From assembly GCA_937981955.1 (NCBI GenBank), contig CALJNA010000012.1, positions 1 to 64,000 on the forward strand: a stretch of DNA of 64,000 nt, in the 5' to 3' direction. Both the position numbers and the translations under genes were made by a program. This DNA is from an uncultured Granulosicoccaceae bacterium. GTDB lineage: Bacteria; Pseudomonadota; Gammaproteobacteria; Granulosicoccales; Granulosicoccaceae. The first letter of the stretch is position 1; each line of letters opens with the position of its first letter. Shown in pieces: positions 1 to 64,000 of this stretch. Under the pieces are notes generated by a model. The model ran no database searches and was not told the origin of the DNA. It saw only the letters and a program-made list of their open reading frames with translations.

Positions 1-186
1 TTCGCCACCATACGGGCCAAGGTCAATCGGTTGAACCGACGAACCTGGTGCACAACGAAAAAGCCTGAACGCCTGGCTGATCACATGGATATTTTCATCG
101 ATGTGTTCTGTGATCGATTGAAACTATTAAATCTTGCTCCCAGGACCTTACAGCAGCGCGCTGCTCGGCACGCCAAGTGGGGATAG
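1..186 (+). CDS. C-terminal fragment of an IS transposase (IS1-like?)
   Basis: Frame 1 is open from the first base to a TAG at 184-186 and encodes the last 61 residues of a protein that begins outside the window. The visible part is basic and rich in Arg/Lys, and contains RTWCTTKKPERLADHMDIF. This resembles the C-terminal tail of DDE transposases of the IS1-like type, where a Thr-Lys-Lys-rich stretch precedes a terminal amphipathic helix. The DDE residues themselves lie upstream and cannot be seen. Just downstream, 216-221 and 224-229 form a small inverted repeat (AGTTTT/AAAACT) that could belong to the right end of the element, but no target-site duplication can be tested. Assignment to a transposase is likely; the IS family is a guess. 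Confidence 0.5.
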   Translation, partial: FATIRAKVNRLNRRTWCTTKKPERLADHMDIFIDVFCDRLKLLNLAPRTLQQRAARHAKWG

Positions 187-244
187 CGTGATAACTGGCC
201 CCACTCATCTGTAGCAGTTTTGAAAAACTATGAATGCATCGGGC

Positions 245-281
245 AAAAAAAAGGCCCGGCTCCCATCAGGAAGCACGGGCC
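245..281 (-). terminator. Rho-independent terminator of the H1-like gene
   Basis: Read on the minus strand, GGCCCG (281-276) pairs with CGGGCC (258-253) and is followed directly by eight T residues (252-245). It lies about 20 nt after the stop codon of the histone H1-like gene, in the right orientation to end that transcript. Confidence 0.8.
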
Positions 282-302
282 GTCAACCTTTACCGGAACA
301 GA

Positions 303-716
303 TTAAGACTTTCTACGGCGAGTAGTTGACGATGCACGGCGGGCACCTGCCTTTCGTGTAGTAGATTTGCGAGCCGGCTTCTTTTTCGTAGCAGGCTTTC
401 GCTTTGCAGCCGTCTTTCGAGCTGGCTTGCGCTTGGCAGTTGCCTTCTTCTTGGCAGGCTTACGCTTAGCAGCCGTTTTCTTGGCTGGTTTGCGCTTGGC
501 TGTGGTCTTCTTCTTGGCAGGCTTACGCTTAGCAACCGTTTTCTTGGCTGGTTTGCGCTTGGCTGTGGTCTTCTTCTTAACGGGCTTTTTCTTGGCCGCT
601 TTTTTAGCTGCTGGTTTACGCTTCGCGCCGGCCTTTCCAGCGGTCGACTTTTTTCCAACAGTTTTTCGTTTTGTGACTTTACGAGTCACCTTCTTTTTAA
701 CACTCTTTGTTTTCAC
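303..716 (-). CDS. Histone H1-like (AlgP-type) Lys/Ala/Pro-rich repeat protein
   Basis: A 137-residue, extremely basic protein made of Lys, Arg, Ala, Pro and Thr, with repeats of the type AKRKPAKKT. This is the composition of bacterial histone H1-like C-terminal tails, such as AlgP/AlgR3 of Pseudomonas, which bind DNA non-specifically and are thought to help organise the nucleoid. No globular domain is visible. The start is a GTG at 714-716, supported by GAGGAA at 723-728 six bases upstream (minus strand). The repeats are also repeats at DNA level, with a period of 63 bp (21 codons) across about 410-597, so the length may vary between strains. A terminator follows at 245-281, so the gene is probably monocistronic. 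Other reading frames through this region are open only because of the repeats. Confidence 0.8.
   Translation of the reverse strand: MKTKSVKKKVTRKVTKRKTVGKKSTAGKAGAKRKPAAKKAAKKKPVKKKTTAKRKPAKKTVAKRKPAKKKTTAKRKPAKKTAAKRKPAKKKATAKRKPARKTAAKRKPATKKKPARKSTTRKAGARRASSTTRRRKS
410..597. repeat. 63-bp tandem repeat inside the H1-like gene
   Basis: Two nearly identical 63-bp units, at about 472-534 and 535-597, share the segments CCGTTTTCTTGGCTGG and TGCGCTTGGCTGTGG. They are preceded by a more diverged unit from about 410. The period is 21 codons, so gain or loss of units keeps the frame. Slipped-strand or recombination-driven length change is an inference. Confidence 0.75.
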
Positions 717-1158
717 GTAGTGTTCCTCAATTTAATAGCTAAAGTGCGTTGTCGCTCAGCAAATAGCGTACACATTTACAAAAACTAGAGAAAAAAGTTT
801 GATGTTGAGCACTTTTTTATAAATCGGGCACTACAAAAGCATTGTTTTAATCTAAATCGCAGTCTAATTCGTATAACTATGATTGCTGCGACAATGCGTT
901 CACATTTGCTTTGGTCAAGTAAGAAACGCGATGATGAAGAGCTTTTGTATTTATCTTTGTGCGATGCAGCGATAGTAAAGCCTCTAAGGTCCACGTTGCT
1001 AACCTCTTATTGAAAGTACGCCATTGAATAAATCGGTTTGCCACAGTGTTGATGAGTGGGACTGAACTCACTTTTAGTATGGCGGTGTAAAGTGGAATCA
1101 AATGGCATCTGGCCCATTCTTTAGAGCAAAAACCATCGCTATTGGGAATTTGAAGCCA

Positions 1159-1181
1159 ATATGGGTCAGGGAGACCCGTAT
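1159..1181 (+). ncRNA. Stable hairpin with AGGGA loop upstream of csrA
   Basis: ATATGGGTC (1159-1167) pairs with GACCCGTAT (1173-1181), nine pairs with one G-T wobble, closing a five-base loop AGGGA. A GGA in a hairpin loop is the known recognition shape for CsrA/RsmA. The hairpin is about 160 bases upstream of the csrA start and could be part of a long leader or of a separate small RNA. No run of T follows, so it is not a terminator. Being an RNA gene at all is speculative. Confidence 0.25.
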
Positions 1182-1288
1182 ACCAGAAAGTGATAAAAAT
1201 TAATACTACTTAAAGTTGCTACTAAACGTTGCAATTTGTGTAATTAATGATAACGTTATTGTTTAGCGTTTCGGTAAGTCCACGGTGC

Positions 1289-1333
1289 AGGAGGTACTTG
1301 GATCGATTTGATGTTTTACATAATAAAAGAGGG
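1289..1333 (+). promoter_or_regulatory. csrA leader with several GGA/GGG motifs
   Basis: The 55 bases before csrA contain AGGAGG (1289-1294), TTGGAT (1298-1303) and the Shine-Dalgarno AGAGGG (1328-1333), the last embedded in the short dyad AGAGGGCCTCT (1328-1338). CsrA binds A(N)GGA motifs and is known to repress its own translation in several gammaproteobacteria by binding leader GGA sites. The motifs are seen; autoregulation is inferred. Confidence 0.4.
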
Positions 1334-1341
1334 CCTCTCAG

Positions 1342-1554
1342 TTGCTAATTCTGAGCAGAAGGACAGACGAATCGATAGTCATTGGCGATGAAGTGACGAT
1401 AACCATTCTCAGTGTAAAGGGAAAACAGGTCAGAATTGGTATAACAGCGCCGCCCGATGTGAGTGTACACCGGGAAGAGATCTACCAGAGAATTCAAGCT
1501 GGCGAGCCGTTAGAGGATACTTCAAACTCTGACGATTCTGATAAGAACGACTAG
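1342..1554 (+). CDS. csrA: Carbon storage regulator CsrA
   Basis: A 70-residue protein with the full CsrA fold signature: [20 protein letters not shown] at the N terminus, then [20 protein letters not shown] and EEIYQRIQ. CsrA is a homodimeric RNA-binding protein that blocks or stabilises mRNAs by binding GGA motifs near start codons and controls carbon flux, motility and biofilm. The N-terminal Leu4/Arg6-Arg7 and the VHREEI segment that contact RNA are intact. The start is TTG at 1342; it fits the family N terminus exactly and has AGAGGG eight bases upstream. The C-terminal tail is longer than that of E. coli (61 aa) and ends in an acidic Ser/Asp-rich stretch. The gene stands alone between convergent and divergent neighbours. 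Confidence 0.96.
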
Positions 1555-1770
1555 CATTTTCATTCAAGCAGACCCGTGTTTGTCGCGGGTTGCTAATGGT
1601 TCGATGGCATTTGTCAAAGCAAGCTAGTGTCTAGAACAACTTTCACATGCTTCCGATATTTTGAAACGCACCAAATTGGTGCGTTATCAGTCGATCATTG
1701 TGAACGTAAGCATGCACATCGATTATTAATGTCTTTGATGCTTCAAAACAATAACGGTCGATTTAACCAT
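1555..1770. other. Convergent gap with two dyads
   Basis: Between the ends of csrA (+) and the M16C peptidase (-) lie two inverted repeats. ACCCGTG (1572-1578) pairs with CGCGGGT (1584-1590) just after csrA but has no T-tract. AACGCACCAA (1665-1674) and TTGGTGCGTT (1676-1685) form a perfect 21-bp palindrome about one central base. Either could serve as a weak terminator between the converging genes. No gene is supported here. Confidence 0.45.
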
Positions 1771-4695
1771 TTACAGTTGGTGCAATTCCATCGCCAGCGA
1801 CTCCACATCCGATAAACCAGCTGTTGCAGCATTAGTGATCGCAGCAATACTGGCTTTTTCAGGCTCGAAATACTGCTCTCCAACTCTCATCAAGTCAGTC
1901 AGTTTTACTTCAAGAATCTTTTGTCTTGCGGCTTGCCTGATCTCTGGTGTGCGACCGAATAATTCACTTTGATAAGCACTTCGAGCCTCTCCAACGGGTG
2001 AGGCTGGTTTGTCGATTCCGCTGACTACATTCAGGATTGCCTCCTCAAGTGCTTGCTCGTTGTGTTTCTCATTGAGTAGCCACTGCACAGATGCGTCGAA
2101 ATCGTTCATGGTGTCCACCAGTCTCGGATCGCGATACGAGTAGAATTTGAACGATGCTGAGTCCGGGTCATAAGTTGCGCCGCCTCCGTATGCACCACCT
2201 GTTTCGCGTATGGCTCTGTGCAGAAAACCATTCCGTAAAAAAGGTCCAAGCACTGCCAAGGCTGCCGCATCTTCATGTGCAGAGGGCACGACCTCATAGG
2301 CTTTTGCACAGAAGTTAACTTCTGTGCTGGTTGTCCATAATTGCCGCACCTGTTCCCGTACCGGTGAAGGTTTTTCTGCAGATGCGCTTGACCGGTTACC
2401 ATCGGTAAACAGTTTGACCAGATCAGCGTTGATCGAGGCCAGATTATCCTGTTCGGCGACTATCATGTAGCGCTTTGACGATGCCTGAATGATTTCTGAG
2501 AGTTCGGCTAATTTTTCGCAAATTGCTGACAGCCACTGATCGTCTGCGGCTTTGTCATCGAACTGTTTAATCGTTTGAATACCAACCAGCCCACTAAGTT
2601 GGTGCGACAGCCTGGCAATTGGGCTCATGCCGCTTGCCGCAGCCGCCATGGCCAGCGTGTGTCCACGCCCGGTCACACTTTGTTCCGCAGCCGCTCTTGA
2701 CTGTGCGATAAGTTCTCGAATCCGGCCGTGTTCATCAAAGCGTAATTGATGCAGGGTGTCGTAGAGGATCTTGCTCAGCTCACTGCTGTTCCGCATCAAT
2801 GATTTTCCGCGCAAGATAAGGTAGCTGGTTACGTCTTGCTCGTTATCCCGCGCGCTTCTGCGACTGGCATACATTGATATACCACCAGTGACAGATGCTT
2901 GCAGAGCTTGTGTTTCAATGTAGTCTCTGCCTCCGGAGCCGATTTCGGTTGCCAGGCGCGAATACATGGGTAACAGAGTCTGCAATTCATCACCCAGAGT
3001 CGGTAAGTCCATGACGATATGCTGATAGGCAAGACCGTTTGTGCCCTGCGCATAGTGCATTGCAGGTGCATCCCCGACATTCTCATGCGTGCCGGTACAA
3101 ATGTTCATGGTTGCCGGCACATCTGCCAGCGTCACTTTCGGCAAAATGTCGGGGTCGTCAACCTTGGTTTGTCTTTCTGCCAGTGCTTTGGTTTTTTCAA
3201 CAATACGAGTTATGTCGTCAGGCTGTAGACTGGATTTCATTTCCGCCAGACGTTTTTTTTCAGATTCTAAGCGACGCTCGCTAATCTGGCTGTCAGGGCG
3301 AAGTGTCAGCCGCACCCGATGGGTATTCTCCAACAGCAAACGCTTTATCAAGCCGGGAATAAATGCTGGGTCGTCCGCTGCTTGTCTGAGTCGTTCCAAG
3401 GCAGGATCGAGATCGAGTGCAGCAATGGCATCACCTCGCTGCATTGCAGGCGCTAGCCCGCCCAAAAGCAAGGTTAAGCCAAACGGCATACCGTCACCGC
3501 GTATTTCGCGCTGGCTCAGTTCCAGCTGATGAAGTACAGCATCAACTTGTTCTTTGGGCACACCTTTTTTAGCGACGTCTTCCAACACGCCCAAAATCAG
3601 TGCTTCTATCTCATCAGCTTTGTCCGGATTGGTACCATCGATACCACAAACAAAGACCATCTCCAATGAACCATCGTCAACCCCGCAAAGAGGCGAGGGC
3701 GCGTTACCCAGATCGGTTTGTTCCAGCGCCTGCATTAATGGTGATGCACTATTGTCTAATAATACACTTGATAACAAGTGTGTTTGTAGACGCTCATCGA
3801 GATCAATACTTTTGCCGAGCAACCAGCTCATGACAACATGAGTTTTGTCTTCCTTGTCGTTGTCATCTGTTGCATAAGCTTCTTCGACTCTGACTGGGGC
3901 GTAGATTCTGTGTGCGCGGTCAACCTTAATAACTCGGTCAAGAGCTTCAAAGCGTGCCAGCACCTGATCTTCGAATCGCTGTTGTAATTCCGCAGCAGGA
4001 ATGTCTCCATATGTCATGAAAACCGCATTGCTTGGGTGGTAGTGCGTTTTATAAAAGCTGACGAGCTCCTCATAGGATAAATCAGGAATGGCTTCCGGGT
4101 CGCCACCACTGTTGTGGTGATAGGTATTATTCGGGTGCAAATACTTACTGACTTCCTGCCAAAGTATGCTGGTGGGTGCGCTCATGGCGCCTTTCATCTC
4201 ATTGAACACCACGCCTTTGAAAACAAGATCGCTGCTCGGGTCATCAGGGGTTTCAAATTCGACTCTGTGGCCCTCCTGCATAAAGTCCAGCTCTGCAAGC
4301 CTTGAGAAGAAAACCGCGTCCAGATAAACATCGAGCAAATTGAAATAGTCTTTTCTATTTTGACTGGCAAACGGGTAGGCGGTCCAGTCACTGGATGTGA
4401 ATGCGTTCATAAACGTGTTCAGGGAGCGCCTGATCATCATGAAAAACGGGTCGCGTACCGGGTATTTTTCACTGCCGCACAGCACCGTGTGTTCGAGTAT
4501 GTGGGCAACCCCGGAGGAGTCGGTCGGGATGGTGCGTAATCCGACCAGAAATACGTTTTCCGGGTTATCAGCAGCCAAATGGATGTGAGGCGCTCCCGTT
4601 TTTATGTGACGGAATTCATGCACATCGATATCAAGCGATTCGATTTTCGCGGTTCGCAGCTGCTCGAAAGCAGGGTGTGGCGACATGATATTCAT
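1771..4695 (-). CDS. M16C metallopeptidase, presequence protease (PreP)-like
   Basis: A zinc peptidase of the insulinase/pitrilysin superfamily, subfamily M16C (PreP type), which degrades peptides inside a closed two-half chamber. The inverted zinc motif HILEH is present near residue 65 (counting from 4695), followed by CGSEKYPVRDPFF and NTFMNAFTSSDWTAYPF. The distal zinc glutamate is in VVFNEMKGAMS about 100 residues later. Length is 974 residues, normal for the family, with all four M16 repeats. The frame stays open to a GTG at 4788, but family alignment places the N terminus at MNIMSPHPAFEQLR or MSPHPAFEQLR (4695 or 4686). 4695 has a weak GGA six bases upstream and was chosen. Bacterial members are usually cytoplasmic and no signal peptide is seen. 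Divergent from the ankyrin gene at 4835. Confidence 0.9.
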   Translation of the reverse strand: MNIMSPHPAFEQLRTAKIESLDIDVHEFRHIKTGAPHIHLAADNPENVFLVGLRTIPTDSSGVAHILEHTVLCGSEKYPVRDPFFMMIRRSLNTFMNAFTSSDWTAYPFASQNRKDYFNLLDVYLDAVFFSRLAELDFMQEGHRVEFETPDDPSSDLVFKGVVFNEMKGAMSAPTSILWQEVSKYLHPNNTYHHNSGGDPEAIPDLSYEELVSFYKTHYHPSNAVFMTYGDIPAAELQQRFEDQVLARFEALDRVIKVDRAHRIYAPVRVEEAYATDDNDKEDKTHVVMSWLLGKSIDLDERLQTHLLSSVLLDNSASPLMQALEQTDLGNAPSPLCGVDDGSLEMVFVCGIDGTNPDKADEIEALILGVLEDVAKKGVPKEQVDAVLHQLELSQREIRGDGMPFGLTLLLGGLAPAMQRGDAIAALDLDPALERLRQAADDPAFIPGLIKRLLLENTHRVRLTLRPDSQISERRLESEKKRLAEMKSSLQPDDITRIVEKTKALAERQTKVDDPDILPKVTLADVPATMNICTGTHENVGDAPAMHYAQGTNGLAYQHIVMDLPTLGDELQTLLPMYSRLATEIGSGGRDYIETQALQASVTGGISMYASRRSARDNEQDVTSYLILRGKSLMRNSSELSKILYDTLHQLRFDEHGRIRELIAQSRAAAEQSVTGRGHTLAMAAAASGMSPIARLSHQLSGLVGIQTIKQFDDKAADDQWLSAICEKLAELSEIIQASSKRYMIVAEQDNLASINADLVKLFTDGNRSSASAEKPSPVREQVRQLWTTSTEVNFCAKAYEVVPSAHEDAAALAVLGPFLRNGFLHRAIRETGGAYGGGATYDPDSASFKFYSYRDPRLVDTMNDFDASVQWLLNEKHNEQALEEAILNVVSGIDKPASPVGEARSAYQSELFGRTPEIRQAARQKILEVKLTDLMRVGEQYFEPEKASIAAITNAATAGLSDVESLAMELHQL

Positions 4696-4834
4696 AAAAA
4701 GTCCGGGCTCCGGTTGGGCGCTTTCCAGCGATTCAAATACAAGTATAAGCCCCGGCGCGGGTTTGGTGGCCGGTTTTGCCAAGTTCACACTTTAAGACGG
4801 CTAAAGACGGGCCGATACGTCCTTAAGGGAGCAT

Positions 4835-6658
4835 GTGGTCTTGGCAAGGAGTTTTGCGAAAGACCTACCAAATCGGTGTCGAGGCATTGTGAAATTTCTA
4901 CTAATTATAATAGCAATGATGGGGATGAGCGCGGGTGCTTGGCATTCCTATGAGAACCGTAACCGGCTGATACAGGCTGCTCTGCTTTCCGAGGGATTTG
5001 CTCTGAGCCAACCGGTAAAATCGCGGATAGCTGACCATTATTTCCAGCACAATGTAATGCCGAACGACAACGCTTCCGCCGAATTGCCACCTGCCAAGAG
5101 TATCTACGGAACCAGCGTTAAGCGAGTTGCTGTTAATCGCAGTGGACTGATAATGGTGGATTTCGATGACGAGATTGGTCGTCAGAGCATGATATTCAGC
5201 CCGTCAGTCAGCCCCATAACCGGCATACTTGAATGGCGGTGCACCAGTGATTCCATTGATCCGAAAGTATTGGCACTTTTAAAACCCAACTGTAGCTCTA
5301 TTGCGTCAACCAACGAAGGTCAGCTGATTAACGCCATTGCCAACGGTAACGTTACGCGTGTCGGCGAGTTACTGAAGGCAGGTGCGAACCCTGATGCGGT
5401 AGTGAATGGCAACACCCCTCTGATGTTAGCCTCAAAAACTGGCAATATCGAGTCGGTAAAACTGCTCATTGAGAAGGGTGCGAGTATTGACAACAATGCG
5501 CTTAATTCTCAACGCAGGACCCCATTGATGGTGGCTATAAACAGTAACAATGCAGACGTGGTTGGCTACCTTCTTGCCAACGGTGCGTCGGTAACCCGAC
5601 CTGACTACAAAGGATTAACTGCGCAGGACCATGCGGTTAATACCGATAGACGTTTAGGTGGAGAGCGTTACGAGTTGATGGTACTCGCAAGACTAAATCC
5701 AAACTTTGCAGGCAAGCCGGAAGAGCTTATTACGGGTAAGCGAACGGCTGCAGATCAGGCTGCGCATTTGGAAGCCCTGCATGTTCAGTTAACGCGAGCA
5801 GCAACTGATTGTCATGTGCAGAGATTAACGAGCCTGCTGCAAGAGGAGCAGGATTATCAAATCCCTGAACTCGTTGCCGGCAAACCATTGTCTGCTCACG
5901 TGCGCAAGCCTGAATGTTCAGGGCAACTTCTGTCGTTCATTAAAACAAAAACTTCATATCAGGCAGCTCTGCAACAGCGATTCTCCGCTGCAAGTACATC
6001 TTGTGATCAAAAAACAATAGAGAGTTTAATGCAAGAAAATCCTGATTTAGACATAATGGATAAGACGGGAACGCGTACTCATTTCGATCGAGCGGTTTTT
6101 TCAGGCTGTTCGAATCTGGTTTCGTTTTTTATCCGGGACGGAAAACTCAGAAACCAGATAAATGGCAGTGTTTTGTTGAATGCAATTCGTAAAGCACCTC
6201 AGAAAAAACAAATCGAAATGGTAGGGACGCTGATCGAGGCGGGTGTTAATGTCAACTATCGTGACTCGAAAGGCGTGACATCACTTGCACTTGCCGTTTC
6301 ACTGGAACAACCGGTGGTTGCAAAATATCTGGTGGATGCCGGAGCCGATGTTAATGCGTCCACGATGAACGGATCTTATCCGCTGATAGAAGCATCAAAA
6401 AAGGGTTTCAATCATCTCGTTGCACAAATGATAAGACAAGGAGCTGATATTGATCAGCAGGACTCCCTGGGAAGAACAGCACTGGTTGCCGCGGTGGCGA
6501 AGGGGCGCAGTCGTCTTGTTGATACGCTGCTGCGCGCCGGTGCAAACGCTATGCTAAAAGATAATGATGGTATCAATGCTGTGATGCTTGCTGAAAGCAG
6601 AAACTTCAAGCAAATTTATTCACAATTGACAGCAAGTGCTGCCAACGATAACTATTGA
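4835..6658 (+). CDS. Membrane-anchored pilin-like domain fused to ankyrin repeats
   Basis: A 607-residue protein in three parts. Residues 19-35 form one hydrophobic N-terminal anchor. Residues about 42-155 look like the globular part of a type IV pilin: a helix with SQPVKSRIADHYFQHNVMP, then SIYGTSVKRVAV, GLIMVDF and a closing Cys136-Cys153 pair in WRCTSDS...LKPNCSS, which matches the disulfide-bonded D-region of PilA pilins. Residues about 158-270 and 465-600 are ankyrin repeats (GNTPLMLASKTGNIESVKLL, GVTSLALAVS, GRTALVAAVAKG) separated by a diverged middle. No prepilin peptidase motif is visible. The start may be GTG 4835 (AAGGGAG at 4825-4831) or GTG 4889 (GAGG at 4880-4883), which puts the anchor at the N terminus. 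The ankyrin part should lie outside the cytoplasm. Function unknown. Confidence 0.75.
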   Translation: MVLARSFAKDLPNRCRGIVKFLLIIIAMMGMSAGAWHSYENRNRLIQAALLSEGFALSQPVKSRIADHYFQHNVMPNDNASAELPPAKSIYGTSVKRVAVNRSGLIMVDFDDEIGRQSMIFSPSVSPITGILEWRCTSDSIDPKVLALLKPNCSSIASTNEGQLINAIANGNVTRVGELLKAGANPDAVVNGNTPLMLASKTGNIESVKLLIEKGASIDNNALNSQRRTPLMVAINSNNADVVGYLLANGASVTRPDYKGLTAQDHAVNTDRRLGGERYELMVLARLNPNFAGKPEELITGKRTAADQAAHLEALHVQLTRAATDCHVQRLTSLLQEEQDYQIPELVAGKPLSAHVRKPECSGQLLSFIKTKTSYQAALQQRFSAASTSCDQKTIESLMQENPDLDIMDKTGTRTHFDRAVFSGCSNLVSFFIRDGKLRNQINGSVLLNAIRKAPQKKQIEMVGTLIEAGVNVNYRDSKGVTSLALAVSLEQPVVAKYLVDAGADVNASTMNGSYPLIEASKKGFNHLVAQMIRQGADIDQQDSLGRTALVAAVAKGRSRLVDTLLRAGANAMLKDNDGINAVMLAESRNFKQIYSQLTASAANDNY

Positions 6659-8170
6659 TTACTCTTCCAGTACTACTGTACCCATAACGGATGGGTCCAT
6701 ATACGATGTGTCTGTATCTGTGTTATCGCTGCGAGACGGGTGAAACCAACCCCATTTGCTCTCGCGGCTTCCGCCATCATCATCGTCATTGAGTTGTAGT
6801 TCGAAGCCGAACGGCTCACCGGCTGTAATACCTGCAGACGCTATTGGAATAGCCAGTTCGTAAACATCCTGCTCAAAGCGTATCGCCCTTATACCGTCGG
6901 GTCCTATTCCTGGTCCGGTGAAGAATTCGATATCCAGCTCTGTGTTAACAGAACGTGGTCCGTCAGAAAATCTACCGTTGATTTCGTTATTACCCACTCT
7001 GTTAGTACTGTTCTGCTTCAGCAATGGAATAAGCAGATGGGCATCGTCATCATCTCCCCAGGTGCTCAGTTTGCTGTTATTTCCGTCTATGAAAAGTTCA
7101 AGGGAATCGTCTTGCCAGTGGTCCAGTGAGTCGGCTTGTCGTTGGCCGATATCATCGGATAACACCAGCACGTAAAGATACTCACCGTCGTGGACAGCGG
7201 CCCAGCGTCGAAGCTCGGCGCCGTCGGCAGAATCAGCGTCGATATCGATCATTAAATTGTTTATCCACAGTCGTTCGCCGGAGTTATCGAATTGCACAGC
7301 GTCTTCCCATTCGCCGATCAGATTATCCTGGCCATTCAATTCGGCACCAAGTCCATCAATGACAGGCGCGCTGCTTGCTGAAATTCGTGGTATCAGTACG
7401 GTTGGTTCTGTTTGCGGTTCTGGCGAGCCCCCTTCGGTTCCCGATGTAGTGTTATCACCACCTATAGACCCGCTTGTGTTTGCGTCTGTGGTTTGTCCGT
7501 CAGTACCATCTGCATCGGTACCGCCAGTAGTTGTTGTACCTTGCGTGCTTGTACCGTCTGTTCCGGTATTTCCGTCGGTTGATGTGCCGTCTGTACTGCT
7601 TCCGCTGTCTGTTAAGTCTGTGCCGGCGGTATTTCCGGCATTGACCGAGCCATCGCCGTTACCTTCGCCGTTATCTTCGCCGTTAATTTCATCGTTAGGC
7701 ACAAACGGGTTAGTGTTGTTCTGTCGTTCCATTAAATTGGAGATGCCGTCTCCGTCCTGGTCGATAGTGAGATCGTAGTTGTCTTCTGACAAAATAATCT
7801 CTTCACCATCGGCTCCAACATCAACATTCTCTGCCCAGGTAGCTAGCACCAGGTCGCCCTCGGGCATGGTTTCTATCCACTCGATTGTGACAAAGTAGCT
7901 GCTATTCGGTTGTACGTTGATGCTGCCAGACCAAATGTTGTCTCCGGTTTGTTGCATTGGAATGGTTTGACCATTAGAGAGACTGACAGATGGTCTGAGT
8001 TGACTGCGATCAATCGCCCGGACTTGAAGAATTCTTTCAGGCGCTTTGAATTGCACATTAGATTGTACAGCCGGTGAAGGCTGGCAAGCACCCAACAATG
8101 CACTTAACGTCAATGCACACAGTGCTTGAGGTGTTCGCAGGTATCGCTTTAATACTGTCTTGTTTCCCAT
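6659..8170 (-). CDS. Lipoprotein with Asp/Thr/Gly-rich linker and CBM9-like domain
   Basis: A 503-residue exported lipoprotein. The N terminus has a signal peptide ending in LLGAC, with Cys29 as the lipidation site. Residues about 35-130 form a beta-rich domain, followed by DQDGDGISNLMERQ, a calcium-binding thrombospondin type 3-like loop. About 160-255 is a low-complexity linker of Gly, Thr, Asp and Ser. Residues about 265-503 resemble the family 9 carbohydrate-binding/DOMON-like fold (HDGEYLYVLVLSDD, DDSLELFIDGNNSK, GFELQLNDDDD). Such domains bind sugars or haem in secreted oxidoreductases and glycanases, but no catalytic domain is present here. It follows the Fn3-like membrane protein with a TAATG overlap at 8170, so the two are translationally coupled and probably work together at the cell surface. 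Ligand unknown. Confidence 0.75.
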   Translation of the reverse strand: MGNKTVLKRYLRTPQALCALTLSALLGACQPSPAVQSNVQFKAPERILQVRAIDRSQLRPSVSLSNGQTIPMQQTGDNIWSGSINVQPNSSYFVTIEWIETMPEGDLVLATWAENVDVGADGEEIILSEDNYDLTIDQDGDGISNLMERQNNTNPFVPNDEINGEDNGEGNGDGSVNAGNTAGTDLTDSGSSTDGTSTDGNTGTDGTSTQGTTTTGGTDADGTDGQTTDANTSGSIGGDNTTSGTEGGSPEPQTEPTVLIPRISASSAPVIDGLGAELNGQDNLIGEWEDAVQFDNSGERLWINNLMIDIDADSADGAELRRWAAVHDGEYLYVLVLSDDIGQRQADSLDHWQDDSLELFIDGNNSKLSTWGDDDDAHLLIPLLKQNSTNRVGNNEINGRFSDGPRSVNTELDIEFFTGPGIGPDGIRAIRFEQDVYELAIPIASAGITAGEPFGFELQLNDDDDGGSRESKWGWFHPSRSDNTDTDTSYMDPSVMGTVVLEE

Positions 8171-8772
8171 TACTGCAATCCTGTCAATGTGACTGATAAT
8201 GGAACCCCACCTTCACCGGATGAGCTACTACCGCCGCTACTGGCCGCACCCACCACTGCGCCAACAAGTACTACACCCAGTGCAACTTGCCACCAACGTA
8301 CGCCACCGCTAGTTGCCGGTGTATCTGCTACAACAGCAGGCGCAGTACTTATAACGGTTTTGTTTCCGATGAGTACTCTTGTATACGGGTCGAATGCATA
8401 ACCTTCCACAGTTCGGTTACCACCCTCGTCACGTGCCTGAACGTAATATTGAATCGCACGCAAGTCAGTAGGGTCGGTTTCAATGGATACGGTGTAGTAG
8501 CCACTGTCTGCAATAGCTGACATCGGTACTGGTGTGAAGGCTTGTTGTCCTTCTCGACGATAGTAGAGGATGACATCTTTAATAATGCGATTGTCTGCAA
8601 CCTGCGCAGTAAACACCTGTGTTTGCTCCGCCTCGGCTTCCGCCACTGCTTCCAGCTCAATCACGGGCGAGCGCGTATCTGGCGAACTTTGAGCCAGAGT
8701 CAGGGTCGCATGGGTAAGCGATAGCGACAACGCCAGTATTGTGGCAATGAGTTTGTTGAGTGAACCGATCAT
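8170..8772 (-). CDS. Exported protein with Fn3/Ig-like domain and C-terminal membrane segment
   Basis: About 200 residues from the ATG at 8770-8772: a signal peptide (LNKLIATILALSLSLTHA), a beta-sandwich-like domain with YYRREGQQAFTPVPM, GYYTVSIETD and IQYYVQARDEGGNRT, and near the C terminus one hydrophobic helix (WWQVALGVVLVGAVVGAA) followed by a Ser/Gly-rich end. The frame runs open to 9000, but the upstream part contains no plausible start and overlaps the divergent amidohydrolase gene. ATG 8791-8793 is an alternative start; 8772 has GAGAAG upstream and gives a clean signal peptide. Domains of this kind occur with FecR-type or surface-sensing proteins, but no FecR motif was recognised. 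It is coupled by a one-base overlap to the CBM9-like lipoprotein. Function unknown. Confidence 0.65.
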   Translation of the reverse strand: MIGSLNKLIATILALSLSLTHATLTLAQSSPDTRSPVIELEAVAEAEAEQTQVFTAQVADNRIIKDVILYYRREGQQAFTPVPMSAIADSGYYTVSIETDPTDLRAIQYYVQARDEGGNRTVEGYAFDPYTRVLIGNKTVISTAPAVVADTPATSGGVRWWQVALGVVLVGAVVGAASSGGSSSSGEGGVPLSVTLTGLQ

Positions 8773-8907
8773 GGTGATGGACTTCTCAGGCATGTCATAT
8801 ATTAATATGGATTGGACTAGTATAAGTGAGCTGCCCGGGCTTGCCGTGAACCTCGCAACGTATCGCGCATACCATTTAGTTATGTTCGTCGAAAAAACCA
8901 AAAAACC
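8773..8907. promoter_or_regulatory. Divergent promoter region
   Basis: About 135 bases between the divergently transcribed Fn3-like membrane protein and the amidohydrolase. The A+T-rich dyad ATATTAATAT (8797-8806) is the most promoter-like element. No conventional -35/-10 pair was assigned with confidence. Confidence 0.35.
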
Positions 8908-10608
8908 TTGAAACGTCACGCAATTGTGTCTTTGCTGGTATTGCTGCTTATCTTGGCGGGAGTGCGAACTGTGCCCACGCAGGCCTTTATCAACGGCCAC
9001 ATCATTACCATGGATGGCAATAGTCGTGTAGTGGAGGCCATGCTGGTGCGAGATGGTCGACTTGAAGATTTGGGTACTAATCGCGCCATAGGTGACAAAA
9101 TTACATCGTCTGTTCGTGTGATTGACTTAGGCGGGCGTACTGTATTGCCGGGCTTTATCGATGCCCATAGTCATTTTCCGGTACCGGGTGTCAGGCAGGT
9201 CAGTGTCGATTTGTCGCCACCACCTGTGGGTACGACCGACACTATTGAGGTGTTGTTAAATAAAATTGCTGCTCAGGTAAAACTGCAAAGTAGTGACGAC
9301 TGGCTACTTGGGTTCAACTATGACAATACCGTGTTGGCCAACGGCGAGCATCCTACACGCAAACAATTGGACTCTGTTGCACCTGATCATCCTGTTTACC
9401 TTTGGCACAACTCGGGGCATATGGGTGTCGCAAACTCACGTGCATTAGCGTTGTTATCGATTGATGAGTCAACTGCACCTGCGAGTAATATGTTGTTGGG
9501 TCGGAATAGCGAAACCGGCCAGTTAAATGGCTTGTTACAGGAAACTGCCGCTCCATCACTGGCTACCATCGTTGGAAAATTTTCATGGCTTACACAGTTT
9601 CGCATTTTGACTGAAGCGAGAGATGCGTATCTCGCTCAGGGTGTGACCACAGTTCAGAATGGATATGCCGGACTAAACATGATGCGGGTTTTGAAAGCCG
9701 CCACCATAACAGGCTTAGTCCCACAACGAGTAGTTGTCTGGCCGGCGCGTGATAAAAAAGGTGTGGAACAAGTCTTTAGTGCAATGCAACATGAAACCAT
9801 CGAATCTGATTTTAAATTTAAAAACGGCGCGATCAAATTTCTTGTTGATGGCAGCCCTCAGGGGTTAACGGCATTCCTCAGCAAGCCGTTTTTTAATCCA
9901 AAAGCTCACCCAAAGCATTTTCGTGGTATTGCGCTAATCGATCAGGACTCACTGACTTCACTGGTGAGACGCTACCATGCAAATGGCTATCAAATTGCAC
10001 TGCATGGCAACGGCGATCAAGCAATCGAATATATAATCAATGCTGTTGAGGCGGCGCAAACTGAATACCCGCGCGATGATGCACGTCATATCATCGTTCA
10101 TGCTCAAACCATAAGAAAAGATCAACTGGCGCGGCTTAACGCAGTTGGCCTGACACCAAGCTTTTTTAATTCTCATACGTTCTACTGGGGTGACTGGCAC
10201 AGACAGATATCACTCGGACCTGATAGAGCTGCGAGTATCAGCCCCACAGGCTGGGCCAGTGAACTCGGTGTGCGGTTCACCTTGCATAGTGATGCACCGG
10301 TAACTCCAATAAATCCAATGCAGATGCTGTGGAGTGCGACTAAAAGACAAACGTCAAGCGGATTCGAACTGGGTGCTGAGCAACAAATAGACATGGATAC
10401 GGCTCTAAGGGCAATCACCATCGATGCGGCCTGGCAAAACCATATTGATGAGGCGGTTGGTTCGCTTGAAACAGGCAAGCAGGCCGACTTCGTTGTGCTG
10501 TCGGACAATCCGTACGAGGCTGACGATGTACGCTTGATTGAGGTAGTGGCTACTTATATTGCGGGCGTAAAGCACTACGGTGCTGCCAGAGGGTTCGTAA
10601 GCGAATAA
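8908..10608 (+). CDS. YtcJ-type amidohydrolase, membrane-anchored or exported
   Basis: A 566-residue member of the amidohydrolase superfamily (amidohydrolase 3, YtcJ/LAF3 group). Residues 5-22 are hydrophobic, suggesting export or a membrane anchor. The metal-site pieces are present in order: GFIDAHSHF near residue 87, a Lys in GAIKFLVDGSP, HGNGDQA, the HAQ segment and LHSDAPVTP with the final aspartate. It should hydrolyse an amide or similar C-N bond of a small molecule; the substrate cannot be read from sequence. The start is TTG at 8908, chosen because the signal-like helix begins there, though no good Shine-Dalgarno is seen. It ends about 80 bases before the carnitine operon on the same strand; shared transcription is possible, but the gap contains its own repeats. 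Confidence 0.8.
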   Translation: MKRHAIVSLLVLLLILAGVRTVPTQAFINGHIITMDGNSRVVEAMLVRDGRLEDLGTNRAIGDKITSSVRVIDLGGRTVLPGFIDAHSHFPVPGVRQVSVDLSPPPVGTTDTIEVLLNKIAAQVKLQSSDDWLLGFNYDNTVLANGEHPTRKQLDSVAPDHPVYLWHNSGHMGVANSRALALLSIDESTAPASNMLLGRNSETGQLNGLLQETAAPSLATIVGKFSWLTQFRILTEARDAYLAQGVTTVQNGYAGLNMMRVLKAATITGLVPQRVVVWPARDKKGVEQVFSAMQHETIESDFKFKNGAIKFLVDGSPQGLTAFLSKPFFNPKAHPKHFRGIALIDQDSLTSLVRRYHANGYQIALHGNGDQAIEYIINAVEAAQTEYPRDDARHIIVHAQTIRKDQLARLNAVGLTPSFFNSHTFYWGDWHRQISLGPDRAASISPTGWASELGVRFTLHSDAPVTPINPMQMLWSATKRQTSSGFELGAEQQIDMDTALRAITIDAAWQNHIDEAVGSLETGKQADFVVLSDNPYEADDVRLIEVVATYIAGVKHYGAARGFVSE

Positions 10609-10689
10609 AAGTGTCGTGCAGATTATCGTGCACGGTCCTATTAAAGTGGTATGTTCTGTCCATTGATCAGCACTCAAAGAAGTCGTGAT
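10609..10689 (+). promoter_or_regulatory. Leader of carnitine operon with TCGTGCA direct repeat
   Basis: TCGTGCA occurs at 10614-10620 and again at 10626-10632, twelve bases apart, and the second copy lies in the palindrome CGTGCACG (10627-10634). This is the only notable structure before the operon and is a candidate operator. No regulator gene is adjacent. Confidence 0.3.
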
Positions 10690-11601
10690 ATGCCACTGAA
10701 CATGAACAAAGACGTTTTTATCACCTGTGCTGTCACCGGGTCGGGTGGCACTCAGAACAAGTCATCCGAAGTTCCACGTAGCCCGGAGCAAATTGCTGAC
10801 AGTGCTATCGCCGCCGTAAAAGCAGGTGCCGCAGTGGTGCATTGTCACGTCAGAGAACCCGAGACGGGTGCACCTTCGCGCAATCTTGATTACTATCGTG
10901 AAGTTACTGACCGGATTCGATCTGCAGATGTCGACTGCGTACTTAATCTAACTGCTGGCATGGGTGGTGATCTTGTGCTTGGTGGCATTGAGAATCCGCT
11001 TCCGGCTGATTCAAACGCGACTGATATGGCCGGTGCTACTGAACGACTTGCCCATGTTGCTCAATGTTTGCCGGAGATCTGCACACTCGATTGCGGCACA
11101 ATGAATTTTGCTGAAGCAGATTACGTCATGGTCAATACGCCGGGTATGTTGCGTGAAATGGCCAGACAAATAAAAGCGCTGGGCGTGCGTCCTGAAATTG
11201 AAGCGTTCGATACCGGGCACCTGTGGTTTGCCAAACAACTCGTAGAAGAGGGCTTGATTGAAGACCCAGTTCTGATTCAGCTTTGCATGGGTATTCCATG
11301 GGGTGCGCCAGACGACATGAATACCTTAATGGCCATGGTGAACAACGTACCTGACAACTGGATTTATTCAGCCTTCTCCATTGGACAAAACGAAATGCCC
11401 TATGTGGCCGCATCTGTTTTGAGCGGTGGTAACGTGCGAGTCGGTCTTGAAGACAATCTGTATCTGGAAAAAGGGGTGTTTGCTAACAATGCCCAATTGG
11501 TTGAACGAGCAGCGAATATCATTACCGGCATGGGTGCCAATGTCATTGGGCCCGAACAAGTTCGAAAAAATCTCAAGCTAACCAAGCGCGCACCTGTATG
11601 A
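10690..11601 (+). CDS. Beta-keto acid cleavage enzyme, probable 3-dehydrocarnitine:acetyl-CoA trimethylamine-acyl transferase
   Basis: A 303-residue BKACE (DUF849) enzyme. These zinc TIM-barrel proteins condense a beta-keto acid with acetyl-CoA and split it into acetoacetate and a new acyl-CoA. The zinc histidines sit in VVHCHVREPETG and the C-terminal LYLEKGVFANNAQLVERA is typical. The next gene is a carnitine dehydrogenase that overlaps it by four bases, so the substrate is most likely 3-dehydrocarnitine, giving glycine betainyl-CoA and acetoacetate. The start was set at ATG 10690 (MPLNMNKDVFITCAVTGSGG), since family members begin just before the ITCAVTG strand; ATG 10651 and ATG 10702 are alternatives. 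First gene of a five-gene operon. BKACE activity is confident; the substrate is from context. Confidence 0.85.
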   Translation: MPLNMNKDVFITCAVTGSGGTQNKSSEVPRSPEQIADSAIAAVKAGAAVVHCHVREPETGAPSRNLDYYREVTDRIRSADVDCVLNLTAGMGGDLVLGGIENPLPADSNATDMAGATERLAHVAQCLPEICTLDCGTMNFAEADYVMVNTPGMLREMARQIKALGVRPEIEAFDTGHLWFAKQLVEEGLIEDPVLIQLCMGIPWGAPDDMNTLMAMVNNVPDNWIYSAFSIGQNEMPYVAASVLSGGNVRVGLEDNLYLEKGVFANNAQLVERAANIITGMGANVIGPEQVRKNLKLTKRAPV

Positions 11602-12635
11602 GTACGCCTGTCGCAGCTGACGCACAAAACAAAGTGGCTGCCATCATCGGTGGTGGTGTGATCGGTGGTGGATGGGTTGCTCGTTTTCTTCTGCACGGAT
11701 GGCGTGTTCAGGTTTACGACCAAGACCTTTCCGCAAAAAACAAAATTAAAGCGGTGCTTGAAAATGCGCGAGCCTCTTTACCAAAACTATGCGCTGATGC
11801 TATGCCAGCCGAGGGTGAGCTGATCTTCTGCGATAGTATTGCCCTGGCCGTTACCGGAGCAATCTGGATTCAGGAAAGTGTGCCTGAACGTCTCGATATT
11901 AAACAAACAGTATTTGATGAAATAGAAACGTCAGCCTCGACCGACGCCATTATCGGTAGTTCAACCAGTGGCTTCATGCCCTCAGAATTAAAAAGCGGGC
12001 GCAAACATCCTGATCGTTTTTTCGTTGCTCATCCTTTCAATCCGGTATACCTGTTACCGCTGGTCGAACTCGTCCCAGGAGAGCAAGTCAATGCCGACAA
12101 ACTGAATCATGCCCAGAACATTCTTGAAGCCATTGGTATGAAGCCATTGCACGTGCGCGCAGAGATGCCCGCTCACATCGCTGATCGATTTTTGGAAGCG
12201 GTTTGGCGAGAGGCATTGTGGATGATTAAAGAAGATCAGGCCACTACGCAGGAGATTGATGATGCGATTCGCTACGGGTTTGGATTACGTTGGGCACAGA
12301 TGGGGTTATTTGAAACCTACCGAATCGCTGGCGGGGAAGCCGGTATGGCGCACTTCATCGCTCAGTTCGGACCTTGTCTGGAATGGCCTTGGACAAAGCT
12401 TATGGATGTACCGGAGCTGACCGATGAACTGGTCGAAAAAATTGCATCTCAGTCTGATGCGCAATCTGGTCAGCATTCTATACGCGAACTGGAACGCATC
12501 CGCGACAACAATCTGGTGGATATCTTGTGTGCCCAGAAAAATCGTAACTGGGGTGCAGGCGAGTTACTGAACAAACACGATAAAAGACTGGCCGAATTAA
12601 AAGCGGCTGGTAACCAACAGAGTGCTGCCGAATAA
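11598..12635 (+). CDS. lcdH: L-carnitine 3-dehydrogenase
   Basis: A 345-residue NAD-dependent dehydrogenase of the 3-hydroxyacyl-CoA dehydrogenase fold. A Rossmann motif GGGVIGGGW lies near residue 18, followed by the active-site segment FFVAHPFNPVYLLPLVELV and a C-terminal dimerisation domain. Carnitine dehydrogenases oxidise free L-carnitine to 3-dehydrocarnitine, unlike the FadB/PaaH type that acts on CoA esters. The HPFNPVYLLPLVE signature and the neighbouring BKACE gene favour carnitine. The start overlaps the BKACE stop (ATGA) and the stop overlaps the next start (TAATG), so translation is tightly coupled. No acyl-CoA thioesterase domain is fused at the C terminus, although some homologues carry one. 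Confidence 0.87.
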   Translation: MSTPVAADAQNKVAAIIGGGVIGGGWVARFLLHGWRVQVYDQDLSAKNKIKAVLENARASLPKLCADAMPAEGELIFCDSIALAVTGAIWIQESVPERLDIKQTVFDEIETSASTDAIIGSSTSGFMPSELKSGRKHPDRFFVAHPFNPVYLLPLVELVPGEQVNADKLNHAQNILEAIGMKPLHVRAEMPAHIADRFLEAVWREALWMIKEDQATTQEIDDAIRYGFGLRWAQMGLFETYRIAGGEAGMAHFIAQFGPCLEWPWTKLMDVPELTDELVEKIASQSDAQSGQHSIRELERIRDNNLVDILCAQKNRNWGAGELLNKHDKRLAELKAAGNQQSAAE

Positions 12636-13795
12636 TGGACTTTGCTTTAAACGAAGAACAACAGCTGATTGTTGATACTGTCCGATCTTTTGTTGAGAAT
12701 GAAATCTATCCACACGAGGCAGAAGTAGAGCGCACCGGTGAAGTTCCCGATTCTGTTGCGGCCGACATACAGAAAAAGTGTATAGACAGCGGATTCTATG
12801 CGGCCAATATGCCCGAGTCTGTTGGCGGTGGCGGACTAAGTTTGCTCGATTTTACTTTGCTTGAGCGTGAACTCGGACGCGGTTCAATGGCGCTAACCCA
12901 TTTTTTCGGCAGGCCTTCGGGCATTTTATTGGGTTGTAACGAGCAGCAAAAAGAAAAGTACTTACTGCCCTCGGTTCGCGGTGAACGTCACGATGCGCTG
13001 GCCATGACCGAACCTAATGCCGGTTCTGATGTACGTGGCATGCAATGCCAGGCACGCCAAGACGGTGATGACTGGATTGTGAATGGCACAAAACATTTTA
13101 TATCGCATGCGAATGTTGCTGACTTCGTCATTGTCTTTATCGCCACGGGTACCGAGACCACCAGTCGTGGGGACAAGAAATTGATCAGCTGCTTTCTGGT
13201 GGATCGTGGCACACCGGGGTTCGAGATTTTGCCCGGTTACGAATCGGTATCGCACCGAGGATATAAAAACTGCATATTGTCGTTTAAAGACTGTCGATTG
13301 TCCTCAAGTCAAATACTTGGTGAAGTCCATAAAGGGTTTGATCTTGCAAACGAGTGGTTATATGGCACGCGGCTCACGGTAGCGGCCAATTGCGTCGGGC
13401 GTGCTCGCAGGGTGTTTGAAATGACCTTACCGTATGCTGCAGAGCGGGAGCAGTTCGGACAACCTATTGGTCGCTTTCAGGGCGTCTCTTTTCAACTGGC
13501 TGATTTAATTACGCAGATAGATGCTGCTGACTGGTTGACGTTAAGCGCAGCCTGGCGACTCGATCAAGGTTTGCCTGCTAATCGTGAAATTGCGTCGGCT
13601 AAACTATTTGCCACAGAAACCTTAGCCAAAGTCACTGATACTGCGATTCAAATCTACGGCGGCATGGGACTCATGTCAGACTTGCCGTTGGAGCGATTCT
13701 GGCGAGATGCGCGTGTTGAACGCATATGGGATGGTACATCCGAAATTCAACGGCACATAATCAGTCGTGAGTTACTGCGTCCTTTGGGTGCATAG
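12635..13795 (+). CDS. Acyl-CoA dehydrogenase, probable gamma-butyrobetainyl-CoA dehydrogenase
   Basis: A 386-residue FAD acyl-CoA dehydrogenase with the full family layout: an N-terminal helical domain, the FAD segment ALAMTEPNAGSDVRGM near 120-136, the beta domain with GTKHFISHA, and the C-terminal helices with YGGMGLMSDLPLERFWRDAR. Between caiD and lcdH it most likely oxidises gamma-butyrobetainyl-CoA to crotonobetainyl-CoA and passes electrons to ETF. The position of the canonical catalytic Glu (in YEGT of medium-chain enzymes) reads WDGT here, with Asp366. Asp or an alternative base is known in parts of the superfamily. It starts one base inside the lcdH stop. Family assignment is firm; the substrate is inferred. 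Confidence 0.85.
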   Translation: MDFALNEEQQLIVDTVRSFVENEIYPHEAEVERTGEVPDSVAADIQKKCIDSGFYAANMPESVGGGGLSLLDFTLLERELGRGSMALTHFFGRPSGILLGCNEQQKEKYLLPSVRGERHDALAMTEPNAGSDVRGMQCQARQDGDDWIVNGTKHFISHANVADFVIVFIATGTETTSRGDKKLISCFLVDRGTPGFEILPGYESVSHRGYKNCILSFKDCRLSSSQILGEVHKGFDLANEWLYGTRLTVAANCVGRARRVFEMTLPYAAEREQFGQPIGRFQGVSFQLADLITQIDAADWLTLSAAWRLDQGLPANREIASAKLFATETLAKVTDTAIQIYGGMGLMSDLPLERFWRDARVERIWDGTSEIQRHIISRELLRPLGA

Positions 13796-13808
13796 GTGAG
13801 CGCGTAAC

Positions 13809-15920
13809 ATGACGCGAGCTATCACACATGGCGTTGCCCTGCGAAGACTGGTACAGCCAAAGAGCATTGCGGTTTTTGGTGGTAGCTGGGCCATCAGTGT
13901 AATAGAGCAATGCCAAAAAATGGGTTACACCGGTGAACTCTGGCCAGTACATCCGACGAAAAAAACGATTTGTGGTCTTCGCTGTTACACCTCAATCGAC
14001 TCACTACCTTCAGTACCCGATGCCAGTTTCCTCGGCGTGAACCGCAACGAAACGATCAAATTGGTTGCTCAGTTATCCAATGCCAATGCTGGCGGTGCGG
14101 TCTGTTTTGCCTCAGGTTTTAGTGAAGCGGTTGAAGAAGATGCTAACGCCGCAGCACTTGAACAAGCTTTGCTTGATGCGGCCGGAGACATGCCAATACT
14201 CGGTCCTAATTGTTATGGTTTCATTAACTGTGTTGATAAAGCCTTGCTTTGGCCTGATCAACACGGTGCTGTTGCTGTTGAGCGTGGAGTTGCGTTAGTA
14301 ACGCAGTCATCGAATATTGCGATTAACCTGACGATGCAAACGCGCGGGCTCCCTATTGCCTACGTGTTCACTGCCGGCAATCAAACTCAGGTATCAGTCG
14401 CTCAATTGGCAATAACAGCGTTGGACGATGAACGAGTCACAGCTGTTGGCTTACATATCGAAGGGTTTGGTGACATTCGTGAGTTTGAGCAATTGGGTCG
14501 GCATGCAGCAAAGCTGGGAAAAAGAATAGTAGCGCTGAAAGTAGGGAAAACTGCAGCTGCGCAGCTCGCACTAAAATCTCATACCAGTTCACTGGCAGGC
14601 AGCGATGCAGCAGCAGACGCCTTTTTATCCCGTATAGGTATTACACGTGTGCATAGCTTGTCGGTGTTTCTTGAGACACTCAAGATTAATCATGTTAGTG
14701 GAGGGCTGAACGGCACTAATATGCTCTCAATGAGTTGTTCGGGTGGAGAAGCCTGTTTAATGGGCGATGCCGCACATGCAAGTGGTGTCAGTGTTCCACC
14801 ATTGAATGAAGACCAGCTAACAGCCTTAAGAGATGCACTGGGTCCGCGGGTAGCGCTTGCTAATCCGCTGGATTATCACACTTACATCTGGAACGACCAC
14901 GATGCATTGAAAGCCATGTTCAGTGGTATGTTGAATTCCAATGCACACATTGCCGTTTTGGTGCTTGATTTCCCACGTACCGATCGATGCAACTATGACA
15001 GTTGGCTCGTGGCTATTGATGCGTTCAAAGTTGCCGGTGCCAACTGGACCGGACAGTTGGCTGTTCTTGCCAGCTTGCCGGAAAATTTGCCTGAGTCAAT
15101 CGCCGTGCAATTGATGAACGATGGCATTGTGCCGCTGACCGGGTTGGATGATGCAATGTGTGGGATAGCTGCCGCAGCTGCCGCTCACTCGGTGTCGGAC
15201 TACACGGATGTACATTTACCGTCGAATCATGTCTTTGTTGAACCTGTCAATATCGTTTCTTTAAGTGAATCGGATGCGAAGTTGTGGTTGTCGAAACAGG
15301 GTATTCACGTACCGGCCAGCACTGAGTTGTCACTGGCTGATATCGTTGATAACAATCAAAGTGATCAGTTTGTTGCTGAGCCGATAAGGCTCAGCTGGCC
15401 AGTTGTCGTCAAAAGTACCGATAGTCTGCATAAGAGCGATACCGGAGGAGTGCAGCTGGGTATTGAATCGTATCCACAATTGCGCTCAGCGCTGGAAACC
15501 ATTGGTAGAGGTGAAGTTTGTCTGATTGAAGAACAAGTCGAATCAGTTATTTGCGAATTGCTGGTTGGTGTTGTGCGCGATCCCGTGCATGGTTTTCTAA
15601 TGACTATAGGTGCAGGTGGTGTGCAAACCGAGCTGTTGCAGGATACCGTAAGTGCGCTTCTGCCTTTGAGTGAGTCATCGTTAACTGATATGCTCAAATC
15701 ACTTCGTTGCTACCCACTAATTGAGGGTTATCGCTCGAAACCAGGCTGCAATCAAGAGCAGTTGATTAAAGCGCTCATGCTAATCCAGAAAGCTGCCCTG
15801 TCTATTGCCGATGATTTGTATGAACTGGAAATGAATCCATTATTGTGTACTGAGCACGAGGCTATCGTGGCAGATGCTATTTTGCGTGTACGATCAGGAT
15901 TGCAACTACCGATAAGTTAA
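13809..15920 (+). CDS. ADP-forming acyl-CoA synthetase (fused alpha/beta), likely for betaine-type acids
   Basis: A 703-residue NDP-forming acyl-CoA ligase. Residues about 10-140 form the CoA-binding domain (KSIAVFGGS, ILGPNCYGFIN). About 150-460 are the two succinyl-CoA-synthetase-like flavodoxin domains, with the phosphohistidine His258 in SHTSSLAG. About 480-703 form the ATP-grasp domain (WPVVVKSTDSLHKSDTGG). The reaction, acid + CoA + ATP to acyl-CoA + ADP + Pi, is reversible. In this operon the acid should be gamma-butyrobetaine, crotonobetaine or carnitine, or, in reverse, glycine betainyl-CoA. Known carnitine pathways use AMP-forming CaiC/BcoC-like ligases, so this is a non-orthologous choice. 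It lies 13 bases after the acyl-CoA dehydrogenase. Confidence 0.85.
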   Translation: MTRAITHGVALRRLVQPKSIAVFGGSWAISVIEQCQKMGYTGELWPVHPTKKTICGLRCYTSIDSLPSVPDASFLGVNRNETIKLVAQLSNANAGGAVCFASGFSEAVEEDANAAALEQALLDAAGDMPILGPNCYGFINCVDKALLWPDQHGAVAVERGVALVTQSSNIAINLTMQTRGLPIAYVFTAGNQTQVSVAQLAITALDDERVTAVGLHIEGFGDIREFEQLGRHAAKLGKRIVALKVGKTAAAQLALKSHTSSLAGSDAAADAFLSRIGITRVHSLSVFLETLKINHVSGGLNGTNMLSMSCSGGEACLMGDAAHASGVSVPPLNEDQLTALRDALGPRVALANPLDYHTYIWNDHDALKAMFSGMLNSNAHIAVLVLDFPRTDRCNYDSWLVAIDAFKVAGANWTGQLAVLASLPENLPESIAVQLMNDGIVPLTGLDDAMCGIAAAAAAHSVSDYTDVHLPSNHVFVEPVNIVSLSESDAKLWLSKQGIHVPASTELSLADIVDNNQSDQFVAEPIRLSWPVVVKSTDSLHKSDTGGVQLGIESYPQLRSALETIGRGEVCLIEEQVESVICELLVGVVRDPVHGFLMTIGAGGVQTELLQDTVSALLPLSESSLTDMLKSLRCYPLIEGYRSKPGCNQEQLIKALMLIQKAALSIADDLYELEMNPLLCTEHEAIVADAILRVRSGLQLPIS

Positions 15921-15958
15921 ACGCATCTAACAGAATAGAATGCGACCGGAACCAAAAA

Positions 15959-16753
15959 ATGACTGAAGAAAATAGCAACTCAATAACGACTCGTAAAGAG
16001 GGCAGCATCCTTGAAATAACGCTGAACCGACCCAAAGCCAATGCAATTGATTTGGAAACGAGCCGCTATATGGGTGAGGTATTCATGTCCTTCCGAGACG
16101 ACCCGGAACTTCGTGTGGCCATTTTAAGAGCCGCTGGCGATCGCTTTTTTTGTGCAGGTTGGGATTTAAAAGCCGCAGCAGAGGGCGATGCTGTCGATGG
16201 CGATTATGGCATCGGTGGTTTTGGTGGTTTACAGGAACTTGGTAATCTGGACAAGCCGGTCATCTGTGCTGTTAATGGTATTTGCTGTGGTGGTGGACTT
16301 GAGCTGGCGTTATCATGCGATCTTATTCTGGCATCGAATACTGCCACGTTTGCACTGCCGGAAATTCGCTCTGGTACCGTGGCAGATGCCGCTTCTGTAA
16401 AATTACCCAAACGCATCCCTTATCACGTAGCCATGGATTTGTTACTCACCGGACGCTGGTTTGATGCAGAGGAGGGGCATCGCTGGGGTTTACTCAAAGA
16501 CGTAGTGGAACCTGCAGAGCTCGACAACAGTGCATGGGAGCTTGCTCGTCATCTTGCATCTGGGCCACCTCTGGTTTATGCGGCAATAAAAGAGGTAGTT
16601 CGCGAAGCTGAAGATATGCGTTTTCAGGATATGTTAAATCGCATAACGAAACGTCAGCTTAGAACCGTTGATCGACTGTATTCATCGGAAGATCAACTCG
16701 AAGGCGCAAAGGCATTTGCTGAAAAACGCGACCCGGTCTGGAAAGGGCGCTAG
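15959..16753 (+). CDS. caiD: Carnitinyl-CoA dehydratase (crotonobetainyl-CoA hydratase) CaiD
   Basis: A 264-residue crotonase. Recalled E. coli CaiD aligns closely: SILEITLNRPKANAID, MGEVFMSFRDDPELRVAI, AGWDLKAAAEGDA, GGFGGL and the C-terminal AFAEKRDPVWKGR. The oxyanion-hole segment is GGGLELALSCDLILAS and the second catalytic loop is FALPEIRSGTVADAAS, where CaiD of enterics has VPDSGG. It interconverts crotonobetainyl-CoA and L-carnitinyl-CoA. Last gene of the carnitine operon, 38 bases after the synthetase gene. It ends back to back with the formyltransferase-like gene on the other strand. CaiD in an operon with a carnitine dehydrogenase implies an oxidative route to betaine, not the anaerobic reduction seen in E. 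coli. Confidence 0.92.
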   Translation: MTEENSNSITTRKEGSILEITLNRPKANAIDLETSRYMGEVFMSFRDDPELRVAILRAAGDRFFCAGWDLKAAAEGDAVDGDYGIGGFGGLQELGNLDKPVICAVNGICCGGGLELALSCDLILASNTATFALPEIRSGTVADAASVKLPKRIPYHVAMDLLLTGRWFDAEEGHRWGLLKDVVEPAELDNSAWELARHLASGPPLVYAAIKEVVREAEDMRFQDMLNRITKRQLRTVDRLYSSEDQLEGAKAFAEKRDPVWKGR

Positions 16754-17536
16754 TCAGATCTTTACAGGTGGAACGGTTGCGCTACCCGTTTCGCCAACAA
16801 AGCAGGCGACATCTCGAATTTGTTCGTCAGAGAAAGAGCGCTCTTTTGAAATATCGCGCCAGGTTTGCCAGTCGCAGTTAGGTGCCGGGTTCAGCCCTTC
16901 CAGCTCGGTTTGTTTTTGAGACTCAACATTTCCAGCGGCGATAGCGGTCACTGCTCTTTTGAGCATGGGCACACCGTGCGTGACGTTTGCCAGATAGTCC
17001 AGATCTTTATGGTGCACAAAGCGAGGTCTTTTGAAGCGCTGCTGCTCGATAATATCGCCGCCGTCCATTTGTGCGCTTACTTTATGCACGGTAGATCCCA
17101 TTTCATCTTCGTTGTTGATGACTTGCCAGAACAACGGATTCCCGCCTCGGTAGTCTGGCAGTAGTGCATTGTGAATATTAATTGCGCCGTGAGCTAAATG
17201 ATCAAGCGTATCCATCGGTATGAGCGGGCATTTGTAGGTGATAGCCAAACTGGCATGACATGATTGCAGGTGCGTTTTTATCGCTTGCTTGTTTGCACGC
17301 TTAACTCGGAAATAACGCAGGCCATGTTTTTTGCAGTATTGCTCGCAATCGGGGAATTTTTCTTTTAGCACAAGCCTTGCAAAGCGACGAACCGCATAGC
17401 GTAGTCTTTGCTTTATATCCCAGTCTCCAATTTCGAGAATGGCTGTCGGCGTTTCCGGGAAATCATGGAAATGCACGGTCAGGTAATCGATGCCCGATGT
17501 GATAAGCGCCAGCTTGAATGATTCGGCAGTAGCCAT
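16754..17536 (-). CDS. Formyltransferase-family protein (MTF/GART fold)
   Basis: A 260-residue protein with the folate-dependent formyltransferase N-terminal fold. The catalytic Asn-His-Asp set is visible: AINIHNALLPDYRGGNP supplies Asn and His, and GSTVHKVSAQMDGGDII supplies the Asp. The C-terminal domain of methionyl-tRNA formyltransferase is missing; the C terminus is short and unfamiliar. Proteins of this kind formylate amino sugars or amino acids, or hydrolyse formyl groups, and the partner here is unknown. The N-terminal half (LRYAVRRFARLVLKEKFPD, KKHGLRYFRVKRANKQA) suggests a link to sugar-nucleotide N-formyltransferases, but no sugar pathway is nearby. It is convergent with caiD (adjacent stops). 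Confidence 0.7.
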   Translation of the reverse strand: MATAESFKLALITSGIDYLTVHFHDFPETPTAILEIGDWDIKQRLRYAVRRFARLVLKEKFPDCEQYCKKHGLRYFRVKRANKQAIKTHLQSCHASLAITYKCPLIPMDTLDHLAHGAINIHNALLPDYRGGNPLFWQVINNEDEMGSTVHKVSAQMDGGDIIEQQRFKRPRFVHHKDLDYLANVTHGVPMLKRAVTAIAAGNVESQKQTELEGLNPAPNCDWQTWRDISKERSFSDEQIRDVACFVGETGSATVPPVKI

Positions 17537-17637
17537 GTCTGCTTAAGAATGCTCTTGGTATCTAAAGTATACTAACGCTCTTTTAAATGACAACTTGAGT
17601 GTGTCTTTGCAGCAGAATCTGAGAAAAGCCATTTTCA

Positions 17638-18888
17638 TTAAAGATTGTTTAACCGTTGTCGCAAAAATGCGATTTGTGGCTCATTGTCGGACAGTTCAAT
17701 GGCTTTTTCGAAATCCTTTTTGGCGCTGACTTTATCCCCGACGCGTAAGTTCAAGTCTGCTCTTGCAGCAAAAAAAGGTTGGTAAGTTTGAATGGATTTC
17801 TCACCTTCCAGCTCCTTTAGCATCTTCAATGCAGATTCAACTGAATAGGCATGGCTTGTTGCCACCGCCTGATTAATACGAATCACATACGACGGTTGGG
17901 TTTTATACAACAGTTCGTAAAGCGCAACAATTTGTGGCCAGTCTGTTTCTTCCCACGTTGCTGCCTCGGCATGAATAGCACTGATTGCCGCCTGAAGCTG
18001 GTAAGCGCCAATTTGTTGTTTTGCCAGGGTGTGTTTTAGTAGTTCGGTGCCTTCTTCAATTTTACTAACATCCCAGGTCGAACGATTCTGGTGCTCCAGA
18101 GAAATCATTTGTCCGTTTTTGTCCTGTCGCGTGAATCGTCGTGAGTCATGCAGCAGCAGCAGAGATAAAAGACCTGCAACCTCGCTCTGATCAGGCAAGA
18201 GCTGCATAATGATACGAGTCAGGCGTATAGCTTCATCGGCCAGATCACTGCGCGTTATTTGCTTTCCACTGGTTGCTGCGTAGCCTTCATTAAAAATTAA
18301 ATAAATAACAGAAAGCACAGCAGACAGTCGTTCTTGAAGCTTATCGGTTTCGGGTACTTCAAATGGAATTTGTGCCGCTGCAATTTTCTTTTTGGCTCTG
18401 GCCAGCCGTTGTGCCATAGTTTGGTGCTTGTCAAGAAATGCATTCGCGATTTCTTCTGTTGTCAGACCACCCAGCGTTCTAAGTGTCAATGCAACTTGGG
18501 TCTTCTGATCAAGTGCTGGGTGGCAGCACGTGAAAATCAGCTCCAATCGTTTGTCTGGTATGGCACTATCGATATCGAACTCCTCATTTGCATTAGCGTT
18601 CTCAAGTTCTATCTGGTAAGTCAGATTCGGCTCTAGCTCAGTAAATCGTGTGGTTCGGCGAAAATGATCAATGGCTTTTCGTTTGGCAGTTGTAATGAGC
18701 CAGGCGGCGGGTGAGTCTGGCAGTCCGTCTTTTTGCCATAGGATTACAGCTTGTTCGACCGCGTCCTGCAGCACATCTTCTGCAAGTTGCCAGTCATTAA
18801 AGCTTGAAACGAGAGCGGCCATTATTCGCCCCCAATCCTCACGAACAAGTGTGGATATTGTTTGTTCGAGTTGGAAAGGGGGCAGCAT
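17638..18888 (-). CDS. ECF42-type RNA polymerase sigma factor
   Basis: A 416-residue ECF sigma factor with a long C-terminal extension, the mark of group ECF42. Region 2 spans about residues 10-75 (WQLAEDVLQDAVEQAVILW, SPAAWLITTAKRKAIDHFRR). Region 4 is about 115-170 (LTLRTLGGLTTEEIANAFL). Residues about 190-416 form a helical, TPR-like extension (EGYAATSGKQITRSDLADEA, WPQIVALYELLYKTQPS) that regulates activity. No anti-sigma gene is present. Instead the DGPF/YCII gene lies 26 bases upstream on the same strand, the standard ECF42 partner. A promoter fitting the ECF42 pattern precedes that gene (19340-19366), suggesting autoregulation of the two-gene operon. Confidence 0.92.
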   Translation of the reverse strand: MLPPFQLEQTISTLVREDWGRIMAALVSSFNDWQLAEDVLQDAVEQAVILWQKDGLPDSPAAWLITTAKRKAIDHFRRTTRFTELEPNLTYQIELENANANEEFDIDSAIPDKRLELIFTCCHPALDQKTQVALTLRTLGGLTTEEIANAFLDKHQTMAQRLARAKKKIAAAQIPFEVPETDKLQERLSAVLSVIYLIFNEGYAATSGKQITRSDLADEAIRLTRIIMQLLPDQSEVAGLLSLLLLHDSRRFTRQDKNGQMISLEHQNRSTWDVSKIEEGTELLKHTLAKQQIGAYQLQAAISAIHAEAATWEETDWPQIVALYELLYKTQPSYVIRINQAVATSHAYSVESALKMLKELEGEKSIQTYQPFFAARADLNLRVGDKVSAKKDFEKAIELSDNEPQIAFLRQRLNNL

Positions 18889-18914
18889 GCCAATTAGGTT
18901 CGTTCGGTATAAGC

Positions 18915-19268
18915 CTAGTCGTCAAAAACCATTACCGGGCGCACTTCAATTCGACCGTGTTCTGCGGTAGGAATTTTTGCCGCTTGTTCAATGGCTTCAT
19001 CGAGTGATTTGCAATCCAGTATATAGTACCCTCCGAGCGTTTCTTTTGTTTCTGCGAACGGACCATCGGTTATTTCGACTTTGCCGTTTTCAGTTGTCAC
19101 TGTCGTGGCCGTTGAAACAGGTTGCAGGGCATCACCTGCGACAAACAATCCTTTATCCTGTACATCTTGTGTGAATTTCTGGTAAGCCTGTAGCATGGTG
19201 CCGAATTCGGGAGTACCTGGTTTAGGGCCGGCGTTCTCAGCTGAGTAGATTAGACAGATGTATTGCAT
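18915..19268 (-). CDS. DGPF-domain (YCII-related) protein, ECF42 partner
   Basis: A 117-residue single-domain protein of the YCII/DGPF family. The name-giving DGPF motif is literally present in VEITDGPFAETKETLGGYYI, preceded by MQYICLIYSAEN and followed by LDEAIEQAAKIP. DGPF proteins are encoded next to ECF42 sigma factors in many phyla and are their main targets; the biochemical role is not established, though stress protection has been suggested. It is the first gene of the operon with the sigma factor. The ATG at 19266-19268 fits the family N terminus. Confidence 0.9.
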   Translation of the reverse strand: MQYICLIYSAENAGPKPGTPEFGTMLQAYQKFTQDVQDKGLFVAGDALQPVSTATTVTTENGKVEITDGPFAETKETLGGYYILDCKSLDEAIEQAAKIPTAEHGRIEVRPVMVFDD

Positions 19269-19339
19269 TGTGTTTCTCCGGTTACTTGTTTGAGTTTAAT
19301 ATCGTATCCAGTTGCCGTAAATGGCCTCTGTAACAGGTA

Positions 19340-19366
19340 GACGAATGGGGAACCCGAAAATCGACA
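19340..19366 (-). promoter_or_regulatory. ECF42-type promoter of the DGPF-sigma operon
   Basis: On the minus strand TGTCGA (19366-19361) is followed after exactly 17 bases by CGTC (19343-19340). This matches the bipartite motif described for ECF42 targets (TGTCGA in the -35 region and CGA/TC in the -10 region, from memory). It lies about 70 bases upstream of the DGPF start codon, facing it. Motif and spacing are seen; control by the neighbouring sigma factor is inferred. Confidence 0.7.
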
Positions 19367-19445
19367 ATTTCGGAATAAAAATTATTTTCTATAAAAAACA
19401 ATGCGTTAGACTATACTCTATAGCAGTGAAACTCCAACGATTCTG

Positions 19446-20378
19446 ATGTTTACCCCCAGCGATTATTTACATCCTAAATACTGGCCAAGCTGGTTTGGAT
19501 TTGGCCTGCTACGCGCTGTGTCGTGGTTGCCTCTACCTGTTATCGCGATTATCGGGAACATACTTGGAACACTGGTCTTTGTTCTGATGAAGTCGCGTCG
19601 AAATATCGCAATAAGAAACTTATCCGCCTGTTTCCCGGAATTAACACCTCAACAGCATCAACAAAAAGCCAAGCGCTGTTTCCAGTTAGTCGCGATTACA
19701 ACCCTGAATATGGGTGTGAACTGGTGGGCGTCACCCGACAGATTAGAACGGCTTGTCAGTTATGAAGGCAAAGAGCACTACGATAAAGCGATTGATGAAG
19801 GGCGTAACATTATCCTTCTTGCGCCGCACGCGATTGCCCTTGAGATGGGTGGATTGTTGTTGTCCAGAGAACGCGACATGATCACCATGTATCAGGCTAC
19901 TCGAAAACCTTTACTCAACGACATGGTCAAGGATCGCCGTGGACGATTTGGTGGCATTCTCGTAGAGCGACGAGCACCTTTAAGAAGTCTGTTGAAGTTG
20001 ATCAAGGCCGGAAACCCATTTTATTACTTACCAGATCAGGATGCGGGTGATAAAGGTTTATTCGTACCGTTTTTTGGGATACAGGCATCGACGTTTCCGA
20101 TGTTGTCAAAGTTTGCCAAACTCGGTAATGCCGTGGTGCTGCCGTGCTTTACACACATCCTGCCAAAGGGAGCTGGTTGGCACGTGATGATTGGTGAGCC
20201 ATTGGAAAACTTTCCCGATCAGGATGAACTGGCAGACACTCGCCGGATGAATGAAGTGATTGAGTCCATGATAAGTAAAGCACCAGAGCAGTATTTTTGG
20301 GTTCACAAACGTTTTAAAACCAGACCCGATGGTGAAACTGACTTCTACCGAGATCAATACTCTTCTGAGTTGGAGTAA
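19446..20378 (+). CDS. Lipid A biosynthesis lauroyl/myristoyl acyltransferase family (LpxL-like)
   Basis: A 310-residue member of the LpxL/LpxM (HtrB) acyltransferase family, inner-membrane enzymes that add secondary acyl chains to lipid A. An N-terminal hydrophobic segment (LLRAVSWLPLPVIAIIGNIL) is followed by the catalytic HxxxxE in LLAPHAIALEMGG. The later blocks QATRKPLLNDMVKDRRGRFG and YLPDQDAGDKGLFVPFFG are characteristic, the second normally reading DQD...VPFFG. Length is normal. The start ATG at 19446 matches the family. A single homologue at this locus may be one of two or more in the genome, so LpxL versus LpxM is left open. Confidence 0.88.
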   Translation: MFTPSDYLHPKYWPSWFGFGLLRAVSWLPLPVIAIIGNILGTLVFVLMKSRRNIAIRNLSACFPELTPQQHQQKAKRCFQLVAITTLNMGVNWWASPDRLERLVSYEGKEHYDKAIDEGRNIILLAPHAIALEMGGLLLSRERDMITMYQATRKPLLNDMVKDRRGRFGGILVERRAPLRSLLKLIKAGNPFYYLPDQDAGDKGLFVPFFGIQASTFPMLSKFAKLGNAVVLPCFTHILPKGAGWHVMIGEPLENFPDQDELADTRRMNEVIESMISKAPEQYFWVHKRFKTRPDGETDFYRDQYSSELE

Positions 20379-20387
20379 AGGCCGATG

Positions 20388-20813
20388 CTAGTCGAGATAC
20401 ATAAAAACACCAGTTGCCGATGAAGCCAGCTTGTCGCTATTTGCCATACTGAATTCAATTCTGGTGGTTACCGTTTTCCGGCCCATTGCAATTGCGGTAA
20501 CCAAGACGTCCACATCGCCTTCAAATAATGGCCGCATAAAGTTTGTGTGCATATCGATGGTAGCGCAGTTGCGAAATTTGCCATTGAGTGCACATATCGT
20601 CATAAAAGAAGCGGTATCGGCAACGGCCATGGTTGCCTGACCAGAGACGATACTGTCAGCGTCGATAACCACACGCAATATGTTGTTTGTTGTCCGCCAT
20701 CGAAAGCGTGCACTTTGCTCCTGAACCTCAACAATATTCAGATCAAGTGCGTTGACCCAATCGGCACAAATGTCCTCTTTAAGCTGCTGTATTTCGGGTA
20801 GTTTCAGTGTCAT
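20388..20813 (-). CDS. PaaI-like hotdog thioesterase
   Basis: A 141-residue hotdog-fold protein of the 4HBT/PaaI-like thioesterase group (VVIDADSIVSGQATMAVADTAS, CATIDMHTNFMRPLFEGDVDV, TRIEFSMANSDKLASSATGVF). Such enzymes hydrolyse acyl-CoA esters. It diverges from paaG, so it may remove CoA from a stalled phenylacetate intermediate, but this is from position only. The open frame extends to ATG 20858. The internal ATG 20813 was chosen since it gives the usual family length and leaves 80 bases for divergent promoters. No start has a good Shine-Dalgarno. Confidence 0.75.
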   Translation of the reverse strand: MTLKLPEIQQLKEDICADWVNALDLNIVEVQEQSARFRWRTTNNILRVVIDADSIVSGQATMAVADTASFMTICALNGKFRNCATIDMHTNFMRPLFEGDVDVLVTAIAMGRKTVTTRIEFSMANSDKLASSATGVFMYLD

Positions 20814-20893
20814 TTTGGCTGCTGTGAGTTGTTTGACCATACTGGTCTTTAAGCACATAATAGCTAAAAGAATATACCTGTGTTGAACTGCCT

Positions 20894-21688
20894 ATGAATG
20901 ACGCTGTTATCACCACTGAGCGCGACGGCTGGACAGAAATCTGTTTGAACCGACCCGATAAGCTCAATGCTTTTAATGACGACATGCACAAATTGCTCGC
21001 GAACAGCATGCAAAGCGCAGCACATGACAGTAGTGTCCGTGCCGTTTTATTAACCGGTAGTGGAAGAGGTTTTTGTGCTGGTCAGGATTTGTCTGACAGA
21101 GACCCCCGCAAGATGGAACAACCGCCCGATCTCAGTAAAACACTAACCAGTTCTTACAACCCGCTGGTGCGACTTATTCGCTCCATGGACAAACCAGTCA
21201 TATGCGCGGTTAATGGTGTTGCCGCTGGTGCGGGTGCCAATATAGCATTGGCATGCGATATCGTGCTGGCTTCAGACAAGGCAAAGTTCATTCAGTCTTT
21301 CGCCAAGGTTGGCCTTGTACCCGATGCTGGAGGCAGCTGGCACTTAACGCATCTGCTGGGTACTGCGCGTGCGAAGGCTTTGGCCTTAACTGCCGAACCA
21401 TTAACCGCACAAAAAGCCGAAGAGTGGGGCTTAATCTGGAAGTGTATTCCGGCAGACGTACTCATGAACGAAGCGCGACAGTTAGCTGAAAGGTTTGCAA
21501 GTGGCCCAACGGTCGGACTAGCCAAGACCAAGCACGCTATTCATGCTGCGGAATCCAGTACGCTTGATGCCCAGCTCGATCTGGAAGCTGAGTTTCAATA
21601 TGAATGCGGTCGATCTTCAGACTATGCCGAAGGGGTCACCGCATTTCTCGATAAACGAGATCCGGTATTCACCGGTCAACACGAATAA
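20894..21688 (+). CDS. paaG: 1,2-epoxyphenylacetyl-CoA isomerase PaaG
   Basis: A 264-residue crotonase with the features of PaaG: TGSGRGFCAGQDLSDRDP, ICAVNGVAAGAGANIALACD, and FIQSFAKVGLVPDAGGSW with the catalytic Asp in VPDAGG, ending in AFLDKRDPVFTG. It isomerises ring-1,2-epoxyphenylacetyl-CoA to the seven-membered oxepin-CoA and also acts on a later dehydroadipyl-CoA step. It leads the + strand block paaG-paaI-paaK, with six bases to paaI. It is about 5 kb from the epoxidase genes, so the pathway is split into two oppositely oriented blocks. Confidence 0.92.
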   Translation: MNDAVITTERDGWTEICLNRPDKLNAFNDDMHKLLANSMQSAAHDSSVRAVLLTGSGRGFCAGQDLSDRDPRKMEQPPDLSKTLTSSYNPLVRLIRSMDKPVICAVNGVAAGAGANIALACDIVLASDKAKFIQSFAKVGLVPDAGGSWHLTHLLGTARAKALALTAEPLTAQKAEEWGLIWKCIPADVLMNEARQLAERFASGPTVGLAKTKHAIHAAESSTLDAQLDLEAEFQYECGRSSDYAEGVTAFLDKRDPVFTGQHE

Positions 21689-21694
21689 ACATCA

Positions 21695-22138
21695 ATGACT
21701 GCCATATCTGATCAAGAGCGCGCACAAAGAAGTGCAGACGCTATGTGGGAGAATGACGCCGCATCTAAAGGTTTGGGTATTGTTCTGGAAAGTGTTGAAC
21801 CTGGTCGGGCCACTTTATCGTTGAAAGTGGAATCGAAACATTTGAACGGTCATGGCATTTGTCATGGAGGTTTCATTTTTACTCTGGCTGATTCTGCGTT
21901 CGCTTTTGCCTGCAATAGTTATAACCGTTGTGCCGTTGGTCAGAGTACGACCGCCAGCTTTTTACAGCCCGGTCGAGCGGGTAGTACCTTGGTAGCAAAT
22001 GCAGAAGAGGTGAGTGTTCACGGCAGGTCTGGAATTTATGATGTTACGGTGGTTGACGATGACGGAAACACCATCGCTGTATTTCGTGGACAGTCTCGCA
22101 CTATTCAAGGCACTCACTTCAACGAAGATGCCGCTTAA
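21695..22138 (+). CDS. paaI: Hydroxyphenylacetyl-CoA thioesterase PaaI
   Basis: A 147-residue hotdog thioesterase with the PaaI signature HGICHGGFIFTLADSAFAFACNS, where the Asp of the ADSAF segment and the HGG glycines form the active site, and QSTTASFLQPGRAG. It releases CoA from ring-hydroxylated phenylacetyl-CoA dead-end products and prevents CoA trapping. It starts six bases after paaG and ends 27 bases before paaK, clearly one operon. Confidence 0.93.
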   Translation: MTAISDQERAQRSADAMWENDAASKGLGIVLESVEPGRATLSLKVESKHLNGHGICHGGFIFTLADSAFAFACNSYNRCAVGQSTTASFLQPGRAGSTLVANAEEVSVHGRSGIYDVTVVDDDGNTIAVFRGQSRTIQGTHFNEDAA

Positions 22139-22165
22139 TAACAAACGGAAACAACGGAGCTATTG

Positions 22166-23470
22166 GTGAAAGACTTAACACCAGACAAAGCATCTCTTGA
22201 TGCGATAGAGGTTGCATCGAGAGACGAAATAGAAGCCTTGCAGTTGTCGCGCATGCAGCATTCGCTGTCTCACGCTTACAATAATGTACCGCACTATAAG
22301 GCGCAGTTCGACACGCAAGGTATTCATCCGGACGACCTCAATTCGCTTGCTGACTTGTCTCGTTTTCCATTTACGGTAAAACAAGATCTTCGTGATAACT
22401 ACCCGTTCGGCATGTTTGCTGTACCGAAGAGTCAGGTTAATCGAATCCATGCATCTTCCGGCACTACCGGCCAGCCAACCGTGATTGGTTACACCGCGAA
22501 CGACCTTAAAATGTGGAGCGAAGTCATGCAGCGCTCATTACGAGCAGCTGGTATGCAACGAGGCGATGTCTTACACAACGCTTACGGTTATGGATTATTT
22601 ACCGGTGGTCTTGGTGTGCATGGTGGCGCTGAAGAAATGGGACTAACCGTCGTGCCAGTATCAGGTGGCATGACGCAACGACAGGTGCGCTTGATTGAAG
22701 ACTTTGGTGCCAAAGGCATATCGGTCACACCATCTTATGCGTTGTCTATTCTTGATGAATATCGGGAGCAGGGTATTGATCCCAAAAAGTCCCCGCTTCA
22801 AGTGGGAATTTTTGGTGCGGAGCCCTGGACGAACGCCATGCGTGATGAAGTCGAAGAAGCCTTCGATATGCACGCCATCGATATATACGGACTCTCTGAA
22901 GTTATTGGGCCAGGAGTGTCTATGGAGTGCGTGGAATCCAAAGATGGTTTACACATCTGGGAAGATCATTTTTATCCCGAAATCATTAACCCAGAAACCG
23001 GTGAACTGGTGCCTGATGGTGAGCTGGGTGAATTGGTGTTTACATCACTGACCAAAGAAGCGTTCCCGATCGTGCGGTATCGCACGCGAGATTTAACTCG
23101 CTTGTTACCGGGAACCGCCAGGTCCATGCGGCGTATGGAAAAAATTACCGGTCGCTCAGACGATATGATTATTCTTCGCGGAGTTAACGTGTTTCCAACT
23201 CAAATTGAAGAACAACTAATGTCAGTTGAGCAATTGGCGCCGCATTTTCAAATTGAACTACAACGTGCGAACCGGCTGGATAAAATGACTGTCAAGGTGG
23301 AGGTCGCGTCATCCGATATGAGCGAAAGTGATCAAAAGGCTGCAGCAGAGATGCTTGCCAGTAAAATCAAGTCGTCTGTGGGCGTGACAGCAGAAGTTAT
23401 TGCAGGTGAAATCGGCAGTGTTCCACGATCGCAAGGCAAAGCGGTTCGAGTGGTTGATAACCGGGCTTAA
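22166..23470 (+). CDS. paaK: Phenylacetate-CoA ligase PaaK
   Basis: A 434-residue AMP-forming ligase. The P-loop reads HASSGTTGQPTVIGYT. Other family blocks are GYGLFTGGLGVHGGAEEMG, DIYGLSEVIGPGVSMEC and RYRTRDLTRLLPG, with GRSDDMIILRGVNVFPTQIE before the C-terminal lid. It makes phenylacetyl-CoA, the entry step and, in other bacteria, the inducer that releases PaaX. The GTG at 22166 is preferred over the TTG just before it (22163), because GGAG at 22156-22159 then has normal spacing. The canonical internal lysine of other AMP ligases is replaced as usual in PaaK. Confidence 0.94.
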   Translation: MKDLTPDKASLDAIEVASRDEIEALQLSRMQHSLSHAYNNVPHYKAQFDTQGIHPDDLNSLADLSRFPFTVKQDLRDNYPFGMFAVPKSQVNRIHASSGTTGQPTVIGYTANDLKMWSEVMQRSLRAAGMQRGDVLHNAYGYGLFTGGLGVHGGAEEMGLTVVPVSGGMTQRQVRLIEDFGAKGISVTPSYALSILDEYREQGIDPKKSPLQVGIFGAEPWTNAMRDEVEEAFDMHAIDIYGLSEVIGPGVSMECVESKDGLHIWEDHFYPEIINPETGELVPDGELGELVFTSLTKEAFPIVRYRTRDLTRLLPGTARSMRRMEKITGRSDDMIILRGVNVFPTQIEEQLMSVEQLAPHFQIELQRANRLDKMTVKVEVASSDMSESDQKAAAEMLASKIKSSVGVTAEVIAGEIGSVPRSQGKAVRVVDNRA

Positions 23471-23478
23471 ATTAGAAA

Positions 23479-24138
23479 ATGAACAAAGCATGTGTGGTCT
23501 TCGATCTTGACGGCACTCTGGTAGATAGTGCAGCTGGCATTCGACATATTGCCAACCAGATTCTGGTAGAGGAGGGTTGTGAATCACTTTCTCTGCCATT
23601 AACCATTAGTTTTATTGGTAACGGTATCGCTACCTTCATTGAGCGTATGAGTGCCGCACGTGGTATTGCTGTATCGGAACACGATCGCTTGTTTGCTCGA
23701 TACAACGTGCTCGATCAACAATCTGAGTTTGTCAATGAAACCTACCAGAATGTTGTAGATTGTTTGTACAGTCTGAAAGAGAAAGGCTGTGAACTTGGCT
23801 TGTGTACCAATAAGCTAACTGACGCTACGCACGTTATGTTGAAAAAGCTTGAGCTCGATCAGTTTTTCACAACGGTCGTTTGTGGAGACACTCTGCCTGT
23901 TAGAAAACCGAATCCTGAAATGTTGCACAAGGCATTTAGTGCTTTGCCTGCTGCAAAAAATATTTACGTTGGTGATAGCGAGGTCGATGCGGAAACGGCG
24001 AAGCGGGCGGGTGTCGACTTTTTGCTATTTACACAAGGGTACAGAAAAACACCTGTCGATCAGTTGCCACATACGCACACATTTTCTGACTATAAGGAAT
24101 TATCAGGTTTAGTTGATGCTGTCTTGCAGGAAAACTAA
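23479..24138 (+). CDS. HAD-superfamily phosphoglycolate phosphatase-like hydrolase
   Basis: A 219-residue HAD hydrolase. Motif I is VFDLDGTLVDS, motif II is CTNK, motif III is a Lys in VRKPNPEML, and motif IV is YVGDSEVDAETA. The cap matches the Gph type, which dephosphorylates 2-phosphoglycolate formed from oxidative DNA damage. It lies nine bases after paaK on the same strand and may simply be read through with it; no role in phenylacetate breakdown is known. Its last four bases overlap the end of the AEC transporter on the other strand. The substrate could be a different phosphate ester. Confidence 0.8.
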   Translation: MNKACVVFDLDGTLVDSAAGIRHIANQILVEEGCESLSLPLTISFIGNGIATFIERMSAARGIAVSEHDRLFARYNVLDQQSEFVNETYQNVVDCLYSLKEKGCELGLCTNKLTDATHVMLKKLELDQFFTTVVCGDTLPVRKPNPEMLHKAFSALPAAKNIYVGDSEVDAETAKRAGVDFLLFTQGYRKTPVDQLPHTHTFSDYKELSGLVDAVLQEN

Positions 24139-25079
24139 ACGCCACCGTTTTTCAGCAAATACAAAACAGCGGTAACTGTAACCGCTGATAGTATTGTTGA
24201 AATGACAACGGCGCTTAACGCGCGCTCAACCCATACATCATATTGTTGCGCAATCACAAATACATTGGTTGCCGATGGTAGTGCTGCAAGCAATACAGCT
24301 GAATATACCCAGTAATCTGGCAGACCGGGTATGTTTGCGACCACCAGATACACCAACAATGGATGCAACACCAGTTTTATTGGCACGATATAAATTAATT
24401 CTGAGGGTATTCTTTTCAACGGTCTCATCGCAGCAGTTACACCCATGGCGAACAGGGCGCACGGTGCTGCTGCTCCAGACAACATACTCAGCATGGTTTC
24501 AATAGGCAAAGGGGCTTTGTATTGAAACCATGCACCCAAAATCCCTGCAATGGTTCCCAAAATCAATGGGTGGGTAACGATATTACGTACAATAGAAATA
24601 GCCAATCGAAATACGCTCGATTTTTTGTCGCTTCCAATAGTCATTAATAACGGTGCCAGCGTAAAGTGCATGGTATTTTCAAAACAGAAAATCAACGCAA
24701 CCGGTACTGCGGCTTCTGGTCCAAACGCGGCAATGGCAACAGGTGGGCCAAGGTAGCCGAAGTTTCCGTATGCGCTGGCGAGTCCCTGAATTGTTGATAC
24801 CTTAGTGCTAGCGCGTGTGTATAGTTTTGCAATTAAAAAGCACAAGGTGAAAACAGCGAAGGTCGCCAAGGTGGTTCGTATCAGAAAGTCCATGCGTTGA
24901 AATTGCTCGAACGGGGTTCGAGACAAAAACAGAAAGAACAATGCGGGTAAGGATATATAGACAATAAAGAAATTCAGCCATGCCAGCCCATCCATAGATA
25001 TCTTGCGCAGCCGACCACTAATGTAACCGAGTGCAATTATTGCAAACAGCGGGGTAATTAACCCAAGTATTTGAAACAT
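24135..25079 (-). CDS. AEC-family permease
   Basis: A 314-residue membrane protein of the auxin efflux carrier family (PIN-like fold) with about ten hydrophobic segments in two five-helix halves. The first starts at MFQILGLITPLFAIIALGYISG and the second near MLSMLSGAAAPCALFAMG. Bacterial AEC proteins transport organic anions such as malate and malonate, and some are linked to aromatic acids. Its position between paaK and paaE suggests uptake or export of an aromatic acid, without direct support. It is read in the same direction as paaEDCBA but lies downstream of paaE by about 80 bases, so it could be the last gene of that operon. Confidence 0.8.
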   Translation of the reverse strand: MFQILGLITPLFAIIALGYISGRLRKISMDGLAWLNFFIVYISLPALFFLFLSRTPFEQFQRMDFLIRTTLATFAVFTLCFLIAKLYTRASTKVSTIQGLASAYGNFGYLGPPVAIAAFGPEAAVPVALIFCFENTMHFTLAPLLMTIGSDKKSSVFRLAISIVRNIVTHPLILGTIAGILGAWFQYKAPLPIETMLSMLSGAAAPCALFAMGVTAAMRPLKRIPSELIYIVPIKLVLHPLLVYLVVANIPGLPDYWVYSAVLLAALPSATNVFVIAQQYDVWVERALSAVVISTILSAVTVTAVLYLLKNGGV

Positions 25080-25159
25080 AACGGCTGGTTTTCAGTTGCT
25101 CCGCGGATAGCGAGCGCGTAGTTTAAATTTGAGCGCCAAAGTGAACCGCTTTTGTTAAG

Positions 25160-26239
25160 TCAAGTTGCATCAAAATCAAGTACTACACGATCGGTTGTCG
25201 GGCGCGCCTGGCAGGCTAGGGTATAACCTGAATCAATTTCCCATTGTGCCAGTGAAAAATTTGCATCCATGGCAGTTTCGCCCTCAAGCACTTTACAGCG
25301 ACACGTACAGCACATACCGCCAGCGCATGAAAACGGCATATCGATGCCTGCACGTCGTGCTGCACTAAGTACCGTGTCCCTGGTTGCGTCAACTGTTATA
25401 TCTGACTGTGTGCCATCCAAATAGATGGTAACCGATTGTCCAGTCGACACAACAGACTCATCTATCACTATTTCGCGCGCTGTCGCGGCAAGGTTTCCGG
25501 TGGTAAAGAGCTCACGATGGATTTGTTCGTTGTTCATTCCCAGCTTACTGAGCGCTTCTGCAACGGAGTTGACCATATCAAGAGGGCCGCACAAATAAGC
25601 ACTATGAAAATCAGCCATGCCTAATAAACCTGTATCTGAAAATGTATGCAGTAACTCGCCGGTTATTCTTCCATTGAAAAGATCACTATCCTGTCGCTCT
25701 GCGCTTAACATATTGATCATGTTAAACCGCGTGGTATACAAGTCTTTTAGCGCTGTCAAGTCTTCACGAAACATCATGCTGGCGATACGCCTGTTACCGA
25801 ACAGTAGAGTGATTTGGCTGTCTGGCTCATCCCGTAAAACCGATTTCGCAATCGACAGACATGGAGTGATGCCGCTGCCTGCGGCAATCAGTAAATAATG
25901 GTGTTGGTTTTTTGCATCTATCGGTGTCGTAAATCGACCGTCAGGTGGCAACACATGCACTTGGTCGCCGGGCTTCAATGAGAGCGCGTGAGTAGAAAAT
26001 ACACCACCTTCGACACGCTTGATACCAACCTCGAGTTGTTCGTCTTTGTGATAAGAGCAAATGGAGTAAGAACGGCGTACAGTTTCTTCGTCAATAGTGT
26101 CTTCAAGGCTCAGATACTGTCCGGGTATGAAGCTGAATGTTGAAGCAAGCTCGGCGGGAATTGCGAACGCAATGGCTATTCCATCAGGCAATGCTCTGGT
26201 TGATGCGATTGTTAACGGATGAAGTGTTGTTCGGCTCAT
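25160..26239 (-). CDS. paaE: Phenylacetyl-CoA 1,2-epoxidase reductase PaaE
   Basis: A 359-residue iron-sulfur flavoprotein. The N-terminal ferredoxin-reductase half has the FAD motif RRSYSICS, a GSGITPCLSIAKSVL nucleotide segment and CGPLDMV. The C-terminal plant-type 2Fe-2S domain has its cysteines in CAGGMCCTCRCKV and LACQARP. It passes electrons from NADPH to the di-iron centre of PaaABC. The start at 26239 is the ATG that precedes SRTTLHPLTIAS. It is separated from paaD by about 80 bases, the largest gap within the paaABCDE block, which holds no other gene. Confidence 0.94.
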   Translation of the reverse strand: MSRTTLHPLTIASTRALPDGIAIAFAIPAELASTFSFIPGQYLSLEDTIDEETVRRSYSICSYHKDEQLEVGIKRVEGGVFSTHALSLKPGDQVHVLPPDGRFTTPIDAKNQHHYLLIAAGSGITPCLSIAKSVLRDEPDSQITLLFGNRRIASMMFREDLTALKDLYTTRFNMINMLSAERQDSDLFNGRITGELLHTFSDTGLLGMADFHSAYLCGPLDMVNSVAEALSKLGMNNEQIHRELFTTGNLAATAREIVIDESVVSTGQSVTIYLDGTQSDITVDATRDTVLSAARRAGIDMPFSCAGGMCCTCRCKVLEGETAMDANFSLAQWEIDSGYTLACQARPTTDRVVLDFDAT

Positions 26240-26318
26240 AGAAATTTATATGAAGTTAGACCAAACAGGGACGGGCAGGCCTTTAATTCCAGGTTTAAAA
26301 TCATTCGAAAAAGCTGCA

Positions 26319-26804
26319 TTAGTGACATTTAAAATGATCGAATGGCTCTTTGCAGGTATTACAACGATACTGCGCCTTGCACGGTGTCGATCCGAATTCA
26401 GATACCTTTTCGGTATCCTCACTCTGGCAGCGGGGACAAGCCACAACTCGTGTGGCAAACAACGCATCGCTCATTCCCGCAGGCTCGGGTGGAGATATGC
26501 CATTGCTTTGCAGTTTCGCTATTCCCTCTGGGGTAATCCACGATGTTGTCCAGGGTGGCATATCGCTTCGCACAACGCGTGCATTAAACCCGGCTTGAGT
26601 TAAAGCGTTGAGCACATCTTTTTCGATTACAGACACGGCGGGGCAGCCAGAATACGTTGGTGTGAGTCTGGCTATGATGACATCGTCTTCAACTGATACT
26701 TCACGCAAAATACCCAGGTCTTCAACCGTCAAAAATGGCAGTTCGGGGTCAGCGACTTCGGCGGCTATTCGGCGCGCCTTCGCAAGATTAATGTCGGTTA
26801 CCAA
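26319..26804 (-). CDS. paaD: Phenylacetyl-CoA epoxidase accessory protein PaaD
   Basis: A 161-residue protein with a MIP18/DUF59 domain (DPELPFLTVEDLGILREV, TPTYSGCPAVSVIEKD) and a C-terminal zinc-ribbon (CPRCQSEDTEKVSEFGSTPC, YRCNTCKEPFDHFKCH). PaaD is required for maturation of the iron-sulfur or di-iron sites of the multicomponent epoxidase. The four-cysteine tail distinguishes it from housekeeping SufT proteins. Its start overlaps the end of paaC by seven bases, showing translational coupling. Confidence 0.93.
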   Translation of the reverse strand: MVTDINLAKARRIAAEVADPELPFLTVEDLGILREVSVEDDVIIARLTPTYSGCPAVSVIEKDVLNALTQAGFNARVVRSDMPPWTTSWITPEGIAKLQSNGISPPEPAGMSDALFATRVVACPRCQSEDTEKVSEFGSTPCKAQYRCNTCKEPFDHFKCH

Positions 26805-27550
26805 GATGCACCCGGATAGGCTCTTTGCATGTACTGCAATTGAGATAGCAGTATGCCAAAGTCTTCAGTGTGCAATCCCTTTCTGCCACCGGTTTGTGGA
26901 TACTCGTCTCTCGGTACAGCGAGTTTTGCTTGTGTAAAAATCTGATTTATGGTGCTGGTCCAGGCCGGTTGTAATGCTTGGCTGTCAGGAAACAATCCGG
27001 AGTTAATGCATTGTTGCCTGTTATTGTCGATTTCAAACAGTTCAGCTGTGTAAGGATGCAGTGCCAGAACCGCATCGTGCATGCGTTCTGCACTTATTGC
27101 CGTACCGTCGCCAAGCCGGATAACCCATTCTCCACAATGTCGAACATGATAAGCGATTTCCTTGACAGCTTTATGCGAGATATTGACAAGAGTTTCGTCG
27201 GAGCACGTATGCATTGCTTCCCAGAATGGTTTCATGAAAGCAGCGAAATACAATTGCCGCAACACGGTGTGAGCAAAGTCTTCATTGTTGCGTTCTACTA
27301 AAAGGCAGTTGCGATATTCTCTATCACCGCGCAGGTAGGCAAAGTCATCTTCAGTTCTGCCTTTGCCTTCAAGTTGTGCGACGTAAGTATAGAGTGATCT
27401 TGCCTGACCGATAAGATCAAGTGCCATGTTGGGCATGGACAAGTCTTCTTCGAGCATGGGTGCGTGCCCGCACCATTCGGATACTCTGTGACCAAGAATC
27501 AGATGATCGTCTGCGATTTGCAGTACTGTGTTGAGCAGGTGTTCACTCAT
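26798..27550 (-). CDS. paaC: Phenylacetyl-CoA 1,2-epoxidase structural subunit PaaC
   Basis: A 250-residue ferritin-fold protein (DDHLILGHRVSEWCGHAP, LALDLIGQARSLYTYVAQ, LRGDREYRNCLLVE, AYHVRHCGEWVIRLGDGT). PaaC forms the inactive scaffold partner of PaaA; its di-iron ligands are mostly lost, as expected for the family. It sits two bases after paaB and overlaps paaD by seven bases. Length is normal. Confidence 0.94.
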   Translation of the reverse strand: MSEHLLNTVLQIADDHLILGHRVSEWCGHAPMLEEDLSMPNMALDLIGQARSLYTYVAQLEGKGRTEDDFAYLRGDREYRNCLLVERNNEDFAHTVLRQLYFAAFMKPFWEAMHTCSDETLVNISHKAVKEIAYHVRHCGEWVIRLGDGTAISAERMHDAVLALHPYTAELFEIDNNRQQCINSGLFPDSQALQPAWTSTINQIFTQAKLAVPRDEYPQTGGRKGLHTEDFGILLSQLQYMQRAYPGASW

Positions 27551-27552
27551 GC

Positions 27553-27843
27553 TTACATGTGTCCGACTTCATCTGGAATGTCGTAAAAGCTCGGGTGACG
27601 GTAGACCTTGTCGGATGCGGGGTCGAAGTTCTCCGCCGAACGGGCAGGGTCCGACGCATGAATATCGGCTGAGGCAACCACCCAAATTGAATCGCCTTCT
27701 TCGCGTCGCGTATAAACGTCGCGTGCTGCTTGTACTGCCATGGTGCTGTCAGATGCGTGCAGGCTGCCAACATGCTTATGATGCAAACCAGCCCGTGGTC
27801 TGATGAATACTTCCCACAATGGCATGCCGGATTCGTTTGTCAT
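27553..27843 (-). CDS. paaB: Phenylacetyl-CoA 1,2-epoxidase subunit PaaB
   Basis: A 96-residue protein with the PaaB pattern: WEVFIRPRAGLHHKHVGSLH, then DSTMAVQAARDVYTRREEG and IWVVASADIHASDP. PaaB bridges PaaA-PaaC heterodimers in the active complex. It follows paaA by about 77 bases and precedes paaC by two. The remaining C terminus (SDKVYRHPSFYDIPDEVGHM) is typical. Confidence 0.94.
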   Translation of the reverse strand: MTNESGMPLWEVFIRPRAGLHHKHVGSLHASDSTMAVQAARDVYTRREEGDSIWVVASADIHASDPARSAENFDPASDKVYRHPSFYDIPDEVGHM

Positions 27844-27920
27844 GTGAGCGTCTACTCCCAGTAAGTCTTAGTTAATGCGATTGCCAACAATTTCATTGTA
27901 AATACGCCTATGGGTATGAA

Positions 27921-28913
27921 CTAAGCGGCTGCTGTACGTTGTTTCTGTTTAGCTGCATAGGCTTTGGCGGCGTCACGTACCCATGCACCTTCTTCCCATG
28001 CTTTTTTTCTGGCTGCAATGCGGTCCTTGTTCATCATGCCGTGCCCGTTAACTACGCGCCAGAATTCGTCCCAGTCAATTTCACCGAAATCGTAGCCTCC
28101 CTGACCGTTATTTTTTTCCTCATTCCATTTCAAATCAGGGTCGGGCATGCTCAAGCCAATCAGTTCTGCCTGCGGCACAGTGGCATCGACAAACTTCTGT
28201 CGAAGTTCATCGTTGGTAAAGCGCTTTATCTTCCATTTCATTGACTGATCGGAATGCTGACTATCGGTATCGGGCGGACCGAACATCATTAACGATGGCC
28301 ACCACCAACGGTTTAATGAATCTTGTGCCATGGCCTTTTGATCTGCGCTACCTTCGCAAAGCGATTTAACCAGCTCGTATCCCTGACGTTGGTGAAAACT
28401 TTCCTCTTTGCAAACGCGAATCATTGCTCGTGCGTATGGGCCGTATGAGCAGCGACACAAGGGCACCTGATTCATGATTGCTGCGCCATCTACCAACCAT
28501 CCGATGGTGCCTATGTCAGCCCATGTTGGTGTTGGGTAATTAAATATGGACGAGTACTTGGCTTCGCCACTTAAAAGTTCTTCGGTCATTTGTTCACGTG
28601 ACACACCAAGGGTTTCAGCAGCGGAGTATAGGTAAAGGCCGTGCCCACCTTCGTCCTGAACTTTTGCCAATAGCGCGACTTTTCTGCGTAAGCTTGGCGC
28701 TCGTGTTATCCAGTTTCCTTCAGGCAGCATGCCGACAATTTCTGAATGTGCGTGTTGGCCAATCATACGAACTAATGTATTTCGATAAGCCATCGGCATG
28801 GGATCGTTTGGTTCGATTTTCTCTTCCGCATCGATACGTCGCTGGAATGCATCAAGGAATGCCTGGTCTTCCACCGGTTGGGAATCTGCGCCGATTAAGC
28901 CTTGCGAATACAT
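27921..28913 (-). CDS. paaA: Phenylacetyl-CoA 1,2-epoxidase catalytic subunit PaaA
   Basis: A 330-residue di-iron oxygenase subunit. The iron-binding carboxylate/His pattern lies in [21 protein letters not shown] and [20 protein letters not shown]. Other signatures are [18 protein letters not shown] and [20 protein letters not shown]. It inserts oxygen into the aromatic ring of phenylacetyl-CoA. First gene of the minus-strand paaABCDE operon, whose promoter must lie in the 197-base region shared with paaX. ATG at 28911-28913. Confidence 0.95.
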
Positions 28914-29037
28914 GGTTGCTCCGTTAGTTCGTTAGCACTGTTTCGCTAGCGAGTAAGCTGGTCATGGGTGTGAGCTGTTGAACTCAAACCCGTATTTCAT
29001 CGTTATTGGTAGCGGCCTTAGCAGCTTTGTCCTGAAT

Positions 29038-29084
29038 AATATGTTACCGAAAATGTTATTTCGGTTCAATTATTGTAACATATT
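29038..29084. promoter_or_regulatory. Nested inverted repeats between paaA and paaX (candidate PaaX operator)
   Basis: AATATGTTAC (29038-29047) and GTAACATATT (29075-29084) are perfect 10-base inverted repeats. Inside them ACCGAAA (29046-29052) and TTTCGGT (29059-29065) form another perfect 7-base inverted repeat with a 6-base spacer. A further CCGTAAC lies at 29092-29098. The cluster is 27 bases from the paaX start and in the paaA promoter region, so it could control both directions. PaaX is the GntR-like repressor of this pathway and is released by phenylacetyl-CoA. The repeats are seen; binding is inferred, and the sequence is not the E. coli PaaX site as far as remembered. Confidence 0.55.
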
Positions 29085-29110
29085 GGCAATTCCGTAACTA
29101 AGCTGTAGGG

Positions 29111-29980
29111 ATGTCGAAGCAACTGGATGCCATTACCGCCGGACTGCATGAAGCTGGCGCCCTGAAGGTCTGGTCTCTGATAATTACCTTTTTTGGTGAT
29201 TCTGTTATTGCCCGTGGTGGCAATGTGTCCGCGTCGACAGTGCAATCCGTATTGCAAAAAGTTGATATAGGTGCGGGCGCGGTTAGAACGGCTTTCTCGC
29301 GTTTGGCCGGGGATGGCTGGGTTGTGCGAGAGAGGCTAGGGCGGCAAAGCTACTATCAACTCAGCGACGATGGTATCGGCTTATTCGCGCAAGCTTCGAA
29401 ACAAATTTACGCGCCTATAATTGACGCAGATGCCGGCGATTGTAGTTGGTTGTTCGCGTCGCATAAAAACAAATCAGCGTTAACTGATTTGCCAATCAAT
29501 AATATGGTAGTGCTGCCTAATCAGTGTTTGTTAATCAAAAACCCTGACGAATCAGCCATCGAGCGGCTTCGTAGTAGCGACTTTCTTTGCATGCAAGGCA
29601 AACTAAGTGATATACCAGAGTGGGTGACGCAAAGCCTTATCGATCCTGATTGGGTAGATCAATTCGATATTCTTCAGACGACGTTCAAAAAACTCTCTGG
29701 CAGACCACCGACCGACCCGATAAGCGCACTGGCCGCCAGAACGTTACTGATTCATCAATGGCGACGGTTGTTATTGCGTTATCCCGCATTACCACCTGAA
29801 CTCAAAGGCGTTACACTGGATGCGGAAAATGCATGCAGAGCGTTTGTTGGTCAGCTTTATCATCGCCTTAACGAACCGGCCGAGCAATGGCTTAGTGAAC
29901 ATGGCCGTAGTCTGGCTGGTGAGTTACCCGCACCCAGCTCCAATCCCTCTGCCCGTTTCACCAAGCGGTATGCGGAATAA
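29111..29980 (+). CDS. paaX: Phenylacetate pathway repressor PaaX
   Basis: A 289-residue transcriptional regulator. The N-terminal winged-helix part has LKVWSLIITFFGDSVIARGG and VRTAFSRLAGDGWVVRERLG, followed by RQSYYQLSDDGIGLFAQASK. The C-terminal part (LIHQWRRLLLRYPALPPEL, AENACRAFVGQLYHRL) is the PaaX C domain. PaaX represses paa promoters and is relieved by phenylacetyl-CoA. It is divergent from paaA and precedes paaJ by 43 bases. ATG at 29111 with GTAGGG just upstream. Confidence 0.93.
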   Translation: MSKQLDAITAGLHEAGALKVWSLIITFFGDSVIARGGNVSASTVQSVLQKVDIGAGAVRTAFSRLAGDGWVVRERLGRQSYYQLSDDGIGLFAQASKQIYAPIIDADAGDCSWLFASHKNKSALTDLPINNMVVLPNQCLLIKNPDESAIERLRSSDFLCMQGKLSDIPEWVTQSLIDPDWVDQFDILQTTFKKLSGRPPTDPISALAARTLLIHQWRRLLLRYPALPPELKGVTLDAENACRAFVGQLYHRLNEPAEQWLSEHGRSLAGELPAPSSNPSARFTKRYAE

Positions 29981-30023
29981 GCAGACTACGCTTGCTAAAA
30001 TTACTTGAGCAACTGGGGACACT

Positions 30024-31226
30024 ATGAATACGGCCTATCTATGTGAGGGATTGCGAACACCCATTGGGCGATATGGTGGAACATTATCAAGTATCAGACC
30101 TGATGACTTGCTCGCTGGTGTCATGCAATCTGTGCTTGCTACAACGCCAGAGCTAGATGTTGCGGCTATCGATGACGTTATCGCCGGTTGTGCTAATCAG
30201 GCTGGAGAAGATAACCGAAACGTCGCGCGAATGGCGCTGCTACTTGCGGGTGTTCCTGAGACTGTACCCGCAGTTACGATGAACCGATTGTGTGGTTCTG
30301 GTCTGGATGCTGTGGGTACAGCAGCACGTGCCATTATGTCTGGTGAAGCGAATCTGATACTCGCCGGCGGAGTCGAGAGCATGAGTCGTGCACCGTTTGT
30401 GTTACCTAAATCAGACGCCGCTTTTTCACGCAACACACAGATGTTCGACACTACTATGGGGTGGCGCTTTGTCAATAATGAATTAAAGCGGCAATACGGT
30501 GTTGATTCCATGCCTGAAACGGCTGAGAACGTTGCCCAGGACTTTGCAATCTCGCGACAGGATCAAGACGCGTTCGCGTTTCGGTCGCAACAAAAAGCAG
30601 CTCAGGCAATTAAATCAGGCCGGCTGGCTGAAGAGATCTGTGCAGTGACGATTGAACAAAAACGCGCTGAGAGTGTGCGGTTTTCAATGGATGAGCATCC
30701 CCGGCAAACCACTATGGAAAAGCTTGCAACATTGCCAACGCCATTCAAACAGAATGGAACGGTTACCGCTGGTAATGCCTCCGGGATTAACGATGGTGCT
30801 GCGGTGGTTCTGGTGGCGTCTGAAGCCGCTGTTAAACAACACAGTCTAAAACCCCGTGCCAGAATACTTGGTATGTGCACCGCTGGTGTAGAGCCGCGCA
30901 TTATGGGAATGGGGCCGGCGCCAGCATCGGAACAATTACTGTCTCGTTTCAAACTTAAAGTTGATGATATTGAACTCATTGAACTCAACGAAGCTTTTGC
31001 CGCTCAGGCACTCGCAGTAACCAGACGCCTCGGACTGGCAGATGACGATGAACGGGTTAATCCTCATGGAGGCGCAATCGCGCTGGGCCACCCTCTGGGT
31101 ATGTCCGGCACACGATTGGCACTTTCCGCATCGATCGAATTGGCCGATACGTCCAAACGATTTGCTCTGTGCACCATGTGCATTGGAGTCGGGCAAGGCA
31201 TTGCTTTGTTGTTAGAGCGTGTTTAG
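30024..31226 (+). CDS. paaJ: 3-oxoadipyl-CoA thiolase PaaJ/PcaF
   Basis: A 400-residue thiolase with the nucleophilic Cys in NRLCGSGLDAVGTAARA (about residue 90), the HGGAIALGHPLGMSG block with the catalytic His, and the second Cys in ALCTMCIGVGQG. GGVESMSRAPFVLPK and the chain length match the 3-oxoadipyl-CoA subgroup. It splits 3-oxoadipyl-CoA (and the 5,6-dehydro form) into succinyl-CoA and acetyl-CoA, the last step of the phenylacetate route. It follows paaX directly. PaaF, PaaH and PaaZ genes are not in this window. Confidence 0.92.
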   Translation: MNTAYLCEGLRTPIGRYGGTLSSIRPDDLLAGVMQSVLATTPELDVAAIDDVIAGCANQAGEDNRNVARMALLLAGVPETVPAVTMNRLCGSGLDAVGTAARAIMSGEANLILAGGVESMSRAPFVLPKSDAAFSRNTQMFDTTMGWRFVNNELKRQYGVDSMPETAENVAQDFAISRQDQDAFAFRSQQKAAQAIKSGRLAEEICAVTIEQKRAESVRFSMDEHPRQTTMEKLATLPTPFKQNGTVTAGNASGINDGAAVVLVASEAAVKQHSLKPRARILGMCTAGVEPRIMGMGPAPASEQLLSRFKLKVDDIELIELNEAFAAQALAVTRRLGLADDDERVNPHGGAIALGHPLGMSGTRLALSASIELADTSKRFALCTMCIGVGQGIALLLERV

Positions 31227-31255
31227 TTCTTGTTGAACTAGCTGCCAACCCTACG

Positions 31256-32971
31256 ATGAACTATCGCCGATTTCTACCGCCGCTTGTAATCGTGTGTGGC
31301 TTGGCCTTGTTACTCTGGTTCGCCTATGTATTCGAAGAACTGCGATTAACCAGGTCTATGCAGACACAACTCAGCGGTAAAGCTGAGGAACTGGACAGGC
31401 AGTTAAATCAGTTATCGGTGCTACCCCGCATTCTGGCCAAGCATCCGGCGATACAAAATGCGTTTGTTGAACCCGGTGAAAAATCTTTTTCGAACGCCAA
31501 CATAGCGCTGCATGCTGCACAGATCGATAGCGACTCGTCTTTCGCGTTTATTATGGACATGAAAGGTACGACGGTTGCTGCGAGCAATTACCAGAACGCG
31601 GTGAGTTTTGTGGGCAATAATTATGGGTTTCGTCCTTATTTTAAAGTTGCCGTATCGAATAAAGAAGCGACTTTTTTCGCTGTAGGTGCAACCACAGGAG
31701 AACCGGGATATTTCATTGCCAATCCAATTACACATGATGGGCAGGTGTTGGGCGTGGTGGTGGTAAAGTCTGAACTTGCAGGGCTACTGGATTCCTGGCA
31801 GCAACCGCCATATCACTGGCTTGCTGTGGATGAGCTTGGTGTCGTTATTCTCTCAACCAGCAATGACTATCTTTATTCGCCAACTGAAGAACTGAGTGCG
31901 CAAGCATCAAACCTGATTGCATCTGATAGACGATATGTGCCAACCGAGAAAGAACGGTTTGTGCTCCATTCTCCGACAAAACTCTCGTTTCAGGGCGAAG
32001 CGACAAATCAATCGTTTCTGGTGCAGCGACAGAAACTCAAAGCCGAAAACTGGGAGTTGCAATTAATCGTTGAACGCTGGCGTATCTGGTTAAATGCCAT
32101 CATTTACGTCTTATCGATTGGTTCCCTAATTGCGCTTGCATCATTGGGTTATAGAAACTTCCGCGCTCAAAAACGTCTGGCCGAGGCCGAACAAAGACAC
32201 GCTTTGCAGTTGGAAGCCGAAGTAGAGCAGAGAACGGCTGAATTACGTGCGACTCAGCAGGAACTGATCAGCGAGTCCAATTTTGCCATGCTGGGTAGAA
32301 TGTCCGGGGCGATAAACCATGAGATAAATCAGCCACTGGCCAGCCTTCGGTTAAATCTGGCAACTCTGCGTCAGCTATTTGATAAACCTGCCCCGGATAT
32401 GGATGAGTTGAAGCAGATTGTTGTTGACAGTGACCGTACTACCAAGCGAATCGGCCGGGTGGTAACAACCCTTCGAAGCTTGTCTGGACAGCGACACGCT
32501 CATCATAAAAAACTCGAAGTAGCGCATCTGATAGACGAAGTAGTCGAGACGGTCCGTCGCGAGAGGCCGCTTGTATCAAAGGCACTAAAAGTCAGTTTGT
32601 CAGATGCAACTTTGTCGTTGAATGGAAACGACGTTTTACTGCAACAAGCATTGCTGAATTTACTCTATAACGCATTTGACGCTACATTGGAGGTGAGTCA
32701 ACCGCTGGTGAATATCAGTGTGAGCACAACGGGCGAATCTGTTTCTTTTAAAGTCTCCGACAATGGCCGGGGTGTCAAGCCTGAGTTGCAAGCCAGTCTC
32801 TTCAAGCCATTTGTCAGTGACAGGCAGAAAACTACCGGGTTGGGTTTAGGTCTGACTTTGGCGGAACTGATCGCCGCTGAGCATGCCGGGCGACTTAGCT
32901 ATTTACCAGGAACTCCCAACGGGAGTCACTTTACTTTGGACATTCCGACGCAACAGGGCAATACAAACTAA
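31256..32971 (+). CDS. DctB-like sensor histidine kinase
   Basis: A 571-residue membrane kinase (ATG 31256; an open extension to 31169 overlaps paaJ and is unlikely). TM1 is about residues 8-28 (LVIVCGLALLLWFAYVF). A periplasmic sensor of the dCache/PAS type follows to about 270 (NYGFRPYFKVAVSNKEATFF, GEPGYFIANPI). TM2 is IIYVLSIGSLIALASLGY, then a coiled coil. The H-box is MSGAINHEINQPLASLRLNL, the N-box LLNLLYNAFDATLE, and G boxes are SDNGRGV and TTGLGLGLTLAE. The layout is that of DctB and related kinases that sense C4-dicarboxylates or other organic acids. It starts 29 bases after paaJ and is fused operon-like to the response regulator (TAAATG). Confidence 0.88.
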   Translation: MNYRRFLPPLVIVCGLALLLWFAYVFEELRLTRSMQTQLSGKAEELDRQLNQLSVLPRILAKHPAIQNAFVEPGEKSFSNANIALHAAQIDSDSSFAFIMDMKGTTVAASNYQNAVSFVGNNYGFRPYFKVAVSNKEATFFAVGATTGEPGYFIANPITHDGQVLGVVVVKSELAGLLDSWQQPPYHWLAVDELGVVILSTSNDYLYSPTEELSAQASNLIASDRRYVPTEKERFVLHSPTKLSFQGEATNQSFLVQRQKLKAENWELQLIVERWRIWLNAIIYVLSIGSLIALASLGYRNFRAQKRLAEAEQRHALQLEAEVEQRTAELRATQQELISESNFAMLGRMSGAINHEINQPLASLRLNLATLRQLFDKPAPDMDELKQIVVDSDRTTKRIGRVVTTLRSLSGQRHAHHKKLEVAHLIDEVVETVRRERPLVSKALKVSLSDATLSLNGNDVLLQQALLNLLYNAFDATLEVSQPLVNISVSTTGESVSFKVSDNGRGVKPELQASLFKPFVSDRQKTTGLGLGLTLAELIAAEHAGRLSYLPGTPNGSHFTLDIPTQQGNTN

Positions 32972-33604
32972 ATGACAACTGAAGCGGATCATTTGCAGGT
33001 TTTGTTGGTTGATGATGATTTAGACGTATTGGCAGCCAATGCACGCTTTCTGCGAGTAAACGAAATTTCAGTGGTTCTTGCAGAGTCTGTGTCAACCGCA
33101 CTGCAAAGGCTGACAGAAAATGAAATAGATGTAATCGTAACCGACCTCAGAATGCCTGAGGCGAATGGGCTGGCATTTGCAGAACAAGCCAGAGCATCTC
33201 GCCCCTTGATTCCAATCGTGTTTTTCTCTGGATTTGCCCAGGTCCCGGATGTTGTTGCGGCCATGAAGCTAGGCGCAGTTGAGTTTCTTGAAAAGCCCGT
33301 TGACCCTGATGAATTATTGCGTGTTGTGCGCAGTGTTCGTCGTACCCATTACGGCACTTTGGCTAACCAGCGGCAAGTGTTTGACGGAGGTGGTGAATCG
33401 TTTTCTTTGAAAATGCGCGTACTTGCTTATGAGAAGTATGTTATCGAAAGTAGCTTGTTACAACACAATGGTCATGTTGCTGACGTTTTAAATGCACTAC
33501 AAATAAATCGGCGCACGCTCAACGACAAAATGTCCAAGCTGGGCATAAAACGCGATACGTTAATTGAACAGCGCGCTGGCTCCAATAACGAGCAGGAATC
33601 CTGA
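32972..33604 (+). CDS. Response regulator with Fis-type HTH, no AAA+ domain
   Basis: A 210-residue regulator. The receiver domain is complete: acidic pair in LLVDDDLDVL, phospho-Asp in VIVTDLRMPEANG, Thr/Ser in FFSGFA, Lys in FLEKPVDPDELL. The C terminus (VIESSLLQHNGHVADVLNAL, INRRTLNDKMSKLGI) is a Fis-like helix-turn-helix of the DctD/NtrC kind, but the central sigma-54-activating AAA+ domain is absent. It therefore resembles DctR/ActR/RegA regulators, which act on sigma-70 promoters. Its start abuts the kinase stop. The likely target is the TAXI-TRAP operon 165 bases downstream. Confidence 0.88.
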   Translation: MTTEADHLQVLLVDDDLDVLAANARFLRVNEISVVLAESVSTALQRLTENEIDVIVTDLRMPEANGLAFAEQARASRPLIPIVFFSGFAQVPDVVAAMKLGAVEFLEKPVDPDELLRVVRSVRRTHYGTLANQRQVFDGGGESFSLKMRVLAYEKYVIESSLLQHNGHVADVLNALQINRRTLNDKMSKLGIKRDTLIEQRAGSNNEQES

Positions 33605-33640
33605 TATATCGGCAAATTCTTGCCTACCAACATGCTGAAT

Positions 33641-33659
33641 GTGCATTCCTGGTGCATTC
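33641..33659 (+). promoter_or_regulatory. GTGCATTC direct repeat, candidate response-regulator site
   Basis: GTGCATTC occurs at 33641-33648 and again at 33652-33659, eleven bases apart (one helical turn), in the 165-base region between the response regulator and the TAXI gene. Phosphorylated response regulators commonly bind such same-face direct repeats. Binding is inferred. Confidence 0.4.
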
Positions 33660-33769
33660 GCTCTAAAATAATTCAAGCTAAATCAGAAACATAGCAGGGT
33701 TTGTAAGCAGCACGTCTGTCCATCAAACTAGTTGCTCTTTGCATCGTTGGATTCCTTTGGAGGAAATTT

Positions 33770-34759
33770 ATGTTCAAAAAAGTATTAGCACCGTTAGCAC
33801 TGGGTGTTGCATCCGTCGTCGGGATGAGCGCGGCCAGTGCCAATGATTACATTCTTAATACCGCTTCAACTGGCGGTACGTATCACCCGGTTGGCACAGC
33901 GATCGCGACTTTGTCGAAAATCAAGTTATTGCCAAAAGAAAAGTTCAGCTTAACGGCGGTTAACTCTGCAGGCTCGGGTGCCAATGTGCAAGCACTGGCA
34001 GCTGACACCGCTCAGTTTGCCATCGTTCAGGGTTTGTACGGATCATATGCTGCTACAGGCACTGGTCCGGTAACCGAAAAACAGGAGAACATGCGTTCGA
34101 TTACGATGCTTTGGCAAAACGTGGAGCAATTCATTCTCGCCAATGATCTCGTGGCTGGTGGTACTGCGTCGGACTTACTCGCGGCCACCGGAAAAAGCAT
34201 GGCCATGGGTAAAGAAAACTCGGGTACTCTTGGTTCCAACACGGTTTTACTTGAAGGTCTTGGAGTAGATATCACAGCCTATGACTTGATGTACGCTGGT
34301 TATGGTCCTTCTGTGGACGCGATGGCCAACGGACAAGTCGTTGGTGGTGGTTTTCCATCAGGTCCGCCAACCAGTGCAATTACAAAGCTCATGTCTTCTA
34401 ATGGTGACAAATTCACGCTGTTGAATGTGACTGAGCAGGAAGCTGAAAAGATGGATGGAGGGCGCAATCTCTGGGTTCCATACACTATTGAAGCTGGAAC
34501 CTATCCAGGACAGGATGCAGCGGTACAAACCATTGCACAGCCCAATTTTCTCGCGGTAAATGCAAGTGTTGATGAAAACCATGTGTATTTGTTGACCAAG
34601 GCTATCTACGAAAACCTGCCGTTTCTTCAGGCAATACACAAAGCAACCAATGCCATGGATGTTTCTAAAGCCATGGGCGGTTTGCCACTGCCATTACACC
34701 CAGGTGCGGCAAAGTACTACAAAGAAGTGGGTTTGGAAATTCCTGCTCACCTGATGTAA
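33770..34759 (+). CDS. TRAP transporter solute-binding protein, TAXI family
   Basis: A 329-residue periplasmic protein. The signal peptide ends about MSAASA-ND. The mature part has the TAXI signature YILNTASTGGTYHPVGTAIA, then NSAGSGANVQALAADTAQFA and GVDITAYDLMYAGYGPSVDA. TAXI receptors bring glutamate, 2-oxoglutarate and other small acids to TRAP permeases. Strong ribosome binding site GGAGGAA at 33759-33765. The fused permease gene follows after a stable hairpin. The substrate is not readable; the neighbouring paaJ and DctB-like kinase point to an organic or aromatic acid. Confidence 0.92.
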   Translation: MFKKVLAPLALGVASVVGMSAASANDYILNTASTGGTYHPVGTAIATLSKIKLLPKEKFSLTAVNSAGSGANVQALAADTAQFAIVQGLYGSYAATGTGPVTEKQENMRSITMLWQNVEQFILANDLVAGGTASDLLAATGKSMAMGKENSGTLGSNTVLLEGLGVDITAYDLMYAGYGPSVDAMANGQVVGGGFPSGPPTSAITKLMSSNGDKFTLLNVTEQEAEKMDGGRNLWVPYTIEAGTYPGQDAAVQTIAQPNFLAVNASVDENHVYLLTKAIYENLPFLQAIHKATNAMDVSKAMGGLPLPLHPGAAKYYKEVGLEIPAHLM

Positions 34760-34806
34760 TTCAAAGGTGAACTCATTGGTGGCGAACCCATCGATGAAGT
34801 GATGCG

Positions 34807-34839
34807 GACAACCCCGAACGGGCAGACTTCGGGGTTGTC
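34807..34839 (+). terminator. 12-bp intercistronic hairpin between TAXI protein and permease genes
   Basis: GACAACCCCGAA (34807-34818) pairs perfectly with TTCGGGGTTGTC (34828-34839) around a nine-base loop. Only TGATCTTATG follows, so termination would be partial. Such hairpins often protect the upstream mRNA or attenuate, giving more binding protein than permease. Confidence 0.6.
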
Positions 34840-34896
34840 TGATCTTATGTTCAGCTTTTACCCATCCCGCACCATCGCAATGGCGAGTTATCGACT

Positions 34897-37071
34897 ATGG
34901 CCTCCACTGATTCAGATATTGATTCGAACAGTGCTTCTTACGACAATGAAACATCATTCAAAGACCGGCTTGTCGATCTCGATTTTGTTCTGTCAAAACC
35001 TTTCCCGTACGTTCCTATCTATATTGTTATTTGTTTGTTTGGTATCTGGCATATCCTGACGAACGTTTGGCTTAACGAGGGCGGGCTTTGGCAAAATGCC
35101 ATTCACTTTGCAGGCTTTGGATTGCTTGGTGCTATAACCACCAGCAAAGTCGACAAGCATGGTTTCGACAAGCGATTTTGGTTCAATGTGGTTTTTGGTT
35201 GCCTGATTGCGTTTAGTGCCCTTTGGATTGCGCATGCAGAGAATGGTGTCTATGCACGCACACTGGCAAAAACCGGTCAGAGCTGGCAGTTCACGATTGT
35301 GGATTGGCTGGCTGGCGGCATTGCTATTGTTGGCGCTATTGAACTAACCCGGCGATTAACCGGCTGGATTATTCCAATACTGGTTATTCTTGCGTTGTCA
35401 TATAACTTGTTTCTCGGAGAGCTAATGCCCGGTGCTTTTCGCGCCGCAAGTTTACCCATTGACGATGTGCTTTTTCGTTCCCTGTACAACGACGAAGGCA
35501 TGTTTGGCATCATTACAACCATATCTTCTGCCAACATCACACTCTTTATGATCTTTGGTGCGTTCCTGGTTATTTCTGGTGCATCAGACTTTGTTATTGA
35601 ATTATCTAAAAGTATCGCCGGGAAATTGCGCGGCGGTGCAGCTTTTGTAGCAGTTATGTCCTCGGCCCTTACCGGAACCATTTCTGGTTCGGCAGTGGCG
35701 AATACCGCATCCACCGGTGTTATAACTATTCCCCTAATGAAATCCAATGGATTTCGCGGGCAATTTGCAGCGGGTGTCGAAGCCTCGGCTTCAACTGGCG
35801 GTCAACTTATGCCGCCGATTATGGGCGCTGGTGCATTTATTATGGCCAGCTATACAGGTATTGACTATGGCACCATTGTCGCTGTTTCAGTGGTGCCGGC
35901 TATGCTGTACTTTTTGTCCGTCGGTTTTATTGTGCGTATTGAAGCGATGAAGTACGGCATTGGTATTGAACAGGCAAAGCCTGTTGATAGGAAGAAAATG
36001 CTCGGTGGGGCATTGAATTTTATACTGCCACTGGGTGTTATGACGTACCTACTGGTATCAGGCAGAACGCCAAGTTACGCTGCTTCAATCGCAATCGGCA
36101 CGCTGATCGTGGTCAGCTGGCTCACACCCAACAAAATGGGCCCACGAAATATTTCCCGTGCATTGGCACTTGGTGTCACCACTTCAATAATGACCGCCGT
36201 ATTGCTGGTGGCGGTAGGATTGATAAACAATGCGGTGACAACTTCAGGCCTGGCAAATACCTTTGCATTAATGATCGCACAATGGTCTCAGGGTTCACTT
36301 TGGATAGCACTCATTCTGGTTACTCTGGCATCACTTGTTTTGGGAATGGGTTTGCCGGTTACTGCTGCTTACATAGTGCTTTCCATTCTCTCAGCGCCTG
36401 CGCTTGCTGGAATGCTCGCAGATGGTCTCATTGTCGAGCAGCTTGTCGCTGGAATTACTGACCCGGTTGCGGCTGCAAGTTTTATGTTGGTCGATTCGCC
36501 GTTGGTTGCGAAGGTTGCGACAGGCATGAGCTTGCCGGAGGCCAGAGAACTCATGGCCTCACTTCCGTTTGAATTGGCCGTTGTTATGAGACCATCGCTG
36601 GTCGATGTTGAATCAATGACAACCTTTTTGCTGACGGCACATTTAATCGTGTTCTGGTTAAGTCAGGACAGTAATGTAACCCCACCGGTTTGCCTTGCCG
36701 CATTCACCGCCGCCGGAATCGCAAAATCTCCACCTATGGCTACAGGTGTTGAAGCCTGGAAAATAGCAAAGGGTTTATACATTGTGCCCATTTTGTTTGC
36801 CTATACACCTTTAATTGGGGGCGATTTTCTAACGGTTGCCCGAATCGGATTTTTCAGTTTGTTTGGCATATACGCCTTTAGCACGTTACTTCAGAGATAT
36901 AGCGAGGGGCCATTGCAATGGTGGATGTATCCTTTGATGATTCTCGGTGGCGCGGCTGCTTTTTACCCGTTACATTGGGTTCTAAATGTGACGGGTGCCG
37001 CAGTAGTATTCTGTATGGTACTGCTCAGCGCCCGGTCTGCCAAACAATCACAGACAGTGTTAGCTGATTAA
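34897..37071 (+). CDS. TRAP transporter fused permease subunit (TAXI type)
   Basis: A 724-residue integral membrane protein combining the small (4 TM) and large (12 TM) TRAP subunits, as is usual for TAXI systems. The cytoplasmic N terminus is rich in Asp/Ser (STDSDIDSNSASYDNETS). The small-subunit segment is about residues 40-180. The large-subunit DctM-like part begins near 180 with FGAFLVISGASDF, GGAAFVAVMSSALTGTISGS and ASASTGGQLMPPIMGAGAFI, and repeats at GMGLPVTAAYIVLSIL and TPPVCLAAFTAAGIAKSPP. It imports the TAXI ligand with sodium or protons. ATG at 34897. Confidence 0.92.
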   Translation: MASTDSDIDSNSASYDNETSFKDRLVDLDFVLSKPFPYVPIYIVICLFGIWHILTNVWLNEGGLWQNAIHFAGFGLLGAITTSKVDKHGFDKRFWFNVVFGCLIAFSALWIAHAENGVYARTLAKTGQSWQFTIVDWLAGGIAIVGAIELTRRLTGWIIPILVILALSYNLFLGELMPGAFRAASLPIDDVLFRSLYNDEGMFGIITTISSANITLFMIFGAFLVISGASDFVIELSKSIAGKLRGGAAFVAVMSSALTGTISGSAVANTASTGVITIPLMKSNGFRGQFAAGVEASASTGGQLMPPIMGAGAFIMASYTGIDYGTIVAVSVVPAMLYFLSVGFIVRIEAMKYGIGIEQAKPVDRKKMLGGALNFILPLGVMTYLLVSGRTPSYAASIAIGTLIVVSWLTPNKMGPRNISRALALGVTTSIMTAVLLVAVGLINNAVTTSGLANTFALMIAQWSQGSLWIALILVTLASLVLGMGLPVTAAYIVLSILSAPALAGMLADGLIVEQLVAGITDPVAAASFMLVDSPLVAKVATGMSLPEARELMASLPFELAVVMRPSLVDVESMTTFLLTAHLIVFWLSQDSNVTPPVCLAAFTAAGIAKSPPMATGVEAWKIAKGLYIVPILFAYTPLIGGDFLTVARIGFFSLFGIYAFSTLLQRYSEGPLQWWMYPLMILGGAAAFYPLHWVLNVTGAAVVFCMVLLSARSAKQSQTVLAD

Positions 37072-37212
37072 TAGCTACAAACTTCTCATTTGGAAATCAA
37101 GTTCGTATAACAATCCAATAAACAGGTAAATTCACGTCACAAGAACACCATTTTCAGGGCGCATCGCCGCTAACTGTTCTAAGGGTGTAACGTCAAATTC
37201 GCGTGTATTGTT

Positions 37213-40200
37213 TTGGATGCAGTAACTTCATCAATTGCAGATATATTCAAACCATTGTCTCTGGTTTGTGACGGTTCAACGCTGAGCTCGATTGGGTCTG
37301 CTTTGACAGCAATTCTGCCTGACGATTCTCAGCTGATAGATCTGCAGAGCTGGTTGGATTCAGACGATTCGGTTGATATTGTCGTTTGTGATCTGACGAA
37401 AGATGAGCACATTTTTATAAAAGTTGCAGAACAAAGTGGAGACGCTTTTCTCATTGGGATTGTTGAAGATCTCAATAGTCACGCTGCTCAATCAGCCTTG
37501 CATGCTGGGGCGGATGAAATTCTTCTGGCCGCGGAACTTGAATCAGGACGATTGGAGTTGTTGTTGCGCCGACGATTCAGTGCCAAGGGTGCGCACCAAG
37601 CTTATTTCGGCTTTGATACTCTCGCCGGTAAAACGCGTGAAGAGCTTGTTGATCATGCAAAGTTCCTGCACAGTTTACTGGATTCAGTGCCGCAGCTTAT
37701 TTTTGCCAAAAACTCGCAGCTTGATTACGTTTTTTGCAACCGTTCAGCAATTGAATTCAACGGACTAGGATCAAGTGGTATGGATGCGCTTGATATGCGG
37801 GCGTTAAATGTACCTACTGATCACCTAAGTCAAATTGAATCTGATGAGCGTGAGTTGATGCGCGCCGTGGATGAAGAGATTGTCTACAACATTGAGAAAG
37901 AGAATCAGCGTGGAGAAAAACGACGTCTATTAGTTCAGAAAAAACCAATGTCGGTCTTTGGTCAGCGACCAGATACGCTAGGTATCATTTATACCGATGT
38001 GTCAGATCTTGATTCAACCAGCAAGGCATTGGCAGAAGAGCGTCAAGCGCTTCAAATGCGCAACAACTTTATGTCTGCGTTAAGTGACGTTTCTATGCGG
38101 TTGCTGGAGAGAAAATCAGTTGATGAATTAATGGATGACATTGCTTCTCAAGCAGTGACACTATCGAATTCCAAGTCTGCCTTTGTCAGCATGTTGCATG
38201 AATCTGGTCAATACCTTGAAATTCTTGGTGCTACCGGTCGGTTTACCGAGTTTAAGGGCTTTAAGCACCATAAATATGATGATGTTGCGGGGTTGGCCTG
38301 GGAGCTTGAAGACCTTGTGTTAATGGAAAATGAAGCACATGAAGCTGACTGTGCCGAGTTATGGGGTGACTCCACTAAGCGATGCGCTGTGCCATTCTTT
38401 GTAGATCGTCGTTTTGCAGGTGTTGTATGTGTGGCGCTCGATTCGGTAGATGCCGGTTTAACCAATCATCTTGATATTCTCAAACTGTTTACTCGAACCG
38501 TATCAACAGCGATTGAAAACTCGCTTTTGATTAATAATCAGAAGGATGAGCTGGACCGACATACAGCCGTTGGTGAAATAACGCAGTCATTTTACACTGC
38601 GGATAACTTGCGTGAGCTTATAGATGGTGTTTGTAAATCGTTGCTAAAAACGTTCGATTCCAAACAAATTACAGTCTGCAAGTTGGGGCACGACAACAAG
38701 TTCTCTTTACTTGCCGAATGGCAGCGCGAAGGTGATTCGGTTCGTCGATCTAATTTTAGTAATGTAAAATTAATGTCTGAATCTGTAGCTAAGTGGAGTA
38801 TTGAAACAAAGCAATGCGCTATGGTGAAGCGCGGTGTAAAAGATGATCGGGACTCAGCAGCGGTACAGAAAATCAGGGAATTACTTGGTATTGGTTGTTT
38901 TATTACACTGCCTCTTATTCAGGATGATCGGGTATGGGGAGTTTTGTCAATTGGCAAAGATGCGTCTCAGCGTAACTACACCGATGTGGAAGTGAGTTTG
39001 GTTGAGCTTCTGGCTTCCCAGCTTTCCAGCTCTGTTATGCGTCAGAATCTACTGGACAAAATTCACTTTCAGGCGTTTCATGACAGCTTAACCAAATTGC
39101 CTAATCGACTTAAGTTCGAAAATACTCTGACAAAGCTTGTCTCTTCAGAAAGCCGGGAGCAATTTGCATTGCTTTTTCTTGATCTGGATGGTTTCAAAAG
39201 CGTTAACGATAATCAAGGCCATACAGTAGGGGATGAGTTGCTCAAAGGCGTATCCAATCGTTTGGTTGGCTGTTTGCACGAAAATGATCTGCTTGCCCGC
39301 ATGGGCGGTGATGAATTTGCCGTGCTGCTACGTGGAGTCAAGTCTTGTGAGAGTGCAAATACCATTGCCCTGCGGCTCAGTAACGCTCTAGAGCAGAAGT
39401 TTGTCGTTGATCAATACAATCTGAAAATCGGTGTCAGTATTGGTGTCAGTTTCTATCCTGAAAACGGTAGTACCGTTGATGATCTGTTGCGTAACGCTGA
39501 TTTCGCTATGTACGAAGCGAAGGCGCGGGGTAATAGCAGTGTTTGTAGCTTCGATGAAAGTATGGCAGCACAATATCGTAACAGAGTTGCTCTGGAAAAC
39601 GATCTAATCGATGCGATCGATAATCAGCAATTCGAACTGCACTATCAGCCAAAAGTCAATTTGGTAGAAGGTATGGTAACCGGCGTTGAAGCACTGCTGC
39701 GATGGAATCATCCGCAACACGGGTATGTGTCGCCCCAGGAATTTGTGCCTCTTGCCGAAGAGGCCGGATACATTACTGAGATTGGCAAGTGGGTGCTTAA
39801 CGAGGCGGTAAGGCAAAACTCGCTCTGGGTGGAAGCAGGTTTGTGCGACTTGTCCATGGCGGTAAATATATCGGCTCCACAGTTTGTGCAGGATGATTTT
39901 ACTACCGGGGTATTACAGACTTTAGCTAATCATAAACTGGAGCCTGCACAGTTAGAGCTTGAGGTTACCGAGTCTGTGGTTATGAACAATGTATCCAAGG
40001 TGGCTAGCACGCTGAACGAAATTCGTGATGCTGGTGTGAGTATCGCAGTGGACGATTTTGGAACGGGCTATTCATCACTGGCGTATTTGGAAAATTTACC
40101 GCTCGATTGTCTCAAAATTGACAAGGTGTTTGTAGACAAACTGATCGCTGGTGACGAAGAGAATTCACTGGTCAACACAATCCTGACTCTGGCGCGCTCT

Positions 40201-40380
40201 TTTGGTTTGCAAACAGTGGCAGAAGGTGTTGAAAATGAAGATCAAGTTCGCAAGCTTATGTTACTGGGTTGCGAGTGCGTACAAGGTTATCACTACTCAA
40301 AACCTGTTATTGCGGCTGAATTACCATCGGTAATAGAATCGATAGAAGCCGGCTTCATCATAATGCGAAAAGCCGGTTAA
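37213..40380 (+). CDS. Multi-sensor GGDEF-EAL protein (cyclic-di-GMP turnover)
   Basis: 1055 residues. Residues about 15-125 resemble a receiver domain with the beta3 Asp (VDIVVCDLTKDE) but without the conserved Lys-Pro. About 150-270 is a PAS domain (LDSVPQLIFAKNSQLDYVFCNRSA), then two GAF domains (about 280-440 and 455-610). GGDEF follows at about 620-780 (FLDLDGFKSVNDNQGHTVGD, ARMGGDEFAVLL) and EAL at about 800-1045 (GVEALLRWNHP, VDDFGTGYSSLAYLENLP, DCLKIDKVFVD, TVAEGVENE). Catalytic motifs of both domains look intact. The inhibitory RxxD site before GGDEF reads HEND, so product inhibition may be lost. The start is TTG 37213 without a clear Shine-Dalgarno. Confidence 0.9.
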   Translation: MDAVTSSIADIFKPLSLVCDGSTLSSIGSALTAILPDDSQLIDLQSWLDSDDSVDIVVCDLTKDEHIFIKVAEQSGDAFLIGIVEDLNSHAAQSALHAGADEILLAAELESGRLELLLRRRFSAKGAHQAYFGFDTLAGKTREELVDHAKFLHSLLDSVPQLIFAKNSQLDYVFCNRSAIEFNGLGSSGMDALDMRALNVPTDHLSQIESDERELMRAVDEEIVYNIEKENQRGEKRRLLVQKKPMSVFGQRPDTLGIIYTDVSDLDSTSKALAEERQALQMRNNFMSALSDVSMRLLERKSVDELMDDIASQAVTLSNSKSAFVSMLHESGQYLEILGATGRFTEFKGFKHHKYDDVAGLAWELEDLVLMENEAHEADCAELWGDSTKRCAVPFFVDRRFAGVVCVALDSVDAGLTNHLDILKLFTRTVSTAIENSLLINNQKDELDRHTAVGEITQSFYTADNLRELIDGVCKSLLKTFDSKQITVCKLGHDNKFSLLAEWQREGDSVRRSNFSNVKLMSESVAKWSIETKQCAMVKRGVKDDRDSAAVQKIRELLGIGCFITLPLIQDDRVWGVLSIGKDASQRNYTDVEVSLVELLASQLSSSVMRQNLLDKIHFQAFHDSLTKLPNRLKFENTLTKLVSSESREQFALLFLDLDGFKSVNDNQGHTVGDELLKGVSNRLVGCLHENDLLARMGGDEFAVLLRGVKSCESANTIALRLSNALEQKFVVDQYNLKIGVSIGVSFYPENGSTVDDLLRNADFAMYEAKARGNSSVCSFDESMAAQYRNRVALENDLIDAIDNQQFELHYQPKVNLVEGMVTGVEALLRWNHPQHGYVSPQEFVPLAEEAGYITEIGKWVLNEAVRQNSLWVEAGLCDLSMAVNISAPQFVQDDFTTGVLQTLANHKLEPAQLELEVTESVVMNNVSKVASTLNEIRDAGVSIAVDDFGTGYSSLAYLENLPLDCLKIDKVFVDKLIAGDEENSLVNTILTLARSFGLQTVAEGVENEDQVRKLMLLGCECVQGYHYSKPVIAAELPSVIESIEAGFIIMRKAG

Positions 40381-40391
40381 TACCGTTCAGG

Positions 40392-40409
40392 ATTGGCGAG
40401 CCAATTTTT
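40392..40409 (+). terminator. Small hairpin plus T-tract after the GGDEF-EAL gene
   Basis: ATTGG (40392-40396), loop CGAG, CCAAT (40401-40405), then TTTT to 40409. The stem is short, but the T-run and position 12 bases after the stop suit a weak terminator. It overlaps the stop codon of gloB on the other strand. Confidence 0.4.
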
Positions 40410-41178
40410 AGAAATTGTCCTTTCGCTTCCTGATTTCTGCAAACACTTCGGCATCGGTTGCGTCAGACATGTTGAGAAATGCGCGAATTCTATTGTCGGA
40501 TGCTCTCAGAAAAGGGTTGGTTGCCATTTCCTCTTTTAAACTTGATGGCACCGTTGCTTCTCCATTAGCTCTGAGTGTTTCGACATGTTGAAAACGTGCT
40601 TGTAGATCCGGATTTTCAGAATCGACAGATAAGGCGAATTTTGCGTTCGCCAGCGTGTATTCATGGGAGCTGTAGACGATGGTATTTTCTGGTAATGCCG
40701 TAAGTTTAGACAGGCTTTTATGCATTGTATTGGCATCGCTTTCGAACAACCGGCCGCACCCCATGGTAAACAGTGTGTCACCAGCGAACAACAGACCTTC
40801 CTCTTCAATGTAGTAGTTGATCATATCTTTGGTATGACCGGGTGTGTGCATGGCCCGAACCGTAAAACCTGCGAACGTAAATGTGTCGTTATCTGAAACC
40901 GTTTTATCGACGCCTTGAATAGGCGCAGACAATGGTTCAGGACCGGTGACTGTTGCACCAGTGGCTTGTTTGATTTCCAACACGCCGTCAGTATGGTCAG
41001 CGTGATGATGGGTTACCCAGATGTTCGTCAGGTTCCAACCGGTTTTTTTCAACGCATTGAGTGTGGCTGTTGCATCACCACTGTCTATACAGGTTGTTTC
41101 ACCCGTTTTTGCACAGTGCAATAGAACACCATAGTTATCAGAAAGGTAGGTGTACTGATGGACGCTTAATGGACTCAT
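40408..41178 (-). CDS. gloB: Hydroxyacylglutathione hydrolase (glyoxalase II)
   Basis: A 256-residue metallo-beta-lactamase-fold enzyme. Metal motif VTHHHADHTDGV, then HTPGHTKDMINYY, LFAGDTLFTMGCGRLFE and YSSHEYTLANAKFAL. The C-terminal HAGH domain with NPFLRASD is complete. It hydrolyses S-lactoylglutathione to lactate and glutathione. It lies about 70 bases downstream of gloA on the same strand, so both steps of methylglyoxal detoxification sit together. Confidence 0.95.
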   Translation of the reverse strand: MSPLSVHQYTYLSDNYGVLLHCAKTGETTCIDSGDATATLNALKKTGWNLTNIWVTHHHADHTDGVLEIKQATGATVTGPEPLSAPIQGVDKTVSDNDTFTFAGFTVRAMHTPGHTKDMINYYIEEEGLLFAGDTLFTMGCGRLFESDANTMHKSLSKLTALPENTIVYSSHEYTLANAKFALSVDSENPDLQARFQHVETLRANGEATVPSSLKEEMATNPFLRASDNRIRAFLNMSDATDAEVFAEIRKRKDNF

Positions 41179-41245
41179 GGTTTTTTCTCACACTGCAACA
41201 CTTGCTTGTGTTCCTGTTATACCGAATTTATGCGCTGGTGTCAGG

Positions 41246-41686
41246 CTACCAGGTGCCGGTGTTTTTCATATCTTTCCACGGCGCTTCAGGTGCTAATGCT
41301 TCTCCTTCCTGAAGTAATTCAATGGAGATGTTGTCAGGTGATTTTACAAACGCCATTCGGCCATCGTGAGGAGGGCGGTTAATGGTTACACCATTGTCCA
41401 TCAGTTTTTGGCAGGTTTCATAAATGTTGTCAACCTTGTAAGCAAGGTGTCCAAAATTTCTGCCGGTGTCGTAATCTTCGGGATCCCAGTTATAGGTAAG
41501 TTCAAGCTCTGGTGCGTTCATGGCAGTGGCTGCATCTTTGTCTTTGGGTGCAGCAAGAAAGATCAGAGTAAAACGTCCGGCTTCGACCTCTTTGCGTCGA
41601 ACCTCTACCATGCCCATTTTGTTGCAGTAGAAATCGAGTGACGCGTCGATGTCTTTAACCCGGACCATTGTGTGCAAATATCTCAT
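41246..41686 (-). CDS. gloA: Lactoylglutathione lyase (glyoxalase I)
   Basis: A 146-residue vicinal-oxygen-chelate enzyme: MRYLHTMVRVKDIDASLDFY with the first metal His, ELELTYNWDPEDYDTGRNFG with a Glu ligand, GHLAYKVDNIYETCQKL with the second His, and DNISIELLQ with the last Glu. It converts the methylglyoxal-glutathione hemithioacetal to S-lactoylglutathione. ATG 41684-41686 is supported by GAGGAC upstream on the minus strand (41695-41700); the extra 33 codons that stay open upstream are unlikely to be used. It leads the gloA-gloB unit. Confidence 0.95.
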   Translation of the reverse strand: MRYLHTMVRVKDIDASLDFYCNKMGMVEVRRKEVEAGRFTLIFLAAPKDKDAATAMNAPELELTYNWDPEDYDTGRNFGHLAYKVDNIYETCQKLMDNGVTINRPPHDGRMAFVKSPDNISIELLQEGEALAPEAPWKDMKNTGTW

Positions 41687-42121
41687 GTTGAAAAGTCCTC
41701 TTTTGAATTCAACTAATACTTCATTGTCGCACAATCGGGGCTGATGAAAAACGCAATTGAAGTGGGCCGGGTGTATTTGAAACATACGACCTTACGGGGC
41801 AATTTGTCTCAATTAAGACTTGGGTGGATACAATTTATTCGTACTGTGCGCAGTTCCCGTGGGTCCGGGTTCGGATTATTGCGCTCGGAGGCTGAATCGG
41901 CGCAGTCTTTGCGATGAAAACGGACCATGAAGTGTGTGGTGCAAAACCGGTAGAAACAGGCCATATCCGGTCATGTTCCGCAGGTTGATGAATTGATGGC
42001 ATAATCCGCGAGTGAATTTGTCGCGGCGACCCCGCTGACAGTTAACGGTTGTATCGACACCATAACCCTCAGACAACGAATACCATCGTAGTGTTCTGAG
42101 GTTAGAAAGGATAATCAAACA
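41687..42121. other. Divergent intergenic region gloA / bkd operon
   Basis: About 435 bases without a supported gene between gloA (-) and the bkd operon (+). Near the bkd end, CCTCAGA (42067-42073) and TCTGAGG (42095-42101) are inverted repeats 21 bases apart, just before GAAAGGA and the E1alpha start. This is a candidate operator. No regulator gene of the Lrp/BkdR type is adjacent, and no RNA gene was recognised. Confidence 0.4.
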
Positions 42122-43354
42122 ATGCCAAAAGCCACTGGTTTGTCTCTGCATGTACCTGCCCCGGGTGTTCGTCCCGGTGATACACCTGATTTTTCAGATG
42201 TTGATATACCTAAAGCCGGTGAGACGCGAAGGCCCGATGTTGATTCCGACCCAAAAGATATTCGTGATCTGGCCTTTACGGTAATCCGTGTTTTGTCTCG
42301 TGACGGTGATGCTGTCGGGCCATGGGCCAACAGTCTAAGCAACGAAGAACTGATTGTCGGCTTGCGTCATATGATGACAGTACGCAGTTTCGACAGCCGC
42401 ATGTTAATGGCTCAGCGACAAGGAAAAACCTCATTCTTTGTTCAAAGCTTTGGTGAAGAGGCTGTGGCTTGTGCGTTTCAGCAGGCACTGCAAAAAGGTG
42501 ACATGAACTTCCCGACATATCGTCAGGTCGGGTTGCTGATATCGCAGCAGTATCCGCTAATAAAACTCATGAATCAGATCTATTCAAATGAAGAAGATCC
42601 CATTCGAGGCAGGCAGCTCCCGGTTATGTATTCGGCAAAAGACTACGGCTTCTTTTCAATTTCGGGCAACCTGACTACACAATTCTCACAAGCAGTTGGT
42701 TGGGCGATGGCCTCAGCGATCAGTAATGACAACAAGATTGCCGTTGGTTGGGTCGGAGACGGATCAACTTCTGAAAACGATTTTCATGCTGCCATGGTAT
42801 TTGCTTCAACTTATCGTGCGCCCGTAGTACTGAACATTGTGAATAATCAGTGGGCCATATCCACTTTTCAAGGCATGGCGAAAGGCGGTTCTGCCACCTT
42901 TGCTGCTCGTGGACACGGTTTTGGCATACCGGCATTGCGCGTCGATGGCAATGATTACCTTGCTGTACATGCAGTGGCAAAGTGGGCAACCGAACGCGCA
43001 AGACTGAACTTGGGCCCTACGCTCGTTGAGTACGTGACCTACAGAGCTGGCGGACATTCAACCTCTGACGACCCGGCTGCCTACCGTCCGAAACAAGAAG
43101 GCGATGCATGGCCGCTGGGTGACCCGATTTTGCGGCTCAAATCGCACCTGATCAAGCAAGGTGTGTGGTCGGAGCAGAAGCACGCCCAGGTGGAAGCCGA
43201 AGTCGAAGACGAGGTGATCAGTGCGCAAAAAGCATCAGAAGAGATTGGCACTCTCATATCCGGTAACGCTCCATCGGCTCGCGATATGTTTGAAGGGGTG
43301 TATGAGCAAATGCCACCTCACTTGGTCAAGCAGCGTCAGGAAGCGGGGTACTGA
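42122..43354 (+). CDS. bkdA1: Branched-chain 2-oxoacid dehydrogenase E1 alpha subunit
   Basis: A 410-residue TPP-dependent subunit. The thiamine motif runs from GWVGDGSTSENDFHAAMVFA to LNIVNNQWAIS. Other blocks are LMAQRQGKTSFFVQSFGEEA, FPTYRQVGLLISQQYP and YRAGGHSTSDDPAAYRP, the last being the phosphorylation-loop region of mitochondrial homologues. With E1beta, E2 and E3 it oxidatively decarboxylates the keto acids of Val, Leu and Ile to acyl-CoAs. The N-terminal about 70 residues with PGVRPGDTPDFSDV are typical of Pseudomonas BkdA1. First gene of bkdA1-A2-B-lpdV. Confidence 0.94.
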   Translation: MPKATGLSLHVPAPGVRPGDTPDFSDVDIPKAGETRRPDVDSDPKDIRDLAFTVIRVLSRDGDAVGPWANSLSNEELIVGLRHMMTVRSFDSRMLMAQRQGKTSFFVQSFGEEAVACAFQQALQKGDMNFPTYRQVGLLISQQYPLIKLMNQIYSNEEDPIRGRQLPVMYSAKDYGFFSISGNLTTQFSQAVGWAMASAISNDNKIAVGWVGDGSTSENDFHAAMVFASTYRAPVVLNIVNNQWAISTFQGMAKGGSATFAARGHGFGIPALRVDGNDYLAVHAVAKWATERARLNLGPTLVEYVTYRAGGHSTSDDPAAYRPKQEGDAWPLGDPILRLKSHLIKQGVWSEQKHAQVEAEVEDEVISAQKASEEIGTLISGNAPSARDMFEGVYEQMPPHLVKQRQEAGY

Positions 43355-43356
43355 TT

Positions 43357-44370
43357 ATGGCTAGCATGACAATGATCGACGCTATTCGCAGCGCACACGA
43401 TGCCGTAATGGAGCGTGATGAACGCGTTGTTGTCTTTGGTGAAGATGTCGGGTTTTTCGGTGGTGTGTTTCGTTGCACTGCTGGTCTGCAAGAAAAATAC
43501 GGACCAACCCGTTGTTTCGATGCGCCCATCAGCGAATTGGGTATTGTTGGAACGGCCATTGGTATGGCAGCTTATGGTTTACGGCCTTGTGTTGAAATCC
43601 AGTTTGCCGACTATGTCTACCCGGCTTATGATCAGATTGTCTCTGAAGCTGCCCGGTTAAGGCATCGCTCGGCCGGAGACTTTACTTGTCCGTTGGTTAT
43701 TCGCATGCCGGTTGGCGGTGGCATCTTTGGTGGACAAACCCACAGCCAAAGTCCGGAGGCCATTTTTACTCATGTCAGCGGGTTGAAAACGGTTATGCCG
43801 TCGAACCCCTACGATGCAAAAGGTTTATTAACGGCTGCCATTGAAGATCCCGATCCAGTTATTTTTCTTGAACCCAAGCGACTTTACAATGGACCGTTCG
43901 ATGGTCATCACGATGCACCGGTTGTACCGTGGCGTTCGCACGAATCAGGCGACGTACCGGAAGACTACTATTCGCTGCCGTTGGGTAAGGCAGAAGTTCG
44001 ACGGTCGGGTGAACAGGTGACCGTGCTTGCTTATGGCACTATGGTGTATGTCGCACAAACCGCAGCAGAAGAATCTGGTGTTGATGCTGAAATAATTGAT
44101 CTGCGATCTTTGCTTCCACTTGATATCGACACGATCACCGAATCGGTACGTAAAACCGGCCGCTGTGTCATCGTGCACGAAGCTACATTAACTTGTGGGT
44201 TTGGCGCTGAATTGGCAGCCTTGGTTCAACAGGAATGTTTTTATCATCTTGAAGTACCGATACAAAGGGTGACCGGATGGGATACACCATACCCTCATGC
44301 ACAGGAATGGAATTACTTTCCTGGTCCTGCAAGGCTCGGCAGAGCGCTGCAAAAAGCAATGGAGGCTTGA
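43357..44370 (+). CDS. bkdA2: Branched-chain 2-oxoacid dehydrogenase E1 beta subunit
   Basis: A 337-residue transketolase-like subunit: VVVFGEDVGFFGGVFRCTAG, CFDAPISELGIVGTAIGMAA, RMPVGGGIFGGQTHSQSPEA and FLEPKRLYNG, with the C-terminal domain ending in PGPARLGRALQKAMEA. Two bases separate it from bkdA1, and its end carries the ribosome binding site of the E2 gene. It forms the alpha2beta2 E1 heterotetramer. Confidence 0.95.
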   Translation: MASMTMIDAIRSAHDAVMERDERVVVFGEDVGFFGGVFRCTAGLQEKYGPTRCFDAPISELGIVGTAIGMAAYGLRPCVEIQFADYVYPAYDQIVSEAARLRHRSAGDFTCPLVIRMPVGGGIFGGQTHSQSPEAIFTHVSGLKTVMPSNPYDAKGLLTAAIEDPDPVIFLEPKRLYNGPFDGHHDAPVVPWRSHESGDVPEDYYSLPLGKAEVRRSGEQVTVLAYGTMVYVAQTAAEESGVDAEIIDLRSLLPLDIDTITESVRKTGRCVIVHEATLTCGFGAELAALVQQECFYHLEVPIQRVTGWDTPYPHAQEWNYFPGPARLGRALQKAMEA

Positions 44371-44374
44371 ACTG

Positions 44375-45673
44375 ATGGGTTTGTTTGTAATTAGCCTCAG
44401 TGATGTTGGTGAAGGTGTTGCTGAAGCCGAACTGGTTGAATGGCATGTCGCCGTTGGTGATACGGTAAGTGAAGATCAGCTGCTTGGTGTTGTGATGACC
44501 GACAAGGCTGCGGTCGAAATTCCCAGTAGCGTGTTGGGCAAAGTGATGAAGTTATGCTGTGAAGTCGGTGATGTTGTTGCCGTTGGTTCCGATCTGATAC
44601 ATCTGGAAGTGGATGGGGAGGGCAACACCGCTGGCAGAACGGATTCGGTCGAACAGACAGTTAGCACCACAGCGAATTTATCGGAAAACCAAACCGATGA
44701 GCCAAAGCAGAAACGCGATGCGCTGAAAAGCAATACCCATTCGAAGAGCCAAACAGCTGATCTAAGATCCAGCGACAGGAATATTCAACAGGGCGGGACA
44801 GCGAAACAAAAGGTATTGGCTGCACCATCGGTACGACAACGTGCACGGGAGCTTGGTGTCGAATTATCAACCGTCTCAGGCAGCGGTCCAATCGGCCGAA
44901 TCGTGCACGCCGATCTCGACAAGTTTACCGAACGGCGTGCTCAACCCGGTAATGGAGTGAAAACGCCTGATGCCAGCATCAATATTGTGAAGGTGGTAGG
45001 CATGCGGCGTAAAATCGCCGAGAAAATGGCCTTGTCCAAATCCCGCATTCCGCATATCACCATTGTTGAAGAAGTCGATGTGCAGTATCTTGAAGATCTG
45101 CGCGAAGAACTAAATGAGAAGCATGCGCAAGTACGGGGAAAACTAACTGTACTTCCGTTTGTCATGAAATCAATCATTGAAGCGGTGCGCGAGCAACCTG
45201 AATTGAACGCGCTCTATGATGATGAAGCCGGAACAGTTGCTCAACATGCCGGTGTGCACATTGGTGTTGCGACCCAAACACCCAACGGACTTGTCGTTCC
45301 GGTTGTGCGTCACAGTGAAATGAATTCGTTGTGGGAGAACGCTTCTGCAGTCGTGAATCTAGCGCAGGCCTGTCGTGATGGTTCTGCCGGACGAGACGAG
45401 CTCACCGGATCAACCATGACTATCACGTCGCTGGGGCCGCTTGGTGCGGTTGCCACCACGCCGATAATCAATCATCCCGAAGTTGCCATAGTCGGTATCA
45501 ATAAAATGATGATCAGACCATTCTGGGATGGTCAGCAATTTGTGCCAAGAAAGATGATGAATCTGTCTTGCAGTTTCGACCATCGCGTTATCGATGGCTA
45601 TGACGCTGCGGTATTTGTGCAGAAGCTAAAGTCATTGTTGGAAAAGCCTGCCATGTTGTTTCTGGAAGATTGA
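44375..45673 (+). CDS. bkdB: Branched-chain 2-oxoacid dehydrogenase E2 (lipoyl transacylase)
   Basis: A 432-residue E2. One lipoyl domain at residues 1-78 with the lipoyl-Lys in VMTDKAAVEIPS, a Thr/Ser/Lys/Gln-rich linker, a peripheral-subunit-binding domain (APSVRQRARELGVELSTVSG, GPIGRIVHADL) and the catalytic domain with the His in SFDHRVIDGYDAAVF. The start is ATG 44375 (MGLFVISLSDVGEG), supported by GGAGG at 44361-44365. The 26 codons open upstream overlap bkdA2 and do not fit the family. Confidence 0.94.
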   Translation: MGLFVISLSDVGEGVAEAELVEWHVAVGDTVSEDQLLGVVMTDKAAVEIPSSVLGKVMKLCCEVGDVVAVGSDLIHLEVDGEGNTAGRTDSVEQTVSTTANLSENQTDEPKQKRDALKSNTHSKSQTADLRSSDRNIQQGGTAKQKVLAAPSVRQRARELGVELSTVSGSGPIGRIVHADLDKFTERRAQPGNGVKTPDASINIVKVVGMRRKIAEKMALSKSRIPHITIVEEVDVQYLEDLREELNEKHAQVRGKLTVLPFVMKSIIEAVREQPELNALYDDEAGTVAQHAGVHIGVATQTPNGLVVPVVRHSEMNSLWENASAVVNLAQACRDGSAGRDELTGSTMTITSLGPLGAVATTPIINHPEVAIVGINKMMIRPFWDGQQFVPRKMMNLSCSFDHRVIDGYDAAVFVQKLKSLLEKPAMLFLED

Positions 45674-45674
45674 T

Positions 45675-47075
45675 ATGGAAAGCACACGTACTCAACTTCT
45701 TATTATTGGTGCAGGGCCCGGCGGTTATGTTTGCGCCATCAGGGCCGGGCAGCTTGGTATTAAAACAATTATCGTAGAGGCTGAGAAGCCTGGCGGCACC
45801 TGTTTGAATGTTGGTTGTATTCCTTCTAAGGCCGTGATTCATGCAGCTGATGAATTCTACAAAATGGTATCTGCCGGACAGGGTGCGTCTGACTCAATGG
45901 GCATCAGCACCGGCACAACCACGATCGACTTTGGTAAAACCATTGGTTGGAAAAATGGAATTGTTGATCGATTAAATTCAGGGGTAAGCGGATTACTGGC
46001 TAAAGCCAATGTGCAAGTGCTACAGGGCGTGGCGAAATTTCGTGATGGCAAAACAGTCATTGTTGATGGTCGTGAAGGAGAAGTTCAGGTTCATTGCGAA
46101 AACGTGGTGATTGCTACGGGTTCTGAGCCGGTCGACATTCCGGGCATGCCATTCAGCGATCATGTCATGTCATCAACCGGTGCGCTGACGTTAACGGAAG
46201 TTCCCAAAAGTCTGGCAGTTATTGGTGGTGGGTATATCGGCCTTGAGCTTGGAACCGCGTTTGCCAAACTGGGATCGCAGGTTACTATTGTTGAAAGCGA
46301 AGACAGGGTACTGTCTCAATACGATGAGCAACTTTCGACACCTGTCGTTAAGCGCTTAAAGCATCTTGGTATCACACTGCTAACGCAAACCAGAGCATCA
46401 GGCTACGAAGCCGACGATGCCATGTTGTCGTTGATTGGCAGCGATAACGCAACAAGTGATATTCAAGCTGATCGGGTGTTAGTCACGGTAGGGCGTCGAG
46501 CACGCCTTTCAGGTTGGGGGCTTGAAGAGTTAAGCCTGACAACCGAGAACGGTTTTTTGAGTATCAATGAAAACTGTCAAACATCAATGCTGGGTGTATA
46601 TGCTATCGGCGATGTCACCGGTGAGCCGATGCTCGCCCATCGGGCAATGGCACAGGGTGACATGGTTGCACGGCTATTAGCAGGTCAATCGCAATCATGG
46701 GATAGGCAATGTATACCAGCCGTTTGCTTTACTGACCCCGAAATAGTCACTGCCGGCATGTCTCCGGATGATGCCAGGCTTGCCGGAGAAGCGTTTGATG
46801 TAACGAACTTTCCTTTTATGGCCAACGGCCGCGCAATGACACTTGAGCGTGAAGATGGTTTTATTCGCGTGGTCACGCAGAAACACACCAACGTCATTTT
46901 AGGAATTCAAGCGGTCGGCGCTGGAGTATCCGAGCTGTCTGCTGCATTCTCCCTGGCGATTGAAATGGGTGCCTGCGCAGAAGACCTGGCAGCAACTGTG
47001 CATGCCCACCCAACTATGAGTGAAGGTTTGCAGGAAGCCTGTTTGATGGCGACCGGTTATGGTTTGCACTTGTAA
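45675..47075 (+). CDS. lpdV: Dihydrolipoamide dehydrogenase E3 of the bkd complex
   Basis: A 466-residue FAD disulfide oxidoreductase. FAD motif IIGAGPGGYVCAI, redox disulfide GGTCLNVGCIPSKA, NAD motif VIGGGYIGLELG, YAIGDVTGEPMLAHRA, and the interface His-Glu in HAHPTMSEGLQEA. It reoxidises the E2 lipoyl group. One base lies between the E2 stop and its ATG, and as last gene of the bkd operon it probably serves this complex specifically. It converges on glmS. Confidence 0.94.
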   Translation: MESTRTQLLIIGAGPGGYVCAIRAGQLGIKTIIVEAEKPGGTCLNVGCIPSKAVIHAADEFYKMVSAGQGASDSMGISTGTTTIDFGKTIGWKNGIVDRLNSGVSGLLAKANVQVLQGVAKFRDGKTVIVDGREGEVQVHCENVVIATGSEPVDIPGMPFSDHVMSSTGALTLTEVPKSLAVIGGGYIGLELGTAFAKLGSQVTIVESEDRVLSQYDEQLSTPVVKRLKHLGITLLTQTRASGYEADDAMLSLIGSDNATSDIQADRVLVTVGRRARLSGWGLEELSLTTENGFLSINENCQTSMLGVYAIGDVTGEPMLAHRAMAQGDMVARLLAGQSQSWDRQCIPAVCFTDPEIVTAGMSPDDARLAGEAFDVTNFPFMANGRAMTLEREDGFIRVVTQKHTNVILGIQAVGAGVSELSAAFSLAIEMGACAEDLAATVHAHPTMSEGLQEACLMATGYGLHL

Positions 47076-47144
47076 CTTCGATAACCCGAGCAACTACAAT
47101 ACTTCCATCAATAGCTCCCGCTCCAAAAGTATTTGTTGAAGCGT

Positions 47145-48962
47145 TTACTCCACCGTAACGCTCTTGGCCAGATTGCGAGGTTGATCAACATCGCGACCGA
47201 GGCTCACTGCGCTGTGGTAAGCGAGCAGCTGTAAAACGATTCCCATCAGTACTGGCTGAGTCAATGTGCCCGACGCTGGTACGCGCAATACTGCATCGGC
47301 CAGTTTGTCGATTCGTTTTGAATCGGAGCTGGTCACGGCAATTACCGGACCACCTCTGGCTTTTATTTCTTCCATTGATGAAACGGTCTTCAACAACAGT
47401 TCATCATCGGGCAGTATGACAACGCACGGGGTCTTTTTAGTGACTAAAGCTAATGGTCCGTGCTTTAATTCCGAAGCAGGGTATGCTTCTGCATGTATAT
47501 AAGAGATCTCTTTTAGTTTCTGCGCACCTTCAAGCGCGACAGGAAAGCCACTGGTTCGACCGATAAAAAATGCGCTTGCGCTTTTTTTGTATTTATTCGC
47601 AATTTTTGCGATATCGGTTTCCAAAGTAAGCACCTGGCTTATTTTCTCAGGCAATGCTTTCAGCTCATTGATAATACTGTTGCCTTTTTGTGGGGATACA
47701 TCTCTTGAGCGACCAAGCAGCAGTGCGAGTAATGAAAATGCCGTTAACATGCTGGTGTACGCTTTGGTGGAAGCAACGGATACTTCCGGACCGGCGTGCA
47801 TGTATATGCCACCATCCACTTCGCGCGCAATTGTGCTGCCAACGCTATTAACAATACCCAGAACGAATCCACCTTTTCGCTGGACTTCGCGAAGCGCAGC
47901 AAGTGTATCGAAGGTCTCACCTGACTGGCTCACCACAATGTAAAGTGAGTCTTGTTCAATCACCGGATTCCGATAACGAAACTCCGCTGCCGGCTCGGCA
48001 TTAACTGGAATGCGAGCCAGCGTTTCGATCATGTTGGCACCAGCCATACCCGCATATAGTGCTGAACCACAGCCCAGTATAGTAATGCGTTTTATACCGA
48101 TAAGATCACGCGCAGACAGATTCAGTCCGCCCAGGTGTGCAGTAGAAAAACGCTCATCAAGTCGCCCACTTAAAGTTTGTCTTACTGTATCTGGTTGGTC
48201 GACAATTTCTTTGTATAAGTAATGTGGGTGGCCACCGCGATCATAGTTGGCGTTCTGCAGGTTCAATGTAATCGCCTGCTTTTCCGATACCGTTGAATCG
48301 AGCCGACTGACCTCAAAATGTCCTGGCTTTAGTACGGCGATTTCACCGTCATCAAGATGGATAACCTGATTTGTATAGCGGCTGAGTGCTGACATATCCG
48401 ATGCAGCAAGCATTTCATCGTCTTTTATACCCAGGATAACCGGGCTTCCGTTACGGGCAACAATGATCGTATCAGGATGTTCTTTATCGATAACGGCCAA
48501 ACCGTATGTGCCGGTGATTTGTAATAGCACATCCCTTAACGCATCAACAAAATCACCACCGTGTTGCGCGAGCAAGTGTGCGATGACTTCTGAATCGGTT
48601 TCTGATGTGTAAGTCACCTTCTTGCCGAGTTTCGCTTTCAGTGCATCAACATTTTCGATAATCCCGTTATGTACCACTGCATATCGATGGTCGGCGTCGT
48701 AGTGAGGGTGTGCGTTCTCATCGGTCGGTGCACCGTGCGTTGCCCACCGCGTATGACCGATACCACAGTGTCCGGAGACAGGGGTATCGAGTTTGCTTTC
48801 AAGCACATTCAGTTTGCCAGCAGCTTTAACAGTCTTGATACGCTTTCTGGAAATGAGTGACACACCGGTCGAATCGTAGCCGCGGTACTCAAGACGTTTC
48901 AGTCCGTCGAGTAATACAGGTAGCGCTTGTTGTGTTCCGGTGTAGGCGATAATGCCGCACAT
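47145..48962 (-). CDS. glmS: Glutamine-fructose-6-phosphate aminotransferase (isomerising)
   Basis: A 605-residue enzyme with the N-terminal Ntn glutaminase starting at the catalytic Cys (MCGIIAYTGTQQALPVLLDG), GHTRWATHG, HNGIIENVDALK, and two SIS domains (GCGSALYAGMAGANMIE, VSQSGETFDTLAALRE, KHGPLALVTK). The C-terminal PRNLAKSVTVE is the family end. It makes glucosamine-6-phosphate for peptidoglycan and LPS. No glmS ribozyme is expected in this group and none was recognised. It follows the small gene at 49023 on the same strand by 60 bases. Confidence 0.97.
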   Translation of the reverse strand: MCGIIAYTGTQQALPVLLDGLKRLEYRGYDSTGVSLISRKRIKTVKAAGKLNVLESKLDTPVSGHCGIGHTRWATHGAPTDENAHPHYDADHRYAVVHNGIIENVDALKAKLGKKVTYTSETDSEVIAHLLAQHGGDFVDALRDVLLQITGTYGLAVIDKEHPDTIIVARNGSPVILGIKDDEMLAASDMSALSRYTNQVIHLDDGEIAVLKPGHFEVSRLDSTVSEKQAITLNLQNANYDRGGHPHYLYKEIVDQPDTVRQTLSGRLDERFSTAHLGGLNLSARDLIGIKRITILGCGSALYAGMAGANMIETLARIPVNAEPAAEFRYRNPVIEQDSLYIVVSQSGETFDTLAALREVQRKGGFVLGIVNSVGSTIAREVDGGIYMHAGPEVSVASTKAYTSMLTAFSLLALLLGRSRDVSPQKGNSIINELKALPEKISQVLTLETDIAKIANKYKKSASAFFIGRTSGFPVALEGAQKLKEISYIHAEAYPASELKHGPLALVTKKTPCVVILPDDELLLKTVSSMEEIKARGGPVIAVTSSDSKRIDKLADAVLRVPASGTLTQPVLMGIVLQLLAYHSAVSLGRDVDQPRNLAKSVTVE

Positions 48963-49022
48963 AGTTAGATGCTCTTTGTTAAGTGATTCAATATATGATT
49001 CGTAAACGAATCTTTAATTCGG

Positions 49023-49331
49023 TTAGCCGTAAATCGCTCGTCTTATCTGTCTTGTCGTTAAAGGTTTTGCACTGAACCTTCGTAAGCCCAGTTCGGCCTG
49101 CAGCGTTGCAAAAATTTCTGTATTTCCATAACCCAGTGACTGCAGTTCCTGATGCCGGGCGCGCAGAAACTCTTCCGGTGTTTGCGAGAAATAGGCAAGA
49201 ACCTCTGCAACCAGATGCTCTGCCTCTCGAGCTGTTAACTGACTGCTGCGACACAGATGGTCGATCAGTTCGTCTGGTGGCCTGGCAGGCAGGTCGGCAG
49301 GTGAGTCAGCAGTGGTGTCGAGCGGTTGCAT
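49023..49331 (-). CDS. Small conserved-looking protein upstream of glmS
   Basis: A 102-residue, mainly helical protein. The N-terminal 25 residues are Pro/Asp-rich. The middle (QLTAREAEHLVAEVLAYFSQ) and the end (IFATLQAELGLRRFSAKPLT, followed by TRQIRRAIYG) suggest a compact helical, possibly nucleic-acid-binding domain. I do not recognise the family. It lies just upstream of glmS in the same direction and could be co-transcribed. The same region is open on the other strand, but that frame lacks a start signal. Codon use and a defined basic C terminus favour the minus strand. Confidence 0.6.
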   Translation of the reverse strand: MQPLDTTADSPADLPARPPDELIDHLCRSSQLTAREAEHLVAEVLAYFSQTPEEFLRARHQELQSLGYGNTEIFATLQAELGLRRFSAKPLTTRQIRRAIYG

Positions 49332-49455
49332 GGGATGAATTTCAGTTTAATTTGTATGTTTGGGCAACTAAATTGCCCGATATCGGGCAAAATAATCTGA
49401 ATAATATCCGAAAATAGCTCAATTGCCGCCGTGAGACGTGAGTTAAAGTGCTTCT

Positions 49456-50076
49456 ATGTCACTGTTCAACGACCCTGTACCCATTAAACCTGGCATGTGG
49501 CTGCTGCCAGGATTTGCATCATTGCAGCAGCTCAAGCCTGATATCGATAGCGTCATAGCGCAGGCCCCGCTGCGACATATGCAAACCCAGCGCGGCTTTA
49601 CGATGTCTGTGGCCATGACAAATTGCGGGCAGGTCGGATGGACTTCAGATCGTCGTGGCTATCGATACAGTCCAATTGATCCGTTGTCTGGAGAGCCGTG
49701 GCCGGTGATGCCTGCTTCATTGAAAAAGCTGGCGAAGGATGCGGCCGAAACGGCAGGGTTTGGCTTGTATGAGCCGGATGCGTGTCTGATTAACCAATAC
49801 AAACCAGGTGCTCAAATGGGAGCACATCAAGACCGAAATGAGCGTGACTTCTCTCAGCCTATTGTTTCGGTTTCCCTGGGTGTTACTGCCCGATTTTTTG
49901 TTTTAAGCGAACAGAAGCAGGGTACTTCAAAGTCGGTTGATTTGAACGATGGTGATGTCATTGTATTCGGTGGCCAGGCTCGACGTTATTATCACGGCGT
50001 TAGAAAACTCAAGGCTTCATCTCACCCAATAACTGGCGATACGCGCTGGAATCTGACGTTCCGGGTTGCGCAGTAA
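49456..50076 (+). CDS. alkB: Alkylated DNA repair dioxygenase AlkB
   Basis: A 206-residue Fe(II)/2-oxoglutarate dioxygenase. The iron ligands are in GAHQDRNERDF (His-x-Asp) and YYHGVRKL (His). The 2-oxoglutarate arginine is in DTRWNLTFR, and NQYKPGAQMG and VSVSLGVTARF are E. coli AlkB-like blocks. It removes methyl groups from 1-methyladenine and 3-methylcytosine. It is divergent from the glmS-linked small gene and has no ada gene next to it. Length is close to E. coli AlkB (216 aa). Confidence 0.94.
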   Translation: MSLFNDPVPIKPGMWLLPGFASLQQLKPDIDSVIAQAPLRHMQTQRGFTMSVAMTNCGQVGWTSDRRGYRYSPIDPLSGEPWPVMPASLKKLAKDAAETAGFGLYEPDACLINQYKPGAQMGAHQDRNERDFSQPIVSVSLGVTARFFVLSEQKQGTSKSVDLNDGDVIVFGGQARRYYHGVRKLKASSHPITGDTRWNLTFRVAQ

Positions 50077-50154
50077 TTGTTTAAATACCGAGCATACGCA
50101 CACGTCAGTGTGGCCGAAAAGGTAATAACACCAACGCCATCTCGTTGACGAGTA

Positions 50155-53100
50155 ATGCACGGTGAATTACCATATCGTGTTAGTAACAATAAGATGAGAA
50201 GGTCAGTGCCAACACCGCTCTCCCGCCTTGCGCTGAATCGAAAATCGTTGTTTTTAGTCGGCTTTTTGTTAATTGCAGGGCATGGTAAGGCTGCTGCGAA
50301 CAGCCGACCAGAACTCGCTCCCATTCCCACTCAAACTGTGTTTGCTGAGCAAACATTTGTATACCGAATTTCTGCACGAGACGCTGATGGCACGGTGCCG
50401 GGCATTCAAATGCTGAATGCGCCTGCGGATGCTGTACTGAGTGACAACGGTGACGGTTCCCGCACTCTGCAGTGGCGCCCGCCTGCTAATACCGCCGCCG
50501 AAACCGTCATCCTTTTTCAAGCTGTCGATGCGTTAGATGCAAATTTGATCAGCACTCAGCGAATGGTCTTGAGGCTGGGAAGCCCGACCGGGTTGATCAA
50601 TTCAAACGAGAAGGCAGAAGAACAATCAGCTGCTACTAACGCAACTGCGACACAATCGAACACCGAAAATCAGCCAGCATCGAACGACACACTAAACCAG
50701 CCGCCGGAGCTGCCACAAATCGGTGTTCAGTCGCTGCAAGTCGGAAGGGACTACCAGCTCTATATACGTCCTATGGATGCCGATGGAACCGTTGCCGGAT
50801 TGCGAGCCGATGGTTTGCCCGATGGGGCAGTGCTTGAAGACGGATTCGATGGAAGCCGGGTTATTCGCTGGCGTCCGTCTGCCGGGCAGGAAGGTGAGCA
50901 CCGCATTGTACTCATTGCCATGGACGCAACTGATGCAACGTTAACAACACAGCGACTGATTGTTTTTTCGGTAAGCGGTAACAACGAAACGCAGAATACG
51001 GGTTCAAATAGGACATCACCTGTTACCGACGCAAACGGTGAAGGTGATGGCGTGTCGCAAGAGCAAGCGACACAGCAGAACACAGATGATGTTGGCGCAA
51101 CAGAAACTCAAAAGGATTCACCCTACTTCGAACCAATATCAGCGCCTGTGGTCAGTGCTGGTCAGGACGTCAAGTTTCGCGTTGTGCCGCGCATGCCGGA
51201 CCAATCGGCTGCCATCCTGCATGTTGATCGACTGCCACCAAGTGCAAGTTTTGATGATAATTACGATGGAACCCGGACATTTTTTTGGCCAACCTCAGAT
51301 GCAGATCAGGGTGAGCATGTCTTTCGGTTCACTGCTATCCATCATCGCAATGTAAACCTGCGTGTATCAACCGATGTGCTTATTGTGGTTGGCGATCCGG
51401 ATGCACCTGGCTCGGCACCTGAACTGACGAATGGCTCAAATTCTGCGCCAAAGCTCATCCCGATTGAGCAGCAGCAAGTGGTCATCAACGGAGACCTGCG
51501 CTTTCGGGTAGTGGCCACCGACGACGATGGAACAGTCCCTTCACTGTATCTGGAAAATGTCCCTGATAACGTACGCTTTGAAGATAACGGAGACGGTTCG
51601 CGCGAATTTTACTGGACACCGGTAGGTGATCAGAGTGGCTTACACGAATTTACTGTTGTCGCGACTGATCATACGGATTCTTCGCTGGCTACCAGAATGA
51701 TCGTCACTGTCAATGTTGTCGATACAAGTTCAACTGATCAAGTGCCACCTCCGCCACAGACGGACAAGACGGCCAGACCTGACACCGAGGCGGACGCTGC
51801 CCGTTTTTTGCAGCGCGCGACTTTTGGGCCCGATGTGCAGTCAGTGTCCGGACTGATGCAGCAAACTTATGCAGATTGGATAAACGATCAAATGTCGATT
51901 AGCCAAACACGATATCTCGATAGGGTTGATTCCGTGTTGCGCGAGTACGGACTGATCAACATCACTGATGGCAGCCGCCAGTTTGATCGGCAGCAAATAC
52001 GCAGTGATGCTTTTTGGGATATTGCTGTTAACGCACCTGACCAGTTGCGACAACGTGTGGCCTTTGCGCTAAGTCAAATTCTGGTGGTGTCAGACAAGGA
52101 TGCTGGTTTGGATAATCGTGTCAGGGGTGTTGCCAACTACCACGACTTACTCGCCAGTGAGGCATTCGGCAACTACAGAACACTACTGGGCAAGGTCACT
52201 TTGAATCCGATGATGGGCGACTTTCTGAGTATGCGCCGAAATGAAAAGCCGGATATCGAAAACAATATACAGTCAGATGAAAACTATGCGCGTGAAATGA
52301 TGCAACTGTTCACGTTAGGTTTGTCGCAACTTCACAGTAATGGACAAGCTGTTGTTGGTGCCGGTGGTCAGCCGGTACCAACTTATACTCAGGAGGACGT
52401 CGTTAATCTGGCTCGCGTGTTTACCGGCTGGAACTATGGTGATGCCAGCTCCATGCGCAGTAGTAATCGAAGCCCGCAGAGTGAGATTATTCCTATGAAA
52501 GCGTTTGAGGAATATCACGATAAAACCCCCAAAACAATAGTAGGTGGTGTTGAGATACCGGCTGGAATGAGCGCGTCGGACGAGCTGAATCTTGCACTGG
52601 ATGCCATCTTCAATCATCCGAACGTTGCCCCGTTTGTTGCCAGACAACTGATTCAGCGTTTGGTTACCAGTAACCCTTCGGCCGCTTATGTGCAAAGAGT
52701 CGCCGCCATATTTACCGACAATGGCGACGGTGTGCGTGGTGATCTTTCGGCAGTTGTGCCAGCAATACTGCTGGACAGTGAAGCGCTTAATGGTCATCAG
52801 CAAGACAGCTGGAGCTTTGGCAAACTGAAAGAGCCGGTTGTGAAAATTGCTTCGATCTGGAGAGCGTTTGATGCCAAAGGCCAGTTTGGCAAGCTGCGCT
52901 ACTCGGGTATTAATGCAGACTTTTTACAAAACCCCTACAGTGCACCATCGGTATTTAATTTTTATTCAGCCAGCTATAAACCTCCCGGAATTATCGGTGA
53001 CGAAGGCAAAGTTGCACCGGAAGCGCAAATTCTGAATGACACCACGATTCTAAGAGCGGCTGATCGATTGTTTGACTATGCGCATGAGGTGCCTCTGGGT

Positions 53101-53349
53101 AGTGCAAACAATTCCAATCAGCACACGATCTTGCTTAATATCGAAACGGAGAAAGCACTGGCTAACGATGTGCCAAAGTTGGTTGAACATTTAACCAACA
53201 AGCTGCTTGCCGGCAGCATTTCAGACAGCCTGAGAACAACTCTGCTTGAACTCGGCGAAGCAACACCGATGACGGACAACGGTGCACAGCGTGTACGTGA
53301 GCTGCTGTATGTATTGTTTATCTCTCCTGAATATGCAATCCAGCGATAA
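50155..53349 (+). CDS. Exported DUF1800 protein with four Ig/cadherin-like repeats
   Basis: 1064 residues. After a signal peptide (RKSLFLVGFLLIAGHGKAAA), four repeats of about 95 residues precede a Pro-rich linker near 540. Each has RISARDADGTVPG or a variant, then a Gly-Asp-Gly-Ser/Thr-Arg-xxx-Trp/Phe-x-Pro loop (DNGDGSRTLQWRP, DGFDGSRVIRWRP, DNYDGTRTFFWPT, DNGDGSREFYWTP). The rest is the DUF1800 domain (DAARFLQRATFGP, ARVFTGWNYGD, NSNQHT). DUF1800 is nearly always paired with a DUF1501 gene, as here. Function in the family is not established. M1 is GAGTA-ATG 50155; ATG 50194 gives a tighter signal peptide and is equally likely. Confidence 0.88.
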   Translation: MHGELPYRVSNNKMRRSVPTPLSRLALNRKSLFLVGFLLIAGHGKAAANSRPELAPIPTQTVFAEQTFVYRISARDADGTVPGIQMLNAPADAVLSDNGDGSRTLQWRPPANTAAETVILFQAVDALDANLISTQRMVLRLGSPTGLINSNEKAEEQSAATNATATQSNTENQPASNDTLNQPPELPQIGVQSLQVGRDYQLYIRPMDADGTVAGLRADGLPDGAVLEDGFDGSRVIRWRPSAGQEGEHRIVLIAMDATDATLTTQRLIVFSVSGNNETQNTGSNRTSPVTDANGEGDGVSQEQATQQNTDDVGATETQKDSPYFEPISAPVVSAGQDVKFRVVPRMPDQSAAILHVDRLPPSASFDDNYDGTRTFFWPTSDADQGEHVFRFTAIHHRNVNLRVSTDVLIVVGDPDAPGSAPELTNGSNSAPKLIPIEQQQVVINGDLRFRVVATDDDGTVPSLYLENVPDNVRFEDNGDGSREFYWTPVGDQSGLHEFTVVATDHTDSSLATRMIVTVNVVDTSSTDQVPPPPQTDKTARPDTEADAARFLQRATFGPDVQSVSGLMQQTYADWINDQMSISQTRYLDRVDSVLREYGLINITDGSRQFDRQQIRSDAFWDIAVNAPDQLRQRVAFALSQILVVSDKDAGLDNRVRGVANYHDLLASEAFGNYRTLLGKVTLNPMMGDFLSMRRNEKPDIENNIQSDENYAREMMQLFTLGLSQLHSNGQAVVGAGGQPVPTYTQEDVVNLARVFTGWNYGDASSMRSSNRSPQSEIIPMKAFEEYHDKTPKTIVGGVEIPAGMSASDELNLALDAIFNHPNVAPFVARQLIQRLVTSNPSAAYVQRVAAIFTDNGDGVRGDLSAVVPAILLDSEALNGHQQDSWSFGKLKEPVVKIASIWRAFDAKGQFGKLRYSGINADFLQNPYSAPSVFNFYSASYKPPGIIGDEGKVAPEAQILNDTTILRAADRLFDYAHEVPLGSANNSNQHTILLNIETEKALANDVPKLVEHLTNKLLAGSISDSLRTTLLELGEATPMTDNGAQRVRELLYVLFISPEYAIQR

Positions 53350-53361
53350 GATGAAATAGCT

Positions 53362-54726
53362 ATGAACCGATTCCAACGCGAACGGCGTTTCTGGTTGAAA
53401 AAAGCATCCTTACTCGCCGGTGCCGGGGCGACCTCTACCTTTACTGGCTTGTCGGCGATAGATGCTTTCGCTCAGGACCAGGATGATTACCGGGCACTGG
53501 TTTGTGTTTTCCTCTACGGTGGGAACGATTCATTTAACATGTTTGTACCCCGTAGCAACGAACCGTATGAACTGTATGCGCAGGCGCGCAGAAATCTTGC
53601 GGTGCCGCAAAGTAGCTTGATCGGAGTATCTCCAACTGCATCAGACGGATCGCAATATGGTTTTCATCCTGCTGCACCGGAACTGGCTGATTTGTTTAAT
53701 GGCGGAAAGCTTGCGGTTGTGGGCAACGTGGGCCCGCTGGTTGTACCGACATCAAGAGAAGATTATCAAGCTAATCGCGTTCCTCTTCCACCACGACTCT
53801 TCTCGCATAACGATCAACAGGACTTTTGGCAGAGCCTGCAATCTGCGGCTCCGCAACCATCAGGTTGGGCAGGCAGGGTAGCGGATGCGATGCAAGCGCA
53901 ATATATCAGCGGCGAACTTTCGATGAACATATCGATGGTTGGAAGTAATCTGATGCAAACGGGTGCAACGAGTATTCCGTATAACTTATCGCCAGGTGGG
54001 GTAGTGCACCCGAAGATGAGTTCTTTGCTAACCGGTTATGGTCGATTGGAACGCAGACAAAAAGCCATTGCGGCAATAACCAGTAACGACACAGGACACT
54101 TGCTTGCAAACCATTACCGCAACACCATGCGACGTTCATTAGTGGTGGGTGAAGAGCTTGGTCGCGTACTTGACAGCAATATAGAAATTGAATCAAATTT
54201 TCCGGCAACTGATCTGGGCGCTGCCATGGGTATGGTTGCGCGAATGATTTCACATCGGAATACGCTTGGCTTGCGTCGCCAAATTTTCTTTGTTGGTTTT
54301 GGTGGTTGGGATACGCACGGTGATCAAACTGCAAGACACCCGGCTTTGTTGCGCTCACTAAGCCAGTCACTAGGGGCATTCTATTCGGCAACCGAAAGTC
54401 TGGGCGTCGCATCCAAGGTCACAACCTTTACGGCGGCTGACTTTGGCAGAACCCTGACAACCAATGGTGATGGCACCGACCATGGCTGGGGTGGACATCA
54501 AATAGCGCTAGGTGGTGCCGTGAAAGGTAATGCCATCTACGGACAAATGCCAGAAATTCGCATAGAAGGCCCGCAGGATTCAGGTCGTGGACGACTAATA
54601 CCAACCACGTCCGTTGATCAGTACGCGGCAACGCTGGCGCGCTGGTATGGTCTGCCTGAATCGAATATGTCAGATGTGTTTCCGAACCTCGGTAACTTCA
54701 ATGTTGCCAATATTGGCTTTGTATGA
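53362..54726 (+). CDS. Exported DUF1501 protein
   Basis: A 454-residue protein of the DUF1501 family, related to the sulfatase/alkaline phosphatase fold. The N terminus has a twin-arginine-like signal (ERRFWLKKASLLAGAGATST) ending near AFAQ. Family blocks: VCVFLYGGNDSFNMFVPRSN, PAAPELADLFNGGKLAVVGN, FSHNDQQDFWQS, FVGFGGWDTHGDQTARHPAL and FTAADFGRTLTTNGDGTDHG, followed by WGGHQIALGG. It starts 12 bases after the DUF1800 gene and is surely co-transcribed. Such pairs are frequent in marine bacteria and are suspected to act on surface polymers or metals, unproven. Confidence 0.9.
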   Translation: MNRFQRERRFWLKKASLLAGAGATSTFTGLSAIDAFAQDQDDYRALVCVFLYGGNDSFNMFVPRSNEPYELYAQARRNLAVPQSSLIGVSPTASDGSQYGFHPAAPELADLFNGGKLAVVGNVGPLVVPTSREDYQANRVPLPPRLFSHNDQQDFWQSLQSAAPQPSGWAGRVADAMQAQYISGELSMNISMVGSNLMQTGATSIPYNLSPGGVVHPKMSSLLTGYGRLERRQKAIAAITSNDTGHLLANHYRNTMRRSLVVGEELGRVLDSNIEIESNFPATDLGAAMGMVARMISHRNTLGLRRQIFFVGFGGWDTHGDQTARHPALLRSLSQSLGAFYSATESLGVASKVTTFTAADFGRTLTTNGDGTDHGWGGHQIALGGAVKGNAIYGQMPEIRIEGPQDSGRGRLIPTTSVDQYAATLARWYGLPESNMSDVFPNLGNFNVANIGFV

Positions 54727-54848
54727 ATTCAGGGCGTTTTAGATCACTTTTTCATCAATTCCAAATGTGAACAGCTTTCACGAAGGCCGCAACAGTATTC
54801 TTCATTGGTGTCTGCTATAGAGTAGGGGCTAGTCAACCGGATTCCGAC

Positions 54849-55763
54849 TTGAAACGCTTCGACGCTTTATCAGATAACCTCAAAGGCGCAACAATACTCA
54901 TTTTTGCCGCTGTATTGTTCACCTTCAGTGTGGCCTTGATCAAGTACGTTGGCGCTCGATTACCCGTTATACAAATTATTTTCTTACGCCAATTTGGCAT
55001 GTTAGTCATGCTATCACCCGCGCTGGTTAAGGATTTCCCGGTAAACATCAGAACAAATCGACCCGGGCTGCAGTTGACGCGTGTGGCATTGGCGCTAGTC
55101 GCCTTGTTCGGCGGGTTCACTGCAGTGGTTAATATGCCATTAGCCGAAGCAACTGCACTGGGTTTTGCAAAAAGCTTTTTCGTCACGATTGCAGCTATTG
55201 TCATACTCAATGAAAAAGTAGGGCTTTATCGCTGGTCGGCTATTGTGGTTGGCTTCATCGGCGTTGGCGTCATGTTGCGGCCGGGCGCTGAGGGTTTCAG
55301 TATCTTTGGAATCTATGCCATAACCGGTGCAGCCGCCGCTGGTGTGGTCATGGTGATCATTCGGTTACTGAGCAAAACGGAAACCTCAACGTCCATACTA
55401 GGGTTTCAGGTTTTTGGAGTTGGATTGGTCACAATGATTCCGGCCATTATTATGTGGGTACCTCCAACACCGAAGGAATGGTTCATTATATGCGCCATTG
55501 GTTTTGCTTCGTACTTTGCACAGAAATCAAATATCTTTGCGTACAAACACGGTGAAGCCTCACTGCTCGCATCGCTTGACTATGTCCGACTGATTTTTGC
55601 AACCATATTTGGCTATTTCTTATTCCAGCAGCTACCACAATTCTCAACCTGGCTTGGAGCAGGTATCATTGTGCTTGCTGCGGTTTTTACTGTGTACCGA
55701 GAAGCCAAGCGCAAGCAAAGCCTGACCAGAGCACCGGGTGCGCGAGGATTTAATAACACCTGA
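54849..55763 (+). CDS. EamA/DMT-family transporter
   Basis: A 304-residue membrane protein with ten predicted helices in two EamA repeats (about 15-140: ILIFAAVLFTFSVALIKYVG, FGGFTAVVNMPLAEATALG; 155-285: YAITGAAAAGVVMVIIRLLS, FASYFAQKSNIFAYKHGEAS). It belongs to the RhaT/S-adenosylmethionine or nucleobase-like exporter branch; the substrate is not known. The start is TTG 54849 and fits the first helix. The 122-base gap upstream holds a small stem GTGAA/TTCAC but no recognised promoter. Confidence 0.85.
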   Translation: MKRFDALSDNLKGATILIFAAVLFTFSVALIKYVGARLPVIQIIFLRQFGMLVMLSPALVKDFPVNIRTNRPGLQLTRVALALVALFGGFTAVVNMPLAEATALGFAKSFFVTIAAIVILNEKVGLYRWSAIVVGFIGVGVMLRPGAEGFSIFGIYAITGAAAAGVVMVIIRLLSKTETSTSILGFQVFGVGLVTMIPAIIMWVPPTPKEWFIICAIGFASYFAQKSNIFAYKHGEASLLASLDYVRLIFATIFGYFLFQQLPQFSTWLGAGIIVLAAVFTVYREAKRKQSLTRAPGARGFNNT

Positions 55764-55771
55764 CATCGATT

Positions 55772-56563
55772 ATGATCAAACTGAAAATCACAATCCGATA
55801 CGTATTTTGTTTTCTAACTTTTGCTGTTGCCGGTACGTTCGCGCTCATCGGTTCTGCTGCAACCGAATCGGAAACCACGGAGTCGCAGTGCGTTATTTTA
55901 TTGCACGGACTGGCGCGTACATCTTCATCGATGAATGACATGCAAGATGCTTTGGACGATGCAGGGTTTGTCGTCGCAAAGATTGATTATCCGTCTCGAA
56001 CCCAGCCAATCGAGACTCTGGCTGGCCCCGCTGTTCAGAAAGGCATATCTGAGTGTCGTGCTAAAACCAGCGGTACTATTCACGTGGTAACACACTCAAT
56101 GGGAGGCATTTTGTTCAGGCAATATGTCTCTACTGACGGTGTTGATGCGTTTGGCAGAACCATTATGCTCGCACCACCGAACAAAGGCAGTGAGGCAGTC
56201 GATGCTCTTCGCGAAGTGCCTGGCTTTCAATGGCTGAACGGTCCAGCGGGATTGCAACTGGGAACCGATGAAAACAGCGTGCCTTTGCGGCTTGGACCAG
56301 CCACGAGCGATGTGGCAGTGATTGCAGGTACCTTCAGTATTAACCTGGTTTTGTCAACATATTTGCCTGATCCGGATGACGGGAAGGTGTCAGTCGAAAG
56401 CACACGACTCGATGGTATGTGTGCCCACTTACAAGTCGATGTTTCACACCCGTTTATTATGGAAGATGATGATGTCATAGAAGAGGTCATTGCATATTTG
56501 CAGCACGGAAAATTTATTAGTGAACAGGCTGAGTATCCAGATTGCCCATTTCGTTCCGAGTAA
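55772..56563 (+). CDS. Exported alpha/beta hydrolase (lipase/acyltransferase type)
   Basis: A 263-residue secreted hydrolase. The signal peptide is about residues 1-30 (YVFCFLTFAVAGTFALIGSA). The fold shows the oxyanion loop HGLARTSSSM, the nucleophilic Ser in HVVTHSMGGILFR, an Asp near DPDDGKVSV and the His in VDVSHPFIMED. The loop APPNKGSEAVDAL resembles PGAP1/lipase proteins. Two cysteines could form a disulfide. It lies eight bases after the transporter gene on the same strand, so probably the same transcript, although roles are not obviously linked. Natural substrate unknown. Confidence 0.83.
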   Translation: MIKLKITIRYVFCFLTFAVAGTFALIGSAATESETTESQCVILLHGLARTSSSMNDMQDALDDAGFVVAKIDYPSRTQPIETLAGPAVQKGISECRAKTSGTIHVVTHSMGGILFRQYVSTDGVDAFGRTIMLAPPNKGSEAVDALREVPGFQWLNGPAGLQLGTDENSVPLRLGPATSDVAVIAGTFSINLVLSTYLPDPDDGKVSVESTRLDGMCAHLQVDVSHPFIMEDDDVIEEVIAYLQHGKFISEQAEYPDCPFRSE

Positions 56564-56598
56564 CGAATCGACTGTTGTTCTTTTAAGGATATAGATCT

Positions 56599-57069
56599 AT
56601 GCCCATGTCTGACTATCTATCCGATATACGCAGTCTGGTTGGACACAGACTGCTGACACTGCCTTCAGTCACTGGCATTATCCGCAACGAAAAAAACGAG
56701 CTTCTGCTGGTGCGCAATTCGGGTGATTCTGAATGGACAACACCAGGAGGAATGATCGAACCTCTGGAAAGCCCGTCCATTGCCGTGGTGCGTGAGTTAA
56801 AAGAAGAATTAAACGTTGATGTCAGACCAATTCGTTTACTTGGTTCGTTCAGTGGCCCTGACTACGTAATTCGTTACCCGAACGGAGATGAGGTTGTGTA
56901 TGTCACTAGCGTTTTTGAATGTGACATTGTCGCCGGTTCGCCCAAGCCTGACTTCGATGAACTCGAAGCCTGCCAGTTTTTTAGTAAGGAGCAAATCGCT
57001 GAACTGCAGAAGCCTGCCTGGCTTGACGATATGTTAGCCAATCTGGACACGGGCAGCCAGTACAACTAA
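56599..57069 (+). CDS. NUDIX hydrolase
   Basis: A 156-residue NUDIX protein. The box GX5EX7REUXEEXGU is present as GGMIEPLESPSIAVVRELKE followed by ELNVDV. Upstream, VTGIIRNEKNELLLVRNSGD and WTTPGGMIE form the usual strand pair. It hydrolyses a nucleoside diphosphate linked to another moiety; the specific substrate is unknown. AAGGATATAGATCTATG gives a good start at 56599. It converges with the lipoprotein gene at 57084. Confidence 0.88.
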   Translation: MPMSDYLSDIRSLVGHRLLTLPSVTGIIRNEKNELLLVRNSGDSEWTTPGGMIEPLESPSIAVVRELKEELNVDVRPIRLLGSFSGPDYVIRYPNGDEVVYVTSVFECDIVAGSPKPDFDELEACQFFSKEQIAELQKPAWLDDMLANLDTGSQYN

Positions 57070-57083
57070 CTGACCGAATTTAG

Positions 57084-57659
57084 TTACCCACAAATAGGTA
57101 AATCTGTCAGCGTAATCCCAGATGCGCGTTCGTAGACGAAAGCAAAACCTGCAGCAAGGCCTTCGTTATACGCGATACTCATACTGTTTGCATCCAGCAC
57201 GATTTCTACCTGCTCGTCCGCTGCGCTGGTATTGTTTAAAAAGGTCTTTGAAAAAGACGTGCCGTCATTGTGCACCCATCTTATTCCAAGCGAAGATGGC
57301 CAATAGCAATTGTCGCCATCGTCCGACAGGATATAGCTGGTTTCATCACCATTGGATTCAATGTAGGTATAATCTCCTCTGTCCCAAGTTTCAACCCAAA
57401 GTCCTGTCATTTCATCGGGTACACTTGCTGAACCTGCTAAAGGGCTACTGGTGACAGTGGACTGATTGTTGTTAGTATCAGTATTGTCGTTTGCACCTGA
57501 GGTTTCGCTGGTTGAACCGCTGTTGACGACGCCCTGAGTGCCTGAACCGACGCCAACGTCAAACCCGACAGGCTCCTCACTATTTCGTACGCCGCATCCC
57601 GCACTCAGCATTAAAGATATTGTTGTTACGATTACTTTCGACAATTTCATCATCACCAT
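57084..57659 (-). CDS. Small lipoprotein, unknown function
   Basis: A 191-residue lipoprotein with a signal peptide (KLSKVIVTTISLML) and lipobox LSAGC, Cys22. After a Ser/Thr/Asn/Asp-rich spacer (residues about 40-75) comes one beta-rich domain (SVPDEMTGLWVETWDRGDYT, DGDNCYWPSSLG, WVHNDGTSFSKTFL) that resembles small Ca- or ligand-binding surface domains, but no family was recognised. ATG 57659 or the second ATG three codons on; the signal fits both. Single gene between convergent nudix and divergent-looking space to the GNAT gene. Confidence 0.65.
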   Translation of the reverse strand: MVMMKLSKVIVTTISLMLSAGCGVRNSEEPVGFDVGVGSGTQGVVNSGSTSETSGANDNTDTNNNQSTVTSSPLAGSASVPDEMTGLWVETWDRGDYTYIESNGDETSYILSDDGDNCYWPSSLGIRWVHNDGTSFSKTFLNNTSAADEQVEIVLDANSMSIAYNEGLAAGFAFVYERASGITLTDLPICG

Positions 57660-57819
57660 CCACTTGGTTGACTACGCTAGCGTTCGCCCCGTTCCAGGTT
57701 AATTGACAGGCTTTCAGATAATGAAAACGACCATTGGCGTAAAATCTAGACAAAATCTGCGCTAAGTGAGACATTAACCACAATCACCAGATCGTTAAAT
57801 GCAGACCAACGACTGCTGA

Positions 57820-58272
57820 TTAGCGAATGACCTTTGAAAAAAACACTCGCCTGAATCCGGATTCCTCTTTCCTCTCAATCTCCTTGTAGCCAAGGTGCTC
57901 GTAGAGCCCGAAGTTTTCGTGCATGACTTCATTGGTATATAGTTCAATGCGCTGTTTTTGTGCTTCTCGGGTAGCTTGTTCAACATGCAACAATAGCGCT
58001 TTACCAATGCCAATACCTGCAAATTCCGGCAGTACCGCAACGTTCTCCAGGTGCATGTAATCAAGCCGGGTGTAGAACACAATGAATCCGGTTAATCTGT
58101 TGTTTTGGCTTGCAACCGTGACAATACCTTCGCTTATCTGTTGCTTGAAGTTCGCAACCATAGGGGCTGGCTTACGATCCATTCGTTCCAGATACCTTGT
58201 ATAGGCTTTTCGGGCGCAATCTTTGATGAATGGCAGATCGACAATGGTGGCTTTTCGAATGTCTATTGGCAT
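57820..58272 (-). CDS. GNAT-family N-acetyltransferase
   Basis: A 150-residue GNAT. Acetyl-CoA loop PEFAGIGIGKALLLHVEQAT (the Q/R-x-x-G-x-G/A signature), preceded by HLENVAVL and followed by ELYTNEVMHENFGLYEHLGY. The N terminus (IRKATIVDLPFIKDCARKAY) is the family start. Acetyl acceptor unknown. Stands alone, with the terminator at 58323 on the upstream side, so it should have its own promoter in 58273-58320. Confidence 0.87.
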   Translation of the reverse strand: MPIDIRKATIVDLPFIKDCARKAYTRYLERMDRKPAPMVANFKQQISEGIVTVASQNNRLTGFIVFYTRLDYMHLENVAVLPEFAGIGIGKALLLHVEQATREAQKQRIELYTNEVMHENFGLYEHLGYKEIERKEESGFRRVFFSKVIR

Positions 58273-58322
58273 CGCAGGCTTTGCTGCCCTTTTGGTGTAC
58301 CACTCACATTATACAGGTCAAA

Positions 58323-58348
58323 AAAAAGCCCGATAACTCGGGCTTTTT
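58323..58348. terminator. Bidirectional rho-independent terminator
   Basis: AAAAAGCCCGA (58323-58333), loop TAAC, TCGGGCTTTTT (58338-58348), with A-runs and T-runs on both sides. On the minus strand it ends the HAMP protein gene, whose stop is about 40 bases upstream. Confidence 0.9.
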
Positions 58349-58386
58349 CGAAGATTCGCTGTTAAGCGCAGATACGCAGGGAAAAC

Positions 58387-58887
58387 CTAACTGTGCTTTT
58401 GTTTGGTCTCAAGATTGACCGCTAATTCGTTTAGTTTGTCTGCATACTCGTTAAGCATTCTGACATCGCCTTTTCGAAGCGTAACGCGGTGTGCGTAGTT
58501 GCCTTTCGACAATTCTTCTACGTGTCGCGTGAAAGGACGAAACGGGCCAACAAGGCGATGTGTGTAAGCAACGCAAACAGCTGCCAGCAACAGTACATAA
58601 AGAACAAACAGCGCACCACAATAGCGGAATAGATAGATAAGCTGCATGTTGATTTCGTCTTCGTAGTAGCTTGTGCCACCAGCACTTGTGGAAATGCTGT
58701 CGATCAGATTGCCAAAAGCGAAGTAAAGAAACGCACCAAGCAACACGGCTACAAATGCTGTCAGACCCAGCATGTACATCAGAAGCTTGAATTGCAGAAA
58801 CGGTTCCCATACCGCATTCACCAGCTTTCGCTGGTGTTTTGGTTTTTGTTTCTTGGTCTCTTGCTCTATCGCTTGAGATGCGCTCAT
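58387..58887 (-). CDS. Stand-alone HAMP-domain membrane protein
   Basis: A 166-residue protein. The N terminus is basic (KKQKPKHQRK). Two hydrophobic helices lie at about 32-60 (LLMYMLGLTAFVAVLLGAFL) and 83-107 (LFRYCGALFVLYVLLLAAVC), separated by a short periplasmic loop with SISTSAGGTSYYEDE. Residues about 108-160 (RLVGPFRPFTRHVEELSKGN, TLRKGDVRMLNEYADKLNEL) look like a HAMP signal-transfer domain. There is no kinase, cyclase or methyl-accepting output. Small proteins of this type occur next to chemotaxis or kinase genes, but none is adjacent here. It could interact with a separate signalling protein. Confidence 0.7.
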   Translation of the reverse strand: MSASQAIEQETKKQKPKHQRKLVNAVWEPFLQFKLLMYMLGLTAFVAVLLGAFLYFAFGNLIDSISTSAGGTSYYEDEINMQLIYLFRYCGALFVLYVLLLAAVCVAYTHRLVGPFRPFTRHVEELSKGNYAHRVTLRKGDVRMLNEYADKLNELAVNLETKQKHS

Positions 58888-59085
58888 GACGGCTAAATCC
58901 TAATTAGTTACACAGGTTATATCGGTTTGGTGAGGCTGATCCTTAGTGTTCTTGCGGGTATGTGTATGGCCTTTCCGGGTAGTCACCATAAGCTGTAACT
59001 GGTTATGAGAGACACATCACAAAGCGAATCCGTACCGCCGTGGGGTATAGTGTGTGTCAGTCTTGAAAACAGTGGCACAGTGTCT

Positions 59086-59604
59086 ATGTACAAACTCGGC
59101 GATAAACAGCCTGTCATCAGCTCCAATTACTACATTGCACCCGGTGCTGCGGTAATCGGAGATGTTCGATTGGGAGAAGATGTCAGCATTTGGTTTAACG
59201 CCGTATTGCGTGGAGATAATGATGCCATTGAATTAGGAGAGGGGACGAACATTCAGGATGGTGCTGTGCTGCATGTCGACGAAGGTCACCCGATCAAGCT
59301 TGGGCAGCGTGTCACCGTCGGTCACAAGGCAATGTTGCATGGTTGCACGGTTGGTAACGGCAGTCTGATCGGTATGAATGCGGTGGTACTAAACGGGGCG
59401 GTCATTGGTGAGCATTGTCTTATCGGTGCCAATGCCCTTGTCAAGGAAGGAATGGAAATACCGGACGGGTCGCTGGTACTGGGTTCACCGGGCCGGATAG
59501 TTAAGCAGCTTGATGATAAGGCACTGGATATGATGGATGCCGGTGCACAGCATTACATCGATAAAATCCCGCTCTATCGCGATGGGCTTAGCCGAATAAG
59601 ATAG
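59086..59604 (+). CDS. Gamma-carbonic anhydrase family protein (YrdA/CaiE-like)
   Basis: A 172-residue left-handed beta-helix hexapeptide protein: [40 protein letters not shown], and metal histidines in [12 protein letters not shown] and [15 protein letters not shown]. It is close to the YrdA/gamma-class carbonic anhydrase group; activity is uncertain because many members lack it. The frame is open from ATG 59005, but the family begins around [11 protein letters not shown], so ATG 59086 is preferred. CaiE of the carnitine locus is a relative, but this gene is 42 kb from caiD. Confidence 0.85.
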
Positions 59605-59644
59605 TGTTTTTTCAGGTATAAGCAATGAGTGACGACGCGACTTG

Positions 59645-59680
59645 CCTGCAGTTAGTCGATGTTAAATGACTAACTGCAGG
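59645..59680. terminator. Perfect 13-bp stem-loop between convergent genes
   Basis: CCTGCAGTTAGTC (59645-59657), a ten-base loop, then GACTAACTGCAGG (59668-59680). It sits in the 137-base gap between the carbonic anhydrase gene (+) and sbmA/bacA (-), but has no T-run on either side. It may end transcription from both sides or act as a protein site. Confidence 0.45.
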
Positions 59681-59741
59681 TCAGGCAGCATCTGGTTTCC
59701 AAACATATCTTATATTGAGTCTTGATCTGGTTGCTGATGAA

Positions 59742-60965
59742 TCAGGCTGTAACCCAATCTATGTCACCATCGTGGATAACCGATTCGAATGCCTTGAGTC
59801 GTTTGTGAATCGACATCAAGTCAACAATAACGGTCCATGAGTTCACCAGAAACTGGAACGAATTTTCCACTTGATTGAACGCGTTCATAATTTGTTGAAA
59901 CACGCCGAATGTAATCGTGCCGGATACGATGGTCGGGCCTAGCGCAATTAATGGCAAAAACGAAGCTCCACGCAAATAGGAGAATCTAAAAACATTAAAG
60001 TATAAATAGTTAAAATACAGCTTGAAGTAGTTTTTACGCACCTCTCCATATAGTTCTATCACTGTAGGTGGCGCGGCACGCGCCTCATAGTCTTCACCGT
60101 ACACCAGCTCCTTTCGATAGGCTGCCTCTACTTTTTGGTTATTGAATTCCAACCCTGGCAACTTTATGCCAACAATCGCGAGTAAAATCGTGCCAAAAAT
60201 AGATGAAATAAGCGCCAGGAATACCAGTGAACCATCGACCTGACCAATCCATGGTAACTCAGTGACTTGTTTTGATAGCGTCCACAATAGCGGAAGAAAT
60301 GCCAACAGAGTCATTATCGAACTAACAAATGCTGATCCGAGGTTCTCCATAATACTGGCGAAACGCATGGTGTCTTCCTGAACACGCTGAGCCGCTCCTT
60401 CTACTTTTCGGAGTTTTTCCCAATGCGACATGTAGTACTCGTTCATCGCGGTTCGCCAGCGGAACACATAGTGCTGGACGTAGTAATGGAAAAAGACCTG
60501 TACAAGAATAGTAGGAACAAGAATATAAGCGACTGTGACCAGCTGTTCAAAATAGTCGGCTAAGGTGACTGAATTCGGTGCACTCAACGCGCGCTGTATT
60601 AAGTCATAAAACTCTCCGTACCAAGCATTTAGCCAAACGGAGATTTGCACCATAAAGTAGGTGACGACCAATATCAATGTGCTGCCAACAACAGACCAAA
60701 CATACCAGCGTGTCCGATCTATGAATGCCCACGGGACGCAGAATAAAAATGATACCCCAATGATGTACTGATAAACCCAGCTTTTTTCCGCGGTTAAGAA
60801 GGGAGGTCTTTCGCCTTCGGCTAATTCGGGCAAGTCCGTACCGAACAGAGCAAATTGCTGGGCCAGTTCTTTAGCACCCAAATGCCAGATAGCCAACACA
60901 ATCAGGAACCAGGCAATCGCAGACAAGAAAAACAGTTTTGGTCTTGGGAAAAACGATGCAAACAT
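59742..60965 (-). CDS. sbmA: SbmA/BacA-family peptide transporter
   Basis: A 407-residue inner-membrane protein, the same size as E. coli SbmA (406). It starts MFASFFPRPKLFFLSAIAWF, matching the family start, with GEFYDLIQRAL, FRWRTAMNEYYMSHW, RVQEDTMRFASIMENLGSAF and PTIVSGTITFGVFQQIMNAF. It imports proline-rich peptides, microcins and bleomycin, driven by the proton gradient, as a homodimer with an ABC-exporter-like membrane fold but no ATPase. The frame stays open to ATG 61079; the 38 extra residues (KLKGSLSINNAATGTQPLPK) are not in the family, so 60965 was chosen, without a clear Shine-Dalgarno. Confidence 0.9.
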   Translation of the reverse strand: MFASFFPRPKLFFLSAIAWFLIVLAIWHLGAKELAQQFALFGTDLPELAEGERPPFLTAEKSWVYQYIIGVSFLFCVPWAFIDRTRWYVWSVVGSTLILVVTYFMVQISVWLNAWYGEFYDLIQRALSAPNSVTLADYFEQLVTVAYILVPTILVQVFFHYYVQHYVFRWRTAMNEYYMSHWEKLRKVEGAAQRVQEDTMRFASIMENLGSAFVSSIMTLLAFLPLLWTLSKQVTELPWIGQVDGSLVFLALISSIFGTILLAIVGIKLPGLEFNNQKVEAAYRKELVYGEDYEARAAPPTVIELYGEVRKNYFKLYFNYLYFNVFRFSYLRGASFLPLIALGPTIVSGTITFGVFQQIMNAFNQVENSFQFLVNSWTVIVDLMSIHKRLKAFESVIHDGDIDWVTA

Positions 60966-61240
60966 ACTATTGGCCAGCGGTTTAGGCAGCGGCTGGGTCC
61001 CAGTCGCAGCATTATTAATTGATAACGATCCCTTTAGTTTAGTGCGCAATCTGATAGTTCGCCTGCCAAACATTGCCATCTATTGATGACCGAGTCGATT
61101 TGGAGGAAATTGCACAGATTTCGAGCAATCTGACAGGCGTTGCCAGATCAAAAACGCCCCTTTAGATAACGTCGAAGGGTGCTATTTCGATACAATGCCA
61201 TCAGATAAGCTAATTCGACCTTGAGAGGGTAAATAACACG

Positions 61241-62908
61241 ATGGCTCAATACGTTTACACGATGAATCGGGTGGGAAAGATTGTCCCGCCAAAGCGCCAG
61301 ATTCTTCGCGATATCTCACTGTCTTTCTTTCCCGGTGCGAAAATCGGTGTTCTGGGCTTGAATGGTGCCGGAAAATCGACCTTGCTGCGCATCATGGCTG
61401 GCGTGGATACCGAGATTGAGGGTGAGGCGCGACCCATGCCAGGTATCAATGTCGGCTATTTGCCTCAAGAGCCGGAACTTGACCCGACAAAAACCGTGCG
61501 AGAAGTGGTTGAAGAAGCGGTGGATGAAATCAAGTCAGCGCAAGCCAGGCTGGATGAAATATACGCGCTTTATGCTGAGCCCGATGCAGATTTCGATGCG
61601 CTGGCTGCAGAGCAGGGCAAGCTTGAAGCTATTCTTCAAGCCAGTGACGCCCATAACCTTGATCATCAATTGGAGATTGCGGCCGATGCGCTGCGTCTGC
61701 CGGACTGGGATGCCAAAATTGAACACTTGTCGGGTGGTGAAAAGCGTCGTGTTGCGCTGTGTCGTCTGCTGCTATCCGGACCAGATATGTTGCTACTGGA
61801 TGAGCCAACCAACCACCTTGATGCAGATTCTGTCGGCTGGCTTGAGCAATTTCTGCATGACTTCAACGGAACAGTTGTAGCGATAACCCACGATCGCTAC
61901 TTTCTGGATAACGTGGCCGGCTGGATTCTGGAACTCGACCGGGGTTACGGTATTCCGCACGAAGGAAATTATTCGGGTTGGCTGGATGCGAAAGCGCAGC
62001 GACTTGAAACCGAATCCAAACAGGAATCTGCCCACGCAAAGGCAATGAAAGCAGAACTGGAATGGGTTCGCCAGGGAGCTAAAGGACGGCAATCGAAATC
62101 CAAAGCTCGTCTTGCGCGGTTTGAAGAGATGCAAACGCAGGAGTTTCAGCGCCGTTCGGAAACCAACGAAATTTATATTCCGCCAGGGCCACGTCTGGGT
62201 GACAAGGTTATCGACTTTGAAAATGTCAGCAAATCCTACGGCGATAGAATACTGATTGAAGATTTGTCGTTCAGTATTCCTCAAGGCGCCATTGTGGGTG
62301 TCATCGGTGGAAACGGGGCCGGCAAGTCCACGTTGTTTCGAATGATTATGGGACAGGAAAAACCGGATTCCGGAACCATCTCCATGGGTGAAACGGTTGA
62401 ACTTGCCTATGTCGATCAGAGTCGTGACGATCTTGAAGGTGAGAAAACCGTATTCGAAGTGCTCTCTGGTGGTTCTGATGTGCTGCAAATCGGTAACTAT
62501 GAAATTCCATCGAGAAACTATGTTGGACGATTTAATTTCAAAGGAGCTGATCAACAAAAAGTGGTTAAAGATCTTTCCGGTGGTGAAAGAGGGCGTTTGC
62601 ATTTAGCCATGACACTAAAACAGGGCGCTAACGTTTTACTGCTTGATGAACCATCAAACGATCTTGATGTTGAAACACTACGAGCGCTGGAAGAGGCTTT
62701 GCTCGACTTTGCCGGTGCGGCCATTGTTATTTCACACGATCGCTGGTTTCTGGATCGTGTGGCAACTCATATTCTTGCTTATGAAGATCCTTCAGAGATA
62801 AACTTTTTCCAAGGCAACTATGCCGAGTATGAAGCTGATCGCCGAGAAAGGCTTGGCGACGCAGCAAGTCAACCCAAGCGTGTCAGATACAAAAAACTTG
62901 CGGTCTGA
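61241..62908 (+). CDS. ettA: Energy-dependent translational throttle protein EttA (ABC-F)
   Basis: A 555-residue ABC-F ATPase. Two nucleotide-binding domains with Walker A GLNGAGKSTLL and GGNGAGKSTLF, signatures LSGGEKRRVALCRLLL and LSGGERGRLHLAMTLK, and Walker B LLLDEPTNHLDA and LLLDEPSNDLDV. The arm motif with ETESKQESAHAKAMKAELEW and VRQGAKGRQSKSKARLARFE is EttA-specific. It binds the ribosomal E site and links translation to energy charge. Length equals E. coli EttA (555). It is preceded by a 161-base gap with a small GGCGTT/AACGCC stem, and by sbmA divergently. Confidence 0.96.
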   Translation: MAQYVYTMNRVGKIVPPKRQILRDISLSFFPGAKIGVLGLNGAGKSTLLRIMAGVDTEIEGEARPMPGINVGYLPQEPELDPTKTVREVVEEAVDEIKSAQARLDEIYALYAEPDADFDALAAEQGKLEAILQASDAHNLDHQLEIAADALRLPDWDAKIEHLSGGEKRRVALCRLLLSGPDMLLLDEPTNHLDADSVGWLEQFLHDFNGTVVAITHDRYFLDNVAGWILELDRGYGIPHEGNYSGWLDAKAQRLETESKQESAHAKAMKAELEWVRQGAKGRQSKSKARLARFEEMQTQEFQRRSETNEIYIPPGPRLGDKVIDFENVSKSYGDRILIEDLSFSIPQGAIVGVIGGNGAGKSTLFRMIMGQEKPDSGTISMGETVELAYVDQSRDDLEGEKTVFEVLSGGSDVLQIGNYEIPSRNYVGRFNFKGADQQKVVKDLSGGERGRLHLAMTLKQGANVLLLDEPSNDLDVETLRALEEALLDFAGAAIVISHDRWFLDRVATHILAYEDPSEINFFQGNYAEYEADRRERLGDAASQPKRVRYKKLAV

Positions 62909-62961
62909 ATGCAGCTTACCTGAACAAGCCACATTCTAATAAATTCGGATAAAGCAAAGCT

Positions 62962-63621
62962 ATGCAAACACAAAAACAACTTGATGAAAAGGGCCTGAAA
63001 GTTACATTGGTAGAGCACCCCTTAGTGCAGCACAAACTCTCTTTAATGCGAGAGAAGTCCCAACCGGTTACCGCCTTTCGAAGTTTGCTGCGTGAGATTT
63101 CATGGTTGCTGTGCTTTGAAGTTTGTCGTGATTTGCCATTGGAAATGAAACCTATCGAAACACCGGTAGAAGCGATGGATGCACCGGTTCTGAAGGGTAA
63201 GAAGTTGGCGTTTATCTCTATCTTAAGAGCAGGTAATGGTTTACTCGACGGAATGCTAGATGTTATTCCTTCGGCCCGTGTCGGGCACGTGGGGCTTTAT
63301 CGCGACCCGGAAACACTTGAAGCGGTTGAGTACTATTACAAAGTACCGCATAGCATGGCTGATCGATTGATTGTTGTTGTCGACCCTATGCTGGCCACGG
63401 CTAATTCATCGATTGCTGCGGTACAAAAACTTAAAGATGACGGCGCGGTGAACATGCGCTTTGTCAGTCTTGTGTCGGCTCCCGAAGGAATCGAAGCCTT
63501 CAATAAAGCACATCCCGATGTACCGATTGTGACTGCCGCGGTCGATTCGCATTTGAATGATCACGGTTACATTGTTCCCGGGCTTGGTGATGCCGGCGAC
63601 CGAATATTCGGTACCAAATAA
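62962..63621 (+). CDS. upp: Uracil phosphoribosyltransferase
   Basis: A 219-residue enzyme that makes UMP from uracil and PRPP. Blocks: [53 protein letters not shown], and the uracil site [19 protein letters not shown] at the end. The PRPP loop reads [11 protein letters not shown], where the usual form is DPMLATGGS, a mild variation. About ten residues longer than E. coli Upp because of the N terminus. It follows ettA by 53 bases. Confidence 0.95.
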
Positions 63622-63634
63622 AGCTGGTTAATAT

Positions 63635-64000
63635 ATGCGGAACATCGATCCTCAATTTGATTATGTCATCGTCGGTGCCGGTTCGGCTGGCTGTGTACTG
63701 GCTGCCCGGTTAACCGAGAATCCTGATGTAAAAGTGGCCATTCTTGAGGCTGGCGGGTCGGATAGAAGTATTTTTATTCAGATGCCAACAGCGTTGTCCA
63801 TTCCGATGAACATGGATCGCTATAACTGGGGGTTTGAATCAGAACCAGAGCCTTATCTGGATAATCGTCGAATGGATTGTCCACGTGGGAAAGTACTTGG
63901 CGGTTCGTCATCCATTAACGGGATGGTGTTCGTGCGGGGTCATGCATGTGACATCAACGCGTGGGAAGAGTCTGGCGCTACCGGTTGGAATTACGATGCG
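63635..64000 (+). CDS. betA: Choline dehydrogenase (GMC oxidoreductase), N-terminal part
   Basis: The ATG at 63635 opens a frame that runs off the right end (122 codons visible). FAD motif [18 protein letters not shown] (residues about 8-25), [46 protein letters not shown] and [13 protein letters not shown]. The NRRMxCxRGKxLGGSSxINGM block and the overall spacing match BetA, which oxidises choline to betaine aldehyde. Other GMC alcohol dehydrogenases remain possible until the C terminus is seen. It starts 13 bases after upp. Truncated by the window. Confidence 0.85.

Follow-up and report, generated by a model that had tools for sequence, protein, structure and literature searches.

Pilins are treated as the subunits of polymers, and the gene analyzed here raises the question of what a pilin head does alone. 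It lies in a window of 64,000 nucleotides (the whole stretch of DNA that was analyzed, from contig CALJNA010000012.1 of an uncultured Granulosicoccaceae bacterium) and encodes a pilin head joined to ankyrin repeats; it belongs to a leaderless family in which this head has been selected across the genus Granulosicoccus without a visible route to a fiber. The architecture is conserved and, as far as the open-license literature goes, undescribed: no description of a pilin–ankyrin protein was found among open-license papers. Our analysis indicates that the protein is probably an envelope scaffold or adaptor derived from a pilin, the head of which carries ankyrin repeats that would bind a protein partner or partners.

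The Pilin–Ankyrin Gene and Its Start

The frame at positions 4835–6658 (+), from which a sequence-only reading of the window had set out, is a genuine open reading frame, but its first codon is not the start of the gene, as homologues align only from a GTG at 4889. The coding region from this conserved start spans 4889–6658 (+) and encodes 589 amino acids, beginning with MKFLLIII and ending at a TGA stop codon. The GTG is present in 19 of the 20 Granulosicoccus rows of the alignment, the exception (L009) having an ATA directly after a TTG. In the homologue alignment 5' of the GTG there was no similarity in any homologue; the upstream codons are conserved in none of them, which rules out the start at 4835 with its RG/IVKFL, resembling a Gly−1 cleavage site.

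For pairs with unsaturated synonymous sites, dN/dS is 0.02–0.10 in the pilin head and 0.06–0.10 in the ankyrins, and in those pairs where both could be measured the constraint on the head is about equal to or above that on the ankyrin part. Both halves are under purifying selection, and this is therefore not a chance frame; a sequencing artefact or a chance fusion of two genes is likewise ruled out, as the same fusion occurs in many genomes under purifying selection. From its N-terminus, the protein reads M-K and 16 nonpolar residues; a long helix follows, then a sheet of four strands, the loop that Cys118 and Cys135 close, and ankyrin repeats up to the C-terminal end. The full-length AlphaFold model, built with the family alignment, has a pLDDT of 85.9 and a pTM of 0.48, the latter meaning that the relative arrangement of the domains is not fixed by the model.

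A Type IVa Pilin Domain

Residues 1–137 are a type IVa pilin domain. Following the hydrophobic start of alpha-1, residues 19–137 (4943–5299, +) form the rest of this long helix, four strands and the D-region, as indicated by Pfam, AlphaFold and fold matches. The Pfam model Pilin (PF00114) matches inside this domain (4985–5272, +) with 33.3 bits against a cut-off of 22 (E 1e-7) and is above the cut-off in all seven homologues scanned; a phmmer search against the PDB matched Neisseria PilE at 1e-6. These matches bear out the pattern of helix, beta-strands and cysteine pair that had suggested a pilin to the sequence-only reading; its Cys136 and Cys153 are real and become, numbered from the true start, Cys118 (5240–5242, +) and Cys135 (5291–5293, +), the two cysteines of the D-loop. 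The N-terminal hydrophobic helix that it had pointed out is conserved, and both helix and cysteines are kept in every homologue; ten alignment columns are invariant across 22 homologues, the two cysteines among them.

AlphaFold predicts a helix at residues 2–54 and strands at 79–82, 88–91, 100–107, and 114–120. As a fold search with the full model was swamped by the ankyrins, we folded the pilin part separately (pLDDT 87.7, pTM 0.77). The first eleven Foldseek matches to this model are all pilins, the best being a Neisseria pilin (E 2.9e-6); with VIA-align, the best match is the gonococcal (Neisseria) pilin at Z 12.2, rows 1–28 contain only pilins and pseudopilins, and unrelated folds reach at most Z 4.4. 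The predicted fold thus agrees best with PilA/PilE pilins, as had been proposed, and has the long alpha-1, the antiparallel sheet and the cysteine-closed D-region of the pilin fold.

An N-Terminus without a Prepilin Leader

The hydrophobic start of alpha-1 (residues 3–18; 4895–4942, +) has no leader, no Gly−1, and no Glu5, and may be either a signal anchor or a signal peptide with A-G-A at residues 15–17. That the prepilin cleavage motif is missing had been noted from the window alone; it turns out to be a trait of the whole family, as a leader ending in Gly or Ala (class III signal peptide), a cleavage glycine, and Glu5 were found in none of the 22 homologues. Glu at mature position 5 is usual in type IV pilins, not universal. 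Aligned to pilins, the first residue of the window protein corresponds to approximately mature position 3, and the protein has no Pfam match to N_methyl (PF07963). In G392, a genome from a sister genus, a TGA sits two codons ahead of the TTG start (TGA-AGA-TTG-AAA), so that this gene cannot encode a leader, and in G037, a relative from another family, the frame opens only nine codons ahead of the ATG.

A prepilin peptidase and ordinary prepilins (MKNRGFTLIELM) are also encoded in the genome of the window. At another locus (L035, G000:C148), a sigma-54-type response regulator ends ahead of a tandem pair of ordinary prepilin genes (GFTLIELMIVIAIIG), the genome's real pilins.

The N-terminal features suggest that the pilin head stands outside the filament pathway. 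Among the roles that had been considered for the protein, the family-wide absence of the leader favors a periplasmic scaffold and weakens a minor pilin or a pilus adhesin. A modular minor pilin, acting as an adhesin at the tip of a type IV pilus and assembled without normal processing, would be in keeping with the pilins and prepilin peptidase of the genome, with tip pilins from which Glu5 can be missing (PMC10191384), and with modular pilins, which are common, carry grafted C-terminal domains, and include some adhesins (PMC8179133). However, no homologue has a class III signal peptide, G392 has no room for one, and no pilus gene was recognized adjacent to the gene among the neighborhoods read; we regard this role as very improbable.

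At 16 residues the hydrophobic stretch is short, and its 19-residue Kyte–Doolittle mean is 1.4–2.0 in the genus versus 3.0 for the genome's own pilin, for which reasons it may not serve as a permanent membrane anchor. The stretch could instead be a genuine Sec signal peptide, from which signal peptidase I, cutting after Ala17, would release a soluble periplasmic ankyrin protein with the head as a folding or docking domain; as to location, this cut form is a sub-case of the scaffold. The weaker hydrophobicity compared with a real pilin fits such a peptide, as does the order of M-K, about 11 strongly hydrophobic residues, and A-G-A, and residues 15 (A/V/I) and 17 (A/S/G) of the genus members and G392 conform to the (−3,−1) small-residue rule. 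Yet residue 18, at +1, is conserved as hydrophobic, which is unusual past a cleavage site; in the G037 relative no site stands out clearly, and in the model the helix runs on through residue 17. We hold cleavage to be a serious possibility, at somewhat less than even chances.

Ankyrin Repeats and Conserved Cysteines

In the ankyrin part, the protein matches Pfam Ank_2 at 132 bits and ankyrin models down to 1e-38; residues 357–587 match in fold a single ankyrin solenoid, at Z 21 to DARPins and gankyrin. The two blocks of repeats described previously are real, at residues 142–270 (5312–5698, +; Pfam and model) and 424–587 (6158–6649, +; Pfam and fold match), but the stretch between them, except for a hinge modeled with low confidence at residues 274–283 (5708–5737, +; pLDDT under 50), also consists of ankyrin repeats, in degenerate form (residues 287–420; 5747–6148, +). 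NCBIfam models for a Legionella Ank effector and for MzaA match through the ankyrin repeats alone and far under their cut-offs, and were discarded. Block 1 is missing from L021 (G018) and L091 (G392), and the degenerate part from L022 and L023 (G006 and G016); with blocks varying among members, the array is modular and the pilin head constant.

The degenerate repeats contain Cys308, Cys343, Cys372, and Cys407 (codons 5810, 5915, 6002, and 6107, +), which share one A-B turn position over four successive repeats, the register being judged by eye. Of 17 full-length Granulosicoccus proteins, 16 have exactly six cysteines, at positions equivalent to 118, 135, 308, 343, 372, and 407; the remaining one carries a seventh at residue 14, within the hydrophobic stretch. 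Where the four-cysteine region is absent, members keep the pilin pair, which is invariant across the 22 homologues, and one of these members also has the residue-14 cysteine. Cysteines so strictly conserved, with hardly any others in the proteins, fit disulfides in an oxidizing compartment; Cys118–Cys135 and the cysteines of the ankyrin part are candidates for such bonds, and the ankyrin array is probably located outside the cytoplasm, in the periplasm. The ladder formed by its four conserved cysteines makes the array look adapted to an oxidizing compartment.

Distribution, Origin, and Genomic Neighborhood

Homologues with both domains, whose existence had been left to be searched for, occur in 22 of 27 Granulosicoccus genomes, among them G023, a single contig of 7.8 Mb. 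The five genomes without the gene have no copy of the neighboring M16 peptidase gene either, for which reason these absences are probably assembly gaps. G392 is the one genome from the sister genera with the gene; G393 and G394 have the M16 and CBM9 genes side by side, with no pilin–ankyrin gene between them. Outside the family, a search of the class (369 genomes, with the best few candidates per genome scored) found a match across both parts only in G037, and a search of the phylum at 1e-22 (398 genomes, six best candidates per genome scored) found no members beyond the window's own.

A tree computed for the pilin part places all pilin–ankyrin rows on one side of a branch with support 99/94, with G037 on a long branch; a profile built without G037 scores this protein no better than ordinary pilins. 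A single origin of these rows including G037 is allowed by the tree, not proved, and an independent origin of the G037 fusion is not required by it.

A conserved block at window positions 1771–10608 comprises the M16 peptidase (divergent), the pilin–ankyrin gene, a CBM9-like lipoprotein (convergent), a small exported protein, and an amidohydrolase. It is kept in Granulosicoccus and G392 and, minus the pilin–ankyrin gene, in G393 and G394. The gene stands alone between its divergent and convergent neighbors, and no partner gene stands out among the genomic neighbors. An operon-based function was rejected, as the gene is solitary and M16 and CBM9 adjoin without it in G393 and G394.

The neighborhood also bears on two further roles. 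One is that of an immunity or chaperone protein like Tli or AnkB, with the pilin head as a tether: Tli is an ankyrin protein giving immunity to type VI lipase effectors, the secreted form having six ankyrin repeats and neutralizing incoming lipase in the periplasm (PMC11470151), and AnkB is periplasmic and supports the catalase KatB, being needed for its full activity, according to a title cited in PMC10294975. Against this, no adjacent lipase effector or catalase was recognized at the loci read, where neighbors were judged by eye, and synteny is constant between species, unlike that of an effector–immunity pair, making the role improbable. The other is a part in the control of piliation: the head would dock to the type IV pilus machine or to the pilins pooled in the membrane, and the ankyrins would hold a regulator. 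A head at least as constrained as the ankyrins and above the Pfam cut-off in all members scanned, in a genome with pilus genes, is what a pilus regulator might show; but the part that was lost, the first residues of alpha-1, is the one used for processing and filament packing, and no linkage with pilus genes was seen. We consider this role unlikely, too.

A Pilin Head as a Probable Envelope Scaffold

The scaffold remains the reading we prefer. What was computed for it are the pilin and ankyrin folds, the family-wide lack of leader and Glu5, the conservation, and the cysteine pattern; from these we infer a periplasmic location, disulfides, non-assembly into pili, and the binding of a partner. 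The short start of M-K and the hydrophobic stretch would direct insertion by Sec with the N-terminus inside; lacking a prepilin leader, the protein could not be processed by prepilin peptidase and would not enter pili. Signal peptidase I would then cut the helix off, or it would remain as an inner-membrane anchor. In the periplasm, the pilin head would fold with a Cys118–Cys135 disulfide, followed by the ankyrin array, probably with further disulfides among its four conserved cysteines, and the array would bind at least one periplasmic or membrane protein.

Other Leaderless Pilin Heads in the Gammaproteobacteria

To the pilin–ankyrin family can be added further pilin heads on other proteins, seen in a scan with the Pilin model in which each family of the class was represented by one genome and the long frames were read, together with two earlier matches. 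An M48 peptidase with a C-terminal pilin domain and neither leader nor Glu5 occurs in two families of the class (L095:479–1867, +; L120:1697–3097, −). A DUF805 membrane protein is fused to a leaderless pilin domain (L125:683–1555, +), and L096 combines a weak DUF2628 match with a C-terminal leaderless pilin domain. A family of approximately 740 residues has a lipoprotein-like N-terminus and a C-terminal pilin domain (L115:2610–4838, −; L116:2439–4655, −; L117:2630–4822, −; L118, an 831-aa frame on the + strand; L119:2534–4747, −); it comes from five genomes of five families, and its body has no Pfam match in the four of five members scanned. By eye, Glu5 is absent from all of these proteins (L095, L120, L125, L096, and L115–L119).

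They resemble the pilin–ankyrin protein in that a pilin domain whose hydrophobic alpha-1 has neither leader nor Glu5 is fused to an unrelated protein, but differ in that their pilin domain is C-terminal and nearer to ordinary pilins (with a PAYQDY-like motif), whereas the pilin–ankyrin head is N-terminal. Two proteins from the same scan, L123 and L126, have a long C-terminal extension and a leader, and match N_methyl; the method thus separates leader-bearing from leaderless pilins.

By these cases the fold has been reused repeatedly, the pilin–ankyrin protein being one instance, and we found no account of such reuse. On balance, if by a small measure, we favor the view that pilin heads in the Gammaproteobacteria have departed repeatedly from the filament pathway and become a general periplasmic module of non-pilus proteins, distinct from modular pilins in having no leader or Glu5. 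If true, this class would include an ankyrin scaffold, an M48 peptidase, a DUF805 protein, and a lipoprotein-like family.

Comparison with Known Systems

With type IVa pilins (PF00114; Neisseria PilE, PDB 1ay2 and 5jw8) the protein shares the long alpha-1, the four-stranded sheet, and the D-region closed by two cysteines, at 21–26% identity over the fold. Unlike them, it has no leader, cleavage glycine, or Glu5, and it continues past the D-loop.

Continuation past this loop is not itself exceptional: the earlier premise that pilins normally end at the disulfide loop was too strong, since modular pilins, with domains after the loop, number more than 1,200 proteins according to the survey describing them (PMC8179133). 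In these proteins, such as PilB and PilC of Streptococcus sanguinis, a binding module is grafted behind a pilin module (PMC8179133), and the pilin–ankyrin protein agrees in carrying a non-pilus domain, ankyrin, after its pilin module. What it lacks is the N-terminal IPR012902 or class III signal peptide, which modular pilins keep, sitting in pili (PMC8179133). The main text of the survey, whose dataset comprises 264 architectures, makes no mention of ankyrin (PMC8179133); being built on the signal motif, the survey cannot detect members that lost it.

AnkB (PMC10294975) and Tli (PMC11470151) differ from the pilin–ankyrin protein in being linked to a catalase or a lipase effector, and no pilin head is described for them in these papers. 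What they have in common with it is the placement of ankyrin repeats outside the cytoplasm, where the array of the pilin–ankyrin protein probably lies as well.
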